Part shown: positions 1 through 64,000 of the stretch, piece by piece
Position numbering within the stretch: position 1 is the stretch's first letter
Layout of the letters: each line of letters starts with the position of its first letter
NCBI GenBank assembly: GCA_016213735.1
Contig: JACQZU010000020.1
Location: forward strand, 186,001 to 250,000
DNA: 64,000 nucleotides
Reading direction: 5' to 3'
From: Acidobacteriota bacterium
Lineage (GTDB): Bacteria; Acidobacteriota; Holophagae; Holophagales; Holophagaceae
The notes under the pieces: model-generated
Database searches by the model: none
The model's input: only the letters and a program-made list of their open reading frames with translations
What the model was told of the DNA's origin: nothing
Program-made: the position numbers and the translations under genes

Positions 1-1
1 G

Positions 2-1516
2 CGGCGCATGAACCTGCCGAACGTGCGCCGAGCCACCCTGGCCCTGGCCTCCGTGGCCCGCCGGCGGGCGCCGGAGGGGCGCTCGGCCATCGTGGGCTTC
101 GACACCCGGATCAACAGCGCCGCCTTCGGCCGGGAGGCCGCGCGGGTGCTGGCCGCGGCGGGTTACACGGTGTACCTCGGGGACCGGCCCCTTCCCACGC
201 CCTTCCTCTGCTACGCCATGCGCCGCCTGGGCACCGCCTGCGGGGTCATCGTCACGGCCAGTCACAATCCCAAGATCTACAACGGCTACAAGGCCTACGA
301 CGACCAGGGGGGGCAGGTGGTGGCCCCCTGGGACGCCGAAGTCGAGGCGGCCATGAATGCCCTGCCCCTGGTGCCCTCCCCCCCGTCCACCGAAGGAGAC
401 GCCCGGATTCTCCCGATCCCCCCTGCGGTGGAGGAGGCCTTCCTGGAAATGAGCCTGGGTTTCCGGGCCCATCCGAAGGTCTTCACGCCGGCCAGGGTCC
501 TCTACACTCCTTTCCACGGCACCGGGATCGCGTTCGTGCCCGAACTCTTTCGCCGCGCAGGACTCCCGCTCGAAATCTGCGAGGCCCAGGCGGTGCAGGA
601 CGGCACCTTCCCCACGGCGCCCCGGCCCAACCCGGAAGAGATGGCGGCCTTCGAGGTCACCTTGAAGGATGCCGAAGCCAAGGGGGTGGAGGTGATCCTC
701 GCCAGCGATCCCGACGCCGACCGCCTTGGCATCGTCCTCAAGCACCGGGGCCAGTGGATCCAGATGACGGGCAACGACACGGCGGCCCTGGCGCTGGACT
801 ACCTGGCTCGCGAAAAAGGGGTGAAGGGCACGGTGGTCACCACCGTGGTCACCTCGGACTTCCTGGCAGAAACGGGCCGCCTGCATGGGATGCCCACCGT
901 GTGGACCCTCACGGGGTTCAAGAACATCGCCGTCTGCATGCACCGGCTCGTCGCCCTGGGGGAGACCTACGCCTTCGGCGCCGAGGAGAGCATCGGAATG
1001 TGCCCCAGCGCGGAGTTGCGGGACAAGGACGGCGTCACCGCCGCCCTCCTGGTGGCGGAGATGGTGGGCCATTACCAGGCGCGGGGTCTTGACCTGATGG
1101 ATGCCGTCGAGGGGCTCCAGGAGCGGGTCGGGAGCTTCCACAACAGGCTCGTGAACCTCGAGGATCCCCGCCCCGGCGGAGCCCAGCGCTTCGCCGAGGC
1201 CATGTCGCGAATCCGCGCCGCGGGCCTCCGGAGTTTCGCGGGGGAGGAGGTGACCTCCTGGGAGGATTTCGCGAGCGGGGAATGGCGGGATGCCGCGGGC
1301 CGCGTGGAGCCCATCCTCGACCGGCCCGACCGGCGGGACCTCGCCCTGCCCATCGAGCGGAGCAATGTCCTGAAGTTCCGTTTCGGGAGCGGGGCCTTCG
1401 CCGCCTTCCGCCCCAGCGGGACGGAACCCAAGCTCAAGGTCTACCTGCAGAGCCGCACGGGCCCCGGGCTCCTGGATCGGATGGAGGCTCAGGCCAGGAG
1501 CCTCCTGGGACTCTGA
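2..1516 (+). CDS. Phospho-sugar mutase (phosphoglucomutase/phosphomannomutase family), 5' end missing
   Basis: Alpha-D-phosphohexomutase that interconverts hexose 1- and 6-phosphates in the cytoplasm. Family motifs appear in order: phosphoserine loop TASHNP (Ser near codon 85 counted from the ATG at 8), metal loop SDPDADR, sugar-binding GAEESIG and C-terminal phosphate loop RPSGTEPK. The ATG at 8 is not taken as the start. It lies inside the conserved N-terminal R-M-N-xxxV segment and is preceded in frame by two Arg codons (2-7), so the true start and the usual GT.GLRG motif lie left of the window. About 504 residues are visible. The stop overlaps the next ATG (TGATG), suggesting co-transcription with the flavoprotein. 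Whether glucose, mannose or another sugar is preferred cannot be told. Confidence 0.93.
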   Translation, partial: RRMNLPNVRRATLALASVARRRAPEGRSAIVGFDTRINSAAFGREAARVLAAAGYTVYLGDRPLPTPFLCYAMRRLGTACGVIVTASHNPKIYNGYKAYDDQGGQVVAPWDAEVEAAMNALPLVPSPPSTEGDARILPIPPAVEEAFLEMSLGFRAHPKVFTPARVLYTPFHGTGIAFVPELFRRAGLPLEICEAQAVQDGTFPTAPRPNPEEMAAFEVTLKDAEAKGVEVILASDPDADRLGIVLKHRGQWIQMTGNDTAALALDYLAREKGVKGTVVTTVVTSDFLAETGRLHGMPTVWTLTGFKNIAVCMHRLVALGETYAFGAEESIGMCPSAELRDKDGVTAALLVAEMVGHYQARGLDLMDAVEGLQERVGSFHNRLVNLEDPRPGGAQRFAEAMSRIRAAGLRSFAGEEVTSWEDFASGEWRDAAGRVEPILDRPDRRDLALPIERSNVLKFRFGSGAFAAFRPSGTEPKLKVYLQSRTGPGLLDRMEAQARSLLGL

Positions 1517-2745
1517 TGGCCGACGCGAGGGTCGACGTCGCCGTCGTGGGGGCAGGGCCCGCAGGGGGCCACCTCGCCCGGCTTCTGGTGGAGCGGGGGC
1601 TGAAAGTGCTGCTCGCCGATCGCCTCCCCGACCTCCGGAAGAACGCCTTCTCCAGCGCCGGAACCACTCTGGAGGCCCTGGACCGCTTCCGGCTCCCGGG
1701 CCATCTGGTGGGGGCCTTCTGGAAAAACCTGAGCGCCCGGAGTTCGAACGAGGAGGGCCACTGGAGCGGGGTTGGGGTCTCGGGGGCGGTTCTGGATTTC
1801 GGGAGCCTGCGCGAGCACCTCGCCCGCGAAGCGGAGAAGGGCGGTGCCCAACTGTGCCTCGGGTGCAAGGCAACCTCCTGGGAAGGGGGCCTCGGCGAGG
1901 CGAGGCTCCGCCTGGAACGGGGGGCCGAGCGTTTCGAGGTCAAGACCGGAATCCTGGTGGACGCCACGGGCCCGGCCCGGGGGCTCATGCGGCGCGCCGC
2001 TCCACCTGCTCCCGCGTACCTGGTGGGCACGGGCCTGGAATGGCTGGTGGAGGTGCCCCCGGACCTCTGGGACTCCTGGAGGGAAACCCTTGCCTTCTTC
2101 CTGGGCCGTCGTTGGATTCCCAGGGGCTACAGCTGGATCTTCCCGATGCAAGAGGGGCTCCTCAAAGTCGGGGCTGGGCGCTTCAATCCGGGAGGACCGG
2201 GCTTCCCGACTTCTCTGGAATTCCACATTCGCCAACTTCTTGGCGAGGTCCTGAAGATCCCCTCGGCCCGGGTGCTGGATGTCCACGGAGGCACGCTTCG
2301 CTACGCCCGGGGGTTGAAGGACCCCTACGCTGCGGGACCCCTGATCGGCGTGGGGGACGCGGTCTCGACCCTCAACACCCTTGGAGGCGAGGGCATCCGG
2401 CACGCCATGGAGGGGGCCGAGATCGCCCTGCCCTTCATTCTGCGGGCGTTGGGGGATCCCGCGGTGGGCTTCGGAGGGTACGCCGCCGCCATGCACCGCC
2501 GCTTCAAGGGCCGCTGGGACTGGAGCGAGGAACTGGCCGTGCGCCGGTACCTCCAGGACGGGGACGGCCGCTTGGATTCCATGATCCGCTTCCTTCGCGC
2601 GAGGGACCTGGAATTCGTCCTGGATGTCCTCTTCAATTACAACTTCCCCCGGGCGGCCCGGGCCGCGGGCCCCGCCTTCCTGTGGTCCAGGCTCCGGCGC
2701 GCAGGGGCCAGGGCGGGTGCCCTGCTGGGGATCCAGGGCCGGTAG
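1516..2745 (+). CDS. FAD-dependent oxidoreductase, geranylgeranyl-reductase-like
   Basis: 409-aa flavoprotein. An N-terminal dinucleotide fold (VVGAGPAGG, about residues 8-16) binds FAD. A mid-protein ATGPARG resembles the second FAD contact, and GVGDAVSTLNTLGGEG near residue 280 is the typical FAD ribityl/phosphate loop of the geranylgeranyl reductase, lycopene cyclase and p-hydroxybenzoate hydroxylase group. Such enzymes reduce or hydroxylate isoprenoids or aromatics, but the substrate cannot be read from sequence. The ATG overlaps the stop of the preceding mutase by one base, so translational coupling is likely. A 149-bp gap follows before the transporter genes. Confidence 0.85.
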   Translation: MADARVDVAVVGAGPAGGHLARLLVERGLKVLLADRLPDLRKNAFSSAGTTLEALDRFRLPGHLVGAFWKNLSARSSNEEGHWSGVGVSGAVLDFGSLREHLAREAEKGGAQLCLGCKATSWEGGLGEARLRLERGAERFEVKTGILVDATGPARGLMRRAAPPAPAYLVGTGLEWLVEVPPDLWDSWRETLAFFLGRRWIPRGYSWIFPMQEGLLKVGAGRFNPGGPGFPTSLEFHIRQLLGEVLKIPSARVLDVHGGTLRYARGLKDPYAAGPLIGVGDAVSTLNTLGGEGIRHAMEGAEIALPFILRALGDPAVGFGGYAAAMHRRFKGRWDWSEELAVRRYLQDGDGRLDSMIRFLRARDLEFVLDVLFNYNFPRAARAAGPAFLWSRLRRAGARAGALLGIQGR

Positions 2746-2894
2746 CCAGGGCGCTTGCCAGGCCCGCTCCGAAGCATCGCCCTTTCCCAAGGCGCCCCTG
2801 GCCGGGCCCGGGACCTCCAAGATCCGCGACGGCGGGGTGGTGGCCCGTGCTATGGTGCATCAGCCCAACCGAGGATCATCGACAGGAGGAATTC

Positions 2895-4085
2895 ATGAAA
2901 CGTTCCGCATCGGGGCTCATGGCCGCCTCTGCCTTCTTGCTGGCCACCGCCTTCGGTCACGCCGCAGAACCCTTCAACCTGGCCATCCCCCTCCCCCTCA
3001 CCGGGGGGCAGGCGAAATTCGGGGAGATGATGAAGCGCTCCTACGAGATGGCCGCGGAGGAGATCAACGCCAAGGGCGGGGTCAAGGGCCGCAAGATCGT
3101 CCTCAGCTTTGAGGACTCCCAGGCAAAGCCCGACTCCGCGAGGGCCATCGTCGAGAAGCTCATCGACGTGAAGAAGCAGCCGCTGATCGTGGGCGAGTAC
3201 ACCTCCGCCTGCGCCAAGGCCGTGGCCGCGGTGGCCAACGAGCGCAAGACCCCCTACCTCATCGTCGCCTCCGCGGACGATTCCATCACCCAGCAGAACT
3301 ACAAGTACGTCTTCCGGCAGAATGTCCCCAACGCCTACTACGCCCAGGGTCTGGTGAGCTTCCTGCGGGAGAAGGTGCAGCCCAAGACCATGGCCATCCT
3401 TTACGAGAGCTCCGACTTCGGCACCTCCGGCGCCGCGGACATGGAGAAGTGGGCCGGCAAGCTGGGCTGCAAGGTGCTGGTCAAGGAGAAGTACGAGAAG
3501 GGAGCGGTTGATTTCAAGCCCATCCTGTCCAAGGTCAAGCAGGCCGCCCCAGACGTGCTCTTCATGGTCTCCTACGTGATGGACGCCTCCCTGCTCATGA
3601 AGCAGATCAAGGAGTTGCGCCTCGACGCCAAGCTCTACGCGGGCGGGGCCGCTGGGTTTGCCCTCCCCGAGTTCGTGGACAACGCCAAGGACGCGGCCGA
3701 GTACGTCATGACCGCCACCCTCTGGACCCCCCAGGTGAAGTACAAGGGGGCCAAGGAGTACGCGGACAAGTACAAGGCCAAGTACGGGGACTTCCCCTCC
3801 TACCACGGGGCCTCCGCCTACTCGGCCCTGCATGTGGTGCACGATGCCCTCAGCCGGGCGAAGTCCATGAAGTCCGAAGACATCACGGAGGCCCTGAAGA
3901 AGACCAAGCTCCAGACCGCCTACGGCCCCGTGGCCTTCGAGGACAAGGACGGGTACCAGAACCAGTGCTTCTCCGAGACCTTCGTGCTGCAGGTCCAGGC
4001 TGGGGAGCACGAGACCGTCTGGCCCTACGCCTACGCGAACAAGAAGTTCATCTACCCATTCCCCCGCTGGAGGGACCGCAAGTAG
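2895..4085 (+). CDS. LIV-type ABC transporter periplasmic substrate-binding protein
   Basis: 396-aa exported binding protein of the Peripla_BP_6 (LivK-like) family. It has a Lys/Arg start, a hydrophobic stretch and a likely cleavage after GHA (about residues 20-23). The mature N-terminus PLTGGQAKFGEMM is the usual ligand-pocket opening of this family. An excellent ribosome site (AGGAGGA, 2884-2890) precedes the ATG by four bases. It is the first gene of a five-gene importer with livH, livM, livG and livF. Substrate is probably an amino acid, amide or short organic acid; leucine specificity is not shown. Confidence 0.93.
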   Translation: MKRSASGLMAASAFLLATAFGHAAEPFNLAIPLPLTGGQAKFGEMMKRSYEMAAEEINAKGGVKGRKIVLSFEDSQAKPDSARAIVEKLIDVKKQPLIVGEYTSACAKAVAAVANERKTPYLIVASADDSITQQNYKYVFRQNVPNAYYAQGLVSFLREKVQPKTMAILYESSDFGTSGAADMEKWAGKLGCKVLVKEKYEKGAVDFKPILSKVKQAAPDVLFMVSYVMDASLLMKQIKELRLDAKLYAGGAAGFALPEFVDNAKDAAEYVMTATLWTPQVKYKGAKEYADKYKAKYGDFPSYHGASAYSALHVVHDALSRAKSMKSEDITEALKKTKLQTAYGPVAFEDKDGYQNQCFSETFVLQVQAGEHETVWPYAYANKKFIYPFPRWRDRK

Positions 4086-4101
4086 CCCCGAAACACCTCC
4101 G

Positions 4102-4129
4102 GGCGGGCCGGTCCCCGGAACGGCCCGCC
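4102..4129. terminator. Intercistronic GC hairpin between binding protein and permease genes
   Basis: Perfect 9-bp stem GGCGGGCCG (4102-4110) / CGGCCCGCC (4121-4129) with a 10-nt loop, 17 nt after the binding-protein stop and 23 nt before the livH start. There is no T-run, so it is more likely a 3'-end-stabilising or attenuating hairpin that keeps binding-protein mRNA above permease mRNA than a full terminator. Confidence 0.55.
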
Positions 4130-4151
4130 TGACCTGCATCCAGGGGGAACC

Positions 4152-5081
4152 ATGAACGCCGCGCAAGTGGAAGTCCTGCTCCAGACGCTCATCGCGGGCG
4201 TCCTTCTGGGGGGCCTCTACGCCCTCATCGGGCTGGGGATGACGCTCATCATGGGCGTCATGAAGATCATCAACCTCGCGCACGGCGAATTGATGATGGT
4301 CGGGATGTACATCGCCTACTGGATGTTCTCCCTCTTCGGCATCGATCCCTACGTGTCGGTGTTCATCGCCGGGCCCCTGCTCTTCTTCCTGGGCATCCTC
4401 ATTCAGAAGTACCTGATCAACACCGTGTTAAGGGTGGACAGCATTCTTCCCGAGAACCAGGTGATCCTCACCGTGGGCGTCGGGATGATCCTGGCCAGCG
4501 CCGCCACCATCGCGTTCAAGAGCGACTACCGGTCCACCCCCGTGAAGTACGGCACCAGCGCGTTCTACCTCTCGGATCTGTGGAAGGGCTCCCCCATCGA
4601 GCTCTCCCTCTCCATCCCCTGGAGCGTGAGCTTTCTCTTCGCCCTCGCCATCACGGCCGGCCTGTGGTTCTTCCTCCAGCGCACCGACACCGGCAAGTCC
4701 ATCCGAGCCACCGCCCAGGACCTCGACGCCGCCCTCCTGATGGGGGTGAACGTGCAACGGATGCGCGTCGTGACCTTCGGCCTCGGCTCAGCGCTGGTGG
4801 GCGCCGCGGGCTGCCTCTTCATCCCGATCTACTACCTGTACCCCGCCCTCGGCGGGCAGTTCACTCTCATCGCCTTCGTCATCACCATCCTGGGGGGCCT
4901 GGGCTCCAACGTGGGGGCGATCCTCGGAGGCCTCATCCTGGGGCTTTTCGAGTCCCTGACGGCCACCTACGTGGGAATGGGATGGGCCCCGGTGGGCCGC
5001 TTCGTGATCTTCATCGCCGCCCTGCTTTTCCTGCCGGGCGGGGTCGCCTCGCTGTTGAGGAGAAGGGCGTTCGGAAAATGA
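4152..5081 (+). CDS. livH: Branched-chain amino acid ABC transporter permease LivH-type
   Basis: 309-aa polytopic inner-membrane permease of the BPD_transp_2 family, about eight hydrophobic segments. It shows the family signature near residues 18-50 (LGGLYALIGLGM...INLAHGELMM) and a second conserved stretch TGKSIRATAQD near residue 180, the loop that contacts the ATPases. An AGGGGGAACC ribosome site precedes the ATG. Its stop overlaps the livM start (ATGA), so the two half-permeases are translationally coupled. It forms the channel with LivM, energised by LivG and LivF. Confidence 0.93.
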   Translation: MNAAQVEVLLQTLIAGVLLGGLYALIGLGMTLIMGVMKIINLAHGELMMVGMYIAYWMFSLFGIDPYVSVFIAGPLLFFLGILIQKYLINTVLRVDSILPENQVILTVGVGMILASAATIAFKSDYRSTPVKYGTSAFYLSDLWKGSPIELSLSIPWSVSFLFALAITAGLWFFLQRTDTGKSIRATAQDLDAALLMGVNVQRMRVVTFGLGSALVGAAGCLFIPIYYLYPALGGQFTLIAFVITILGGLGSNVGAILGGLILGLFESLTATYVGMGWAPVGRFVIFIAALLFLPGGVASLLRRRAFGK

Positions 5082-6012
5082 AGAAACCGCTCATCCCCCT
5101 CGCCGTGCTGGCCGTGCTGGCCGTCCTGCCCTTCTCGGGCCTGAGCACCTACATGATGCACATCCTGATCCTTGTCCTCATGTGGACCACCATCGGGATG
5201 TCCTGGAACCTCCTGGGTGGCTACTGCGGCCAGGTCTCCTTCGGGCATGCGGCCTACTTCGGTGTGGGGGCCTACACGGCCGGCCTCCTGTACTTCAAGC
5301 TCCAGGCCTCGGCCTGGTGGGGAATCCCCCTCAGCGTGGCTGTTGTCTCCGTCTTCGCCTTTGTCCTGGGCTACATCGTGCTGAAGCTGCGAGGCCCCTT
5401 CTTCGCCCTGGCCACCCTCGCCTCAGGCGAGGTCCTGCGCATCACGACCGAGAATTGGAACGGATTCACCAACGGCACCCTGGGCATCTTGATCCAGGAA
5501 CGCACCTGGGTGGCCAAGACCCAGTACTACTACATCATCCTGGCCATCACCGCCTTCACCTTCCTGCTCGTTCGCCGCCTCGTGGCCTCCAAGTGGGGGT
5601 ACTACTTCGTGGCCGTCCGCGAAGACCAGGACGCGGCCGAGTCCCTGGGCATCGACACGACGAAGTACAAGACCATCGCCCTGGTGGTGAGCGCCGCGCT
5701 CACCGGCATCTGCGGCGCCTTCTACACGAACTACATGGGCTTCATCGATCCCCACATCGTCTTCGCCCTGCACGACATCAGCATCATCACCATCATGATC
5801 GTGATGGTGGGCGGCGTGGCCACCCAGTGGGGTCCCCTGGTGGGGGCCGGCATCATGGTGCTTCTGGCCGAGTGGATCCGTTCCATCCCCGGCCTGGGGG
5901 CGTCGCACCAGGCCTTCTTCGGCGTGCTCCTGGTGCTCATCATCCTCTTCCTCCCCAACGGGATCGTCGGCGACTTCCGCAAGATCACCCGCCTCTTCGG
6001 GAGGGCCCGGGC

Positions 6013-6016
<4 letters not shown>
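5078..6016 (+). CDS. livM: Branched-chain amino acid ABC transporter permease LivM-type
   Basis: 312-aa second half-permease. It carries the LivM signature SWNLLGGYCGQVSFGHAAYF near residues 44-63 and the cytoplasmic loop VREDQDAAESLGID near residue 180. Multiple hydrophobic helices span the length. Start chosen at the ATG overlapping the livH stop by 4 nt; its own stop overlaps the livG ATG in the same way. Confidence 0.93.
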
Positions 6017-6733
<717 letters not shown>

Positions 6734-6741
<8 letters not shown>

Positions 6742-7438
6742 GGTGAAGGGCATCGACGTCTTCTACGGCGACGTCCAGGTGCTGTGGGACGTCTCCTTCA
6801 ACGTGCAGGCGGGCGAGGTGGTGGCCATCATCGGCGCCAACGGCGCGGGAAAGTCCACCAGCCTCCGGACCGTCTCGGGGATCGTGCGGCCCGTGAAGGG
6901 CGAGGTGCTCTTCCAGGGCGAACCCATCCACAACCGCCCCGCCTATGAACTCATCGAACGAGGCCTTGCCCATTGTCCTGAGGCCCGAAAGCTCTTCGTG
7001 GAGATGACCGTCGAGGAGAACCTGGACATGGGCTCCCTCAAGGGGGAAGCCCGGGCCCAGCGTGCCAAGACCAAGCAGCGGGTCTTCGACCTGTTCCCCC
7101 GCCTCTCCGAACGAAGGCGCCAGCTGTCGGGCACGCTCAGCGGCGGCGAGCAGCAGATGGTGGCCGTGGGCCGGGCGCTCATGTCCCTGCCCAAGCTCCT
7201 CATGTTCGACGAGCCCTCCCTGGGCCTGGCCCCCATCCTGGTCCGGGACATCTTCAACGTCATCAAGGCCATTCGTCAGGAGGGCGTCACGGTCCTCATC
7301 GTGGAACAGAACGTCAAGCAGACCCTGGCCATCGCCGACCGGGCCTACGTCCTGGAGAACGGGAAGGTGGTCATGCAGGGCAAGGGTCAGGACATGCTCA
7401 ACGACGAGCACGTGAAAGCCGCCTACCTGGGGGTGTGA
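6734..7438 (+). CDS. livF: Branched-chain amino acid ABC transporter ATPase LivF-type
   Basis: 234-aa ATPase, partner of LivG. It has Walker A GANGAGKS, canonical signature LSGGEQQMVAVGRAL and Walker B LLMFDEPSLGLAP. The switch His is replaced by Gln (IVEQNVKQT), which is normal in LivF. The gene ends the importer operon; hypA converges from the other side 60 bp away. Confidence 0.93.
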
Positions 7439-7498
7439 TCACCCGGGGATGGCGGAGGGTCGGTCGGCGTTCCCGGTCGACACTGCGGGGGGGCCCCC

Positions 7499-7843
7499 TT
7501 AGCCTTCGACTTCCAAGGATTTCACTCGGAGGTCCAGGCCGCTCCGGGGGGGCCCGGGGAAGCCCCCGCAGTCCGGACAGAGGTCCACCCTGCTGCGAAG
7601 GGTCACCTCCCTCCCGCAGCCGCAGCACTCAGCCCGTGCGGGCTCCATCTGCAAATCAAGGGTTGCCGCCTCGGCCACGCTGCCCTGCACCACCGCGGAG
7701 AAGCAGAATTCCAGCGCCTCCGGCAGCGCCCCCGACAACTCGCCCACCTCCAGCACCACCCGCGTGACCCTGGCGAAGCCCGAGCGCCGCTGTTCCGCCT
7801 CGATGATGGCCAGGACGCCTTCCATCAGACTCAATTCGTGCAC
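7499..7843 (-). CDS. hypA: Hydrogenase/urease nickel metallochaperone HypA
   Basis: 114 aa, normal for HypA. The GTG start gives N-terminus M-H-E-L-S, whose His2 and Glu3 form the nickel site of the family; a GGAGG ribosome site lies just upstream on the minus strand. A C-terminal zinc loop with CGCG and CPDC pairs is visible near residues 73-94. HypA delivers Ni(II) to [NiFe]-hydrogenase precursors (or urease) together with HypB. No hypB, other hyp gene or hydrogenase subunit lies in the window, so this copy is detached from its usual operon. Confidence 0.93.
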   Translation of the reverse strand: MHELSLMEGVLAIIEAEQRRSGFARVTRVVLEVGELSGALPEALEFCFSAVVQGSVAEAATLDLQMEPARAECCGCGREVTLRSRVDLCPDCGGFPGPPRSGLDLRVKSLEVEG

Positions 7844-8039
7844 GGGGCCTCCCTCCTCCATTGTGGCCCGGACGGGATCAGCCTTCGCAGGGCCGGGGAA
7901 TCCCTCATCGGCATCGGCTCCGAGGGACCGTGAGGCACCATCCCTTCTCGAGGGCCTAACGGATGGAGGGAGACTTGGCCTCTTCCGAGGTCCTTCTCCG
8001 ATCCTGTCCAGGGGAGCTGGGCCCGGAAGGGATGGCCAC

Positions 8040-9035
8040 CTATCCTCGCGGGGCCCGCATCTGTCGGAAGGCCCTTTCCAGCTCGGCCTGGATTCTCGCC
8101 ACATCCTCGGGCTTCCAGGCCTCCATCGGCTCCCGCACGAAGGTGGTCTTGTCTTCGCGGTTGTCGAAGCGGGCGGCGGGCAGGTGGTAGGTGCGCGTGG
8201 CGAAACGGTCCCCGTCGGCCACGAGGCGGTCCACCCGGAGGGTGCCCGGCCGGTCGCTCTGCTCCAGCAACCAGGCGAAGTCGTCGCAGCCGTACTGGCC
8301 GAGCATGACTTCCTGAGGGACGCAGTGGTGGAGAATGCTGCCCTGGGCATCGGGGCGGCCCCTCTCCAGGTTCTTGCGCCGGCTCTCCGCGGGGTCCACC
8401 CAGATGTAGAGCAGGCTCCCGCGCTCCAGGATTTCCGTCGAGAGGTGCTGGAAGGCCGTCTCGTAGCCGTGGGGCGGGGTGAGGGGGAAGGCAGCGCCGT
8501 TGGGTCCCCCCCGGGCGGCCTCGATGACGATGGTCCGGCCTTCCGTGCCCAGGGCGTTCTGGCGGTTGAGGGTGTCCAATTCCGCCCGGCACTCGGCCTC
8601 CAGGGCTTCGGCCACCTTCCGGCGCACGGCCTTGGGCAGCTCGGCCATCTTCTCGTCCATGTGCAGCTTGGCGTGGGCGGCGTCCAGGCGCCGGAAGAGG
8701 CGCCGGGCGGCGCTCTTGGTTTCCACCTGGCGTCCCGCCCGCAGGTCGGCGTAGTCCTCGTTGAGGAGTTCGATGAGCACCGCCCAGGTCCAGTTGTCCT
8801 TGAAGGGCCTCGTGGGTCCCTGGAAGTAGGCGTAGGGATACCCCAGGGCCTTGAGCTCATCGTCGACGCGGTGCATCAGGTGGACGTAGGGATAGTCGTC
8901 CAACTGGAGGGTGGGCCCTATGCCGAAGGCCTCCCGGCACTGTTCGGGAGGGAGACTCCCCAGGTAGCGCCGCATCTCGGACTTTCCCGAGGCGGGCAGG
9001 GAGAAGAGGAGCAGGGTGTCGATCAGGCCGGTCAT
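8040..9035 (-). CDS. Uncharacterised P-loop protein (possible nucleotide kinase-like)
   Basis: 331 aa, not recognised. The N-terminus LLLFSLPASGKSEMRR looks like a Walker A strand-loop-helix placed directly at the start of the protein, as in small kinases and gluconate or adenylate kinase-like proteins. A later hydrophobic strand LLYIWVDP followed by an Arg-rich segment (RRKNLERGR) would suit a Walker B or lid region. The chosen ATG (9035) begins M-T-G-L-I-D; upstream in-frame sequence has non-coding character. No membrane segments. It lies 196 bp from hypA on the same strand, divergent from the FHA-protease gene. Function unknown; substrate not inferable. Confidence 0.7.
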   Translation of the reverse strand: MTGLIDTLLLFSLPASGKSEMRRYLGSLPPEQCREAFGIGPTLQLDDYPYVHLMHRVDDELKALGYPYAYFQGPTRPFKDNWTWAVLIELLNEDYADLRAGRQVETKSAARRLFRRLDAAHAKLHMDEKMAELPKAVRRKVAEALEAECRAELDTLNRQNALGTEGRTIVIEAARGGPNGAAFPLTPPHGYETAFQHLSTEILERGSLLYIWVDPAESRRKNLERGRPDAQGSILHHCVPQEVMLGQYGCDDFAWLLEQSDRPGTLRVDRLVADGDRFATRTYHLPAARFDNREDKTTFVREPMEAWKPEDVARIQAELERAFRQMRAPRG

Positions 9036-9270
9036 GGGAGCCACCCTACCACGCAGAGAGCGCGGGTCCGCTGGGCTTGCCCCAGGCTGCCCCACCCGAA
9101 GGAATGGAGACCGAGGAACCGCGCCCGAGAAGGGATCACCCTCCTCACCTTTCCCCGCCCCGGACCCCCCTGGGAACCTCCCTGCCTTTCGCCTGCTTCC
9201 CATGGAGCGGAGGGTCCGGCCCGCAGGCCGGGCTACACTGGAACCACCCAACCCACGCAGAAGGATTGCA

Positions 9271-11979
9271 ATGGCTTCCTACACGCTATTGGTGCACGCG
9301 CCCGGGGCGGCTCCCCAGCGGCGCCGATTCTCCCAGCCCCGGGTCTCCATTGGACGGGAATCGGGGGATCTGGTCCTGGGGGATCCCCAGTGCTCCTCCC
9401 GCCACGCGGAACTCCTGCTCGAGGCCGGAACCCTCCTCCTCCGGGACCTGGGCAGCACCAACGGCACCTGGCACGAAGGCGGGAAGGTCGCGGAGCTCCG
9501 CCTCCTCCCGGGAATGGCGGTCCAGATCGGGGCCCACCGTCTGGAAGTGGAGAGCCTGGAGGGCGCCGCCGCGCCTGGGGGCACCATGGTGGCCCCCGCG
9601 GGGGCTCCCCCCGAACCTCCGCGCTACGTGCTGGCCATCCAGGCCAAGGGACAGCCCGAGATCCTCAGAGAGTTCATGGATGAACGGGTGACCATCGGAC
9701 GGGCTGCCGCGGACATCCTGCTGGCGGACCCCGCCTGCTCCACGCGCCACGCGGAACTGCTTTTCCAGGGCGGGCGGCTGCGCCTTCGGGACCTTGGGAG
9801 CACCAACGGCACGTGGCTCCAGGGGCAGCGGATCCAGGAGCTGGACTGGACCCCGGGAACCACCGTCCGCATCGGAACCCACGACCTGACCCTGCGGGAG
9901 CTCCGGACCCCGGGCCAGGTTCCCCAGGCCGCCCTGCCCCCACCCTTGCCCTCCCCTCCTCCGCAGCCGGTTCGGGCGGCCCCGTCCCCCTCCGCGGCCC
10001 CGAGGAAAAAAGGCGGATCCCGGGTGCTCTGGGTCGTGCTCCTCCTGCTGCTCCTCGGGGGGTGCACTGCGGGCGGTCTGCTCTTCTTCGGCGTGCTCTC
10101 CCTGGGCGCGGGTTCCAAAGGGGCCACGCCCCAACTCGCGGAGGCCAAGGAGGCCACCGTCAAGTTCGTCTGGTTCGCCGGCGAACCCGGCCCCGGAGCC
10201 CATGGAGGCACCGCCAACGCCCGGGTGCGGGTGGGCCCCAACAAGAGCGGCACGGTCTCCGTCGGCGTGGCCGAGGAATTCGCCGGGGGCGGCGGGAACC
10301 AGTGGCGCACCGCCACCTGGCTTGCGGCCTTCAACGCCACCCGGGCCGTGGGCGCCACCCTGGCGGACTACGAGTTCAACGTCCACGTCGGAGGCCACAC
10401 GGACGGACCCTCCGCCGGAATGATCACCACGGCCACCATGCTCGCCCTGATCCGGGGGAAGGAGATCCGGGCCGACAGCACCATGACCGGCACCATCAAT
10501 CCCGACGGCACCGCGGGGCCCGTGGGGGGCATCGTCCAGAAGATGGAGGGCGCCAAGGCCTCCGGCCTCAAGCGGTTCGGGTTCCCCATCGGCTGCCGAA
10601 ACCACAAGGACATGAAAACGGGCGAGGACGTGGACCTGGTGGCCCTCGGCCAGCGCCTTGGCCTGGAGGCCAAGGAGATCGGGGACCTGCACGAGGCCTA
10701 CCAGTTCCTCACCGGGGACACTCTGGCGCGCCCCGAGCCCCTGCCCGACGCCGAGATGGAACCCGGGCCCCAGACCCAGGCCCTGCTGCGGGCCAAGCTC
10801 ACGGCATGGAAAGCCCGGATCGAGCGGGAGATCGGCCACCTCAAGGAGGAGGTCCAGAAGACCGGTGTGCCCGCCCAGCTCTCCGCGCCCCTCCTGGAGG
10901 AGGCCGACAAGGCCTTCGCCACCGCCAACCGGGACGAGCGGAACGGCTTCCTCATGCCCGCCCTGGAGGGCTATGCCCAGGCCGCCATCAGCGTCTCCGT
11001 GGCCACACGCCTGACCACCGCCTTCTCCAAGATGGTGAACCTCGACGTGGCCTCGCTCATGCAGGCCATTCAGACCGCGGAGACCGTGAAGGGGGAGCTG
11101 GACGGATTCGGGCAGCAACTCGAGGTCCGGGCCGCCGCCCGGACCCTCGGAGGCCAGATCAACACGACCCACGCCTTCGCCTCCTACGTCAACGCCCGGG
11201 CGGCCATCATGATCGCCGACGATTTCAAGGGCGGCGCCATCTCCCTCCTCCAGGGGATCCAGGCGGGCAAAATTCCCGTGAATCAGGAGACCCTCTCGGC
11301 CCTCCTTCAGCGGGCCACCATGCCCACCCTCTTCCTGGACGCTTCCCGGGTGTTCATGGATTACGCCAAGGACCTCCAGGACCTCATCACGGACGAGGGC
11401 GGGACCAAGGCCCTGTCGGACCAGACCGTGGACCGCACCGTCGCGGGATACGCCAGCGCCTCCGCCGCCGTCCTGGCCTATTTCGACGCCCTCATCACCC
11501 AGGAGGTGGCCAAGGGCAAGGGCCTTTCCATGGAGGACGCCCAGGCCCTCATCGCCAGCCGTGAGATGGACTACTACCTGGCCCGGAAGGCCAACGTCCT
11601 CTCTGAATTCACCGGGGGCGGCACCAGCAGCCCGGGTCTGAAGCTCATGCGCCTCGCGGCCGGGGGATCCGCCTTCCTCACGGGGGCCAAGCTGGTGAAC
11701 AAGTGGTACTCCCTCGGGGGTTCCTTCAATGCCCAGGGGGAGGTGGTGCTGGAGAATCGGCGGGCCCTGTCGGCCCAGCTGGATCTGGCCCGCCGCACCG
11801 CCCGGGAGGCCGCGGCCCGTGCCAAGGCAAGCGTGGGTTTCGTTCCCACCCCCGCCCGCCTGGCCTTCCAGGTCGCCAGCGCCCGCCGGGAAGGGAACGA
11901 CGACGAGAAGCTCGCGGCCCTCGCCAACTACTGGCAGGCCACCTTCTGGAGCGAGATGGCCACCTCGGGGGGGCGGTGA
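9271..11979 (+). CDS. Membrane protein with two FHA domains and a Lon-type (S16) protease domain
   Basis: 902 aa with an unusual architecture. FHA domain 1 lies about residues 5-95 (SIGRESGD, SRHAELLL, DLGSTNGTW), and FHA domain 2 about 120-210 with the same three motifs. A Pro/Ala-rich linker follows, then one transmembrane segment at about 252-280. Beyond it is a Lon-like proteolytic domain: nucleophile loop TDGPSAGM with Ser381, and PVGGIVQK with Lys424. The Ser-Lys spacing of 43 equals that of the Lon dyad (679/722 in E. coli). No AAA+ ATPase module is present. The remainder (about 490-902) is helical and unrecognised. FHA domains bind phosphothreonine, so the cytoplasmic N-terminus may read a Ser/Thr kinase signal and control a protease across the membrane. 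The protease side and target are inferred only. Confidence 0.85.
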   Translation: MASYTLLVHAPGAAPQRRRFSQPRVSIGRESGDLVLGDPQCSSRHAELLLEAGTLLLRDLGSTNGTWHEGGKVAELRLLPGMAVQIGAHRLEVESLEGAAAPGGTMVAPAGAPPEPPRYVLAIQAKGQPEILREFMDERVTIGRAAADILLADPACSTRHAELLFQGGRLRLRDLGSTNGTWLQGQRIQELDWTPGTTVRIGTHDLTLRELRTPGQVPQAALPPPLPSPPPQPVRAAPSPSAAPRKKGGSRVLWVVLLLLLLGGCTAGGLLFFGVLSLGAGSKGATPQLAEAKEATVKFVWFAGEPGPGAHGGTANARVRVGPNKSGTVSVGVAEEFAGGGGNQWRTATWLAAFNATRAVGATLADYEFNVHVGGHTDGPSAGMITTATMLALIRGKEIRADSTMTGTINPDGTAGPVGGIVQKMEGAKASGLKRFGFPIGCRNHKDMKTGEDVDLVALGQRLGLEAKEIGDLHEAYQFLTGDTLARPEPLPDAEMEPGPQTQALLRAKLTAWKARIEREIGHLKEEVQKTGVPAQLSAPLLEEADKAFATANRDERNGFLMPALEGYAQAAISVSVATRLTTAFSKMVNLDVASLMQAIQTAETVKGELDGFGQQLEVRAAARTLGGQINTTHAFASYVNARAAIMIADDFKGGAISLLQGIQAGKIPVNQETLSALLQRATMPTLFLDASRVFMDYAKDLQDLITDEGGTKALSDQTVDRTVAGYASASAAVLAYFDALITQEVAKGKGLSMEDAQALIASREMDYYLARKANVLSEFTGGGTSSPGLKLMRLAAGGSAFLTGAKLVNKWYSLGGSFNAQGEVVLENRRALSAQLDLARRTAREAAARAKASVGFVPTPARLAFQVASARREGNDDEKLAALANYWQATFWSEMATSGGR

Positions 11980-12021
11980 GGGGGTCCAGTTAGACTGGAA
12001 CCTGCCGGACCCCGGAGGACC

Positions 12022-14343
12022 ATGCCACACGCCAGGACCCTTCCCAAGACCCGCCTTCTGGCGGGGATCGGACTCACGGCCCTCCTCCTCCTCACCCTGC
12101 TGCGCCTGGCCTTCCTCTGGAACTTCGAGGGCTTCGCGGGTTTGCGGGAACCCGGCGTCCTGCGGGCTTTCTACCTGGGGTTCAAGTTCGACACCCGCTG
12201 GGTGGCCCTGGCCCTGGCCCCAGCCTGGGTCCTGCTGAAGCCCGGCTCCCGCGGCGGGGAGTCGGGATGGCGCCGGGCCGGAGCCCCCCTCGTGCTGTTC
12301 CTCTGCCTCGGGCTCTACGTGGCCCTGCTCTGCATCGCCATGGTCAACGACGTGGCCGCACGGCCCTGGCTGCTGGCGTGGATCTTCGCGGTGGCCCTCT
12401 ACCGGGGCCTCTTCCCCCTGGACGGGCTGGAGGATCTGCCGGCCCGGGTGCTCTGGGGGGCCTACGGTGCGGTGGCCTTGGGAGCCACCTTCCTCGGCTA
12501 CTTCGTGGATTTCGGCGCCTTCGCCTACATCCACATGCGTCTCAACGGGGCTCTTCTGATGTTCCTCGACAACCCGGACATCAGCGGCCGGATGCTTTGG
12601 CAGACCTACCCGATCCTGCGCCTGGCCCTCCTCCTGACTGCCCTCGTGACCGCGGGGCTATGGCTGATCCGCCGCAGCGCCCTCCGCCTGCGCTTCCAGG
12701 GCTCCCGGGGCACCCGGATCCTCGCCCGCGTGGCCGTGAGCGTTGTGCTCCTCGCGGTCATGTGGGGCAAGTGGAGTCGATACCCCCTCCGATGGGGCGA
12801 GGCCTTCGAAGCGCGCCATCCCTTCCACGCCCATCTGGCGCTCAACCCCCTGCTCTTCTTCCTGGAAACCCGTGCCGAGATGGACGGGGGCTATTCCCTG
12901 GACGAGGTGAAGGCCACCCACGCCACCCTGGCCGAGTACTTCGGGATCCCCGTGGCCTACGACCGGGAGGGCCTGCCCAGCCTGGACCGGGCGGTGGAGC
13001 CCCGGGCCCAGGTGGCGGGGACCCCCAACATCGTCTTCATCCAGCTGGAGAGCCTGGCAGCCTTCAAGACCACTCCCTTCGGCAATCCCCTGGATCCCAC
13101 GCCCTACCTGGATCGGCTCTGCCGGGAGGGCATCCTCTTCGACCGGTTCTTCGTGGTGATGGAGAACACCAGCCGCTCGATGTTCGCCACCCTCTTCGGC
13201 ACCCCGGATGTCAGTTCCGTTCAGAACGCCACCCGGAATCCTCTGCTGGTGGACCAGCACACCCTGCTGTCCGCCCTTCCCGAATACGACAAGAGCTTCT
13301 GGCTCGGGGGCAGCGCCAACTGGGCCCAGATCCGGGCGGCCCTGAAGAACAACGTGAAGGACGTGACCCTGCACGAGGAGGGCTCCTTCTCCAGTCCCGT
13401 GGTGGATGTCTGGGGGATCTCCGACGTGGACCTCCTGCTGGAGGCTCACGCCAAGTTCCGGGCGACGCGCACTCCTTTCTGGGCCTACGTTCAGACCAGC
13501 GGCAACCACCCTCCCTTCACGATTCCCCCCCACCACAAGGATTTCCGGGTCCGGAACCTGGATGAGGCCCGCCTCAAGGCCGCGGGCTTCACGGGGAACG
13601 AGGAGTTCAACGCGGTGCGCCTCATGGATCACGCCCTGGAGTCCTTTTTCGAGGCCGCCCGGAAGGAGCCCTACTTCGCGAACACGATCTTCCTGCTCTG
13701 GGGGGACCACGGGATCCCCCGGGGCAGCACGGACAGGCGCTTCGGGGATCTCACCCTGGCCATCCACCAGGTGCCCTTCCTGATGTACGCCCCGGGCCTG
13801 CTGCGCCCGGAGCGGCGGCACACCATCGCCTCCCAGGTGGACATTCTTCCGACGCTGGTGGCCCTCCTCGGCCGGCCGGCGCGCACGAAGACCCTCGGCA
13901 AGGATCTCTTTGACCCCCGGTTCGAGGAGAGCGCCGCGGCCTTCACCTTCACCACCTTCCGGCGTCCCCCGCGCCACGGTCTGCTCCAGGGGGACTTCTA
14001 CCTGAACGTGGAACCCGACGGCCGGGCCCGCCTTTTCCGCACGGACCAGCCCGATCCTCCCGACCTTGCCGCCACGGACCCCGAACGCGCCCGCCGGATG
14101 CAGGAACTGGCCCGGGGGTTCCTCGCCTGGAGCCGTTTCCTCCTCAGCCACAACCGGCCTGATATTCCGTGGGGGGCAACGGCTGCGCCTGGGCCCCCCA
14201 CACCCCCGCGCCCACCGAAGGGAAACCCTTCGCTGGGCTTCCATTCCCCCTGGGGGGCAACGGCTGCGCCTGGGCCCCTCCCACCCCCGCGCCCAGCGTC
14301 TCGAGGCCCGGTGGGGTCCCCCTCCCGGAGCGCCCCTCCATGA
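12022..14343 (+). CDS. LTA-synthase/sulfatase-family membrane enzyme
   Basis: 773 aa. About five N-terminal membrane helices (residues 10-255) are followed by an extracytoplasmic alkaline-phosphatase-fold domain. Visible active-site elements are the metal ligand Glu in IVFIQLESLA, the nucleophile Thr383 in ENTSRSMF, and WGDHGIPRG. Homologues move phosphoglycerol or phosphoethanolamine onto glycans or lipids. In a diderm the likely role is modification of periplasmic glucans, lipid A or another envelope polymer; this is inference. GGAGGACC precedes the ATG. The last ~60 codons are low-complexity Pro/Ala and are encoded by two repeat copies (14170-14295), so the tail is probably not part of the fold. 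The stop overlaps the next ATG. Confidence 0.88.
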   Translation: MPHARTLPKTRLLAGIGLTALLLLTLLRLAFLWNFEGFAGLREPGVLRAFYLGFKFDTRWVALALAPAWVLLKPGSRGGESGWRRAGAPLVLFLCLGLYVALLCIAMVNDVAARPWLLAWIFAVALYRGLFPLDGLEDLPARVLWGAYGAVALGATFLGYFVDFGAFAYIHMRLNGALLMFLDNPDISGRMLWQTYPILRLALLLTALVTAGLWLIRRSALRLRFQGSRGTRILARVAVSVVLLAVMWGKWSRYPLRWGEAFEARHPFHAHLALNPLLFFLETRAEMDGGYSLDEVKATHATLAEYFGIPVAYDREGLPSLDRAVEPRAQVAGTPNIVFIQLESLAAFKTTPFGNPLDPTPYLDRLCREGILFDRFFVVMENTSRSMFATLFGTPDVSSVQNATRNPLLVDQHTLLSALPEYDKSFWLGGSANWAQIRAALKNNVKDVTLHEEGSFSSPVVDVWGISDVDLLLEAHAKFRATRTPFWAYVQTSGNHPPFTIPPHHKDFRVRNLDEARLKAAGFTGNEEFNAVRLMDHALESFFEAARKEPYFANTIFLLWGDHGIPRGSTDRRFGDLTLAIHQVPFLMYAPGLLRPERRHTIASQVDILPTLVALLGRPARTKTLGKDLFDPRFEESAAAFTFTTFRRPPRHGLLQGDFYLNVEPDGRARLFRTDQPDPPDLAATDPERARRMQELARGFLAWSRFLLSHNRPDIPWGATAAPGPPTPPRPPKGNPSLGFHSPWGATAAPGPLPPPRPASRGPVGSPSRSAPP
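14170..14214 (+). repeat. 45-bp repeat copy A with palindromic core
   Basis: 45-nt unit. The core 14172-14198 reads GGGGGC-AAC-GGC-TGC-GCC-TGG-GCCCCC, a nested palindrome. It is repeated 81 nt downstream with three mismatches at most. Copies in opposite orientation, with a longer inner stem, occur at 31105-31137 and 31328-31360. Confidence 0.85.
14251..14295 (+). repeat. 45-bp repeat copy B with palindromic core
   Basis: Second copy, exactly 81 nt (27 codons) after copy A, so the reading frame of the LTA-synthase-like gene is kept and the peptide GATAAPGP recurs. Core 14253-14279. Between the copies lies a perfect 7-bp hairpin CGAAGGG-AAA-CCCTTCG. Confidence 0.85.
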
Positions 14344-15434
14344 CCCGCTGGATGCTCTCCTACGCCCTCGCCCTGCTGTCCCTGGTGGGGGTCGGGTGGC
14401 CTCCGAGGGCCAGGGTGGACGCCCCCCGCACGGGGATCCCGGCGGAACCCGGGGCGACCCCCGGCAGCGTCCGGTACCGTGCCACCACCAGCCTTCCCTG
14501 GGTGCTCCCTGGGGCCTTTCGCAAGGCCTGGGTTGAGGAACAGGGCGGTCAGGTGAGGTGGGCCAGCCCCAACCGTGCCGACGTCGAGGTGCCCGCTCCC
14601 CGGACCGGCCATGGATCCCGCTTCCGGATCGTCCAGGTGGCGGACCTCATCATCCCGGGGCGGGAAGCCCTGATGGAGCAGTTCCTCCTGGAGATGGAAC
14701 GCCTGCGGCCCGACGCCGTTCTGGTGACCGGGGACATCGCCTACGCTGAAAGCAGGGCCTGGTACGACGCCATGCTGGGCTATTTCCGGAGGCTGGAACT
14801 CCAGGGGATCCCGGTGTTGGCGGCTCCTGGGAACCACGAACGGAAGGCCTGGCCGGAATACCTTCGCGCCTTCGGCCCCCTGGGGGACCACTGCGCCGAC
14901 CTTGGTCCCCTTCGGGTGATCAGCCTGGATTCCGCCCACGGACGGGATCGCCTCACCCCGAGCCAGTTGGGCTGGCTCCGGGATTGCCTGGAAAGGGCGG
15001 GAGACAAGGTCACCGTGATCCAGCTGCACCATCCCGTTTTTCCCGCCGGCCCTGCCCAGCACGGGGAGGCGGGAGGCAGCGGCGGCTCCCTCCAGGGATT
15101 CCAGAAGGCCTTCGTGGACCTCTGCGTGCAGCACCGCGTGGCGGCCGTCCTGTCGGGCCACTGGCACGCCGACGCCGTCTTCGACGCCCAGGGGCGCCTG
15201 CGGGACGACACCGCCGATTTCCCCGGACCCAAGTTCATCGTCACCACGGCCCTGGGGAACGAACTGCGCCGGGTGACCCGCTGGCCAGAGGTCCACTACG
15301 GCTACCGGGTGCTGGAATTCGAGGGGGGTCGCCTGGCCCGCTACACCCACGGGGATGGACCGGACGGGAAGCCCCGCCCCATCGCCAGCACGCCCCTGGG
15401 TCTGCCTCCGGGGCTGAAGGAATTCCCCCGATGA
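14340..15434 (+). CDS. Exported metallophosphoesterase-like protein with degenerate first motif
   Basis: 364 aa. The N-terminal hydrophobic segment (residues 5-20) suggests export or anchoring. Calcineurin-type motifs are present: GDIAY, GNHE, LHHP and GHWH. The first motif, normally D-x-H in SDLH, reads VADLIIPG, so the first metal-binding His is missing. Either this is a subfamily with altered metal coordination or activity is reduced. The ATG overlaps the stop of the LTA-synthase-like gene and its stop overlaps the next ATG, giving a tightly coupled trio, so it probably acts on the same envelope substrate. Confidence 0.82.
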   Translation: MTRWMLSYALALLSLVGVGWPPRARVDAPRTGIPAEPGATPGSVRYRATTSLPWVLPGAFRKAWVEEQGGQVRWASPNRADVEVPAPRTGHGSRFRIVQVADLIIPGREALMEQFLLEMERLRPDAVLVTGDIAYAESRAWYDAMLGYFRRLELQGIPVLAAPGNHERKAWPEYLRAFGPLGDHCADLGPLRVISLDSAHGRDRLTPSQLGWLRDCLERAGDKVTVIQLHHPVFPAGPAQHGEAGGSGGSLQGFQKAFVDLCVQHRVAAVLSGHWHADAVFDAQGRLRDDTADFPGPKFIVTTALGNELRRVTRWPEVHYGYRVLEFEGGRLARYTHGDGPDGKPRPIASTPLGLPPGLKEFPR

Positions 15435-16306
15435 GGCAGACCTGGCTCATCCTCTACCTGGGAACCCTGGTGCACCTCCTCACCCTCTACGGGTGGAACC
15501 TGCGCCAGCCTTCCGCGTGGCTGGTCCTGGTTCCCGTCCTCGGGGTGCTCGTCCTGCCCCGGATCCTGAAGGGACGGGGGGTCCTGGAGCGGCCCCTCCT
15601 GTTGCGTGGAGCGGGGCTGGCGGGCTTCGCCTGTGCCTTCTTCTTCGTCCGCTCGGTCCATCTCGGGGCCTACGAGACCGGGGTCCCGGCGTCCAACCTG
15701 CTTTTGGCCGGGGCGGGCCTTGCCTCCCTCCTTCCCGGCCTGGCGGAGGCTTCGGACAACGGGCCAGCGGCCTGGCTATGGATCGGGTTCTGGTCCTGCG
15801 CCGGAAGCCTGGACCCTGCCCTTCCCCTCCTCGGAGCGGGGCTGGGGGGCATGCTGGCTGGCAGCGGGATTTGGGGGGCGGAACTCCCCCTGACCCCTCC
15901 GCTGGCCTTGCGCCGGCCCTTCCTGGCCTTCCTGGTGTTCGGACTGGCCTATCCCAAGGCTTGGTGGGATTTCCAACTCCGGCCCGAAGGGGCCTGGACC
16001 CTGGGGGTGCTGGCCTTGGGAGCCGCCTTCGCGGCTGTTCCGTGGGTGCGCCAGAGGATCGGACACCTTCCCGAAAGTTTCCTGGTGGGTGCTGCGGGAG
16101 CCCTGGCCATTCTGTACGGACCCGCCTGGCACCTGGCCTGGGGGGCAGCCCTGGGGCTGGTCCTGGGGTCGTTGTGGGGCCGCCTCGGACGCTCGAGTTG
16201 GGCCCCGGCGGCCGGCGCGTACCTTCTGGGCCTTTGCGTCAGTTTCGCCCTGCACGCCAATGCCTGGGTGCCCGGATTGCGCCACCTGGTTTGGCTGGGG
16301 AACTGA
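15431..16306 (+). CDS. Polytopic membrane protein of unknown function
   Basis: 291 aa, almost entirely hydrophobic with about eight to ten predicted helices and Gly/Leu-rich stretches (for example GAGLGGMLAGSGIWG). No recognised motif. Its ATG overlaps the phosphoesterase stop (ATGAG), so it is the third gene of the envelope operon with the LTA-synthase-like enzyme. A transport, flippase or scaffold role would fit the context but is not shown by sequence. Confidence 0.78.
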   Translation: MRQTWLILYLGTLVHLLTLYGWNLRQPSAWLVLVPVLGVLVLPRILKGRGVLERPLLLRGAGLAGFACAFFFVRSVHLGAYETGVPASNLLLAGAGLASLLPGLAEASDNGPAAWLWIGFWSCAGSLDPALPLLGAGLGGMLAGSGIWGAELPLTPPLALRRPFLAFLVFGLAYPKAWWDFQLRPEGAWTLGVLALGAAFAAVPWVRQRIGHLPESFLVGAAGALAILYGPAWHLAWGAALGLVLGSLWGRLGRSSWAPAAGAYLLGLCVSFALHANAWVPGLRHLVWLGN

Positions 16307-16346
16307 AAATTGATCCCCCCCGTCCCAATTCATGCGCCGGAGAATA

Positions 16347-17081
16347 ATGACCGAAGGGTTCATCAAGGGGATGGGGTCCGTCACGGGGGGGTCGGGTGCC
16401 ATGGAACGGGACTGGTGCGGCGAACTGGTGTCATACATCCGCGGAGCGGATCGGGTCGCGGCGAATGCGCTGATCTCGGACTGGGCTGAACGCAGTTCCT
16501 ACGAGTCCGCCGTGGTCGAATTGATGGCCCCGGCCCTGGAACTGTTCGGGAAACTCTGGGCGGACAATGCCGGGGACACTTCCCTGGCCCAGGGCTATGT
16601 GGCCGCCAAGGTTGCGGAGGACCTCCTCTCCAAGGTCCTGGCCCTTCGGGAAACCTCCGGACTTCCGCCGGCGCCCGCCAAGGGTCCCGTGGTGGTGGGA
16701 AACATCGAAGACGACTTCCATCCCCTGGGGAGGAAGATGCTCGTGGCCTTCCTCCGTTGCGATGGGTGGAAGGTGGAGGACCTGGGGGTGGACGTTTCTC
16801 CCGGGGCTTTCGTGGACAGCGCCCAGGAGGTGGGGGCCAGGGTGGTGGGCGCCTCCGCCATGATGTTCAGCACGGCGAAGAACGTGAAGCGCCTCCGGGA
16901 GGAGGTGGACCGCCGCGGGCTCCGGGGCCGGCTACAGATCGCCGCCGGGGGGGCCGTGTTCCGCCTGCGCCCTGAACTGGTGGTGGAATTCGGCGCGGAC
17001 GGCACATCCCCGACGGCCCTTCAGGCCCCCGCCTTGTTCCAGGAACTCTGGGCTCGATCCGTTCGCCTGTTTCCCGGTTGA
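16347..17081 (+). CDS. Corrinoid (B12)-binding methyltransfer protein
   Basis: 244 aa. An N-terminal helical cap (about 20-100, methionine-synthase/MtaC type) is followed by a Rossmann B12 domain with base-off ligand motif D123-x-H125-x-x-G128 (DFHPLG), then ASAMM and AAGGA strands. Such proteins carry a methyl group between a substrate methyltransferase and an acceptor methyltransferase. Start placed at ATG 16347, because GGAG lies 5-6 nt ahead; an ATG at 16332 lacks a site. A methyltransferase-like gene follows 10 bp downstream. No RamA-type reactivase or dedicated substrate methyltransferase is seen nearby. Confidence 0.9.
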   Translation: MTEGFIKGMGSVTGGSGAMERDWCGELVSYIRGADRVAANALISDWAERSSYESAVVELMAPALELFGKLWADNAGDTSLAQGYVAAKVAEDLLSKVLALRETSGLPPAPAKGPVVVGNIEDDFHPLGRKMLVAFLRCDGWKVEDLGVDVSPGAFVDSAQEVGARVVGASAMMFSTAKNVKRLREEVDRRGLRGRLQIAAGGAVFRLRPELVVEFGADGTSPTALQAPALFQELWARSVRLFPG

Positions 17082-17091
17082 GGAGGGAAAC

Positions 17092-18117
17092 ATGAACAGC
17101 CTCGAACGCGTGTTCGCCGCCGTCACCGGGCACCCCCAGGACCGCCCGGCTTTCCTCCTCAATTCCACCCTCTACGGATCCCGCCTCGCCGGGCACCCCC
17201 TGCCCGTTCACTACTCGGAGGCCCGGGCCTACGCCGAAGGCCAGATCGCTGTCCTGGAGACCTTCGGGCCGGACCTTCTCCTGAGCCCCTTCCTGGCAGC
17301 CCCCCTGGGGGAAGCCTTCGGAAGCAAGGCCACGCCCCCGAGGGGTTACGCCCCCAACATCGCCGAATACGCCGCCCGCTCGGTGGATGAGGCCCTGCGC
17401 CTTCCCCTCCCCGATGTGGACAGCCACCCTCGCCTGGTCTACCTCCGGGACTGTGTGCGCATCCTCGCGGCGCGCCACCCGGGGGAGGTGCCGGTGGCCG
17501 GGCTGCTCCTGAGCCCCGTGGACCTGCCGCCTCTCATCATCGGAATGGACGCCTGGTTGGACACCCTCCTCGCGGACCCCGACCTCGCCCGCCGCTTCCT
17601 CGACCACCTCACGCCCTTTTTCGTCGCCCTCGGCAACGCCTTCCTTTCGGACGGGGCCACCCTCCTGGCCCTCACGGCGAATTTCGCCAACCCGAGCCTG
17701 GTCCCCCGGCGCGTGGTGGAGGAGGTCTCGCGGCCCGCCCTCCAGGCCGCCTTCGGGCAAATCCGGGGGCCCATGATCCTCCACCACGGGGGCCCCACCC
17801 TGGTTCCCCACCTCGACGCCTACCTCGGACTGCCTGGGCTGGCGGGCTTCCTCGTGGATGCCAGGGATTCCCTGGTCCAGGCCCGATCCCTGGCCGGGGA
17901 GGCCCCGGTGATCCTGGGGAACCTGGACGGACCGGGGCTGGAACACCTGGATCCCGAAAGCGTGGGGATCATGTGCGACCGCATCCTGGCCGACCGGGCC
18001 CAGGATTCCCACTTCGTCCTCGCCACCTCCGCCGCGGACATCTCCCTGGCAACCCCGCCCGAGAACCTCCAGGCCATCACGGATGCGGTATGCCGATCCC
18101 GGCCGATCCCGCCATGA
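17092..18117 (+). CDS. Uroporphyrinogen-decarboxylase-superfamily methyltransferase (MtaA/CmuA-like)
   Basis: 341 aa with the UroD fold of corrinoid:coenzyme methyltransferases. The N-terminus NSLERVFAAVTG matches that group, as does the adjacent corrinoid gene. The usual H-x-C zinc motif reads LHHGGP, so the Cys is absent and metal binding is uncertain. Haem synthesis (true HemE) is unlikely given context. GAGGAGGG lies 5 nt before the ATG. The stop overlaps the next start (ATGA). The methyl acceptor could be tetrahydrofolate or a thiol; Holophaga relatives are known for O-demethylation of aromatics, which makes methyl metabolism plausible but unproven. Confidence 0.85.
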   Translation: MNSLERVFAAVTGHPQDRPAFLLNSTLYGSRLAGHPLPVHYSEARAYAEGQIAVLETFGPDLLLSPFLAAPLGEAFGSKATPPRGYAPNIAEYAARSVDEALRLPLPDVDSHPRLVYLRDCVRILAARHPGEVPVAGLLLSPVDLPPLIIGMDAWLDTLLADPDLARRFLDHLTPFFVALGNAFLSDGATLLALTANFANPSLVPRRVVEEVSRPALQAAFGQIRGPMILHHGGPTLVPHLDAYLGLPGLAGFLVDARDSLVQARSLAGEAPVILGNLDGPGLEHLDPESVGIMCDRILADRAQDSHFVLATSAADISLATPPENLQAITDAVCRSRPIPP

Positions 18118-18713
18118 GCGGCGAATCCCGGCCGCTGGTCTGTGTGGCATGCTCCATCTTCCGCGACGAGATGGAGCGGCTCCAGGCCCAGGAACAGACG
18201 GATCTCCCCGTGCGCTTTCTCGGCTCCATGCTCCACATGGTCCCGGAACGCCTGGAACAGCGCCTGAAAGCGGCCGTCCAGGAAGAACTCGCGAAAGGCC
18301 ACGACGTGCTTCTGGCCTACGGAGACTGCTGCCCCCACATGGTGGACATCGAGGAAGGTGACGGGGTGGGACGGACGGGGGGGATCAATTGCTGCGAAAT
18401 CCTCCTCGGAAGGGAGGCCTACCGGAGGCTGCGCCGGGAAGGCGTCTTCTTCCTGATGCCCGAGTGGACCCTCAACTGGAAGGCGGTGTTCCGCGACACC
18501 CTGGGCCTCCACGACGAGAACGCCCGGCATTTCATGAGGGACATGCACACGCGACTGGTGTACCTGGACACGGGTCTCATCCGCGTTCCCGAGGAGGAGT
18601 TGACCGAAATCGCCCAATTCACTGGACTCCCCGTGGAACGGATGCAGGTGAGCCTGGACCCGCTCCTGGCCAGCCTGCGCGACGCCGCGGAACGAATCCT
18701 CGGCCATGAATAA
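18114..18713 (+). CDS. DUF1638-like protein of the corrinoid cassette
   Basis: 199 aa. The pattern C-V-A-C-S near residue 10, a conserved GSMLHM..P motif, YGDCCPHM near 80 and INCCEILLG near 100 resembles DUF1638 proteins, which accompany corrinoid methyltransferases. Five or more cysteines in the first 110 residues suggest a metal or corrinoid-related site. ATG overlaps the methyltransferase stop by 4 nt, and its 3' end overlaps the kinase start by 8 nt. Exact role unknown; a corrinoid-linked methyl transfer or sensing step is inferred from neighbours. Confidence 0.8.
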   Translation: MSGESRPLVCVACSIFRDEMERLQAQEQTDLPVRFLGSMLHMVPERLEQRLKAAVQEELAKGHDVLLAYGDCCPHMVDIEEGDGVGRTGGINCCEILLGREAYRRLRREGVFFLMPEWTLNWKAVFRDTLGLHDENARHFMRDMHTRLVYLDTGLIRVPEEELTEIAQFTGLPVERMQVSLDPLLASLRDAAERILGHE

Positions 18714-20811
18714 ACCCGATTTTTCCCGGATGACGGACGCCGCGGCGATCCAGTTCATGGTCCTGGACATGCTGGGGAACATCCTGACCCTGGCCGAGTC
18801 TCCCTCCCGGATGGGCGTCTACCTCGCCCAGCAGATCCGGGAACTCATCGGGGCCAGGATCGTCCTGCTGCTCCAGCACCGGGGAGCCGGGGAGTCCCTC
18901 CACCACCGCGTCCTGACCGTCCAGCCCACGCGGTTCCAGGATTCGGAACGGCTGCAGATGCTGGGGGCCCTCGTGCCTCACATCCGCGGCCTGGACCGGG
19001 CGGTCCTCTGGACTCAAGACGAAGTTCCGGAGGGAGTCCGGACAGCCCTGGAGGCCCTGGGGAGCCCGAGCGCCATCGCGGTGCCCCTCACGGCCGCGAA
19101 TCAGGCGGTGGGAGCCCTCGTGGCCCTCGATCTCCTCGAGATGGACCGCAGCCAGGACGTGATGCGCTCCCTCGAGATCCTGGGCCCCGTCATGGCCCTG
19201 GTGGTGAGGAACGCCAACTACTACGAATCCCTTGAGGAGGAGATCCAGCTTCGGACCCGGGACCTGGCCCGCTCGGAGCATCATTTCCGGACCCTGACCG
19301 AAGTGGCCCCGGTCGGCATCTTCCGGCTGGACGGCCAGCGAAGGCTTCTCTTCGCCAATGAGCGTTGGAGGCAGATCACGGGCCTCCCCTGGCTGGAGGG
19401 GACCGACGAAAACTTCACCTTCCTCATCCATCCCGCCGAACGGGAACGGGTGTTGAAGGAATGGCGGGACGGCCTCCAGGCCCATCACGAATTCAATTCG
19501 GAATTCCGACTGGTCCGGGGCGACGGGTCGGAGGTCCACGTGGTGGCCCAGGCCGTCGGCCTCTTCGGCGAGGATGGAGGCCATTCGGGATTCATCGGAA
19601 CGCTCACCGACATCTCCGAACGCCGGCGGGCGGAGGAGGAACGGGCGAAACTCGAATCCCACGTGATCCAGGCCCAGAAGATGGAATCCATCGGCCGCCT
19701 TGCCGGGGGCGTGGCCCACGACATCAACAACATGCTCGCGGTGATGATGAGCCACCTCGAGCTGATGGGGCTGGCCCTTCCCCCCGGCCAAGGCCTTCAG
19801 ACCCACCTGGAACAGATGGGGAAGGCGGCCGAGCGGACGCGGGAGATCGTGAGGCAACTGCTCGCCTTCTCCCGCAAGCAGGTCATCCAGCCGGTCCTCT
19901 TCGACCTCAACGCCCGCATCGAAGAGACTCGCCGCACCATCGCCCCCCTCCTGGGGGAGGACATCGAATTGCACTTCAGGCCCGCCGTGGGCCTCTGGCC
20001 CGTCCGGGCCGACCCCGGGCAGGTGGACCAGATCCTGATCAATCTGACGGTCAACGCCAGAGACGCCATGCCGCAGGGCGGCCGGCTGTCCCTGGAGACG
20101 CGGAACTTCCGGATGGATGATCGCCACAGCCTTCAGAACTACGAGGGTATGACCGGGGACTTCGTCCAGTTGACCGTGAGCGACAGCGGCACGGGAATGC
20201 CCCCCGAAATCCTGGCCCACATCTTCGAGCCCTTCTACACCACCAAGGGGGAGGGCCGGGGCACGGGAATGGGGCTCTCCACGGTGTTCGGGATCGTGAA
20301 GCAGAACGGGGGCTTCATCCACGTCTACAGCGAGCCGGGGGAAGGTTCGGCCTTCAAGGTGTACCTGCCCGCCGAACCCGAAAAGGCCATCGTCCGAAGT
20401 TCCGGGGAGGACCGGGCCTCCGAGGCCCTTCCTGCCACGATCCTCGTGGTGGAGGATGATCTCTTCCTCTCCCAGGTCATCCCCACGGTGATCGAAAGCC
20501 TCGGATACACCGTGCTGGCCGCGAATTCCCCCGCTCAAGCCCTGGAGATCTGCCGGCAGCACCCAGGCCCCATCCATCTCCTCCTGACCGACGTGGTCAT
20601 GCCGGGAATGAGCGGCAAGGAGCTGCGGGACGCCCTCCTCCCGATCCGGCCTGGGCTGAAGGTGCTGTTCATGTCAGGGTACACCTCCGAGGTCATCACC
20701 CAGAAGGGGGTCCTGGACGGGGGGATCCACTTCATCCAGAAGCCCTTTTCCAGGGTGGACATCAGCCACAAGATCGCGACCCTCCTCCGGCCGGGCCCCC
20801 CCCAGGGATAA
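18706..20811 (+). CDS. Cytoplasmic hybrid histidine kinase (GAF-PAS-HisKA-HATPase-REC)
   Basis: 701 aa, no membrane segment. Order of domains: GAF-like (about 20-170), PAS with PAC (about 190-310, VAPVGIFRLDGQ), HisKA with His338 in VAHDINNML, HATPase_c (NLTVNARDAMPQGG, DSGTGM, GMGLSTV) and a C-terminal receiver with phospho-acceptor Asp629 (LLTDVVMPG). It overlaps the DUF1638-like gene by 8 nt, so it is translated with the corrinoid cassette. A diffusible cytoplasmic signal, perhaps methyl-donor status or redox of the corrinoid, could be sensed by GAF/PAS. No DNA-binding response regulator is adjacent. Confidence 0.9.
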   Translation: MNKPDFSRMTDAAAIQFMVLDMLGNILTLAESPSRMGVYLAQQIRELIGARIVLLLQHRGAGESLHHRVLTVQPTRFQDSERLQMLGALVPHIRGLDRAVLWTQDEVPEGVRTALEALGSPSAIAVPLTAANQAVGALVALDLLEMDRSQDVMRSLEILGPVMALVVRNANYYESLEEEIQLRTRDLARSEHHFRTLTEVAPVGIFRLDGQRRLLFANERWRQITGLPWLEGTDENFTFLIHPAERERVLKEWRDGLQAHHEFNSEFRLVRGDGSEVHVVAQAVGLFGEDGGHSGFIGTLTDISERRRAEEERAKLESHVIQAQKMESIGRLAGGVAHDINNMLAVMMSHLELMGLALPPGQGLQTHLEQMGKAAERTREIVRQLLAFSRKQVIQPVLFDLNARIEETRRTIAPLLGEDIELHFRPAVGLWPVRADPGQVDQILINLTVNARDAMPQGGRLSLETRNFRMDDRHSLQNYEGMTGDFVQLTVSDSGTGMPPEILAHIFEPFYTTKGEGRGTGMGLSTVFGIVKQNGGFIHVYSEPGEGSAFKVYLPAEPEKAIVRSSGEDRASEALPATILVVEDDLFLSQVIPTVIESLGYTVLAANSPAQALEICRQHPGPIHLLLTDVVMPGMSGKELRDALLPIRPGLKVLFMSGYTSEVITQKGVLDGGIHFIQKPFSRVDISHKIATLLRPGPPQG

Positions 20812-20863
20812 AGCCCCGGGTGAGCGTTTGCCCTGGGGCGGAGGCAGCAGGTAAGGTCAGCCC

Positions 20864-22609
20864 ATGAGCGACCGCGACCTCGTCCAGCGCGTCAAGGACG
20901 CCACGGACCTCGTGGCCCTGGTGGGCCAGGCGGTGAAGCTTCGCAAGCAGGGCTCGGCCTTCGTGGGCCTCTGCCCCTTCCACAGCGAGCGCACCCCGAG
21001 TTTCCAGGTGGTTCCCGCCCGCCAGTTCTGGCACTGCTTCGGCTGCGGCCGCCACGGCGACGCCCTGAGCTGGCTTCAGGAGCGCGAGGGACTGACCTTC
21101 CGGGAAGCCCTCGAGCAGCTCGCCCGCTCTGCGGGGATCGAGGTGCCGGCCTTCAGGGAGCGCCCCCGGGAGGAGGTGGACCGGGAGGACCGGCTGCGGG
21201 CCGTGCTCGAGGCCGCCCAGGGTTTCTACGCCCGCCGCCTGAGGGACGCCCCCAAGGCCTGCTCCTACCTCCAGTCCCGGGGCATTTCCGAGGCCTTCAT
21301 CCAGGAGGCGGGCTTCGGGTACGCTCCCGACGCCTGGGAAGACCTGGTGGGGCAACTCCGCCAGCATGGGATGTCCCCGGATCTCGCGGAGCAGGCGGGC
21401 CTGGCCTTCCGCACGGAACGGGGCACCCTGGTGGACTTCCTCCGGGACCGCCTGACCATTCCCATCCACGACCTGCGGGGACGCATCGTGGGCTTCGGCG
21501 GGAGGGCTCTCGGGGACGCGAAGCCCAAGTACTTGAACACCCGTGAAACTCCCCTGTTCAAGAAGAGCGAGCTTCTTTTCGGACTCCACCGGGCCAAGGG
21601 CACCCTGAAGGAGGGCGCCGTGGTGGTGGAAGGCTACTTCGATGTCCTCCAACTGCACCAACTGGGACTCCCCCAGGCCGTCGCGCCCCTGGGCACCGCC
21701 CTGACGGACGAGCACCTCCGCCTGCTGGCCCGCTTCACGAAGCGGCTCGTGCTGTGTTTCGATGGCGACCCGGCAGGGCGCAACGCCATGGAGAAGGCCT
21801 TGCGGGCGGCCCTTCCCCAGGCCTTCGAGGTCCGCCTCCTGGAGCTGCCACCCGGGGAAGATCCCGATACCTGGTGTCTGAAAGTAGGGGCCCAGGCCTT
21901 CAGGGAGATTGTCGCCCAGGCTCCAGACTGGACCGGGTTCATGGTGGACCGGGCCCTGGAGGGCAGGGACCTGCGGAGGGTGTCGGACCGCATGGCCGCC
22001 TTCCGCCAGCTCCTGCCCTTCCTCGCCTTCCTCCCCGAGGGGCCTGCCCGGGGAGAGCTGTTCGGGGCCCTCGCGCACCAGCTTCAGATGCCGGCCCACG
22101 AGATCCACCGTGCCGTCCGGGAACAAGGGGGGGGGCAGGCCGAAGCGCTCGCCCCGGGGCCCCCGCCCCTCCCCGAGGTGGATGAACGGCTCCGCCCGGT
22201 GATCCTGGCCTGCAGAGAGGCCCAGTCCTGCCGGGAAGTGGCCGCCTGGCCCCCGGCATGGTGGGAATCCCTTGCCGGTGCGCCCCTGCTCCAGGCCCTT
22301 CTGGACGCGGAGGGGGACATGGAGACCCTTCCGGCCGGGGCTCTGGGATCGCTGCGCCATTTGGAGGCCCGGCTGGCAGTCCGGGACGACCAGCCCTCGG
22401 GCCGCCCCCTGCCCCACCTCGGTTCCCAGCTCGAGGAGGACTTCGTGCTGCGGGAAATCCAGGCGCTCCAGAGGCAACTCCGGGACCCGGCCACCACCGC
22501 GGACCCCGCCATGGCCCGCCAGGTGGAGTCGAGGCTGACCGGACTCCTCGCCCGGAAGGGGGCGCTCCAGCGGTCCCGACGCACCCGGGGAATCCAGGAG
22601 CAGGGCTGA
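20864..22609 (+). CDS. dnaG: DNA primase
   Basis: 581 aa. Synthesises RNA primers at the replication fork. N-terminal CHC2 zinc finger with Cys37, His40, Cys58 and Cys61. Catalytic core and Toprim domain show VVEGYFDVLQLHQ and FDGDPAGRNAM. The C-terminal helicase-interacting region is divergent. It sits directly upstream of rpoD in the classic macromolecular-synthesis arrangement, with a separate promoter for rpoD in the 137-bp gap. Confidence 0.96.
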   Translation: MSDRDLVQRVKDATDLVALVGQAVKLRKQGSAFVGLCPFHSERTPSFQVVPARQFWHCFGCGRHGDALSWLQEREGLTFREALEQLARSAGIEVPAFRERPREEVDREDRLRAVLEAAQGFYARRLRDAPKACSYLQSRGISEAFIQEAGFGYAPDAWEDLVGQLRQHGMSPDLAEQAGLAFRTERGTLVDFLRDRLTIPIHDLRGRIVGFGGRALGDAKPKYLNTRETPLFKKSELLFGLHRAKGTLKEGAVVVEGYFDVLQLHQLGLPQAVAPLGTALTDEHLRLLARFTKRLVLCFDGDPAGRNAMEKALRAALPQAFEVRLLELPPGEDPDTWCLKVGAQAFREIVAQAPDWTGFMVDRALEGRDLRRVSDRMAAFRQLLPFLAFLPEGPARGELFGALAHQLQMPAHEIHRAVREQGGGQAEALAPGPPPLPEVDERLRPVILACREAQSCREVAAWPPAWWESLAGAPLLQALLDAEGDMETLPAGALGSLRHLEARLAVRDDQPSGRPLPHLGSQLEEDFVLREIQALQRQLRDPATTADPAMARQVESRLTGLLARKGALQRSRRTRGIQEQG

Positions 22610-22625
22610 GCACGGCTTTCACGCC

Positions 22626-22653
22626 TTGCGCGAACGCCGATCCGCCCTATACT
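22626..22653 (+). promoter_or_regulatory. Sigma70-type promoter of rpoD
   Basis: TTGCGC (22626-22631), 16-bp spacer, TATACT (22648-22653), placed about 94 nt before the rpoD ATG and after the dnaG stop. Four of six -35 and five of six -10 positions match consensus, unusual for such GC-rich DNA. It gives a predicted leader near 87 nt. Confidence 0.65.
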
Positions 22654-22746
22654 CAAAGATTCCGGGCGCACGTCAAACTGGGTGGATTCTGCCTGGGGTT
22701 GTTTCTTCTTCTCGGGCCTTCCACTCCCGGGGTTCCTTGAGGTCCG

Positions 22747-24480
<1,734 letters not shown>

Positions 24481-24599
24481 TCGGAGCTGGCCTTCTGTGG
24501 CAACCTCCCGCCGGGTAGGGACCGTCTTAGAGTGCCGAGCCGCGCCGGTGCGCGTAGCGCATGGGGACGCTCCGGGGGAGCGTGCCCAAGGCGAGGAAG

Positions 24600-24631
24600 A
24601 CTCGAAGACCCTCAAGGCCTTCCTGGGTTGA
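24600..24631 (+). repeat. Duplicated 3' end of rpoD
   Basis: 32-nt near-exact copy (one mismatch, C to T before the stop) of 24449-24480, the rpoD codons S-K-T-L-K-A-F-L-G plus TGA. It lies 120 nt after the real stop. The intervening DNA contains a hairpin-forming segment near 24562-24590. It is a remnant of a local duplication or of recombination at the gene end. Confidence 0.9.
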
Positions 24632-24633
24632 GG

Positions 24634-24668
24634 ACGCCCCGCAGGGGCCGGGGCTCCCGCAGGGGCGT
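24634..24668. terminator. GC-rich hairpin between convergent rpoD and TPR gene
   Basis: Outer inverted repeat ACGCCCC (24634-24640) / GGGGCGT (24662-24668), with further internal pairing, placed between the convergent ends of rpoD and the TPR gene. No T-run. A bidirectional terminator or 3'-end hairpin is likely. Confidence 0.4.
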
Positions 24669-24724
24669 GGCCGGGCCCATGGGGCCGAGGCCCTGCCCGT
24701 GGCCCTCCGGGCTTGGGGCGGGCG

Positions 24725-25312
24725 CTACCGCCTGAAGCGCTCCATCCACTCCAGCGCCTTGTCCTTCGCGCGGCTACCGAGGTCCGTGGCCTCCCGAAGG
24801 ATGACCCCCGGGAGGGTCTCCTCCTCCGCGTTCCGCCGCTCGAGCAGCTTGGAGTGCTGGGGATCGATGGACTTGGCCATTTGCCAGTACCGGGCGGCCT
24901 TGGTGGGCATCTTCATGGATTCGTAGAGTTCGGCCATCTGAAGGACGGCGTCGATCTCGGTGGGATCGAGGCGGATCATCTTCTCCAGGGCCGCCACCAG
25001 GGTTCGGACCGTTCCGGTGGAGGCGCCGGGAGAATCGTTGAGGATGGAGACCTTCAGCTTGTAGAACTCCCGCTGCTCCGGATCGATCCCGATGGCGTAG
25101 TTCACGTAGCCCAGGGCCCGGTCGTATTCGCACCGGAAGTAGGCCAGCTTGGCCCGTTTGAACACGGAGAACGCATCCAGGTTCTCCGTGCGGTCCCCCG
25201 GGACCTCTTCTGGGGTCCCCTCCCTGGGCTCCCTCGCGGCCTCCTGCGGGGCTTCTGGCCCCCCGTCGGCCAGGTGGTCGGGTCCTTCTTGATCAGGCAG
25301 GGGCGGCGGCAT
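24725..25312 (-). CDS. Tetratricopeptide-repeat protein of unknown function
   Basis: 195 aa. A disordered Pro/Glu-rich N-terminus (1-45) is followed by three TPR-like helical pairs (about 48-170; RALGYVNYAIGIDPEQ, LEKMIRLDPTEIDAV, AARYWQMAKSIDPQH). It is a protein-interaction scaffold, with no signal peptide. GAGG sits about 5 nt ahead of the ATG at 25312. Convergent with rpoD and divergent from the Ser/Thr kinase gene, with a 279-bp gap in which I see no further gene. Confidence 0.75.
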   Translation of the reverse strand: MPPPLPDQEGPDHLADGGPEAPQEAAREPREGTPEEVPGDRTENLDAFSVFKRAKLAYFRCEYDRALGYVNYAIGIDPEQREFYKLKVSILNDSPGASTGTVRTLVAALEKMIRLDPTEIDAVLQMAELYESMKMPTKAARYWQMAKSIDPQHSKLLERRNAEEETLPGVILREATDLGSRAKDKALEWMERFRR

Positions 25313-25591
25313 CGGAGCCTCGCAGGGGGAGGGTTGGACCTGCTCGAGGGGGCTGGAGGGACCTCAGGGGAGGCCCGGAGCGGAGGCAGGCGGCGGTCCG
25401 GAAGGGGGGCGGCGGCCGGGAGGCATGGAGGTGTGTGCACTCCCGGTTCATACCTTCCTCCCGCCCCCTCCCCCGGTCAAGAACCGGGGCGGCTGCATCC
25501 GGCCGTCCTTTCCCCGCGGGACCTTTCTCCCCGGGCTGCACCGGATTCCCATTCCAGGGCATCCTAGAGGCGACCCCGGAAGGCGCAGCGC

Positions 25592-26566
25592 GTGTTCTCG
25601 AAGGACCAGACCCTCGGCAAGTACCAGATTCTCGATCGCCTCGGCAGCGGCGGTTTCGGAACCGTGTACCTTGCCCTCGACACCTGGGTGAACCGGAAGG
25701 TGGCCCTGAAGGTCCCCCACCAGCAGCAGGACGAGATCGTGGACCTGCTCAAGGAGCCGCGCATCATGGCGGCCCTCAAGCACCCCAACATCGTCGAGCT
25801 CATCACGGTGGAGCGGAAGAACGGCACCTTCTTCATGGTGCTGGAATACGTGGACGGGGAGAGCCTGGACAAAATGATCCGCCGGGAGCGCAGCCTCCTT
25901 CCTCCCCGGGCCCTCGAGATCGGGATGGACATCTGCTCGGCCATCGCCTTCGCCCATGCCAACCAGATCCTCCACCGGGACCTCCGTCCCGCCAACGTCC
26001 TCATGACCAAGGACGGGGTGGCCAAGGTCACCGATTTCGGCACCAGCCGCGTCCTGGAACTCCAGAAGGACGGCTTCGCCCGGACCCGCATCGGAAGCCC
26101 CCCCTACATGGCTCCCGAGCACTTCCGGGGCCGGGCGGTGTTCCAGAGCGACCTCTGGTCCCTGGGAATCACGCTCTACGAGATGCTCACCGGGACCGTT
26201 CCTTTCTATGACGCCGACCCCCTCAAGATCGCCCAGGCCTTCGCCACCCAGCCCGTGGTGCCGCCCCACCTCCGAAACCCCCAGGTCCCGAAGCTATTCT
26301 CTGAGACCGTCATGAAGGCCCTGGCGGTGAACCTGGGGGAGCGCTACCTCAGCGCCCAGCAGATGCTCGACGCCCTGCAGCGCCTGCGGGACGGTGTGGC
26401 CAAGGAGACCCGCACCCTGGGCAGCGCCATTCTCTCCCCCCTGGCCACGGGACCCGTCCCCTCCTACCGCCCCACCCCCAGCACCAAGCAGAGCCTCTGC
26501 CGCTTCTGCTTCCGGCCCCTGCCCCGTGGCGCGGCCAAGTGCCCCAGCTGCGGCGAGGCCACCTGA
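25592..26566 (+). CDS. Ser/Thr protein kinase with C-terminal zinc ribbon
   Basis: 324 aa, GTG start. The Hanks-type kinase domain (about 10-265) has Gly loop GSGGFGTV, ATP Lys in VALKV, catalytic HRDLRPAN near residue 128, DFGTSR and APE. The catalytic-loop Lys usual in Ser/Thr kinases (HRDLKxxN) is Arg. The C-terminus (about 300-322) carries CRFC...CPSC, a small zinc ribbon. There is no transmembrane helix, so it is cytoplasmic. It is two bases from the TamB-like gene and possibly co-transcribed. The FHA-protease at 9.3-12 kb is a conceivable reader of its phosphorylation, but nothing in sequence links the two. Confidence 0.9.
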   Translation: MFSKDQTLGKYQILDRLGSGGFGTVYLALDTWVNRKVALKVPHQQQDEIVDLLKEPRIMAALKHPNIVELITVERKNGTFFMVLEYVDGESLDKMIRRERSLLPPRALEIGMDICSAIAFAHANQILHRDLRPANVLMTKDGVAKVTDFGTSRVLELQKDGFARTRIGSPPYMAPEHFRGRAVFQSDLWSLGITLYEMLTGTVPFYDADPLKIAQAFATQPVVPPHLRNPQVPKLFSETVMKALAVNLGERYLSAQQMLDALQRLRDGVAKETRTLGSAILSPLATGPVPSYRPTPSTKQSLCRFCFRPLPRGAAKCPSCGEAT

Positions 26567-26567
26567 A

Positions 26568-29500
26568 ATGGACCCGGGCAGCCCCGTGAGCGGCGAGCCC
26601 GCCCCCCGAACCCCGGAAGGGCCGGGCCCGGGCGAGCCGGCCTCCGCCGGCCCGGAGCAGCCCCCGAGGGGCGGAGGCCGGGGGCCCGCGCCACGCAGGA
26701 GATGGCCCAGGCGTCTGGTGTACCTCCTGGCGGCGGGGTCGGTGGTCGCAGGCGGCGCGGCCTGGGCGTTGCGACAGCCCTTTGCGGGTCGGTGGGCCCT
26801 GGCCGAACTGGACCGCCTGTCCCGCGAGGAGACGGGGCTGCCCTTCCGGGCCTCGGCCCTGGATCTGGATCTCCTCGGGGGGAGGGTCGTCCTCCGGGAT
26901 GCCTCCTGGGGAGGAGACCTGCTGCGGATCGGAGAGGTCGAGGTCCAACTGGACACCCTGAGCCTCCTGGGGTCCGAACCTCGGATCCACGCGATGCGCC
27001 TGGCCAACCCCCGAATCGTCCTCGACCAGGACCTCCTGAAGGGTCTCCGCCTGAAGTCCAGGCCGAAACGGGATGCCATGGTCCGGGTCCAGATCGGCCC
27101 CGTCTCGGTCCAAGGAGGCTCCCTGGCCCTCGGGCCCAAGGCGTGGGGGCTCCCTCCGGCCCGCTTCGCCTTCCTGGTGGATGGTCACGGTCTGGGGGAG
27201 AACCGCCTCCAGGGACGGCTCAGTCTTTCGGACATCGAGGTTCCCCGCCTTCCGAAAGGGCAGGGGTACCTGGATTTCGACGTCTCCGACAAGAAGGTGG
27301 AGCTTCGCCTGCTCCGTCTGGGACTCGGAAAGGGCCAGGTGGAGTCCCACGCCACCCTGGACTTGGCCTCCACGGCCCTGGAGGGGGAGGCCTCCGTTCA
27401 AGCGGACCTCCAGGAATGTTCTGCGTGGGCGGGAGCAGGCGGGGCATCGGGGAAAATCCGGGCCCGCGTCGTGGCCAAGGGGACCCTGGACCGGCCCGAA
27501 CTCGACCTCGAGGGTCATGGGACGGACCTGGGGCATCGCGACCTTCCCCTGCGGCCCCTCCGCCTTCACCTCAAAGGCAAGGCCGACCCCGATGCGCTCC
27601 GGGTCTCGTCCCTGGACCTCGAATCCGAAGAGGGACGCCTGAGGCTGGAGGGCGATTGGCGGAAAGGATCCGGGATCCAGGCCCGAGTCCAGGGGACCGG
27701 CCTCGCCCTCTCCCCCCTCGCCACCGCCTTCCGCAGCAAGCCCCTGGAAGGGGTCCAGGTGGATCTGGAGGGCGCTCTGCGCTGGCCCCAGGGGGCTGGC
27801 CCGCCCCGCCTGGACGCCATCGTCCTGACCGGAAGGGCATCCTTCTCCCGACAGGAGCAGCCCGCGGGCCAGGCCGACCTGGTATGGGAAGGAGGGTCCC
27901 TGAGGCTGGCCTCCCTCTCCCTCCGGCTGCCCGGGGTCGCCCTCCAGGGCAACGGTGAGGCCCGTCTCGGCCCTACCGGTGTGAATTCCCTCCGGGCGGA
28001 GGGATCGATCCAGACCCAGGCCTCCGAGGTCTCCCAGGCTCTCTTCGCCTGGGGAATCGGGGAACAGGCCGGCCGCCCTGGACGCCTCCGCCCCTTCGAG
28101 ATGGCGGGAGCCGTGGAAGCCAAGGCCGCGGTGACCTGGAATCCGGCGGCGGGGCTTTCCCTGGATGGCCAGGGGACCGTCGCCCAACCTCGATGGCACG
28201 GAGCACGGGCGGACCGGGTGCAATCGGACGTTCGGATTCGGGGCACGCGGATATGGGTGGAGAACACTGAAGTCCGTAAAGGCGAGGGATGGGGCCGGGG
28301 AAACCTGTGGGTGGATTGGGGGTCCCTGCCTCCTGGTTCAGACGCCCTGGATCTCTGCTACACCGCCGACCGCCTTCCCGTGGCCGAAGGCCTCCGTGCC
28401 GCCGACCTGGGGGATCTCCCCATCGAGGGCACGGGCAGCGGCTGGGTGCGGATCCACGGCGAACTGGACCGCCTCCACCTCGAGGGAGAGGGCCTGCTTT
28501 CCGGAGGTCGCGTCTACGGAATGACCGTCCCCAGTGCGCGGGCAGGCATCGAACTGGACTTGGCCGGGAATCGGCTCCGGATCCCCGAATTCAGGATCGC
28601 CGAGAGCCCTGCCCTGCTGGGCTTCGGTGAGACTCCCCCCGAAGGGGCCCTGGCCCTCCGGGGCAGCCTGGACATGGACCTCAAGGAAGAGTCGTGGATC
28701 GGGGAGGTTTCGGGGTCCCTGGACAGCGCGGTCCTCTCCCTGGGGGGCCCTCGATTCCAGGCCTTTGTCCAGGGCCGCCTGGAAGGCCCCTGGACCAGAC
28801 CCTTCGGACCCGCCGACCTTCCCCAGGGCCGCCTGGGCTTCCAGGGGGGGAGGATCTTCATCGGATCCCAGAGCCTGGAGGGCCTGAACGGCACCTTCAC
28901 CCTGGATTCGGGTTTGCTCCAGGGCGCCGTGGGAATGGCCGGGCGGTCCCAGCCTTTCCTCGCCCTGGCGGGGGTCTCCCTGCCCGGGAGGCGGATGGAG
29001 GGCACCGTGGGTTTCCTGGTGGCCCCCGAAAGCGCGGACACGCCCCACCTTGCCGCACGCTTATCCCGGGACCTCCTCCAGGATGCCCGGGCCGACGTCC
29101 AGGCCCGGGGGGTTTGGGATGCCAAGGGGTTCCAGTGGGAGGGAATGCTCCGGAGTTTCTCGGGCCATTTCCAGGGCTTCGACCTGCTCCAGTCCCAGCC
29201 CGGCCGCCTGGAGGGGGATGGGGCCTCGGCCAAGGTGGACCTCCACTTCGAAAGCTCCCCCCGGGAGCGACCGCCGGTCAACCCGGGGGACCCCGTCGCC
29301 GGACCGCGAAACGCCCCCGCCAAGCTTCACCTGGCCGGTCTCGTGCCCTTCACGGGCGCGGCCCCCATGAGCCTGAGGGCCGAGGGCGGGGCGGACCTGC
29401 GGGACCTCAAGACCATCCTGGACCACCTGCTGGAACTGGAAAACGCCAGCGGGCTCCTGGCGGACTTCAAACCCGAGGGGCAGGCCCGCCTGGACGTCAC

Positions 29501-30767
29501 CGCCGGTGGCACCTACCAGGAACCCAGGCTGGACGGTGAACTGGAGCTTTCGAACGGCAGCTTCCGGCTCCGCAGCCTCAAACTTCCCCAGGGAATCGAG
29601 GACGTCACCTTCAAACTCCGGTTCCAGGGCCGGGAGATCCTGATCCCGGAGAAGGAGCCCCTGCTCGGCTACTTCGCCCAGGGGTCCCTGGGCGTGTGGG
29701 GCAGCGCCCGCTGGCAGCTGGGCGGTCTGGAGAGCTACTCCTTCCGGGGGCGCCTCCAGGATTTCCAGCTGCGGGACCTGCCCCATGGCGCGGAGCTTCG
29801 GGGCACCCTCCAGGCCAGCCTGGAGGGGACCGACCAGGGGGGGGGCATCCTCCGGGGAACCCTGGACGCCGAGCGGGCCTCCTACAAGACCGAGATCAGC
29901 ATCCGGGACCTGGTGCTGGGCGGGGTGAGCAGCGGCCCTGAACTCGGGGGCCTGGATCCCGAGGATCCCCTGGCCCGCATCGACCTGGACCTGGACCTCA
30001 ACCTGCACCAGCCCTGGGACCTGGATACGAACCTGATCAAGCTCCAGGGCCGCCCCGAGGGCAGCTTCAAGGTGCTGGGAACCCTGGCCCGCCCCGGCCT
30101 GAAGGGCCGCATGGACCTCCTTCCGGGGGGGCGCCTGACCAACCTGCTCCCTTCCGGGGATGTGGTCCTGGAGCGGGGAAGCATCACCTTCACCGACCCC
30201 CTCGTGACCAACCCTCTCCTGGCCCTGGAGGGGCGCATCGACGTTCCCCCCTACCTGGTGACCCTGGCCATCAACGGCACCGTGGACCAGTTGAACCTCG
30301 TCCCCAGCTCCACGCCCAACCTGCGCCAGGACGAAATCATCGCCATCCTCATCGACCCCACCGTGGCCCAGAGCATCGGCGCCGCCGGGGGGGGAGGCAG
30401 CCAGACCGCCCTCACCTACGGCATCGCCAACGCCAGCAGCGGCCTGCTGAGCACCCTGGCCTTCGCCAACTTCCAGGAGACCCTCCGCAAGACCCTTCAG
30501 CTGGACCGCGTCAGCGCTTCCGTTCGAACGGGGACCACCGGCAACCTCGAGACCAGCGTGACCCTGGGGAAGAGTCCGGAGCTCTTCGGCTCCAGGACGC
30601 CCATCATCGCCACCTACCGGCGCTCTGGGGAGCAGGTCACCCTCAGCGGCCAGGCCGAATGGCGCTTCGGGAATTTCGTGCTCCAGTTGGGGGTGAGCAG
30701 CCCCTTCACCCGGGGATCCGGCGTGGATCCCACCGGGGAGATCCGCTACACCTGGAGCCCCAAATGA
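26568..30767 (+). CDS. TamB-like (DUF490) inner-membrane-anchored envelope protein
   Basis: 1,399 aa. A Pro/Gly-rich cytoplasmic tail and one membrane helix (about 50-66) precede a very long beta-rich periplasmic region of AsmA/TamB type. The C-terminal DUF490 block (about 1175-1399) shows GRLTNLLPSGDVVLERGSIT-like strands and a PNLRQDEIIAIL segment. Such proteins form grooves bridging the two membranes and help phospholipid transport or outer-membrane protein assembly. No TamA/BamA-type partner is adjacent. The ATG at 26568 lies one base after the kinase stop. The 3' end overlaps a MoaD-like gene. Confidence 0.9.
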   Translation: MDPGSPVSGEPAPRTPEGPGPGEPASAGPEQPPRGGGRGPAPRRRWPRRLVYLLAAGSVVAGGAAWALRQPFAGRWALAELDRLSREETGLPFRASALDLDLLGGRVVLRDASWGGDLLRIGEVEVQLDTLSLLGSEPRIHAMRLANPRIVLDQDLLKGLRLKSRPKRDAMVRVQIGPVSVQGGSLALGPKAWGLPPARFAFLVDGHGLGENRLQGRLSLSDIEVPRLPKGQGYLDFDVSDKKVELRLLRLGLGKGQVESHATLDLASTALEGEASVQADLQECSAWAGAGGASGKIRARVVAKGTLDRPELDLEGHGTDLGHRDLPLRPLRLHLKGKADPDALRVSSLDLESEEGRLRLEGDWRKGSGIQARVQGTGLALSPLATAFRSKPLEGVQVDLEGALRWPQGAGPPRLDAIVLTGRASFSRQEQPAGQADLVWEGGSLRLASLSLRLPGVALQGNGEARLGPTGVNSLRAEGSIQTQASEVSQALFAWGIGEQAGRPGRLRPFEMAGAVEAKAAVTWNPAAGLSLDGQGTVAQPRWHGARADRVQSDVRIRGTRIWVENTEVRKGEGWGRGNLWVDWGSLPPGSDALDLCYTADRLPVAEGLRAADLGDLPIEGTGSGWVRIHGELDRLHLEGEGLLSGGRVYGMTVPSARAGIELDLAGNRLRIPEFRIAESPALLGFGETPPEGALALRGSLDMDLKEESWIGEVSGSLDSAVLSLGGPRFQAFVQGRLEGPWTRPFGPADLPQGRLGFQGGRIFIGSQSLEGLNGTFTLDSGLLQGAVGMAGRSQPFLALAGVSLPGRRMEGTVGFLVAPESADTPHLAARLSRDLLQDARADVQARGVWDAKGFQWEGMLRSFSGHFQGFDLLQSQPGRLEGDGASAKVDLHFESSPRERPPVNPGDPVAGPRNAPAKLHLAGLVPFTGAAPMSLRAEGGADLRDLKTILDHLLELENASGLLADFKPEGQARLDVTAGGTYQEPRLDGELELSNGSFRLRSLKLPQGIEDVTFKLRFQGREILIPEKEPLLGYFAQGSLGVWGSARWQLGGLESYSFRGRLQDFQLRDLPHGAELRGTLQASLEGTDQGGGILRGTLDAERASYKTEISIRDLVLGGVSSGPELGGLDPEDPLARIDLDLDLNLHQPWDLDTNLIKLQGRPEGSFKVLGTLARPGLKGRMDLLPGGRLTNLLPSGDVVLERGSITFTDPLVTNPLLALEGRIDVPPYLVTLAINGTVDQLNLVPSSTPNLRQDEIIAILIDPTVAQSIGAAGGGGSQTALTYGIANASSGLLSTLAFANFQETLRKTLQLDRVSASVRTGTTGNLETSVTLGKSPELFGSRTPIIATYRRSGEQVTLSGQAEWRFGNFVLQLGVSSPFTRGSGVDPTGEIRYTWSPK

Positions 30768-30991
30768 TCAGGGTCCTGGCCTTCGCGCGGTACCGGGAGC
30801 TCCTGGGCCATTCCGATCTGCAGCTCCCTTTGCCCGATCCCCCCACCCTGGAGGCCCTGCTCTCGGAACCGCGCCTCCGGCCCCTCCCCGGGGAGGCCCT
30901 CTTGGCCGTGAACCAGCGTTACGCGCGCCGGAACCAGGTCCTCCAGGACGGGGACGAGGTGGCCCTCCTGCCTCCGGTCTCGGGGGGCTGA
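30764..30991 (+). CDS. MoaD/ThiS-family small sulfur-carrier protein
   Basis: 75 aa, ubiquitin-like fold. It has V-L-A-F-A-R at the N-terminus, a beta-grasp pattern and the obligatory C-terminal Gly-Gly (PPVSGG) that is adenylated and thiocarboxylated. Probably the small subunit of molybdopterin synthase (MoaD), since a molybdoenzyme is encoded at 44.3 kb; ThiS or another sulfur carrier remains possible. No moaE or moeB is nearby. The ATG overlaps the TamB-like stop (ATGA), an odd pairing. Confidence 0.85.
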   Translation: MIRVLAFARYRELLGHSDLQLPLPDPPTLEALLSEPRLRPLPGEALLAVNQRYARRNQVLQDGDEVALLPPVSGG

Positions 30992-31104
30992 GCCGGGGCC
31001 GATCCCTCCCGAAGGCGCGCAGAATCTCGCTTCCCCGGTAGGGGTGCCCGTCCCCGACCGATCGAAGCAGCGGACGGGGTCACCCCGCCCGCTGCGCGGG
31101 GTCT

Positions 31105-31137
31105 GCGGGCCCAGGCGGCGCAGCCGCCGTTGCCCCC
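31105..31137 (-). repeat. Palindromic repeat family, copy C
   Basis: GCGGGC-CCA-GGCGGC-GCA-GCCGCC-GTT-GCCCCC: the same nested palindrome as at 14172-14198 but in opposite orientation and with the inner stem lengthened by 3 bp. One outer-stem mismatch. Confidence 0.8.
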
Positions 31138-31146
31138 AGTTGGGTT

Positions 31147-31173
31147 TGGTGGCTGGGGACGGACTCGAACCGT
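31147..31173 (-). pseudogene. tRNA-Met 3' fragment
   Basis: 27 nt identical to the T-arm strand, acceptor 3' strand, discriminator A and CCA of the functional tRNA at 31370-31446. The matching 5' acceptor strand GGCTGGG, D-arm and anticodon arm are absent, so it is not a functional tRNA. Confidence 0.85.
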
Positions 31174-31278
31174 GCCATGGGCTGGCCCCGGCCACGACGG
31201 ATCCGGTCGTCCACCGGACGACCTTCACCTGTGGCCTACCGGGCCGCCCATGTTCCTCGACGGTTCTAGTCCGTCCCC
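31155..31278. repeat. ~124-nt imperfect palindrome containing inverted tRNA T-arm copies
   Basis: The arms pair as follows. 31155-31173 pairs with 31260-31278 (18 of 19). Moving inward, CATGGGC/GCCCATG, GGCCC/GGGCC, GGCCAC/GTGGCC and GGTCGTCC/GGACGACC close on an ACC loop. The right arm (31257-31278) is an inverted copy of the tRNA T-arm, with one mismatch. Transcribed, it would form one long hairpin. Confidence 0.75.
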
Positions 31279-31286
31279 GGATGTCC

Positions 31287-31396
31287 GAAGCAGCGGACGG
31301 GGTCCCCCCGCCCGCTGCGCGGGGTCTGGGGGCCCAGGCGGCGCAGCCGCCGTTGCCCCCGGTTGGGTTTGGTGGCTGGGGACGGACTCGAACCGT
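31287..31396. repeat. 110-bp direct repeat, unit 2 (overlaps functional tRNA)
   Basis: Second unit of the 110-bp duplication. It ends inside the functional tRNA-Met and provides its downstream flank: the palindromic repeat 31328-31360 and a hairpin at 31290-31318, which may act as the tRNA terminator. Confidence 0.88.
31328..31360 (-). repeat. Palindromic repeat family, copy D (perfect)
   Basis: 33-nt perfect nested palindrome GGGGGC-CCA-GGCGGC-GCA-GCCGCC-GTT-GCCCCC, 9 nt beyond the 3' end of the tRNA. It is the best-conserved of the four copies in the window. Confidence 0.85.
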
Positions 31397-31446
31397 CGAC
31401 CTAAGGATTATGAGACCTTCGCTCTAACCACCTGAGCTACCCAGCC
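31370..31446 (-). tRNA. tRNA-Met (anticodon CAT), CCA encoded
   Basis: 77 nt on the minus strand. It has a 7-bp acceptor (GGCTGGG/CCCAGCC), a D-arm with GCTC...GAGC, an anticodon loop CTCATAA with CAT, a T-arm GACGG-TTCGAGT-CCGTC, discriminator A and a genomically encoded CCA. Elongator tRNA-Met is preferred. A tRNA-Ile2 (CAT, lysidine-modified) cannot be fully excluded by eye. It lacks the C1-A72 mismatch expected of initiator tRNA. Confidence 0.93.
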
Positions 31447-31458
31447 GGAACAGGCAGT

Positions 31459-32604
31459 CTATCGTGCGGAAGAGCCGAGATCCAGCGTGGTTCTCGGGGG
31501 GGCCAGCACGTCCTCGTAAAGGGACTCGTACATGTCCACCACGGGGCCTTCCGCGAAGTCTCCCAGGGCCCGGTCGCGGGCGCTTTCGCCCATGGCCCGG
31601 CGCCGGGGCTCGTCGGAGAGAAGCTCCACGGATCGGGCGGCCATGGCCCCCACGTCGCCCATGGGTTCCAGGAAGCCGTCCAGGCCGTGGCGGATGACCT
31701 CGGGAACCCCTCCCACCCTGGAGGCCACCACGGGGACCCCGTAGGCCATAGCCTCCAGGGCCGCCAGGCCGAAACTCTCGGTGGCACTGGTGAGGAGGAA
31801 GAGGTCGCTGCAGGCCAGCACGGCCCCGATGTCCAACTGCTTCCCGGTGAAACGGACCCAGGGGTCCAGCCCCCGGTCCCGGGCGAAGCCTTCCGCCTCG
31901 GCCCGGTCCGGCCCGTCTCCCACCATGACCAGGCGGGCATCCACTTCCCGGCGAACCCTCTCGAACACCTGCATCACGTCCATCACCCGCTTGACCGGCC
32001 GGAAATTCGAGATGTGGGTGAGCACCTTGGCCCCCGCCGGGGCCAGCCAGCTCCGGCAGTTGGAGCTTTCCCCCGGGGGAGGCTCGACGAAATTGGGGAT
32101 CACCCTGATGTCCCGGTCCACGCCGAAGGTGCGGTCGGTCTCCTCCTTCAGGAAGCGGCTCACGGCCGTGACGGCGTCGCTGGCCCTGATGGCCAGGCGA
32201 ACCATGGGCAGGTAGCTGGGGTCGGCCCCCACCACGGTGATGTCCGTGCCGTGGAGGGTGGTGACCACCTTGAGGCCATCCCCGAGGGCCATGCGAGCCA
32301 GCAGGGCGCTGAGGGCGTGGGGGAGCGCGTAGTGGGCGTGGAGGATCTCCAGGCCATGGTGGGCGGCCACGTCCGCCATCTTGGAGGCGAGGCTCACCGT
32401 GATCGGCGACGACTCGAAGAGCGGGTAGGGGGCGGCCGTCACTTCGTGGAAGGTGACCCGGTCCTCGAAGCCCAGAAGCCTGGGAGGGACGGCCGTGCTG
32501 AGAATGTGGACTTCGTGCCCCCGGGCGGCCAGGGCCTTGCCCACCTCGGTGGCCACCACCCCGGAACCACCAAAGGTGCTGTAGCAGGAGATGCCGATGC
32601 GCAT
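31459..32604 (-). CDS. bshA: N-acetyl-alpha-D-glucosaminyl L-malate synthase (bacillithiol synthesis)
   Basis: 381-aa GT4 glycosyltransferase that joins UDP-GlcNAc and L-malate in the first step of bacillithiol synthesis. BshA hallmarks include the N-terminus GISCYSTFGGSGVVATE, HAHYALPHA, TTLHGTDITVVG and the GT4 donor motif SATESFGLAALEAMA (about 285-300). The ATG is at 32604. No bshB or bshC in the window. It lies 12 bp from the tRNA-Met on the same strand and is divergent from yggT. Confidence 0.92.
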   Translation of the reverse strand: MRIGISCYSTFGGSGVVATEVGKALAARGHEVHILSTAVPPRLLGFEDRVTFHEVTAAPYPLFESSPITVSLASKMADVAAHHGLEILHAHYALPHALSALLARMALGDGLKVVTTLHGTDITVVGADPSYLPMVRLAIRASDAVTAVSRFLKEETDRTFGVDRDIRVIPNFVEPPPGESSNCRSWLAPAGAKVLTHISNFRPVKRVMDVMQVFERVRREVDARLVMVGDGPDRAEAEGFARDRGLDPWVRFTGKQLDIGAVLACSDLFLLTSATESFGLAALEAMAYGVPVVASRVGGVPEVIRHGLDGFLEPMGDVGAMAARSVELLSDEPRRRAMGESARDRALGDFAEGPVVDMYESLYEDVLAPPRTTLDLGSSAR

Positions 32605-32673
32605 GAAGGCCCCTTCCGGAAGGTTATGATGGGAGCGAAGCTGCGGGCTGAACAGCCCCCGTCCGAGGAATCC

Positions 32674-32916
32674 TTGATCGCCATCGCCAACCTGCTCATC
32701 GACGCCTTGATCCTGCTGATCCTGGTCTCCAGCGTCATGAGCTGGTTTCATCCCGATCCCCGGAACACCTTCGTCCGCCTGGTGAACGCCGTGGTGGAGC
32801 CCCTGCTCCACCCCATCCGCGCCGTCATGCCTGCCGTGGGCCCCTTCGACCTGAGTCCGCTGGTCGCCTTCGCCGTCCTCATGCTCCTCCAGCGCCTTCT
32901 CCAGGGCGCCCTGTGA
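32674..32916 (+). CDS. YggT-family membrane protein
   Basis: 80 aa from a TTG start with two hydrophobic helices and the YggT signature SWFHPDPRN...PLLHPIRAVMP. YggT proteins occur near cell-division genes, and a DivIVA-like gene follows 10 bp later. TTG 32674 is preferred: GAGGA lies 4-5 nt upstream, and TATGAT at 32625-32630, which overlaps the in-frame ATGs at 32626/32629, looks like a -10 element. Starting at 32626 would add 16 residues. Confidence 0.82.
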   Translation: MIAIANLLIDALILLILVSSVMSWFHPDPRNTFVRLVNAVVEPLLHPIRAVMPAVGPFDLSPLVAFAVLMLLQRLLQGAL

Positions 32917-32926
32917 GGGACCTGCC

Positions 32927-33457
32927 ATGAAATTCACCCCCCTCGACATCCAGCGCCGCGAGTTCGAGAAGGCCTTCCGGGGTCTGGAGGAAGGAGAGGT
33001 CCGGGGATTCCTCCATGAGATCGCCGCCGAGTGGGAGGAGCTTCTGGCCGCCAACCAGCGCCTCCGGGAGGAGATCGTGGAGTTGCGTGAACGCAACCGG
33101 CAGTACCAGGATCAGGACCGCATCTTCCGGGAGACCCTTCTGCAGGCCCAGCGCACCAAGGAGGACATCCTGGAGGCGGTCCACCGGGAAAAGGACCTCC
33201 TGATCCGCGAGGCCCAGTTCAAGGGAGACGAACTCATCCGCCAGGCTGAACAGCGGGTGATCGCCCTGGAGGTCCAGATCCGGGACCTCAAGCTGGAGCG
33301 CGCCCGCTTCCTCCAGGAATTCGAGGCTCTCCTGAACCGGTCCCGGCGATTCATTCACGAGGTGGCCCCGGAGATCTTCCCCCCGGGGGACCCCACGGTC
33401 CGTCTGGACGAACTGGATCTGGGGGGCGACACCCCCCCCCACGGCGTCCAGCCCTGA
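32927..33457 (+). CDS. DivIVA-domain coiled-coil protein
   Basis: 176 aa. The N-terminal DivIVA-type motif [19 protein letters not shown]...VRGFL (residues 3-30) is followed by a long Glu/Arg/Gln-rich coiled coil (about 35-150) and an acidic tail. Such proteins mark curved membrane at poles or septum and recruit division or envelope machinery. It lies between yggT and a thiolase gene; the yggT pairing resembles Gram-positive division clusters. Confidence 0.87.
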
Positions 33458-33471
33458 ATTGGGAGGCATCC

Positions 33472-34647
33472 ATGCCCCATGCAGTGATCCTCAAAGCCCT
33501 GCGCACCCCCATCGGCAAGTTCCAGGGGGCCCTGGCGTCCCAGGGAGCGCCCGATCTGGGCGCCGCCGTGGTGAAGGCACTCCGGAAGGCCTTCCCGGGG
33601 GCCGAGCCGGGGGAGGCCATTTTTGGGAATGTCGTCTCCGCCGGCATCGGCCAGGCCCCTGCCCGCATCGCCGCCCTCCGGGGAGGCCTTTCCCCAGCCA
33701 CCACCGCCCTGACCGTGAACAAGGTCTGCGGCTCCGGCCTCAAGGCCATCCAGCTGGCTGCTGCAGGCGTCCTGATGGGGGACCACGACCTGATCCTGGC
33801 CGGGGGGATGGAGAGCATGAGCAACGCCCCCTACCTGCTGCCCAAGCTCCGTGCGGGCGCCCGCATGGGTCACGCCCAGGCGGTGGATGCCATGATCCAG
33901 GACGGGTTGTGGTGTGCCCACACGGACCAGCACATGGGGCTCACAGGGGAACTGGTGGCCGAGAAGTACCAGGTTCCCCGGGAAGCCCAGGATGCCTGGG
34001 CCGCAGAGAGTCACGCGAAGGCCCTGGCCGCCCAGCAGGCCGGCGCGTTCGCAGGGGAGATCGTCCCCGTGACGATTCCAGGGAAGAAGGGCGACACCGT
34101 GGTGGATGCCGACGAGGGCCCCCGGGCGGATTGCACCCTGGAGAGCCTGGCCCGCCTCAAGCCCGCCTTCAAGAAGGACGGCAGCGTCACCGCGGGCAAC
34201 GCTCCTTCCGTGAACGACGGCGCGGCCGCCGCCCTGGTCTGCACCGAGGAATTCGCCCGGGCCCAAGGATGGCCCATCCAGGCCCGGATCCTGGGCTGGG
34301 CCACCGCCGGGGTGGAGCCCCAGTGGGTTCTCATGGCCCCCGTGGAAGCGATCCGGAAACTCCTGGACAGGCTGGGCTGGGGTGCCCAGGACGTGGACCT
34401 CTGGGAGATCAATGAGGCCTTCTCCGTGCAGATGGTGGCCACGGCCCGGGAACTCGGCATTCCCCCTGAACGGATCAACGTGCACGGCGGAGCCGTGGCG
34501 CTGGGCCACCCCATCGGCGCCAGCGGCGCCCGGGTGATGGCCACCCTCCTGCACGCCCTGGAGCGGCACGGAAAGGCGCGCGGCGTGGCGGCCCTCTGCC
34601 TCGGGGGAGGCAACGCCATCGCCATGGCGGTGGAGCGATCCTCTTGA
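33472..34647 (+). CDS. Acetyl-CoA C-acetyltransferase (thiolase)
   Basis: 391 aa, standard for biosynthetic or degradative thiolases. Nucleophile Cys86 is in NKVCGSGLK, His346 in LGHPIGASG and the second catalytic Cys376 in ALCLGGGNA. It condenses two acetyl-CoA to acetoacetyl-CoA or cleaves 3-ketoacyl-CoA. GGGAGG lies about 6 nt before the ATG. It overlaps the DinB gene (TTGA). Confidence 0.94.
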
Positions 34648-35108
34648 GCGAGCTGGAGCGCCTCCAGGACCAGTTCAAACGCCTTTTCAATGGTCCGGCC
34701 TGGCATGGCCCCGCCCTCCTGGAGCTCCTCCAGGACCTCAGCGCCCTCGAGGCCCGGACCCGGCCCCTGCCCGGCGTCCACAGCCCGGGGGAACTCCTCC
34801 GCCACATGCTCGCCTGGCGGCAACTGGTGATCCACCGACTGCGAGGGGACGACGCCTACCGGGTCAGCGACGCCCAGAACTGGGCCGGCTGTGCGGCCGA
34901 CGAGGCGGAGTGGACCAGCGACCTGGAAGCTTTCCGGGCCTCCCAGCGGGAATTGATGCTGCTCCTGGGACGATTCAATCCCGGGCTCCTCGATGTCCAG
35001 GCCCCCGGCTCGGACGTGAGCTGGTACACCCTTTTCCACGGGCTCCTCCAGCACGACATCTACCACCTGGGCCAGATCGGAATGCTGAAGCGGGCCCTTC
35101 GGGGCTGA
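34644..35108 (+). CDS. DinB-family four-helix protein
   Basis: 154 aa starting at TTG 34644, which overlaps the thiolase stop. It shows the DinB/YfiT metal-site pattern: His in LLRHMLAW and [10 protein letters not shown] with H-x3-H. Members are metal-binding, often thiol-dependent transferases or damage-induced proteins. Because bshA is nearby, a bacillithiol-dependent role is thinkable, but it is not shown. Confidence 0.85.
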
Positions 35109-35180
35109 GCCACGGTCGGGCATGTCGCCATTTTTTGATTGATGCCGTTTTTTACCAATTGATCAAATGCAATCACGGGC

Positions 35181-35208
35181 TTGACGGCCCATCCTCACGG
35201 CCTATACC
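35181..35208 (+). promoter_or_regulatory. Strong sigma70-type promoter
   Basis: TTGACG (35181-35186), 16-bp spacer, TATACC (35203-35208), the closest consensus match in the window. Upstream 35130-35175 is strongly AT-rich, with TTTTTT runs (UP-element-like) and the palindrome TTGATCAA at 35159-35166, which could be an operator. Predicted start near 35215, about 20 nt before the GTG of the small ORF. Confidence 0.7.
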
Positions 35209-35233
35209 TCCTACAAAGCCTCAGGAGACCTAG

Positions 35234-35320
35234 GTGAAGGAGCGTCGCAGGCATCGCCGGCTGAGATTCCTGTTCATGGATCTTCACGCCTTCTGGCGCC
35301 GCTTCATCGCCCGCCGCTGA
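35234..35320 (+). CDS. Candidate 28-aa basic small protein
   Basis: GTG start with AGGAG about 6-7 nt ahead and a strong promoter 26 bp upstream. The product is rich in Arg and aromatic residues: V-K-E-R-R-R-H-R-R-L start, F-L-F-M-D-L-H-A-F-W centre and R-R-F-I-A-R-R end, so an amphipathic basic helix is likely. It ends 6 bp before the convergent arfB stop. It may encode a small regulatory or membrane-binding peptide, or the transcript may act as RNA. Confidence 0.45.
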   Translation: MKERRRHRRLRFLFMDLHAFWRRFIARR

Positions 35321-35326
35321 GCGCCC

Positions 35327-35749
35327 TCACTCCCAGCCCCCGCTGCGCTCGCGTTTCCGGGTACCGGTGCGCTTCTTGGCCTCCACCCGCCGGGCCTGGC
35401 TGGCCCGGGTGGGACGCGTGGGGACCCGGGGCCGGGGCGCCACGAGGCATCGCAGCAGCGCGAGGCGGATCTTCTCTCGGGCATCCTCCAGGTTGAGCGG
35501 CTGGTCCCGGGTCCGATCGCTCACCACGATCCAGCGCCCCTCGGCGTCCAGCTGATTGCGGATCGCGTGGCCCAGGCGGTCCCTGGAGGCGGGGTCGAGG
35601 CCCTGGATGGCCTCCAGGTCCACGCGGAGTTCCACCTTGCTGGAGACCTTGTTCACATTCTGTCCTCCGGGGCCGCCCGACCGAACGGCCTTGAAGGACA
35701 GGGCATCCCCGGGCACCCGTACTTGATCCGTCACCACGATGGGGTCCAC
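35327..35749 (-). CDS. arfB: Alternative ribosome-rescue peptidyl-tRNA hydrolase
   Basis: 140 aa, the same length as E. coli ArfB (YaeJ). The catalytic GGQ is at residues 28-30 (SGGPGGQNVNKV). The C-terminal basic tail (KKRTGTRKRERSG) inserts into the empty mRNA channel of stalled ribosomes. GTG 35749 is chosen because GGAAGGG precedes it; longer in-frame extensions overlap the next kinase gene. Probably co-transcribed with the histidine kinase upstream on the minus strand. Confidence 0.92.
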   Translation of the reverse strand: MDPIVVTDQVRVPGDALSFKAVRSGGPGGQNVNKVSSKVELRVDLEAIQGLDPASRDRLGHAIRNQLDAEGRWIVVSDRTRDQPLNLEDAREKIRLALLRCLVAPRPRVPTRPTRASQARRVEAKKRTGTRKRERSGGWE

Positions 35750-35762
35750 GGCGTTCCCTTCC

Positions 35763-36944
35763 CTACCAGCGGATCTCGGCGCAGGTTCCCCCGCCATCCC
35801 GGGGCCGCAGCCGGAGGTCGGCACCCTGGGCGTTCAGCCACTTCAGGGCCAACGGCAGGCCCAGGCCCGTGCCGTCCGGGCGGCCGCTCTCGAAGGGACG
35901 GAGGAGGCGCTGGAGTTCGGCGTCCGGGATTCCTGGACCCCGGTCCAGGATCCGCAGGGTCCCCTCCTCGAGTTCCATGGTCACGGTGGCACCCCCGGGG
36001 GAAGCCTGCGCCGCGTTCTCCACGAGGTTGAGGAGGGCCTGCTGAAGCAGCTGGGGGTCCGCCAGGGCCCGGCCGCTCCCCTTCAGCTCCAGGTGCAGGC
36101 CCTGGCCCCCCGGGCGCCGGCCCACCTCCTCCAGCACCGCCGCGGCGACCTCCCCCAGGTCCAGGCTGCGGCAATCGGGCTGGAGGGGCCTCGCCCACTG
36201 GAGGAAACGCTGCACCACCCGCCCGAGGGCGTCCGTCTCCTCCTCCAGCTCCCGGCCTGTCTCCTCCTGGCCCGAGCGCCGAAGCAACTGTGCATGGCCC
36301 TTGAGGACGGCGAGCCCGTTCTTCAACTGGTGGGCCACTCCCGCCGTCATCTCCCCCAGTTCCGCGAAGCGGTCCCGAAGCATCCGGCGCCGCTCCTCGG
36401 CCTCCCGTTCCGTGACGTCCTCGAACTGCAGGAGGGCCCCGATCCGGGCTGGGGCCTCGATTCGCCGCAGGAGCCAGCGGCGCTCTCCATCCCCGGTGCG
36501 CCAGGCCTCCCCCGACACCCGTCGAAGCCCATCCAGCAGCCAGGGGAAGGGTTCCAGGACGAAGTCCACGTCCAGGCCGACCACGCCCTGCTTCACGCCC
36601 AGGAGACGCCGACCCTCCTCGTTGAAGCCAGCCACCCGGTTCTGGGGATCCACCCACAAAAGCCCGAAGGGCAATGCGTCGAGGATGCGTTCGTGAACCG
36701 TGCGCAACTCCCCCAGGGAGGCTGCCAGGGCCCCCCGTTCCTGAAGGCTGGAACTCACCGCCCCCAGCAGCAGGGCCTCCGGGTCCACCCTGGGCCGGGA
36801 CAGCCGCGCCCACCGAACCACGAAGAAGGCCAGCGCCGCCAACACGAAGACGACCGGGAGGCCCAGCACGATCCAGGCGAGAAGGGGGTTGGGGCTCGGC
36901 ACAAGGGAGATGGTAGCGCCACCGTCGCTGCGGCTGCGCCGCAT
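35763..36944 (-). CDS. Membrane-linked sensor histidine kinase with PAS domain
   Basis: About 393 aa. One membrane helix near the N-terminus (PLLAWIVLGLPVVFVLAALAF) is followed by a PAS-like domain (about 90-190), phospho-acceptor His in GVAHQLKNGLAV, N-box NLVENAAQ, G1 DRGPGIP and G2 GTGLGLPLA. NtrB/ZraS-like histidine-box style. The start is uncertain: ATG 36944 is adopted, and GTG 36902 just before the helix is an alternative. No response regulator gene is adjacent. Confidence 0.88.
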   Translation of the reverse strand: MRRSRSDGGATISLVPSPNPLLAWIVLGLPVVFVLAALAFFVVRWARLSRPRVDPEALLLGAVSSSLQERGALAASLGELRTVHERILDALPFGLLWVDPQNRVAGFNEEGRRLLGVKQGVVGLDVDFVLEPFPWLLDGLRRVSGEAWRTGDGERRWLLRRIEAPARIGALLQFEDVTEREAEERRRMLRDRFAELGEMTAGVAHQLKNGLAVLKGHAQLLRRSGQEETGRELEEETDALGRVVQRFLQWARPLQPDCRSLDLGEVAAAVLEEVGRRPGGQGLHLELKGSGRALADPQLLQQALLNLVENAAQASPGGATVTMELEEGTLRILDRGPGIPDAELQRLLRPFESGRPDGTGLGLPLALKWLNAQGADLRLRPRDGGGTCAEIRW

Positions 36945-37133
36945 CCCTTCCCGCGGGCGCACCCGAACCAGCCCGCCCCTGCTCCTTCGGCACCCGGGAG
37001 ACACGGGGCCGGTGGGAATGAGGGCCCCTCATTCCGATCAAAGTGCTCCATCTTCGAAGGGTCCCCTGGGGCCGAGGCCCCCTGGTGGCCGGGACTCCGG
37101 GGCCATGGGGATTATTCTCTCTGGGGGGGACCC

Positions 37134-37259
37134 ATGAAATACGTTCGGGGAATCGCCATGCCCAGGACCGCCCGCAGGGTCATGACCCTCTTGGGCCTGA
37201 GAGCCTTCCGCCCGCCCGAGGGCGGAGCGGGCCCCATCCTCCGCGGGGGCAGGGCATGA
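37134..37259 (+). CDS. Candidate 41-aa leader ORF upstream of cupin
   Basis: ATG 37134 to TGA 37259, whose last bases overlap the cupin ATG (ATGA). Product is basic (MKYVRGIAMPRTARR start), with no known motif. A G-rich stretch 5 nt upstream may serve as a poor ribosome site. It could be a real small protein or a leader that couples translation of the cupin gene. Confidence 0.3.
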   Translation: MKYVRGIAMPRTARRVMTLLGLRAFRPPEGGAGPILRGGRA

Positions 37260-37600
37260 GCCCGGAATCCATCCTCACCGCGAAACGCTACGCCTGGGGC
37301 CAGGGATGCGAAGGCTGGCACCTTCTCAGGGCCCCGGGCCTCCACGTGATCCAGGAGCGGGTGCCCCCCGGAGCCGGGGAACGGCGCCACTTCCACGGCT
37401 CCGCCCGGCAGTTTTTCTATGTGCTTTCCGGCCGTGCGGTCATGGAGGTGGAAGGACAGGAACACCTCCTCCAGATGGGGGATTGCATCCATGTTCCCCC
37501 GGGGGCGAACCACCAGTTCCGGAACCCCTTCGGAGAGCCCGTGGATTTCCTGGTGGTGTCCCAGCCTTCCTCCCACGGGGACCGCACGGACCTGCCCTGA
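37256..37600 (+). CDS. Single-domain cupin protein
   Basis: 114 aa. The cupin barrel has motif 1 ERRHFHGSARQFFYVLSG (metal ligands His and Glu/Gln positions) and motif 2 GDCIHVPPGANHQFRNP. Function within the superfamily cannot be assigned; many such proteins bind small ligands or isomerise sugars. ATG overlaps the short upstream ORF. Convergent with the PPK2 gene, ends 3 bp apart. Confidence 0.87.
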   Translation: MSPESILTAKRYAWGQGCEGWHLLRAPGLHVIQERVPPGAGERRHFHGSARQFFYVLSGRAVMEVEGQEHLLQMGDCIHVPPGANHQFRNPFGEPVDFLVVSQPSSHGDRTDLP

Positions 37601-37603
37601 GCC

Positions 37604-39082
37604 CTACAGGGCCTCCTCGATCCTTTCGCACAGGGTCCTCAGAATCTTGATCCGGGCGTAGAGCTTGTCCTCGCTCTCCACCAGGGTCCAGGGGGCGATC
37701 TCGGTGCTGGTGCGGGCCACCATGTCGCAGACGGCGGCCTCGTAGGCCGGCCACTTCTCGCGGTTGCGCCAGTCCTCCTCCGTGATCTTGAAGCGCTTGA
37801 AGGGGGTCTCCTGGCGCTCCTGGAAGCGGCGCAACTGCTCTTCCGGGGAGATGGCCAGCCAGAACTTCGCGAGAATGGCCTTGCTCTTGGCGATCTGGGC
37901 CTCGAAGTCGTTGATCTCGCCGTAGGCGCGCATCCAGTCCGCCTCCGCGCAGAACCCCTCCACCCGTTCCACGAGGACCCTGCCGTACCACGACCGGTCG
38001 AAGATCAGGATCTTCCCCCGGCCCGGCAGGTGACGCCAGAAGCGCCACAGGTAGGGCTGGGCGCGCTCCTCCTCCGTGGGGGCCGCGATGGGGACGATGC
38101 GGCAGAGCCGGGCGTCCACCGCCTGGGTGATGCGCCGGATGCTGCCCCCCTTCCCCGCGGCGTCGGATCCCTCGAAGACCAGCACCACGGCGCGCTCCTT
38201 GAAGCGCTTGTGCCGGGTCAGGACGCTCAGCTTCCCCTGCCAGGCCTCCAGCTCCCGATCGTAATCGACCCGTTCCATCCGTTTCGAGAGATCCAACGCC
38301 CGCAGGACGTTCAGTCCATCCAGAGCGGGCGGTGCCGGCGGAGCCTTCACGGCCGCAGGTCCGGTGGAAGGACGGTCCAGGCGGGCCCGGAGGGCCTGCA
38401 GCAGGACCCGCCCCACCGTGAGCTTCTGGTAGCGGGCGTCGGTGGCCTCCACCACGATCCAGGGGGCGTCCGCGGTGCTGGTGAGGCGCAGGGCCCGTTC
38501 CGCCGCCTCCCGGAGGGCGTCGTAGCGCTTGAAGTGCTTCCAATCCCGAGGGGTCACGCGCCAGGAGGTCTTCGGGTCGGCCTCGAGCTTTGTGAGGCGC
38601 TTCTTCTGGACCCCCTTGGAGAGGTGCATCCAGAACTTGAGAATCAGCGCCCCCTCGTCAATGAGCATCTGTTCGAAGCGGCGCACCAGTTCCATGTCCT
38701 GGTCCAGTACCTCGTGCCCGATCCTTCCGTTGCCACACTCATTGATGGGCCAGGTGTACCAGCTGCCGTCGAAGATCCCGATCTTCCCTTTCGGGGGCAG
38801 GGCCCGCCAGTATCGCCACATGTACGGTCGGTGCAGTTCCTCGTCGGTGGGCGCGTCGAATCCGTTGGTCTGCACGTGGCGGGGATCCATCCACTCGTTC
38901 AGGGTGGAGACCACCGCGCTCTTTCCAGCCCCGTCCACTCCAGCCACCAGGAGGATCACGGGGAATTTCTTGGCGGCCACGAGGTCGTACTGGGAGTCCA
39001 GGAGGGCCTCCCGAAGCCCCGAGACCTCCAGGGTGTAGGCCTCCTTCTCGACGCGGTGACCCAGTTCGGCGGACTCGAACAT
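37604..39082 (-). CDS. pap: Polyphosphate:AMP phosphotransferase-type tandem PPK2 protein
   Basis: 492 aa with two consecutive PPK2 domains, the architecture of class II PPK2 (PAP), which makes ADP from AMP and polyphosphate. Domain 1 (about 20-240) has Walker A GVDGAGKSA and a divergent FDGSWY. Domain 2 (about 280-490) has GSDAAGKGG and canonical FDRSWYGR, so the C-terminal copy is likely catalytic. ATG 39082 follows GGAGGTCCGCG. The K+ channel gene lies 52 bp upstream on the same strand. Confidence 0.9.
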   Translation of the reverse strand: MFESAELGHRVEKEAYTLEVSGLREALLDSQYDLVAAKKFPVILLVAGVDGAGKSAVVSTLNEWMDPRHVQTNGFDAPTDEELHRPYMWRYWRALPPKGKIGIFDGSWYTWPINECGNGRIGHEVLDQDMELVRRFEQMLIDEGALILKFWMHLSKGVQKKRLTKLEADPKTSWRVTPRDWKHFKRYDALREAAERALRLTSTADAPWIVVEATDARYQKLTVGRVLLQALRARLDRPSTGPAAVKAPPAPPALDGLNVLRALDLSKRMERVDYDRELEAWQGKLSVLTRHKRFKERAVVLVFEGSDAAGKGGSIRRITQAVDARLCRIVPIAAPTEEERAQPYLWRFWRHLPGRGKILIFDRSWYGRVLVERVEGFCAEADWMRAYGEINDFEAQIAKSKAILAKFWLAISPEEQLRRFQERQETPFKRFKITEEDWRNREKWPAYEAAVCDMVARTSTEIAPWTLVESEDKLYARIKILRTLCERIEEAL

Positions 39083-39134
39083 CGCGGACCTCCTGGTGCG
39101 GGTGTATCGGTGCGGCGTGGGGGGGACCTGAATT

Positions 39135-40583
39135 CTAGGCCCAGGGCCACAGGCGGGCCATGGGAACCATGGCCAGGACCCTGCTCCCCATGGCCAAGGG
39201 CCGCTCCCCCGGGAAGGGTTCCTCCTGGAGGCCCCTTTCGGCCAGCACCTGCCAACCCCCTGCGTCTTCGAGCAGCGTAAGGGCCCTGGAATCCAGGGAA
39301 TGTGCGAGGAAGGCGGGGGCGGCGAGGGCGGAAGCCGAGAGCGCCGTGTGGATGTGGAAGTGCCGCTCGATCCGGTCCGCGAAGCCCCCATCGAAGATCC
39401 GCAGCACCACATGAAGGGCCGGCCTCAGGGCCTTGGCCGCGAGTCCGATCTCCAGGGCGGTCAGGTCGTCGTTGATGGCGCATACCAGGGCCCTGGCCCG
39501 GCCGGCATTGGCGTCCCACAGGGCCCGAGCGTGGGTGGCGTCCGAGACCATGTACGGAATGCGCCGGAAGGACAGTTCCTGGAGAAGGGGGTTGGCCGGG
39601 TCCCGCTCGATGACGATGACGGGCACTCCCAGGTCCCGCAGGCGCGTGGCCACGGCGGCGCCCAGGGTCCCCAGGCCGCAGACAACGACGTGGTTCCGGA
39701 GGTGGAAACGCCGTCGCCCTTCCAGGGCGTCGCCGCGTTTCTGCACGAGGATGTTCGTGACGATGGCGAAAAGGCAGGCCGTCAGGGTCACGCTGGTGAG
39801 CATCAGGAGGACCCCCACCAGCTTGGCGGAGTCCGGCGCGTCCCGGAGGCTGTAATCGCCGTATCCCACCGTGCAGAAGGTGGTCACCACAAAGTAGAGG
39901 GCCTGGATCCAATGCAGGCCCTGGGTGAAGTGGAAGTAGGCCGTGGCGCCCGCGAGGGTCACGAAGATGAGGACCAGCAGCAGGAGCAGGTAACGGTCCA
40001 CCCCCCCCGTGAGACGGGCGAGGCCTCCCTGGAGTCCGGGCTCCTCGGGGGCCCGGGGGCCCGAGGCCACCAGGTCCCGCAGCGGCCGAAGTCCAGGGAC
40101 ACCCTGGGATTCGTCTTCCGGCGCGGCCCCAAGGGCGTAGGCCTCCCCGCCGAAGTCCAGGGCGAAGGGGAAACCCCGCCGCAGTGCGGCGGCCGCAAAG
40201 CAGGGAGCGGAGAGTTCCGGGGAACTGAGCACCGCGCAGTTCTCCAGCTCCCGGGCCACCTTCCGTCCCAGTTCGGGGTCGGCCAGGGCGATCACCAGGC
40301 GGAGCTTGGGACAGGCGTCCCGGAAGGCGAGGGCCCTTGATAAGTTCTGCTCGTCCCGAACGTCGCAGAAGAGGGCCGCGTCGGCCTCCAGGGCCTCGGG
40401 TGCCTCGAGGAGCTCCGCGATGTCCAGCCCCGGGGGATGGACCTGGAGCCCCTTCCAGCTCTGGAGCGTCTCCGCCGCGGGCTCGCCCCCGGTCCAAAGC
40501 GCCGCCTTGACCCCGAGGCGGCGTGCGAGCTGGCCCAGGCGGGCCGCGAGATGGGACTGTCCGACCACCAGGATCCTGGGCAC
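39135..40583 (-). CDS. Two-TM potassium channel flanked by two TrkA-N-like domains
   Basis: 482 aa. An N-terminal nucleotide-fold domain (residues 1-150, RILVVGQSHLAARLG) precedes helix 1 (about 197-217), a pore loop with selectivity filter TVGYGD (238-243), helix 2 (about 253-280) and a C-terminal RCK/TrkA-N domain (about 295-415, VVCGLGTLGAAVATRL). Most bacterial Kch or MthK channels have an RCK only after the pore; the N-terminal copy is unusual. GTG start with AAGGAGA 7 nt ahead. Confidence 0.9.
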   Translation of the reverse strand: MPRILVVGQSHLAARLGQLARRLGVKAALWTGGEPAAETLQSWKGLQVHPPGLDIAELLEAPEALEADAALFCDVRDEQNLSRALAFRDACPKLRLVIALADPELGRKVARELENCAVLSSPELSAPCFAAAALRRGFPFALDFGGEAYALGAAPEDESQGVPGLRPLRDLVASGPRAPEEPGLQGGLARLTGGVDRYLLLLLVLIFVTLAGATAYFHFTQGLHWIQALYFVVTTFCTVGYGDYSLRDAPDSAKLVGVLLMLTSVTLTACLFAIVTNILVQKRGDALEGRRRFHLRNHVVVCGLGTLGAAVATRLRDLGVPVIVIERDPANPLLQELSFRRIPYMVSDATHARALWDANAGRARALVCAINDDLTALEIGLAAKALRPALHVVLRIFDGGFADRIERHFHIHTALSASALAAPAFLAHSLDSRALTLLEDAGGWQVLAERGLQEEPFPGERPLAMGSRVLAMVPMARLWPWA

Positions 40584-40636
40584 CGGGGTCTCCTTGCAGG
40601 GATGATGACCGAGGCCCTTTCGGGTGCGCCAGTGCC

Positions 40637-42325
40637 TCAGTATTCCGCCGCGGACTCGCTGGCCCTTACCGCCTTTTCGAAGGGGTGGAAGACCGGGGCC
40701 CCCGCCTTCCGGGCGATCCACTCGGCCACCCGGATGCCGTCCACGGCGGCGCTCGTGATTCCACCCGCAAAGCCGGCCCCCTCCCCGCAGGGATACAGGC
40801 CGGGATGGGAGAGGGACTGCCCGTCCTCCCCGCGCAGCAATTGCACGGGGCTGCTGGTGCGGCTCTCGATGGCCAGGAGGAGGGCCTCGGCGCTGGCGAA
40901 GCCGTGCAGGCGCCGGTCGAAGAGGGGGAGGGCCTCCCGCAGCTGGGCCTCCACGAAGCCCGGCAGGCAGGTGCGGAGGTCGGCGGACACCGCGAAGGGG
41001 CGGAAACTGCTCGGGGGGAGGCGCCCCGTGGCCCTGCCCTTGAGGAAATCCGGGACCGACATGGCCGGGGCACCGTAGCGCTCCCCTGCGGCCCGGAAGG
41101 CGGCCTGCTCCCAGCGCCGCTGGAAGTGCATCCCCGCGAGGACCTGCTCTCCCCCAAAGTCCGCCACGTTGACCTTGGCCACCAGGCCGCTGTTGGCGAA
41201 GCCGGAGTCCCGGGCGGCATTGCTCATGCCGTTCACCACCACGCCGCCCTCCTCCGAGGCGCACTGGATCACCAAGCCTCCGGGGCACATGCAGAAGCTG
41301 TAGGCCGCTCGGGAGGGTCCGAAGTTGCAGGTCAGCTGGTAGTCCGCGGGTGGCAGGCTGGGGTGACCCCGGGAGGGACCGTACTGGGAGCGGTCCACGA
41401 GGTCCTGGGGGTGTTCCACGCGCACGCCCATGGCGAAGGGCTTGGGGCGCATGGCCACCCCGCGGGCGTGCAGCATCTCGAAGGTGTCCCGGGCGCTGTG
41501 ACCCGGGGCCAGGACCAGGGCGTCGCAGGGGACCTCTTCACCGCCCTGAAGGCGTGCCCCACGGACCAAACCCTCGGGACCCAGCACCAGGTCCACCAGG
41601 CGGGCGTTCCAGCGGTAGCGCCCCCCACGGGCCTCCACCTCCTTCCGCATCCTCACGGCGCAACGGCGGATCACGTCGGTGCCGACATGGGGCTTGGCCA
41701 GGGTGGCGATGCGGGGATGGGCGCCGAATCGGACGAAAGCGTCGATGACATAGCGGGTGGCGGGGTGCCCGATGCGGGTGGTGAGCTTTCCGTCGCTGAA
41801 GGTGCCCGCGCCCCCCTCCCCGAACTGGGCGTTGGCTTCGGGATCGAGAACCCCCCGGGTCCAGAGGGCCCCCAGTTTGGACACGCGTTCGCCGAGGGAA
41901 GGGCCACGCTCCACCAGCAGCGGCTCGATGCCGTAGTCCAGGAGGCGGAGGGCGCAGAAGGTTCCCGCGGGCCCCGTCCCCACGATCACCACCTGAGGGG
42001 GCCGGGGGAGCGCGGCCACCTCGAAGGAGGGGGGCTCCGCCATGGCTTCCAGGCGGCAGCCGGGGGGCAGGTCCGGGGCACCGAAATCCCGCCGGCTGCG
42101 GAAGGACAGGGTGGCCAGGAAGCGGATGTTCCCCTTGTGCCGCGCGTCCAGGCTGCGGCGTTCCAGCCGGGCTTCCTCGAAGTCCTCCTCCGCCCCGCCC
42201 AGGACCCGGGCCAGCAGTTTCCGGGGGGGGAGTTCCTCCTCGCCAAGTTCCAGGGGCAGGTTCGAAAGGAAGTGGCGCACGAAGGCTCCGGCGGAAGGGC
42301 TCCCGGGCGAAGGAACCAAGGCCAT
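40637..42325 (-). CDS. FAD-dependent oxidoreductase of the COG2509 family
   Basis: 562 aa. The N-terminal ~100 residues form the family-specific cap. FAD fold VVIVGTGPAGTFCALRL begins near residue 110, then QFGEGGAGTFSDGKLTTR, the family signature, SFCMCPGG and C-terminal CGEGAGFAGGITSAAVDG. Uncharacterised dehydrogenases conserved in many bacteria. No ribosome site precedes the ATG; a TAGAAT hexamer sits 9 nt before it, suggesting a leaderless transcript. Confidence 0.9.
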   Translation of the reverse strand: MALVPSPGSPSAGAFVRHFLSNLPLELGEEELPPRKLLARVLGGAEEDFEEARLERRSLDARHKGNIRFLATLSFRSRRDFGAPDLPPGCRLEAMAEPPSFEVAALPRPPQVVIVGTGPAGTFCALRLLDYGIEPLLVERGPSLGERVSKLGALWTRGVLDPEANAQFGEGGAGTFSDGKLTTRIGHPATRYVIDAFVRFGAHPRIATLAKPHVGTDVIRRCAVRMRKEVEARGGRYRWNARLVDLVLGPEGLVRGARLQGGEEVPCDALVLAPGHSARDTFEMLHARGVAMRPKPFAMGVRVEHPQDLVDRSQYGPSRGHPSLPPADYQLTCNFGPSRAAYSFCMCPGGLVIQCASEEGGVVVNGMSNAARDSGFANSGLVAKVNVADFGGEQVLAGMHFQRRWEQAAFRAAGERYGAPAMSVPDFLKGRATGRLPPSSFRPFAVSADLRTCLPGFVEAQLREALPLFDRRLHGFASAEALLLAIESRTSSPVQLLRGEDGQSLSHPGLYPCGEGAGFAGGITSAAVDGIRVAEWIARKAGAPVFHPFEKAVRASESAAEY

Positions 42326-42357
42326 GGAAGGCGATTCTATCGGACAATGAAGGCCTC

Positions 42358-43023
42358 ATGGCCCTGCCCTTCCTGCTCTGCGCCTTCCTGATGGAGGCCC
42401 CCGCCCCCCGGCCCTGGGTCGCCTGCACCTTGGAGTTGCACGGCACCCTTAACACCCGTCGGCCCCACCCCCGGGGAACGGAAACCGTTTCCGAGACTTT
42501 CCAGTACGTGCTGCCCGGGTGGCTCCAGGAGTTGGAGAGCCCCTCCGGGAGCGTGGTCTTCGAGTTCCAGCCCAACCGGGCCCAGTCCCCGGCGGGGATC
42601 CTGAACCTGCACGCCGTGTTGCGGGGGAAGCAGGTCAAGGAAGAACACCGCTTCTTCGGTTCGGAATTCTCCGAGCCGGGATCCTTCCGGTTCCGGGCGC
42701 ACCTCCGGGGCCAGAACCTCTACCCTGAGGGCGACCTCAAGATCACGGGGACCCATTCCGCGGGGGAATCAGGGCCTTCCAGGGTGGAGCGCCGGACCGT
42801 TTCCACCACCCCCTTTCCGGCGATCCGCCGGGGGCCCCGGGATTTCGCCGCCCCCACGCTGCGCTTCACCATGAGTTCCTTGTGGCGGTTGCACCGCGCC
42901 CCCGAGCCTTTCGCCGTGAACGCCACCGTCACCTACGCCAACAACGCCGGGGGCGTCAGCTACGCCGGGCGGGTGGACCTCAGGTTCCGGCTGGATCCCA
43001 GGCAGCGGGCCGAACATCCTTGA
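42358..43023 (+). CDS. Exported protein of unknown function
   Basis: 221 aa with a short hydrophobic N-terminus (LPFLLCAFLMEAPAP) that may be a signal peptide. The rest is beta-rich with even charge distribution. No domain recognised. GAAGG sits 4 nt before the ATG. Divergent from the COG2509 gene by 32 bp. Its last 44 nt overlap the convergent 3' end of the FeS/anchor gene. Confidence 0.7.
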   Translation: MALPFLLCAFLMEAPAPRPWVACTLELHGTLNTRRPHPRGTETVSETFQYVLPGWLQELESPSGSVVFEFQPNRAQSPAGILNLHAVLRGKQVKEEHRFFGSEFSEPGSFRFRAHLRGQNLYPEGDLKITGTHSAGESGPSRVERRTVSTTPFPAIRRGPRDFAAPTLRFTMSSLWRLHRAPEPFAVNATVTYANNAGGVSYAGRVDLRFRLDPRQRAEHP

Positions 43024-44320
43024 GCAGGGCGCCGGGATCCGGGATCCGCAGGGCCAAGTAGAAGGCGCCCCTCCCCACCAGTTCTCCCCCCGCCGCCAGC
43101 GACAGGAGCAAGGCCGGGGGCCAGGGTTGCCGCAGCACCACCGCCAGGGCGGGCAGGGCCAGCAGGAGGACCCTCAACAGCGCGAGTCCACCGGAAAGGG
43201 CCTGGGTACCCGCCTGCTTCTGCTCCCGCAGGAAGGCGAAGCTCCTGGCCACGGCCGCCCCCAGGAGGAGCCAACCGGGAAGGCCCAGGGCGAAGAGGGC
43301 CAGGGTGATCCCACCGAAAAGGGTGTCGTCGGCCTTTTCGGCGGGGCCGGCCCGCCATTCGAGGCTCCGGTACAGGCGGTCCATGCAGAAGAGGAGGCCC
43401 AGTCCCGCCACCCCTGCCACGGCCCCGAGGGTCCTGGAAGCGAGGAACTGGGAGAGGGCTCCCAAAGGCACGAAGATGGCGAAGGCCAGGATCTCCCGGC
43501 TGAGCCAGGAGCGGCGCAGGTTCCCAAGGGCCCGCAAGGCCCGGAGGGGTCGCCCGAGGTGGGCCGTGCTGAGAAAGCCCGCCAGAAGCCCAAGGCCCAG
43601 GAAGGCCCAAGGTGGGGCCTGCGCCGGGCCCCCGGACAGGAAGGCCGCCTGGAGGGCCACGAGGAGGGGTGCGAAGGACGAAAAAAGCACCAGACTCCAC
43701 TCCCGGCGGAGATGAATCCTGGGCAGGGGCGGGGTTGGGCCCCCCATCCAGGCCAAGGCCTCGTGGGTCAGGGGCGGAAGGCCCTCCGGTGCCGGCCCCT
43801 GGATGGGCCCCACCAGCCAAAGACGGGGCCCGATGCCTGCCGGGAAGAGCCCCGGGGCCTCGGGCTCGGGAAGGGCCCCGGCCTGGGGATCCACCCGCAG
43901 GGCTCCCGTGGGACAGGCGGCCGCGCAGGCGGGGGCCAGGCCCTCCAGCAGGCGGGGGTTGCAGAAGGTGCACTTGGCCATGAGGCCCAGGGTCCCGTCG
44001 AAGCGGGGCGCGTCGTAGGGGCAGGCCCAGGAGCAGCAGCGGCAGCCCAGGCAGGTGTCCTGATCCAGGAGCACCGCCCCGGTCCGAGGGTCCTGGCGGT
44101 AGGCCCCGGAAGGGCAGGCCGCTAGGCACGCTGGCCTCTCGCAATGGTTGCAGGCGAGGGACAGGTGGAACCCCTTCCCCACCGCCCCGGCGTCCCCCTC
44201 ATGGTGGTGGACGGTGCGCCATGCCCGCTCCATGGGCACCTGGTTCTCGATGCAGCACGCGACTCGGCAGGCTTCGCATCCCGTGCACCGGGAGGCTTCT
44301 AGGACGAAGGCTGCGCTCAT
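42980..44320 (-). CDS. Fused FeS (DmsB-like) and membrane-anchor (DmsC-like) subunit
   Basis: 446 aa. The N-terminal part (1-175) has four cysteine clusters typical of four [4Fe-4S] centres (CTGCEACRVAC, CNHCERPACLAAC, CLGCRCCSWAC, CTFCNP with a distal CAAACP). The C-terminal part (about 215-440) has around eight hydrophobic helices of DMSO-reductase-anchor type. Normally these are separate proteins. The ATG overlaps the stop of the molybdoenzyme gene. It would pass electrons between quinone and the molybdoenzyme. No Tat signal. Confidence 0.9.
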   Translation of the reverse strand: MSAAFVLEASRCTGCEACRVACCIENQVPMERAWRTVHHHEGDAGAVGKGFHLSLACNHCERPACLAACPSGAYRQDPRTGAVLLDQDTCLGCRCCSWACPYDAPRFDGTLGLMAKCTFCNPRLLEGLAPACAAACPTGALRVDPQAGALPEPEAPGLFPAGIGPRLWLVGPIQGPAPEGLPPLTHEALAWMGGPTPPLPRIHLRREWSLVLFSSFAPLLVALQAAFLSGGPAQAPPWAFLGLGLLAGFLSTAHLGRPLRALRALGNLRRSWLSREILAFAIFVPLGALSQFLASRTLGAVAGVAGLGLLFCMDRLYRSLEWRAGPAEKADDTLFGGITLALFALGLPGWLLLGAAVARSFAFLREQKQAGTQALSGGLALLRVLLLALPALAVVLRQPWPPALLLSLAAGGELVGRGAFYLALRIPDPGALLKDVRPAAWDPAGT

Positions 44321-46353
44321 GGAGCAGCCTCCACCTGGACGCAATTGTCGTGGAAGGCCGCGCCGTGCCCCATGTCGGTTTCGCGGCCTTCGCTCAGGAG
44401 GTTCACCGCCCCCTCGTCCAGCCAGAATCCGTTGGGCACGGAGACGACGCCGGGGCGGATCCCGGGATCGAGGCGCACGGTCAGGAGCAGGGCCCCCCGG
44501 CCGTTGAACAGGCGGGCCCGGGTGCCGGGACGGATCCCGCGGATCCGCGCGTCCTCCGGGTGGATCGTGAGCAGGGGCCTCGGTTCCAGTGGGCGGAGGA
44601 GGTCCAGGAATCCGAACTGGCTGTGGATCCGGTTCTTGGTGTTGGGGGTCAGCAGGTGCAGGGGGTAGGCCTCAAGGCCGGGGCTCCCGGGGCCCTCTTC
44701 CGACTCCCGGAAACCGGGGAGCTCCTCCTGTCCCCAACGGCGGCGAGCCTCGTCGCTCCACAGTTCGATCCTCCCGCTGGGGGTCGGAAAGCGCCGGTCC
44801 GCGAAGGCCACCTCTTCCGCGCCGGGGGCCAGCACGGGGCCCTCGGCCAGGCGCTCCAGCGTGATCTCCGGCCAGGGAGCCAGTTTCCTGCGCAGGAAGG
44901 CCTCTTCACCCCCCGGGGGGACCAGGTCCCGCTCCATCGCCTCCCGGTCGACGCCCAGGCGTTCGGCCAGAAGCCAGTAGACCTCGCTCTCGGGCTTCAC
45001 CAGCGGAGGAGGTGCCACGACCTTCTGGCGCAACTGGAGGTAGGGATGCCAGTAGGCCCCGATGACATCCGTCTGCTCGAAGAGGTTCTTGGCGGGGAGC
45101 ACCAGGTCCGCCTCGGCGGCGGTGTCCGTCAGGAATTCCTCCACCACCACCCGGAGGCGCAGGCGGCGGAAGGCCTCCAGGACCTTGGGGGTGGCCGGAT
45201 TCTGGGGGATGGGGTTGCCCCGTTCGACCCAGGCGGCCCGCAAAGGCGGATCCTCCTGGGCCAGCATGTCGGCCCCCAGGCGCGCGGTGCTGACTCCCAC
45301 CCGAACCACCCCGTCGGGCCGCGGGGGCGGGTAGAAGTCCAGGGGGTCCTTCAGGTGCCCGAAGACCTGCGTCTGCAGGTTGGCGTAGCTCCAACCCCCG
45401 CCGGGAAGCCCGATCTGGCCGCAGATCACGGGCAGGGCCAGGAGGGCCCGCATGGTCTGGCCGCTGTGGGTGTAGCGCTGCATCCCGAAACCTGGGACGA
45501 GGGTGAAGGGACGCAGGGAGCCCAGCAGGTCCGCGAAACGCTGGATCAGCTCCGGGGCCAGGCCGGTGACCTCGGCGGCGCGGTCCAGGGTCCAGGATTC
45601 CACCCGCTCCCGGTAGGCCTCGAAGCCCTGGACGTGGGCCGCAAGGAAGGCGTGGTCCACCTGCTCCCGGAGGACTAATTCCCGCGCCAGGGCCAGCGCC
45701 AGGGCGGCGTCCGTCCCCGGCCGGGGCTGGAGCAGGAGGTGGGCCCGCTCCGCGCTTTCCGTCCGGCGGGGGTCCACCACCACCAGCCGTGCCCCCCGGT
45801 CCAGGGCCCGGGCCAGGTGGTCCATCTGGTGCACGTTGGTCTCGGCGGGATTCTTCCCCCAGAAGACGACGAGCCGCGCGCGCTCCAGGTCCCAGGGGGC
45901 GTTGTGCTTGTTGTCCCCCAGCGTGAGGCGCGTGGCCTCCAGCCCCGCGGGCCAGCAGAGGTCCCCGTAGGTGGTGGTGCAGCCTCCGAAAAGGCGCCAG
46001 AAGGCCATCCCCACCCCGTTCAGGAGCCCCTTGGTCCCGCTGGCCTGGTAGTAGAAGAGGGCCTGCGGCCCCTCCTGGGCCTTGAGGCGCGTCAGCTCCT
46101 CGCAGATGAGGTCCAGGGCCCGGTCCCAGTCCACCGGCACGAAGGCGCCGTCCTGCTTCAGGAGCGGCCGGGTGATCCGGCGGGGCGAGACGGCCCGCTC
46201 CACGTAGCTCAGGCCCTTGAGGCAGACCCCCTGCCCCGTGGCAAGGTTGGCCGGATGCGGCTCGATCGAGCGCACCCGCCCCCCCTCCACGTTCACGCGA
46301 AGGCCGCAGGTGCTGGTGCAGTTGCGGGGGCAGGCGGTGGTGAAGACGGGCAC
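44317..46353 (-). CDS. Molybdopterin oxidoreductase (DMSO-reductase family) catalytic subunit
   Basis: 678 aa. N-terminal [4Fe-4S] motif C8-x3-C12-x3-C16 (CPRNCTSTC) with a distal Cys in GVCLKG, a MopB core, GDLCWPAG with a Cys that may be the Mo/W ligand, and a C-terminal molydop-binding domain. GTG 46353 chosen: GAAAGG lies 6 nt upstream. No twin-arginine signal, so it probably faces the cytoplasm. Partner is the fused FeS/anchor gene. Substrate (S- or N-oxide, polysulfide, formate or other) not inferable. Confidence 0.9.
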   Translation of the reverse strand: MPVFTTACPRNCTSTCGLRVNVEGGRVRSIEPHPANLATGQGVCLKGLSYVERAVSPRRITRPLLKQDGAFVPVDWDRALDLICEELTRLKAQEGPQALFYYQASGTKGLLNGVGMAFWRLFGGCTTTYGDLCWPAGLEATRLTLGDNKHNAPWDLERARLVVFWGKNPAETNVHQMDHLARALDRGARLVVVDPRRTESAERAHLLLQPRPGTDAALALALARELVLREQVDHAFLAAHVQGFEAYRERVESWTLDRAAEVTGLAPELIQRFADLLGSLRPFTLVPGFGMQRYTHSGQTMRALLALPVICGQIGLPGGGWSYANLQTQVFGHLKDPLDFYPPPRPDGVVRVGVSTARLGADMLAQEDPPLRAAWVERGNPIPQNPATPKVLEAFRRLRLRVVVEEFLTDTAAEADLVLPAKNLFEQTDVIGAYWHPYLQLRQKVVAPPPLVKPESEVYWLLAERLGVDREAMERDLVPPGGEEAFLRRKLAPWPEITLERLAEGPVLAPGAEEVAFADRRFPTPSGRIELWSDEARRRWGQEELPGFRESEEGPGSPGLEAYPLHLLTPNTKNRIHSQFGFLDLLRPLEPRPLLTIHPEDARIRGIRPGTRARLFNGRGALLLTVRLDPGIRPGVVSVPNGFWLDEGAVNLLSEGRETDMGHGAAFHDNCVQVEAAP

Positions 46354-46435
46354 GGGCACCCTTTCGGATGCCCGTAGTGTGCCAGCGCCTTCAGGCCCCG
46401 CTCCTACGAAGGGGCGATCAATACAATATAAAGAC

Positions 46436-46570
46436 AATACCCACCGCCAAGATGCCAGGCACGCCAAGAACTGTATGAACGTTGGATTCCCTTTTCTTGG
46501 CGTCCTCTCGGTATCGGCTTTGCCGATACGCGAGACAAAATGAAACCTGGATTCTTGGCGGTGGGTTATT
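46436..46570. repeat. Palindromic intergenic element with CGCCAAGA motifs
   Basis: Terminal inverted repeat ACCCACCGCCAAGA (46439-46452) / TCTTGGCGGTGGGT (46553-46566), perfect over 14 bp. An inner inverted repeat is ACGCCAAGAA (46461-46470) / TTCTTGGCGT (46494-46503), and a hairpin is GTATCGGC-TTT-GCCGATAC (46511-46529). The sequence is visibly less GC-rich than its surroundings. Resembles a MITE- or REP-like dispersed element; no ORF inside. Confidence 0.75.
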
Positions 46571-46592
46571 CATCTTTGAGCGCCCATTCGAA

Positions 46593-48110
46593 TCACATCC
46601 CGCTCTCCTTGGTCACGAAGCTGCCGCCCCAGATGGCTTCCTTGTCCCACTGGGCGAACGCGGCGGAGAAGCGTTCCATGTCCCTGCGGGTGACCTTCCC
46701 CACGGGGGTGACGAAGTAGACCACCGTGACCCGGATGGGTTCCTCCGCCCGCTGGCCACGCCAGCCCGAGCCCGGGGAGTAGGGACCCTCCGCCTCTCCA
46801 TGCCCGATGGCCACCCGGGAAAAGCCCTCCCGTTCCCGGGCCGCCTTGGCGGCATCATCCTTCTTCAGCGGGGCGGAGGCGGGGGGCGCGGGAACGGGTT
46901 GTCCGGCCCCGGCCCCGGCGCTGGCCACGGCCATGACGTTGGCTTCCGCGAAAGCCCGGGCCATGGGGGGCGTGCCCAGGTTGGCCAGTTGGATTCCCCC
47001 GGCGCCCTTCCGGATGGGGACCTGGATGAGGTAGTACCGCTGCACGTCCACGTCCATCCCCTGGGCCTTCAACTCCCGCTCCAGCCTCAGGAGATCCTGC
47101 CGGTCCTCGGCGCGGCTGGCGGTGAAGGGGGCCTTCTGGCCCTCGACGTTGGCGTAGAGCAGTTGATGCGTGCCCGGGCCCACCAGGGCTTCCGAGCTCC
47201 CTTCGATGACGTCGGTGATCACGAAATTGGTGCTGCCGTAGGGGAAGATGCTGAACGTGAAGGCCGCCCGGGGCGGCACGCCCTGGGGCCAGGCTCCCTC
47301 CATTCCCCGCGCGGGCACGGGCACGACGGCAAACTGGTTGGACACGATCACATTCCGGTCCCGGGCCTGGCTGGCCAGGCCCAGTTCCCGCAGGCGCTCC
47401 GGCAGGGTCTTCTCCACGGTGCGCCCTCCCTGACGCTGGTGAACCTTGATCTTGTCCGCCGGGACCATCAGGACCTTGTCCCGGAAGTTGCTGTCCCGGC
47501 GGACGGAGAGGGCGAGGCGGGCGGAGGCAGGATCCCCCTCGTCCTTCCGCACCCAGATCCCCACGTCCGAGATCCGGTCCCCCCACACGCTGCCCTGGTG
47601 CCGTCCGATGTCCTCCCAGGAAATCTTCACGGGATGGAAGGCCTTTTCGTTCAGGAGCGACATGAAGTCCCCCTGGCGCCAGAGGTTGGTGGTCTCGTCG
47701 AAGTAGCGGGACCATTCGGGCGGAGGCTGGGGCGGTGGGGGCTGGGGGCGTGGGCCGCCCTGACCCGCAAGCCAGCCCACGGCGGCGACGATGTTCTTCA
47801 CCGTGTTGCTTCCGGGCCCGGCGTCCAGGCCCAGGTCCCGGGCGATCTCCACCGCGGCGAAGTCCACCTTGGAATTTCCGAGGCCGTGGGTCCGGGCCTC
47901 CCGCAGGGCGAGCAGGACATTGGGGCGGATTCCCGCCGCCTCGGCGCCATTGACGCGGATGCCCTGCTTGGCGAAGGCCTGGATGATCTGGCCATGGTCG
48001 GGCTCGCCCCGTTCGCCGGGAGGCGGTGGCGGGACGCTGGTCTTCTCCTGGGGCTGCACCCCGAGCAGGGTCAGGCCCGCAGCGAGGGAGGAGGCGAGGA
48101 TGCGTTTCAT
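46593..48110 (-). CDS. Exported protein of unknown function
   Basis: 505 aa. The signal peptide-like start MKRILASSLAAGLTLLG is followed by an N-terminal helical domain (about 35-115), a Pro-rich linker (PQPPPPQPPP) and a mixed alpha/beta region to the end. AAGGAG precedes the ATG. No recognised family. It lies directly downstream (80 bp) of the tonB-like gene on the same strand, so it may belong to that unit. Confidence 0.7.
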   Translation of the reverse strand: MKRILASSLAAGLTLLGVQPQEKTSVPPPPPGERGEPDHGQIIQAFAKQGIRVNGAEAAGIRPNVLLALREARTHGLGNSKVDFAAVEIARDLGLDAGPGSNTVKNIVAAVGWLAGQGGPRPQPPPPQPPPEWSRYFDETTNLWRQGDFMSLLNEKAFHPVKISWEDIGRHQGSVWGDRISDVGIWVRKDEGDPASARLALSVRRDSNFRDKVLMVPADKIKVHQRQGGRTVEKTLPERLRELGLASQARDRNVIVSNQFAVVPVPARGMEGAWPQGVPPRAAFTFSIFPYGSTNFVITDVIEGSSEALVGPGTHQLLYANVEGQKAPFTASRAEDRQDLLRLERELKAQGMDVDVQRYYLIQVPIRKGAGGIQLANLGTPPMARAFAEANVMAVASAGAGAGQPVPAPPASAPLKKDDAAKAAREREGFSRVAIGHGEAEGPYSPGSGWRGQRAEEPIRVTVVYFVTPVGKVTRRDMERFSAAFAQWDKEAIWGGSFVTKESGM

Positions 48111-48190
48111 GGGGGCTCCTTCGGGTTCATGCCCAAGGTGGGCTCAAGGACCCGGCCGTTCCAGAGGGGAGGAGGCCTGTTACCGATCCT

Positions 48191-48970
48191 TTACCTTCCC
48201 CCACTCCGCAGACGGAAGGTGATCCGGAGGAGGAACCGAGCCTGGACCCTTGTGCCGTCCACCATGGGGGGCTCGAATCGCCACAGGCGCGCGGCCCGTT
48301 CCGCCTCCGCATGGAAAGCCGGATGGCCCGAAAGGACCCGGACCTCCCGCGGGGTCCCGGCGGTGTCCACCAGCATGAGCAGCTCCACCGGCCCCTGGAT
48401 CCCGGCCGCCCGGGCCAGCGGGGGGTACTCCGGGGGCACCTGGTGGAGGATGCGCAGCGCCCGGCTGTCCAGTTCCACCACCCGGGCCCCGTCGCCGGAA
48501 CCTGGGGCCGTCGCGCCGGGGACTCCGTCTCCTCCTGTTGGGGCCGAAGCCCCGGCGAAGGGGAAGGGACCCGCCGGGGGCGTCCCGAGATTCTCCGGCA
48601 GCCCCTCCGGAGGCCGGTCCGGAACCCGGTCGAGGTCCGGTTGGGCCTGAGGATCTCGCACTACCTCCTTTCCCCGTGCAGGGCCTCTCGAGGCCGCGCG
48701 GGCACGTTCCACCCCGGAGGGGAGCAGAACAGGCACGAACTCTTTCCATGGAAGGGTCCCCGGGTGGAGGGGGGGCGGAAGCACGCGCCCGACTCCCCCC
48801 AGGACCAGCAGGAGAGCACCCCCTAGGGCGGCGTAGGCGGCCGCGGCCAGGAGGCCGATGCGAAGGCGGGAGGGCGGCAGGGCCGCGGAAAGTACGGCCG
48901 CGGGGCGAAGGTGGGGGGGGAGTTCAGGGAAGCCGGAGGCCGGGCTTCCCGCCGGCAGGGCGGTCCGCAT
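48191..48970 (-). CDS. TonB-family energy transducer
   Basis: 259 aa. A cytoplasmic start and one membrane helix (about 40-60, LLAAAAYAALGGALLLVLGG) are followed by a Pro/Gly-rich periplasmic linker and a C-terminal TonB domain (about 175-255; YPPLARAAGIQGPVELLMLV, LWRFEPPMVDGT). It couples proton motive force to outer-membrane receptors or delivers a structural periplasmic link. ATG 48970 has AGGAGA 6 nt upstream. No exbB or exbD in the window. Confidence 0.85.
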   Translation of the reverse strand: MRTALPAGSPASGFPELPPHLRPAAVLSAALPPSRLRIGLLAAAAYAALGGALLLVLGGVGRVLPPPLHPGTLPWKEFVPVLLPSGVERARAASRGPARGKEVVRDPQAQPDLDRVPDRPPEGLPENLGTPPAGPFPFAGASAPTGGDGVPGATAPGSGDGARVVELDSRALRILHQVPPEYPPLARAAGIQGPVELLMLVDTAGTPREVRVLSGHPAFHAEAERAARLWRFEPPMVDGTRVQARFLLRITFRLRSGGR

Positions 48971-49436
48971 GGGGTTCTCCTTTCGGTTGGACACCTCGGG
49001 GCGACGGCACCGGAACGCATCCGCGGGCCGACGGGGGCGACCTTGGGTACGCGGGGGGGGAACCAGGGAAAAGCCCTTCCCGATGGCCGATGTCCCAAAG
49101 ATCGTTGGTCCAGGTATGGGCCTCGACCTCGCACCGTCAAGGCAGGGTGCCGAGAAGTTACGCCGTCCTTGCGAAAGCCGTTCAAGGCCACGGATGCGTC
49201 ATGGCGCGGCCCTTCCGTCACAGAATTGCGGCGCCGCCGGGACCTCCGAAAGACCGTGAGCCTCCCGCCCGAATGATGCGGATTTCAGCGATGGTGAGGA
49301 GTGGAGCGCCGAAGAGTGTTCCCTCGCCGTGGTGCTGGCCCGCCTTCCATGAACCGGCCTGGTGATTTTTTCGATGGAAAGTGTGGAGGGGATGGAAGCC
49401 CTCCCTAGCTTCCTCCCCGAGCCGAGGAAACCCTGA
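48971..49436. other. 466-bp gap without a convincing gene
   Basis: Lies upstream of the tonB-like gene and downstream of recO (both minus strand). Short frames in all directions lack ribosome sites and motifs. A small hairpin GGAAGC/GCTTCC (49394-49413) just after recO could be a weak terminator, and an AT-rich patch (GATTTTTTCGATGG) lies near 49362-49376. Otherwise I see nothing. Confidence 0.5.
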
Positions 49437-50171
49437 CTAGGCCAGCACCCTGTGCAGCACCTCGTAGCTCCGGGAGGCGCCGCATTCCCGGAGGAGCCGC
49501 TCCCGGAGAAGGAATGTGATGGCCCTCGCCGCCTCGTCCCCGCCAGGCGCAGGCGCCTCCTCGGCGGGCAGGGTGCGCAAGGCCCGGAGGTGTTCCCGCA
49601 CCCCTGGGGGAAGGGCGGTCGCGGGATCCACGGGCGTGCAGGCCGCGCAGCGCCAGCCGCCCTCCTCCCGGAGGGCCACCAGGGGGGCGTCCTCCCGGCC
49701 GCAGCGCCCGCATCGCCGGGAATCGGGCAGCAGGCCCAGGCAGTGGAGCAGCCAATGCTCGGCGTAGGCCAGGATGGCAAGGGCCCGGTCGGGCTGGGCC
49801 TTGAGGGCCCGGGCGCATCGGCTGAGGAGGCGGAAGAGGCGCTCGTCCTCCACCCCCTCCTTCGCGATGCGGTCGAAGAGGTCCGCGAGGCAGGCTGCCA
49901 CCAGGCTGGCTTCCAGGTGGCCGAGGGTCAGGGGCGAGTGCTGGAGCTCGCAACGGGTGACGCGCTTCAGGTCCGCCTGTTCTTTCCCGAAAAGCCCCAG
50001 CCGGACCAGCCCCAGGGGCTCGAAGGCGCTCACCCACTTCGCGGCAGGCTTTTTCGCTCCCCGGGCCAGACCCACGACCCGCTCCCCGTGCTCGGTGAGG
50101 AAGGAAACCACCAGGCCCCCCTCCTGCACCGGGGTGGGGCGCAGGACGATGGCGGTGAAGGTCTGGAGCAT
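49437..50171 (-). CDS. recO: Recombination mediator RecO
   Basis: 244 aa. N-terminal OB fold (ETDLVVSFLTEHGERVVGLARGAKK-like, here from residue 16), a helical middle and a C-terminal zinc finger with CGRCG and CAAC pairs (about 155-180). RecO anneals ssDNA coated by SSB and loads RecA with RecR. Normal length. Confidence 0.92.
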   Translation of the reverse strand: MLQTFTAIVLRPTPVQEGGLVVSFLTEHGERVVGLARGAKKPAAKWVSAFEPLGLVRLGLFGKEQADLKRVTRCELQHSPLTLGHLEASLVAACLADLFDRIAKEGVEDERLFRLLSRCARALKAQPDRALAILAYAEHWLLHCLGLLPDSRRCGRCGREDAPLVALREEGGWRCAACTPVDPATALPPGVREHLRALRTLPAEEAPAPGGDEAARAITFLLRERLLRECGASRSYEVLHRVLA

Positions 50172-50283
50172 GCCCCCAGTGTGCCCCGACCGGATCCCCC
50201 GTCACGAGGGCGGCCTCAACCCTCGCGGCCACCCCGTGTCTCAAGACGTGAGGGTCCTACCTCACCACCCTGCGGAGGAAACA

Positions 50284-50847
50284 ATGTTCAACCGTTCGAT
50301 GATCGCCACGTTCACCCTGCTCCTCGCGGCCCTTCCGGCCGCCGCCCAGCCGGCGCCCGGGGGACCCCCACCCATGGGGGGGCCCGGACTGCGCGCGGCC
50401 CAGGCCCGGGAGAACCTGGAGTTCCTGGCCCACCACCTGAAGCTCAGCGAGGCCCAGAGGACCCAGATCAAGGACATCCACGCCCGGCACCGGGAGTCCC
50501 TCCAGGCCAAGCGCAAGGCGGCCCAGGAGGCCCGGCAGGCCCTGCACAAGGCGGCCATGGATCCGGCTGCGCCCCTGGAGACCCTGCGGCGCCTCCACCA
50601 GTCCGCCGCGGACCGGCAGTTCGAGGTCCTGGCCGAGCAGCGGGCGGTCCGCCTCGAAGCGCGCGGCGTGTTCACCCCCGAGCAGCGGGCTGAGGCCGAC
50701 CGCCTGCAGGCCCTGGGCGAGGAGCGCCGCCAGTTCCGCATGGAGCGCCTCCGGGGGGCCATGGAACGGCGCATGGGCCGCGGGATGGGCCCCGGGATGG
50801 GACCCGGCCGAGGTCCGGGGGGGCCGGGAGGACCCTTCGCGGATTGA
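50284..50847 (+). CDS. Periplasmic Spy/CpxP-like (LTxxQ-type) protein
   Basis: 187 aa. A signal peptide (1-21, cleavage near AAAQ) precedes a helical region with two LTxxQ-like motifs, LSEAQRTQIKDI (about 52-63) and FTPEQRAEADRL (about 129-140), and a Met/Gly/Arg-rich tail (RGMGPGMGPGRG). The family includes chaperone Spy and metal-stress sensors; the Met-rich tail might bind copper. GGAGG lies 5-6 nt before the ATG. Confidence 0.85.
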   Translation: MFNRSMIATFTLLLAALPAAAQPAPGGPPPMGGPGLRAAQARENLEFLAHHLKLSEAQRTQIKDIHARHRESLQAKRKAAQEARQALHKAAMDPAAPLETLRRLHQSAADRQFEVLAEQRAVRLEARGVFTPEQRAEADRLQALGEERRQFRMERLRGAMERRMGRGMGPGMGPGRGPGGPGGPFAD

Positions 50848-50925
50848 AGCTGGGCCCGGGGGGACGCGGACGATTGATCCGAGGTTCCCTGGCATGAAGA
50901 CCCACAATGGGGGACGGAGTGGTCC

Positions 50926-52812
50926 ATGCGCTTCGTCCCCCGTCTTCTTCTGTGCCTCTTCTTCCTGCCTCCCCTGCTCTGGGGGCAGCCCCTGCGTTTC
51001 AGGACCTGGCTCGCGGGGACCGAGGCCGGAGCCAGCGAAATCCACCTCCAGTCCCTGCCGGAAGGACTCCAGCACGAAGCGCGGGAGTGGCTGGAGCTGG
51101 CCCGGGGGGCGGCCAGGGTACGCCAGGAGGGCGTGCGGACGGCCCTGAAGCAGAAAGACGGGGCCATCCGTTTCCAATGGAGCCAGAAGGTGGCCCAGGA
51201 ACCCCTCGGCGGGACTGCCCTCTGGCGGCCCGACCGCCCAGGATTCCTCCGGGTCGAACCCCGCGGGGGAAAGCCAAGGGACATCCCCGTGCCTTCCGAG
51301 GCCCTCGTATGGCCCGGGGACCTGGATGCCCGACTCAAGCGCGCCGCCAAGGACCGCCTTCCCGTCAGGCTCCAGGTCTTCAACCCCGAAGCCGAAGGCT
51401 GGGACGAGCTGGACCTCCAGTGCGACGGACCCGCCCCGTTGCCCGGCTGGCCCGACGCGATCCGCTTCCATGGCCGCCTCCGGGAGGGCGCCCTCCAGGT
51501 GGAGGCCGAAGTCTGGGTGTCCCCGCGGGACGGGGAACTGCGCCAGGCGGGCCTCTTCATGGGCATGCCGGTGCTCGTCCAGCGGGCCGAGCTGCCGCCT
51601 CCGGACCAGGCCCCCGGGGCTGATTTCTTTCAGCGCAGCCAGAAGAGGATTCCTCGCCATCCCTTCCTGCTCTGGCTGCCGGAGCTGACCGTGCGCTGGA
51701 CGGGCGGGGCGGCGCCCGACCTCCCGGCGGACCCCCAGCAGGAGAGGCTGGATTCCAGGCGCCTGAGGCTGCGACAGGCCCCGGAACCCACCGCCGAGGA
51801 ACGCGCCCAAGGCCCCGTGACGGGGAAGGCGGACCCTGTGGAGGCTCCCTTCCTGGAGGCCACCCCGCTGCTCCCCTTCCGCGATCCCGCCTTCGACGGG
51901 GTCCTGTACCGGCTCGCGCCCCCCCCGGGGGCCACCCGCTGGGACCTGGCCCGCCTCGTCACCGCCTTCGTCTTCGACTGGATCGCCCGGAAGGACTACA
52001 GCGTGGGTTTCGCCAACGCGGCCGAGGTCTGCCGGAACCCGGTGGGGGACTGCACGGAGCACGGCGTCCTGGCGGCGGCCCTGCTCCGGCGCCTGGGGGT
52101 TCCGGCCCGGGGGGCCATGGGGTGGGTCGCCGCCGAGGACACCCTCGCCCTCCACTTCTGGGTGGAGGTCAGGCTGCGGGACCGTTGGGTGCCGGTGGAC
52201 CCCACCTTCGACCAGGCCCCGGCCTCAGCTTTCCGCGTCCGCCTCGGCAGCACGGACCTCTCCAACCTGGCCACGGTGGGCTGGGACGGAGCGGCCCAGG
52301 TTTTCGGTTCCGGGCAGTGGGTCCCGGAGAGGGAAGGCGAACTGCCCTGGAACAAGGGCTACTACATCGAAGGAGACTTCGTCTCCGGCCCAGGCATCGG
52401 CCGCCTCACCCTGCCGGGGGGGCGCTGGAACGCCGAGCGGGGCCACCTCACGGTGGAGCTCTTCGGCACGGTCCACGACGTGGAGGCCAGCACCCGCCCG
52501 GAATCCGGGATTCTCCAGGGCGCCACCCGGATGCGGAATCCCGAGACCGGGCTCCAGGGCTGGCACCAGGCGGAACAGCGGATGCTCTGGCTTGACCTGG
52601 GGGGCCGCTGGCTCCGCTTCTCCAACCTCCGTCCCCAGGAGGGGAGCCGCGTGCTCCACGGCCTGGAGTACGCCCGGCCCGCCCCGCAGGGCCATCCGGG
52701 CGCGGCTGGCCTGCATCCTCCTCAGGACGCGACGGGCTCCCCGGGCCGGCAGACCTCGCAGACGCGCGCCGACACATCGAAGTCCAGGAGTTCGATCTCC
52801 GGGCTGAGGTAG
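50926..52812 (+). CDS. Exported transglutaminase-like protein
   Basis: 628 aa with a signal peptide (1-20, cleavage near LLWGQ). A long N-terminal beta-rich region precedes a transglutaminase-core domain with triad Cys376 (GDCTEHG), His410 (LALHFWVEV) and Asp425 (PVDPTF). Bacterial members are usually proteases or peptide-crosslinking enzymes. The last ~30 codons overlap the convergent cysteine-synthase-like gene by 91 nt and look low-complexity; the functional domain probably ends earlier. Confidence 0.87.
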
Positions 52813-53774
52813 CCCTCCCGCACGGGCTCCTGCCGGACCAGGTCGGTGCTGAGGTACTTCTTGTTGCTGTCGGCGAAGACCGTGGCGACCACCGCTCCGG
52901 ATCCCATGGCCTCCTGGACCTTCACGGCGGCGAGCAGGTTGGCCCCGGCGCTGATGCCCACCCCCAGTCCCAGTCGCGCGAGCTTCTGGGCCATGAGGAT
53001 CGCGTCCCCGTCCTCCACCGCCAGGACGGCGTCGAGTTCGTCCAATTTCACCAGGGCGGGAATGAATTCGTCGGAGATGCCCTGGATCCGGTGCTTCCCC
53101 ACCTTGTGCCCCGTGCTCAGGGTCGGGGACGAGGCCGGCTCCACCGGGTGGATGCGGATTCCTGGCCTCGCCTGGGCCAGGGCCTTCCCCACGCCCATGA
53201 TGGTTCCCCCGGTCCCCACGCCCGCCACGAAGGCGTCGGGCTCAAGGCCGTAGGGACGGAGCTGGGCCAGGATTTCGGGTCCCGTGGTCCTGGCATGCGC
53301 TTCTGCATTGGCCCGGTTGGAGAACTGGCAGGGCAGGAAAGCCCCCGGGGTGGCCGCCGCCCAGTCCTCGCTCAGGCGGATGGACCCGAGGAAGCCCCCC
53401 TCCTCGCTGGAGACTAGCCGGATCGTGGCCCCGAAGGAACGGATCAGGTCCTTCCGCTCCTGGCTCATCCAGTCCGGCATGAAGATCGTCACCGGGTGCC
53501 CGAGGGCCCTGCCGAGGGCGGCGAAGGAGATCCCCGTGTTCCCGCTGGTGGCCTCCCCGATGGGATCCCCGGGGTGCAGGACGCCGTCCCTGCAAGCCTC
53601 CTGGAGGATGTGCAGGGCCATGCGGTCCTTGATGGAGCCCGTGAGGTTGAAATGCTCCGCCTTGGCGTGGACCACGCGCTCGCGGCCCCGGAAGCGGAGG
53701 CGAATCGCCAGCAGGGGGGTGTTCCCCACCAGGCGCCCCAGGGCCCTCCACCGCACCCCCATGTCCGGTTCCAC
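52722..53774 (-). CDS. PLP-dependent cysteine synthase/cystathionine beta-synthase family enzyme
   Basis: 350 aa. The fold-type II signature has PLP lysine in [11 protein letters not shown] (about residue 49), substrate loop [10 protein letters not shown] and phosphate loop [10 protein letters not shown]. The C-terminus has an extra C-E-V-C pair not normal in CysK. GTG 53774 is preferred, as GGAGGGGG precedes it; ATG 53762 is an alternative. O-acetylserine sulfhydrylase, CBS or another beta-replacement activity cannot be separated by eye. Upstream (53843-53859) is an AT-rich inverted repeat ATATT...AATAT that could be regulatory. Confidence 0.9.
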
Positions 53775-54013
53775 GCGGCCCCCTCCCAGCTTCCAAACCC
53801 AGGCTGGGAGCCATCCTTCCGGGAGGCGATGATGGCAGTCACATATTTTATTGAATATTCACCAACCCCTTCCGGCCCCAGGAGGTAGGCCTCTGTCAGC
53901 CTCACCGGGTTCAATGCCCCGCGCACACGCCCTCGAGGACCTCATGGTAATTTTGAGATCCTTCGATTTCATCCCAAGGGTTTCCCTACCAGTCCAGGGC
54001 CCGCGAAGTTCCC

Positions 54014-54898
54014 ATGACCCTCTGGCCGATCCATCGCGTTCAAAGCCTGCTCCTCAGGTTCACCACGCTCATCCATCCCTTCCCGATGGATTCGGAAGAG
54101 AAGACCCGGTTCCTCAACTTCGCGGCCTTCCTGGTGCTCGGCGTGCCGACCATGCTCCTGTTCGGGATCCTGGACATCCTCCATGGCCAGCCGGTGTTCG
54201 GGGGAATCGTGCTGGGGGTGGCCGCCGTCCTGCTGATCGGTCTTTACCTGATGCGCCTCACGCGCAACGCCCTGGTGCTCTACCGGATCTCCGGGGTCAT
54301 CTACGCAGGACTCCTGCTGTACATGCTCGCGGTGGGGGGGGAGGACGGATCCAAGGCCCTCTGGATGTTCACCTTTCCCCCCGTGGCCTTCTTCCTCGTG
54401 GGGAACTGGGAGGGGTTCTGGTGGAACTCCGCGATGCTGACGGGGGCCCTGGGCATCTTCTGGTTCCTGCCGGGCCGGCTGCCGGTCCACCCCTACCGGG
54501 GGGAGTTCATCGCCCGGCTCCTGGCCAGCTACTTCATCGTGTCGGTCATCGCCTACTGGTTCGAATACCTCCGGCAGCACTACCGCGCGGAAATGGAATC
54601 CCGCCAGGCGCACCTGGAGGAGGAGAGGGCGGCCCTCCTGCAAGCCATGGAATGGCGCCTCGAGGCCGAACGGGAAAAAGAGGTGGTGATCCTCGAACTG
54701 CGAGGAGCCCTCTCCCAGGTCAAGCAGCTCAGCGGAATGCTCCCCATCTGCGCTTCGTGCAAAAAGATCCGGGACGATCGCGGCTACTGGAAACAGCTCG
54801 AGTCCTACATCCGGGAACATTCGGAAGCTGAGTTCAGCCACGGTCTCTGCCCCGACTGCGCCAACCACCTCTATCCTGGGATCTACTCCGGCCGGTAG
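54014..54898 (+). CDS. Membrane protein with C-terminal Cys-rich signalling motif
   Basis: 294 aa. Five or six hydrophobic helices (about 30-190) lead into a coiled coil (about 195-240) and a terminal motif ICASCKKIRDDRGYW...SHGLCPDC. That tail, with C-x2-C at both ends, is common at the C-terminus of bacterial sensor and response-regulator proteins and probably binds zinc. No kinase or cyclase domain is present. The repeat protein gene follows after 5 bp, suggesting one unit. Confidence 0.8.
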   Translation: MTLWPIHRVQSLLLRFTTLIHPFPMDSEEKTRFLNFAAFLVLGVPTMLLFGILDILHGQPVFGGIVLGVAAVLLIGLYLMRLTRNALVLYRISGVIYAGLLLYMLAVGGEDGSKALWMFTFPPVAFFLVGNWEGFWWNSAMLTGALGIFWFLPGRLPVHPYRGEFIARLLASYFIVSVIAYWFEYLRQHYRAEMESRQAHLEEERAALLQAMEWRLEAEREKEVVILELRGALSQVKQLSGMLPICASCKKIRDDRGYWKQLESYIREHSEAEFSHGLCPDCANHLYPGIYSGR

Positions 54899-54903
54899 AC
54901 CCC

Positions 54904-55323
54904 ATGCGTCGTTCCCTCCTTCTTTTCTCGCTGCTGGTGCTCCTGGGGACCGCGCGTCCCCTGGAGTCCCAGGAGGTGCGGCGCCACGGCAGTCTCTGGG
55001 CCCGGGTGGAATCCGACGGGGGGATCCGGGTGGGAGGCAGCCTGGAGGGCCGCGTGGAATCCGACGGCCGCGTTCGCCAGCGGGGGAGCCTCGTGGGCCG
55101 CGTGGAGCCCGACGGCAGCATCCGTTGCGGGGGCAGCCTCTGCGGCAGGGTGGAGGGCGACGGCACCCTCCGGCGCCACGGCAGCCTCATCGGCCGCCTC
55201 GAGGGCGACGGCACCATCCGCCGCCACGGCAGCCTCTGGGGCAGGATCGAGGGCGGAGCCAGGGACGCCCAGGTGAGGCACAGGGTCGCCGCCCTGCTCT
55301 TCTTCTTCAGCGGGGAATTCTGA
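54904..55323 (+). CDS. Secreted 16-residue-repeat protein
   Basis: 139 aa. The signal peptide-like start (RRSLLLFSLLVLLGTARP) is followed by six tandem 16-residue units of consensus R-x-x-G-S-L-x-G-R-V-E-x-D-G-x-I (residues 26-117). A short hydrophobic tail (ALLFFFSGEF) ends the protein. Regular spacing suggests a beta-solenoid or closed beta-flower fold; function unknown. Five bp after the zinc-motif membrane protein; its stop abuts the convergent DinB gene without a gap. Confidence 0.8.
   Translation: MRRSLLLFSLLVLLGTARPLESQEVRRHGSLWARVESDGGIRVGGSLEGRVESDGRVRQRGSLVGRVEPDGSIRCGGSLCGRVEGDGTLRRHGSLIGRLEGDGTIRRHGSLWGRIEGGARDAQVRHRVAALLFFFSGEF
54979..55254 (+). repeat. Six in-frame 48-bp tandem repeats
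   Basis: 48-nt units encoding the 16-residue repeat of the secreted protein. Units are diverged at third positions but keep G-S-L and D-G, so selection acts on the peptide. Confidence 0.85.
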
Positions 55324-55941
55324 TCATTTCGCGGGGTAGCCCGGAGAGGTCTTGACCTCCGCGATCTGCTGCAGGTGGCGCCGCGTGTGGGCCCCGGTGA
55401 GCAGAACCCACTGGTAAAGGTCCAGGGCACCGAAGGCCGGATGGGGCGCCACGCGCACCCGCAGCCCCTCCCCCTTCTCGATGGCGCCCGCCAGGCGGGC
55501 ATGGGCCGAGGCGTAGGCCGCCAGCACCGAGGGTCCATCCTTCCATTTGCCGGGGGGCTTGAGCATATCGGGGGCCTGGAATGTCTTGGACCGGTCTTCC
55601 ACTCCCAGGATCACCAGGCTGTCCACGGCCCCGATCTCCGCGCGTTTGGCGGGCTCGGGGGGACCGGAGAGACCCTTGAACACGACCTTTTCGCCCAGGA
55701 ACTCCGCGGTGAGGGCGATGTGCTCGGCGCATTCAAGGATGGACCAGCGGTCCGGAGAGGTCTTGAAGTGGAGCTGGGCCTGGCTGAGGCCCGCGAGGGA
55801 TTTCTCAAGGTCGGCCTTCCCCCGGGCCAGCAGGTCCATGGCCTGGGCCTTCTCGGCCCTGCTGAGCACCAGGTCCCCGGCCGCGGGGGCCTGGGCGATG
55901 AGGGGGATGCCGGCCAGGAGGAGAAGCCGCAAGGGGCGCAT
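55324..55941 (-). CDS. Exported DinB-family protein
   Basis: 205 aa. A signal peptide (1-17, LLLLAGIPLIAQA) leads into a DinB-like four-helix domain with His residues in ILECAEHIA and GAHTRRHLQQI. Export is unusual for DinB proteins. AGGAG lies 6 nt before the ATG and a good promoter lies upstream (55975-56002). Divergent from the metallophosphoesterase gene. Confidence 0.82.
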   Translation of the reverse strand: MRPLRLLLLAGIPLIAQAPAAGDLVLSRAEKAQAMDLLARGKADLEKSLAGLSQAQLHFKTSPDRWSILECAEHIALTAEFLGEKVVFKGLSGPPEPAKRAEIGAVDSLVILGVEDRSKTFQAPDMLKPPGKWKDGPSVLAAYASAHARLAGAIEKGEGLRVRVAPHPAFGALDLYQWVLLTGAHTRRHLQQIAEVKTSPGYPAK

Positions 55942-55974
55942 GGAAGCTCCTAATATGGATTGAGATTCTGTTTC

Positions 55975-56002
55975 AGATTAATCATCAGGCCTGGGGCGTC
56001 AA
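55975..56002 (-). promoter_or_regulatory. Sigma70-type promoter of the exported DinB gene
   Basis: On the minus strand TTGACG (56002-55997), 16-bp spacer, TAATCT (55980-55975). The predicted start near 55968 gives a leader of about 27 nt carrying AGGAG. Confidence 0.6.
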
Positions 56003-56098
56003 GCCGCCGCCCGGGGAGGGTCGGGCCCGGAGGCAGGCCCCTCCTTGACCGTCGGCCTGGCGGGGACGATCATCCCCCGGCGGGAGGCCCCCCATCCC

Positions 56099-56851
56099 AT
56101 GGACAGCTTCGCGGTGATCTCGGACGTCCACGGGAACCTGGAAGCTCTGGAGGCCGTCCTCGCCGAGGTCGACCGCCTGGGAGTGCGCAGGATCCTTTCC
56201 CTGGGCGATGTGGTGGGCTACGGTCCCGACCCGGAGGCCTGCCTGCGCCTCGTCCAGGCCCGCTGCTCCCACAGGCTCCTGGGGAACCACGAGCACGCGG
56301 TGCTGAACCCGGGGATGGCCTTCGAATTCAATCCCTCCGCCCAGGCGGCTCTGGAATGGACGCGGGAGCGGCTCCGCCAGGCGGACCTGCTCCCGGCCCT
56401 GGAGGGCCTCCTCCCCCACCACCAGGAGGGGGAATACCTGTTCGTGCACGGTTCGGCCCGGAACGCCCTCGAGGAGTACCTGCGGGAGACGGACCCCGAG
56501 GGCCGTTCCACCTTCGAGGCGGTGGCGGCTTCCATCGAGGAGGACTTCACCTCCTTCCGGATCTGTTTCGTGGGCCACAACCACAAACCCTTCCTGGCCA
56601 CCGCGGAGGGTTTCCTCCACCCCCACGCGGAACGGGCCACCTTCCAGGTGCCGCCGGAGGAGAAGCTCTACGTGAGCGTGGGCTCCGTGGGCCAGCCCCG
56701 GGACCTGGACCCGCGCGCCTGCTTCGTGGTCTTCGAGGGAACCCGGGTGGACTACCACCGGGTCCCCTACCCCTGGACGGCCACCGCGGCCAAGATCCGC
56801 GCCGCGGGCCTGCCCGGCCGCCTGGCGGAACGGCTGGGGCTGGGCCGCTGA
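56099..56851 (+). CDS. Metallophosphoesterase (YfcE/ApaH-like)
   Basis: 250 aa, cytoplasmic. All five metal motifs are visible: ISDVHGN (D-x-H), GDVVGYGPDP, GNHEH, FVHGS and GHNH. Resembles the diadenosine-tetraphosphatase-like and phosphodiesterase group of bacterial regulators; substrate unknown. ATG 56099 chosen, with GGGAGG about 11 nt upstream. The HDOD gene follows after one base. Confidence 0.9.
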   Translation: MDSFAVISDVHGNLEALEAVLAEVDRLGVRRILSLGDVVGYGPDPEACLRLVQARCSHRLLGNHEHAVLNPGMAFEFNPSAQAALEWTRERLRQADLLPALEGLLPHHQEGEYLFVHGSARNALEEYLRETDPEGRSTFEAVAASIEEDFTSFRICFVGHNHKPFLATAEGFLHPHAERATFQVPPEEKLYVSVGSVGQPRDLDPRACFVVFEGTRVDYHRVPYPWTATAAKIRAAGLPGRLAERLGLGR

Positions 56852-56852
56852 G

Positions 56853-57701
56853 ATGACCGCCCTGGAAACCTTCATCCGGGATGCGAGCCGCCTGCCCGTG
56901 CTGCCCGAAGTGACGGCCAGGGTGCTGGCGCTGGCGGACGCGCCGGACAGCTCCGCGAAGGAGATGGCCCGGGCCGTGGAGTCCGATCCCGCCCTCTCCG
57001 TCCGCCTCCTGAAGCTGGCCAACTCGGGCTTCTACGGCCAGCGGGGCCACATCGCCACCCCGACCCGGGCGGTGGTGGTGCTGGGCTTCAAGACCATCCG
57101 CAGTCTGGCCCTGGCGGTGTGGACCCACGCGCTCCGGTCGCCCTTCAGCGATCCCCAGGAACGGGGCCTGATGCAGGTCCTCCTCGCCCACGGCCTGGCC
57201 ACGGGGGTCGCCGCAGGCCTCCTTGCGGCCCGGGTGCAGCGGCCCCTCGAGGAGGACGCCTTCATGGCCGGCCTGCTCCACGACATCGGCCGGGTGGCCC
57301 TGCTCTCCCAGATGGGACCCGCCTACCGCGCCCTGGTCCTGGCTCCCGCCGAGGGCGCCGGGCGGGCCCTGCACGAAGCCGAACGGGAGGTCCTGGGCTT
57401 CGATCACCGGGACCTGGGCGCCGCCCTCATGTCCGCCTGGGGCCTGCCTCCCTTCCTCGGGGACGTGGCCGCCGGGCACCACGACGGCGACCTCGTTCCC
57501 CGGGACCGCTTTTTCGTGGCCTCCGCCGCCCTGGCGGACGCCCTGGCCCCCCGCCTCGCGCCCTGCCCGGCCCCCGCCCTGCCCCGGAGACCCCGGGAGG
57601 ACCTGGCCCCCTTCTTCGGCCTGGAAAGTCCGGAGAGCTTGGAGCCCTTCCTCCAGGCTTGCGGGATCCGCCTCCTGGCCTTCCGGGAGATCCTGGCCTG
57701 A
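56853..57701 (+). CDS. HDOD-domain signalling protein
   Basis: 282 aa. The HDOD domain (about 10-205) starts with LPVLPEVTARVL and carries AVESDPALSVRLLKLANS, TPTRAVVVLGF and HDIGR. HDOD proteins are HD-domain relatives, mostly without phosphohydrolase activity, used as signalling adaptors in motility, cell-cycle or second-messenger networks. Only HD-like remnants are seen, no GGDEF or EAL domain. Co-transcribed with the phosphoesterase. Confidence 0.9.
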   Translation: MTALETFIRDASRLPVLPEVTARVLALADAPDSSAKEMARAVESDPALSVRLLKLANSGFYGQRGHIATPTRAVVVLGFKTIRSLALAVWTHALRSPFSDPQERGLMQVLLAHGLATGVAAGLLAARVQRPLEEDAFMAGLLHDIGRVALLSQMGPAYRALVLAPAEGAGRALHEAEREVLGFDHRDLGAALMSAWGLPPFLGDVAAGHHDGDLVPRDRFFVASAALADALAPRLAPCPAPALPRRPREDLAPFFGLESPESLEPFLQACGIRLLAFREILA

Positions 57702-57713
57702 ATTTCCTTTGGA

Positions 57714-57750
57714 TTTGTTTTTTCACTTGTTTTTCGTTTTTTATTCGTTA
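57714..57750. promoter_or_regulatory. AT-rich, T-tract regulatory region upstream of ImuB-like gene
   Basis: In a GC-rich genome this stretch carries T-runs at about 57716-57723, 57730-57734 and 57737-57742. It also has a direct repeat TTCGTT (57733-57738 and 57744-57749, 11-bp period). Phased T-tracts suggest intrinsic curvature, and the direct repeat could be an operator. No clear -35/-10 pair. Confidence 0.4.
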
Positions 57751-57780
57751 AATTAGGATCCCCTCGCCTGGAGGTGATCC

Positions 57781-58923
57781 ATGCTGGCCCTGTGGGTGCC
57801 CGAACTGCCCTTCCAGTTGGCCTGCGCCCGGGACCCGGCCCTCCGGGAGCGCCCCCTGGCCTTCCTCAACCCGGAGTGCCCCCGCACGCCCACCCTCTGG
57901 TTCGTGAACCGCCTGGCCCGGGGCGAGGGCCTGCGGCCCGGGGATCCCCTGGACAAGGCCCTGCGGGCCGCCCCGGGCCTCTCCGTGCTCGACCCGGCGC
58001 CCCAGATCTGGTGGGAGGCCCAGGGCAGCTTCGCCGACTTCCTGCAGCGCTGGACCCCCCAGGGTCAGCTGGGCCGCCTGGGAGAGGCCCTGGTGGAACT
58101 GCGGGGCCTGGAGCGCCTCAGCGGCCCCCCCCGGGACACGGCCCTGCGCATGGCCGGAGATCTGCGGGGCCGCTACGGCTGGTCCAGCCACGGCGGCCTC
58201 AGCGCCAGCGCCACCGCCGCCCACCTGGCCGCCCACCTGGAACAGCGTCTGGAATGCGTGCCCGAGGGTTTCGAGGCCAGCTTCCTCGCACCCCAGTCCC
58301 TGCGCCGGCTGCCGGACCTGGCGCCCCGCATCCGCACCCGCTTCCAGCGCCTGGGCCTGCGCCGCTTCGAGGACCTCCAGCCCATGCCCCTGCCCGTGCT
58401 CTGCGAACTGGTGCCCGAACGCCTGGCCCCCACGATCCTGGCCCAGGTGCGCGGGGAGGACCGTCCCCGCCTGCCCCTGCTGGCGGACCCGCCGGGATCC
58501 AGCCGCACCCCCTGGCGCCTGGACCCCCCGCGCCTGCCGGAGGAGCTGCGCCTCGCGGCCTGGTGCCTGGGGCGCCTCTGGGAGGACGCCCGCAGCCCCC
58601 GCAAGCTGGCCCTGCGCTGGTGGGACGTGGACGGCGAGCCCCACTTCTGGAAGGCGGCCGGCGAACTGCTGCTCCAGTCCCCCCTGGAACTGGCCCGGGC
58701 CGTGGAGGGCGCCTTCCTGGGCCTCTGCACCCGCCGCATCCTCGTCCGGGAGCTGGAACTTCGGATCCACTGGGGCCTGGGCCGCGTCCGCCCCCTCTTC
58801 CAGGAGCCCCGGGCCCAGAAGCTGGACCGCCTGGAGCCCGCCCTGGCCCGCCTGCGCACGCGCTACCCCGGCGCCCCGGTGCAGCCGGGCTGGCTGCGGA
58901 AGACGGGAACCGCCAGGCCCTGA
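57781..58923 (+). CDS. ImuB-like (non-catalytic Y-family polymerase) protein
   Basis: 380 aa. The N-terminus LALWVPELPFQLA and the pattern RPLAFLN...ARGEGLRPGDPL resemble the ImuB/DinB palm and fingers. The catalytic Asp-Glu of Y-family polymerases (SIDE) is replaced around VELRGLERL, as in ImuB. A little-finger-like C-terminal region follows. ImuB acts as an adaptor in DnaE2-dependent mutagenesis. No imuA or dnaE2 lies in the window. GGAGGTGATCC ribosome site precedes the ATG. Confidence 0.65.
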   Translation: MLALWVPELPFQLACARDPALRERPLAFLNPECPRTPTLWFVNRLARGEGLRPGDPLDKALRAAPGLSVLDPAPQIWWEAQGSFADFLQRWTPQGQLGRLGEALVELRGLERLSGPPRDTALRMAGDLRGRYGWSSHGGLSASATAAHLAAHLEQRLECVPEGFEASFLAPQSLRRLPDLAPRIRTRFQRLGLRRFEDLQPMPLPVLCELVPERLAPTILAQVRGEDRPRLPLLADPPGSSRTPWRLDPPRLPEELRLAAWCLGRLWEDARSPRKLALRWWDVDGEPHFWKAAGELLLQSPLELARAVEGAFLGLCTRRILVRELELRIHWGLGRVRPLFQEPRAQKLDRLEPALARLRTRYPGAPVQPGWLRKTGTARP

Positions 58924-58936
58924 GGGGCCCGCGGAG

Positions 58937-58964
58937 TTGCAGGGGGCGGGGAAGGATCTAGAAT
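58937..58964 (+). promoter_or_regulatory. Sigma70-type promoter
   Basis: TTGCAG (58937-58942), 16-bp spacer, TAGAAT (58959-58964), 19 bp before the ATG of the zinc-ribbon protein at 58984. Predicted leader about 13 nt. Confidence 0.55.
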
Positions 58965-58983
58965 CGTCCCACCCCGACGCCCC

Positions 58984-59337
58984 ATGCCCGACGCTCCCTA
59001 CTGTGCCGACTGCCTGGCTGCCTCCCGCCCGGAAGGCCCGGGGACGATCCGGAGCAACCAGGGCATCGGGAAGACCTTCTACGGCCGCACCGCCACCTGC
59101 GACCGTTGCGGATCCTCGATCCGCACCCTGTGGAGCATCTTCCTCACGGTGCCGATCCTCCCCCGGGGCTCCTACCGGGTGATCGAGTTCGAGGAAGAGG
59201 CGGCGGACGGCGAGAGCGTGACGGCCTTCCTGGCCCGGCGGGTGCCCCTGAACGCCCTCCAGGTGCTCAAGACCCTGGCCCTGTGGTACGGTGCGATCCT
59301 CGTCCTGGGGTGGCTCATCGCCAACAAGCCCCGCTGA
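58984..59337 (+). CDS. Small zinc-ribbon membrane protein
   Basis: 117 aa. Cys pairs YCADC (near residue 7) and CDRCG (near 40) form a likely zinc ribbon. Two hydrophobic segments (about 50-62 and 97-112) suggest membrane association. Unknown function. It is probably the first gene of a unit with the DUF4126 gene 24 bp downstream. Confidence 0.72.
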   Translation: MPDAPYCADCLAASRPEGPGTIRSNQGIGKTFYGRTATCDRCGSSIRTLWSIFLTVPILPRGSYRVIEFEEEAADGESVTAFLARRVPLNALQVLKTLALWYGAILVLGWLIANKPR

Positions 59338-59361
59338 GGCCTCCCCCCCGGAACCCGGACC

Positions 59362-60264
59362 TTGGAACGACTGGCCGCCTTCCTCGCCCTCTCCCTCGCC
59401 TCCGGGGTGAACCTCTACCTGGCGGTGCTGGTGGCAGGCCTGGGGCAGCGCCTGGGCTGGATCCAGGGCCTGCCCGGGGAGCTCTCCCTGCTGGGCCACC
59501 CCGCCGTGCTGATCGTCGCCGGGCTCCTCTTCCTGCTGGAATTCCTTGCGGACAAGGTGCCCTTCGTGACCCCGATCTGGGATGCGGTGCACACGGTCAT
59601 CCGGCCCCTGGGGTCGGCGCTCCTGGCCGTGGCCACCGTGGCCCAGGTTCCCCCAACCTGGCAAGTCCTGGCGGGGCTGGCCGCGGGGAGCCTGGCCCTG
59701 GGGGTGCACGGCACCAAGATGGGCTTCCGCATCCTGGCCCACGCGGCGCCGGACCCCGCCGCCCACAGCGCGATCAGCGTGGCGGAGGACCTGGGGGTGA
59801 TCGCGCTGTTGTGGCTCGCCTTCAAGCACCCGGCGGTGGCGGTGCCTCTTCTCCTGGCCCTGGTGGCCCTGCTGTGCTGGCTCCTCCCCCGGGTGCTGCG
59901 CGGCCTGCGCTTCCTCGCCGCGGCCCTCCTGGGCCGCCTCCGGGCCCTGTTCGGGCCCGCCCGGCGCGCCGGGGTTTCCTCCGGGGTGGAGGCGGAACTG
60001 CTGCTTCAGGATCCTGGCGGAGCTTCCGCAGTCCTCCCGGCCTTCGCCCTGGAGGCGAAGGGGGCCGGGCGCTTCCGGAAGGGCCACCTGGCCCGGCTGC
60101 CGGCGGGTTGGCGCTTCCGGCACCGCCGGCTCTTCCGCACCCGCTGGATGGACCTGGGGGACACGGCACCCCGGGTGGACCAAGGCCTGCTCTGGGACCG
60201 TGTGATCTTCCCCGGTGCGCAGATCTTCCTGGTGACCCGGAACTGGAGTTCCCACCTGGGGTGA
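59362..60264 (+). CDS. DUF4126-domain membrane protein
   Basis: 300 aa from TTG 59362. DUF4126 features are the N-terminal ASGVNLYLAVLVAGLGQRLGW, EFLADKVPF and WDAVHTVIRPLG, with about six hydrophobic helices to residue 200. A soluble basic C-terminal region (about 205-300) is extra. Function unknown. A bidirectional terminator follows. Confidence 0.85.
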   Translation: MERLAAFLALSLASGVNLYLAVLVAGLGQRLGWIQGLPGELSLLGHPAVLIVAGLLFLLEFLADKVPFVTPIWDAVHTVIRPLGSALLAVATVAQVPPTWQVLAGLAAGSLALGVHGTKMGFRILAHAAPDPAAHSAISVAEDLGVIALLWLAFKHPAVAVPLLLALVALLCWLLPRVLRGLRFLAAALLGRLRALFGPARRAGVSSGVEAELLLQDPGGASAVLPAFALEAKGAGRFRKGHLARLPAGWRFRHRRLFRTRWMDLGDTAPRVDQGLLWDRVIFPGAQIFLVTRNWSSHLG

Positions 60265-60285
60265 AGCCCTCCCGCCTCGAGAAAG

Positions 60286-60312
60286 GGAGGGCCGGGCAGA
60301 GCCCGGCCCTCC
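60286..60312. terminator. Bidirectional hairpin terminator
   Basis: Perfect 12-bp stem GGAGGGCCGGGC (60286-60297) / GCCCGGCCCTCC (60301-60312) with an AGA loop, centred between the convergent ends of the DUF4126 gene and the lipoprotein gene. No long T-run, but position and stability favour termination in both directions. Confidence 0.75.
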
Positions 60313-60331
60313 GGCCCATGCGGCCCGGCCG

Positions 60332-61534
60332 CTACTTCAGCTCGACCTTCGAGGCCACCAGGCTCCCGCCGGCGGCGATCCCCTTCACCTGAGCGGGGGC
60401 GCCCTCCCGGGAGGTGCCCCAGAAGGCCTCGGCGCTGAGCCTGGCCTTGCCCTGCTCGTAGACAGTGGCCTGCGTCACCCGGACCAGCTGCCCCTGCAGG
60501 TGGAAGGTGCGGCCCGCCGCATCGAAGCCGGTGATGCTGCCCTCGGGCCGTGCCTCGGTCTCCACTGCGTCCTCGACCTTCACGGTGGCGGCGGTGGCGA
60601 CGCCGTTGGCCAGGGATCCGCGCACCTGGACCCAGGCACCGTCCATCAGGGTGCCCGTGACGACGGCCGCGGCGAAGTGGATCAGGGTGCCCGCCACGGT
60701 GAACGTCTGGGCATTCCGGTCCAGGCCGGAGAGGGGCCCCCGCACCTCGAACTCGGAGGCCTGCGAGGGCGCGCGGTCCTCGACGCGGACCTGCCGGGCC
60801 TGGATGTTGAGGCCCGAGAGAAGGCCGCGGACCTGGACGGAGGCACCCTCTTCAAGCGTGCCCGACACCTGGGCGGCGGAGAAATCCACGGTGAAGGCGT
60901 TCAGGTTGAAGCGGCTGGCGGCCAGGTCCAGGCCGCTCAGACGGCCTGCGGATTCCACCTCCTGGGGCGGCTGGGGGTCCTCGGCCCGGCGGTGGCGCTC
61001 CACCCGTGTGGCTTCCAGGGTTCCCGCGGCCCCCGCGAGGCCGAAGACCCGGAGGGTGTCGCCTCGGCGCAGTTCCTCGCGTTTCAGCGGATCGAAGCCT
61101 CCCTCCGGCCTGGCCTCGGCCACCCGGGCGTCCTCTCCCACATGGATCTCATGGCCCAGCACCTGGAGGTGCTCGGATTCCACCTTTTCCGCGGGACCCC
61201 GGACCTCGCTGCGGACTTCGCCCCGCTCCAGCCTCCAGCCCTCGGGCTGCTCACGGGCCGTGCCGGTGATGGGCATGCCGGGCTGGAGGGACTCGGACCC
61301 GATGGCCTGGCCGTCCAGGGTGATGGTCGCCCCCCGGAGGTCCACCGGGCGGCCCCCGAGGAGGAAGCCCTGGGCGCCGGCCTCCAGCACGCCGCTCACC
61401 AGGGTGGCGGCGGGTGGCGCCGGGGGCGTGGGCTGGCTGGCGGCGGGAGGGCTGCCGCTCCCGGACGAACCGCCGCAGGCGGCCAGCAGCAGCAAGGTCG
61501 AAGAGGCGAGGGCGATGAGGTTGGCGTGGCGCAT
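60332..61534 (-). CDS. Lipoprotein with repeated DUF5666-like beta domains
   Basis: 400 aa. A signal peptide with lipobox LLAAC (Cys near residue 20) and Gly/Ser/Pro linker precede about five repeats of an OB/SH3-like beta unit (SAGRLSGLDLAASRFNL..., VRGPLSGLDRNAQTFTV..., GSITGFDAAGRTFHL...) of the DUF5666 type. Probably outer-membrane or periplasmic face; function unknown. AGGAGGACCGCC precedes the ATG. Confidence 0.85.
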   Translation of the reverse strand: MRHANLIALASSTLLLLAACGGSSGSGSPPAASQPTPPAPPAATLVSGVLEAGAQGFLLGGRPVDLRGATITLDGQAIGSESLQPGMPITGTAREQPEGWRLERGEVRSEVRGPAEKVESEHLQVLGHEIHVGEDARVAEARPEGGFDPLKREELRRGDTLRVFGLAGAAGTLEATRVERHRRAEDPQPPQEVESAGRLSGLDLAASRFNLNAFTVDFSAAQVSGTLEEGASVQVRGLLSGLNIQARQVRVEDRAPSQASEFEVRGPLSGLDRNAQTFTVAGTLIHFAAAVVTGTLMDGAWVQVRGSLANGVATAATVKVEDAVETEARPEGSITGFDAAGRTFHLQGQLVRVTQATVYEQGKARLSAEAFWGTSREGAPAQVKGIAAGGSLVASKVELK

Positions 61535-61794
61535 GGCGGTCCTCCTGGTTGGGTTGGGGGATCGGGACTCCCTTGAGACTCGATCCGTGTTTCAACACGC
61601 CAAGGATGGCCTCGCCTTCCCCGGGGGCCACGGCCGGGTCCCGTCCTCTGGACGAACGGTTGTTCAAGGCGGCCGAAGTGGATTCATAAGCTTCCTTATT
61701 TCAAAGGATCCGGTTTGCTCAAACGAGGTGGTCCGGTCCCCCATGCCTTGCCGCCCACCCCAGCCCCCGGGACACTGGGGGAGCGGGAGGATCG

Positions 61795-63267
61795 TTGAAA
61801 GCCCAGGGCGTGCGGATCATCGCGGTGGAGGCCGGCAGCCTTGCCTGGAAGACGGGCCTGCGGGCCGACGACCTGCTCCTGGAGATCAACGGGGAGCCGG
61901 TGCTGGACCAGCTGAGCTACCAGTTCCTGATCAGCCAGAGGGACCGCACCCATCTCAAGGTACGGCGGCCCGACGGCAGCCTTCTCCAGGCCCGCCTCGC
62001 CAACGGAGGGGAGGGGATCGGCCTGGACCTGGCCGCGGACGAGGTGAAGGTCTGCCGCATGAACTGCGTGTTCTGCTTCGTGCACCAGATGCCCCCGGGC
62101 TTCCGGAAAAGCCTCTACCTCAAGGACGAGGACATCCGCCTCTCCTTCCTCTACGGCCACTTCACCACCCTCAGCAGCAGCGACGGGGCGGAGCTGGACC
62201 GCATCGTCCGGGAGCGGCTCAGCCCCATCCACGTCAGCGTCCACGCCACGGATCCCCAGGCCCGGGTGAAGGTCACCGGAAACCCGAGGGAAGGCCACAT
62301 CCTCCGCAAGATCGACCACCTCCTGGAGGGCCGGGTGGATGTCCACACCCAGGCCGTCATCGCCCCCGGGCTCAACGACGGGGCCACCTGGGAGCGCACC
62401 CTGGCGGAACTCTGGGAGCGGCGGAAGCAGGGTCCCGGCGGCGGCGTGCTGAGCCTCTCCTGCGTGCCCGTGGGCCTCACGGCACACCGGGAGGGCCTGC
62501 CGGAGGTCGCCAGCTTCACGCCGGAAGGGGCCGCGGCCTGGATCCGCCGCTGGGAGCCCGAGGTCCGGCGCCGCACCCGCGAGAACGGGGGGGAGCCCTG
62601 GCTGCTCCTGGCGGACGAGTGGTACACGCGGGCAGGAATCGAAGTCCCGGGCCGCTCCTTCTACAGCCGGACCTGGTCCCAGCTGGAAAACGGCGTGGGC
62701 CTGGTGCGGCGCTTCATGGAGCACACCCGGGGCTTCCTGGACCGTCCGCGGGCCCTGGGCTTCCGGGACCGGCGCCTCCTGCTGCTCACCGGCGCCAGCT
62801 TCGCCCCCATCCTCGAGCGGGCCGCGGCGAGGCTGAACCGGGCCGCCGGGGCCTCCGTCCGGGTGGCGGCGGTCCGCAACCGGGCCTTCGGGGACAGCGT
62901 CACCGTGGCGGGCCTGCTCTGCGGGCGGGACCTCCTCTACGCCGCCCACGCCGACCGCGAAGCCCGCCCCGGCCCCTGGGTGGATGCAGTGGTGGTGCCC
63001 AGCGCCAGCCTCCGAACCCACACGGGGCCCACCGACCAGTACACCCTCCGGGGAGCGCGTCCCAGGGCGGAGGGAACGTTCCTGGACGACATGACCCTGG
63101 CGGAGCTTGCGGCCCAGGTCGGCGTCCCGGTGGTGCCCGGCGGAGAGCATTTCTCCCACCTCCTGGACCACCTCCGCTGGATCGAGCGCCAGCCCCTGCC
63201 TGCGGATCTTGCCAGGGGATTCCACACCGGAGGCCTCAACCAGCCCCAGGGGGCCTACAACCCGTGA
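61795..63267 (+). CDS. DUF512 radical-SAM/PDZ protein
   Basis: 490 aa from TTG 61795, with GGGAGG 4 nt upstream. An N-terminal PDZ-like domain (1-70, LAWKTGLRADDLLLEING) precedes the radical SAM cluster Cys87-x3-Cys91-x2-Cys94 (CRMNCVFC) and the C-terminal DUF512 region. A widely conserved, uncharacterised radical-SAM family often near EngA/Der GTPase genes; no der gene is visible here. Stop overlaps the next GTG (GTGA). Confidence 0.92.
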   Translation: MKAQGVRIIAVEAGSLAWKTGLRADDLLLEINGEPVLDQLSYQFLISQRDRTHLKVRRPDGSLLQARLANGGEGIGLDLAADEVKVCRMNCVFCFVHQMPPGFRKSLYLKDEDIRLSFLYGHFTTLSSSDGAELDRIVRERLSPIHVSVHATDPQARVKVTGNPREGHILRKIDHLLEGRVDVHTQAVIAPGLNDGATWERTLAELWERRKQGPGGGVLSLSCVPVGLTAHREGLPEVASFTPEGAAAWIRRWEPEVRRRTRENGGEPWLLLADEWYTRAGIEVPGRSFYSRTWSQLENGVGLVRRFMEHTRGFLDRPRALGFRDRRLLLLTGASFAPILERAAARLNRAAGASVRVAAVRNRAFGDSVTVAGLLCGRDLLYAAHADREARPGPWVDAVVVPSASLRTHTGPTDQYTLRGARPRAEGTFLDDMTLAELAAQVGVPVVPGGEHFSHLLDHLRWIERQPLPADLARGFHTGGLNQPQGAYNP

Positions 63268-63854
63268 GGATGGCCGCCGCCCTGCTCGCCGGCACGACCG
63301 CCCTGGGGGGCCCGCCCGGCCCGGCCACCCTGGAGGCCGCCCGGGGGCGGGTGATCTCGAAGGCCGCCGCCGCCGGCCAGCCCTTCCCGCTCCCGCAGCC
63401 CGAGGTGAGGGTCTTCAAGGCGCGCCACACCCTGGAGCTGTGGGCCCAAGGCTGCCGGGTGGCCACCTATGACGCCGCCCTGGGGCACCGGGGGCTGGCG
63501 GACAAGGTACGCGAGGGGGACCACCTCACTCCCGAAGGACGCTTCACCCTCTGTTCCCGGAACGACCGCAGCGCCTTCCACCTCTTCCTCGGCATCAGCT
63601 ATCCCGACGCCAAGGCGGCGGAGCGGGGCTTCCGCTCGGGGCTCATCACCGCCGCCCAGCGGGCCCGGATCCTCCGCGCAGCCCGGCAGGGCACCTGCCC
63701 TCCCTGGGACACGCCCATGGGAGGCACGGTGGGTCTCCACGGCGGCGGGACCGCCAGCGACTGGACCTGGGGCTGCATCGCCCTGGCGGACCCGCACATC
63801 GAGGAACTCTGGGTGGCCTGCCCCGTGGGAACGCCCGTGGTGATCGCGCCGTGA
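63264..63854 (+). CDS. L,D-transpeptidase (YkuD domain)
   Basis: 196 aa. A short hydrophobic start (MAAALLAGTTALGG) suggests export. YkuD catalytic motif: His in GLHGGG and Cys in WTWGCIAL; the common S-H-G-C-x-R/N is replaced by T-W-G-C-I-A, as in the shorter ErfK-like group. It crosslinks peptidoglycan peptides or attaches proteins. GTG 63264 (GTGA overlap) is adopted; ATG 63270 is an alternative. Overlaps the next gene by GTGA. Confidence 0.88.
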   Translation: MRMAAALLAGTTALGGPPGPATLEAARGRVISKAAAAGQPFPLPQPEVRVFKARHTLELWAQGCRVATYDAALGHRGLADKVREGDHLTPEGRFTLCSRNDRSAFHLFLGISYPDAKAAERGFRSGLITAAQRARILRAARQGTCPPWDTPMGGTVGLHGGGTASDWTWGCIALADPHIEELWVACPVGTPVVIAP

Positions 63855-64000
63855 CCGGGCCTGGAAACGCTCCCGCCATCACGGTGTCCCTGCGCGCCCA
63901 GGCGCGCCTCGAGCTGGTGGCCTCGGCGCTCTGCTTCGGCCTCATGGCCATCCTGGCCCGGCGCCTGACCCTCGCGGACATGGGCTTTACCAGCGGGCAC
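63851..64000 (+). CDS. DMT-family (EamA) transporter, truncated by window end
   Basis: Only the first 50 codons are visible. A GTG start overlaps the transpeptidase stop. The first helix LELVASALCFGLMAILARRLT has the E..x..x.W/F-G pattern of EamA drug/metabolite transporters. Assignment rests on this fragment and context alone. Confidence 0.6.
   Translation, partial: MTGPGNAPAITVSLRAQARLELVASALCFGLMAILARRLTLADMGFTSGH

Follow-up and report, generated by a model that had tools for sequence, protein, structure and literature searches.

A 28-codon open reading frame convergent with arfB is very probably a small-protein gene with relatives in hemerythrin tails and phage genes

A 28-codon open reading frame (ORF) that begins with GTG and lies tail-to-tail with arfB raises the question of whether it encodes a small protein or is a chance reading frame in an RNA antisense to the 3' end of arfB. 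The window, a 64,000 nucleotide stretch of an Acidobacteriota genome (Holophagaceae), has a GC content of 69%, and the ORF is found there among a DinB_2 gene, arfB and a kinase-like ORF. The ORF, the AGGAG-GTG start, an AT-rich tract upstream of the promoter (approximately 35130-35160), the palindrome and the convergent arfB gene are all present where the initial annotation placed them. The features of the locus are as follows.

34644..35108, + strand: DinB_2 superfamily gene (PF12867, E 6.9e-13), upstream neighbour outside the unit
35141..35160, + strand: T-rich upstream element GATGCCGTTTTTTACCAATT, at -93 from the start codon, located with a weight matrix
35159..35166, strand not applicable: palindrome TTGATCAA, read from the sequence
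35181..35208, + strand: candidate sigma-70 type promoter TTGACG-16-TATACC (TTGACG 35181-35186, TATACC 35203-35208), 9/12 to consensus
35223..35227, + strand: ribosome site AGGAG, 6 nt ahead of the GTG at 35234, read from the sequence
35234..35320, + strand: probable small-protein ORF, GTG start, 28 codons and a stop, MKERRRHRRLRFLFMDLHAFWRRFIARR, supported by a leave-one-out profile, homologs and pS > pN
35327..35764, - strand: arfB (RF-1 domain protein; PF00472, E 3.7e-13), convergent neighbour outside the unit, with its stop beginning 6 nt past the end of the ORF

Searches of genomes from the same family with the single peptide repeatedly hit unlinked loci through residues 3-25; these loci read as small ORFs with the core DRRKHRGPFRFLYMDLKAFLRRYLG. 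A profile search gave matches in 46 of 77 genomes at E <=0.1, nearly all from one sister genus; the strongest are near 1e-19, and the weakest are short partial matches that may be due to chance. When the profile was built without the window peptide, the peptide scored 36.0 bits (E 4e-8 for 200,000 sequences), while the best of 5000 composition shuffles reached 12.9 bits and the next-best of 1010 reading-frame segments from the window 6.7. With the rows of cellular stand-alone copies only, the peptide scored 15.9 bits versus 7.5 for shuffles, and it is therefore placed between the cellular and the phage types. Stand-alone copies of 30-38 aa occur in 28 of the 47 genomes of the sister genus. The remaining 19, several of them nearly complete, lack the small gene, indicating that it is dispensable. 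Beyond the family, 396 genomes of the phylum yielded one convincing match, MIYLDRRRHTTLRFLWMDLGEFWHRVLRPRLGL, and this scarcity serves also as a negative control for chance matches to Arg-rich sequence.

As read from the alignments, the family core can be written as (D/E)RRxH-x(2-5)-R(F/I)L(Y/F/W)(M/I)(D/S/P)LxxF(L/W)xR. Arg 4, 5 and 11 (window peptide numbering) are invariant and Arg 23 is near-invariant in the alignments. Codon alignment of 22 stand-alone copies gave pS 0.56 and pN 0.21, and changes at codon positions 1, 2 and 3 numbered 1302, 878 and 2075, with the fewest at position 2. The ORF region has no nucleotide-level match in the relatives, and conservation is thus at the protein level. 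Frame-disrupting substitutions in relatives, which the initial annotation had named as the finding that would speak against the peptide, were sought in homologs that occupy different loci. The frame is intact in most, but two copies in the sister genus look degenerate: L197 (near 668) and L205 (near 3165) are truncated, match only in the C-terminal half (…FLRRYL…) and have no start codon before the core, and are probably decayed. Longer versions with at least 2 consecutive ERR/DRR motifs (e.g. MPDRRNSPFARRTSRERRVRFWDRRRHAGPLRILWISLEDLLPRLLYFL) are present at L198, L200, L201 and L204, and the tandem motifs suggest growth of the basic half by repetition.

The family is very probably undescribed and absent from the databases searched. 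No family in Pfam, NCBIfam or PHROGs matches the peptide (in PHROGs, 0 matches for 10 peptides including the phage homologs), a PDB profile search returned nothing significant (best E 0.69), and no description was found in the open-access literature.

The upstream region adds a second line of evidence. The promoter had been called the best in the window; its sequence and 16-nt spacer are real, but at 9/12 it is tied for best and not unique, as 5 window sites reach 9/12 at spacers of 15-19 and 3 do so at 16-18. A stricter scan that demanded T at position 6 of the -10 hexamer found no site in 30000-40000. Neither TTGACG/TATACC at a matching position nor, by eye, the TTGATCAA palindrome was seen in the upstream regions of the relatives. 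As judged from these regions, the upstream feature common to the window and its relatives is a T-rich tract, not the exact promoter. A motif search of 18 upstream regions recovered TTTGCCGnTTTTTT with an EM score of 143.9 versus 60-71 in shuffled sets. In a 20-nt weight matrix built from 17 relatives with the window left out, the site at 35141 ranks 1 of 127,962 window positions; specificity declines with a 30-nt matrix, in which the window site drops to rank 4. Allowing up to 1 mismatch, TGCCGTTTTTTAC has a single occurrence in the genome. Across the stand-alone branch the element lies approximately 82-117 nt upstream of the reference codon, a range that includes the -93 of the window ORF. 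CTTG or CTGG follows the element within a few bases in most relatives; in the window CTTG comes approximately 15 nt later, so that there is no clear conservation of where the -35 TTGACG lies. The tract may be either part of a promoter or a regulator site. GGAG/AGGAGG-like sites precede several of the starts in relatives and are weak in others.

A second T-rich tract (TTTTTCGTTTTTTATTCGTT) lies at 57719-57780 in the window, ahead of a gene at 57781 for an ImuB-like Y-family polymerase. The sole perfect genome matches to a relaxed T-rich pattern are the small-gene site and the site before imuB (57732). This pattern was derived from both sites, so the imuB match is not independent evidence, and a regulon common to the two genes via the T-rich element was rejected. 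The hemerythrin-fusion genes described below (L189, L194 and L195) have a different upstream pattern, an AT-rich GTTAAC...TTAAT tract followed by TGGTAGGAATG.

Homologs, codon-level constraint and the common upstream element bear out the suggestion of a small protein, and by this sequence conservation the ORF is very likely a genuine, separately transcribed small-protein gene. Its neighbourhood bears on the alternative, a regulatory RNA antisense to the 3' end of arfB in which the ORF has arisen by chance. Convergent orientation across a 6-nt gap would suit such an RNA, as would the failure to find a terminator-like site between the ORF and arfB on the + strand. However, the tail-to-tail arrangement is frequent among stand-alone homologs, with stop-to-stop gaps of 1-20 nt in twelve cases and 52-158 nt in six, and the convergent genes there are different. 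In the sister genus the stand-alone gene is typically flanked on one side by a divergent mscS-type gene and on the other by a convergent gene that is hmgA-like (homogentisate-dioxygenase-like) or encodes a POT-family transporter, these names being readings of the sequence and not the result of a family search. The mscS and hmgA genes of the window species are on another contig, separated by approximately 6 kb in which the small gene is missing. The ORF was not recovered at any of the arfB loci of 29 relatives (best score 9.1 bits), and the intergenic part of the ORF-arfB locus has no DNA match in relatives. The retention of the unit next to changing neighbours speaks against a function linked to arfB. 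Consistent with this, arfB was rejected as a functional partner, given the absence of the ORF at the 29 arfB loci and the other convergent neighbours in relatives. Predicted RNA folding is no better than in shuffles (z -0.8 to -0.1), Rfam gave 0 matches at E up to 1, and an RNA would not account for peptide homology and codon constraint. The antisense RNA offered by the initial annotation is thus very improbable.

What the protein might do is suggested by the settings in which relatives within the same Acidobacteriota family occur: stand-alone genes, N-terminal tails of hemerythrin proteins, and small genes of prophages and viruses. In 9 sister-genus genomes a segment of approximately 30 residues begins a protein of approximately 180-190 residues, the remainder of which is a hemerythrin domain (PF01814); 3 of these fusions were checked against Pfam (E 1.6e-14, 1.4e-14 and 3.2e-10) and the rest were aligned with these or read from the sequence. 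All 9 fusion genomes also hold a stand-alone copy (9/28 versus 0/19; Fisher p 0.005, a value that ignores shared ancestry). AlphaFold predicts for the fusion a tail (residues 1-58) mostly below pLDDT 50-60, a flexible linker and a confident four-helix bundle, and for the free peptide only a short C-terminal helix, both models being of low confidence within the peptide. The segment is thus like bacteriohemerythrin-type proteins in forming their N-terminal tail. Unlike them, the window ORF is the tail alone, without the HHE metal-binding four-helix domain and without a Pfam match. No hemerythrin fusion with this tail was found in the window species, and competition therefore cannot operate there by way of a recognised tail.

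Divergent members such as MSAIDRREHTGFLRILWIDVIDLWYRILRPHMFGGLR sit in prophage-like operons. A degenerate DNA pattern identified two contigs in IMG/VR, carrying MKPRERRTHPFLRILFIDVADLWFRILRPRLLGGFR and MHNRRERTRLRILFIDLVDLWYRILRP, while a second DNA pattern for the cellular type had no match in viral contigs; tblastn found none in phage records and one chance-level match in plasmids. Genes next to the phage copies match the exonuclease subunit of a phage DNA polymerase together with a sigma factor (L252), or that subunit (L202); in the viral contig L253 a match to a DnaC-like loader lies approximately 2 kb away. Directly upstream of the L253 copy is a long ORF of Gly-Ser-Tyr repeats (8721-9192, - strand), whose alternative frames give Ala-Pro-Thr and Arg-rich repeats.

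A docking peptide explains most simply how one short segment can serve on its own, as a flexible tail and in phages, and hence it was inferred that the free protein, the hemerythrin tails and the phage copies have a small docking peptide in common. As a whole, this explanation stands at about even chances of being right. The short basic peptide would be disordered when free, and binding to a partner would order its hydrophobic stretch and the short helix at its C-terminus. In its free form it would take up, modulate or target the site used by the hemerythrin tails, a handle on the host that would serve phages as well. Docking itself, a partner and the competition are held more tentatively, at somewhat less than even chances. 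Hemerythrin proteins sense or store oxygen, NO or iron. It is conceivable, though rather unlikely, that one host target receives all three peptide forms, with the phage copies hijacking the docking site and the free peptide tuning hemerythrin recruitment.

Other explanations were considered less probable than a docking peptide. Both the free peptide and the hemerythrin tail could attach to the membrane on its inner side; the tail would then anchor hemerythrin, and the free form would act on the membrane itself. All members do have a net positive charge together with Phe, Trp, Leu or Ile, but the helical hydrophobic moment of the window peptide is not above that of shuffles (a proportion of 0.57 equal or exceed it) and is marginal in other members (0.06-0.83 of shuffles), and the 19-residue stretches tested have a mean hydrophobicity close to zero, which argues against a transmembrane segment. 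Membrane association is accordingly judged unlikely. The moment analysis likewise does not support an amphipathic helix as a general property of the family. A type I toxin is not supported either, since the hydrophobic transmembrane segment characteristic of that class is absent (mean hydrophobicity of residues 10-28, -0.10). Small basic ribosome-associated proteins provide a model in which arginines contact RNA, and the four arginines, counted as invariant across 24 members, could contact RNA or DNA in a similar manner. However, the peptide has just one basic segment, a short one, accompanied by a conserved hydrophobic stretch; its PDB profile matches are insignificant, and nucleic-acid binding is not an obvious role for a hemerythrin tail. 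A nucleic-acid- or ribosome-binding protein is thus a shade less likely still than a membrane peptide. A domesticated or decaying prophage gene, left over without a host role, would fit the existence of phage versions and the higher score of the window peptide when phage rows are in the profile (36.0 versus 15.9 bits). Against this, no phage genes were recognised beside the window copy, and its upstream element is the one found with cellular stand-alone copies; this origin is improbable, though less so than an antisense RNA.

Comparison with known systems gives partial parallels. PilZ-domain proteins carry an N-terminal RxxxR-like basic motif, and the window peptide has R4xxxR8. However, it is only 28 residues long, lacks the [DN]xSxxG motif and a beta-barrel domain, and has no Pfam match. 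In plants, the binding partner of the IRON MAN/FEP peptides is a hemerythrin protein. Such a short peptide has a motif in common with a larger protein and modulates binding to a partner. By analogy only, the small protein resembles these peptides (PMC9226616); no sequence relation is claimed, and here it is the hemerythrin that carries the peptide. The window gene is also like those in the Enterobacteriaceae survey of conserved intergenic small proteins (PMC11188072) in being an intergenic gene in the range of 15-70 codons, outside annotated families and found by protein-level conservation. It differs in lineage and in that its family has a multi-domain relative, the hemerythrin tail, as well as phage relatives.

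The locus indicates that a 28-codon ORF with a GTG start, spotted by eye in a genome of 69% GC, can be a real gene. The small-protein family to which it belongs is very probably undescribed and, unlike most such families, offers a hint of its function, namely fusion to hemerythrin and carriage by phages. If the docking model is true, one binding partner would explain all three forms and would point to a host process that is exploited by phages.
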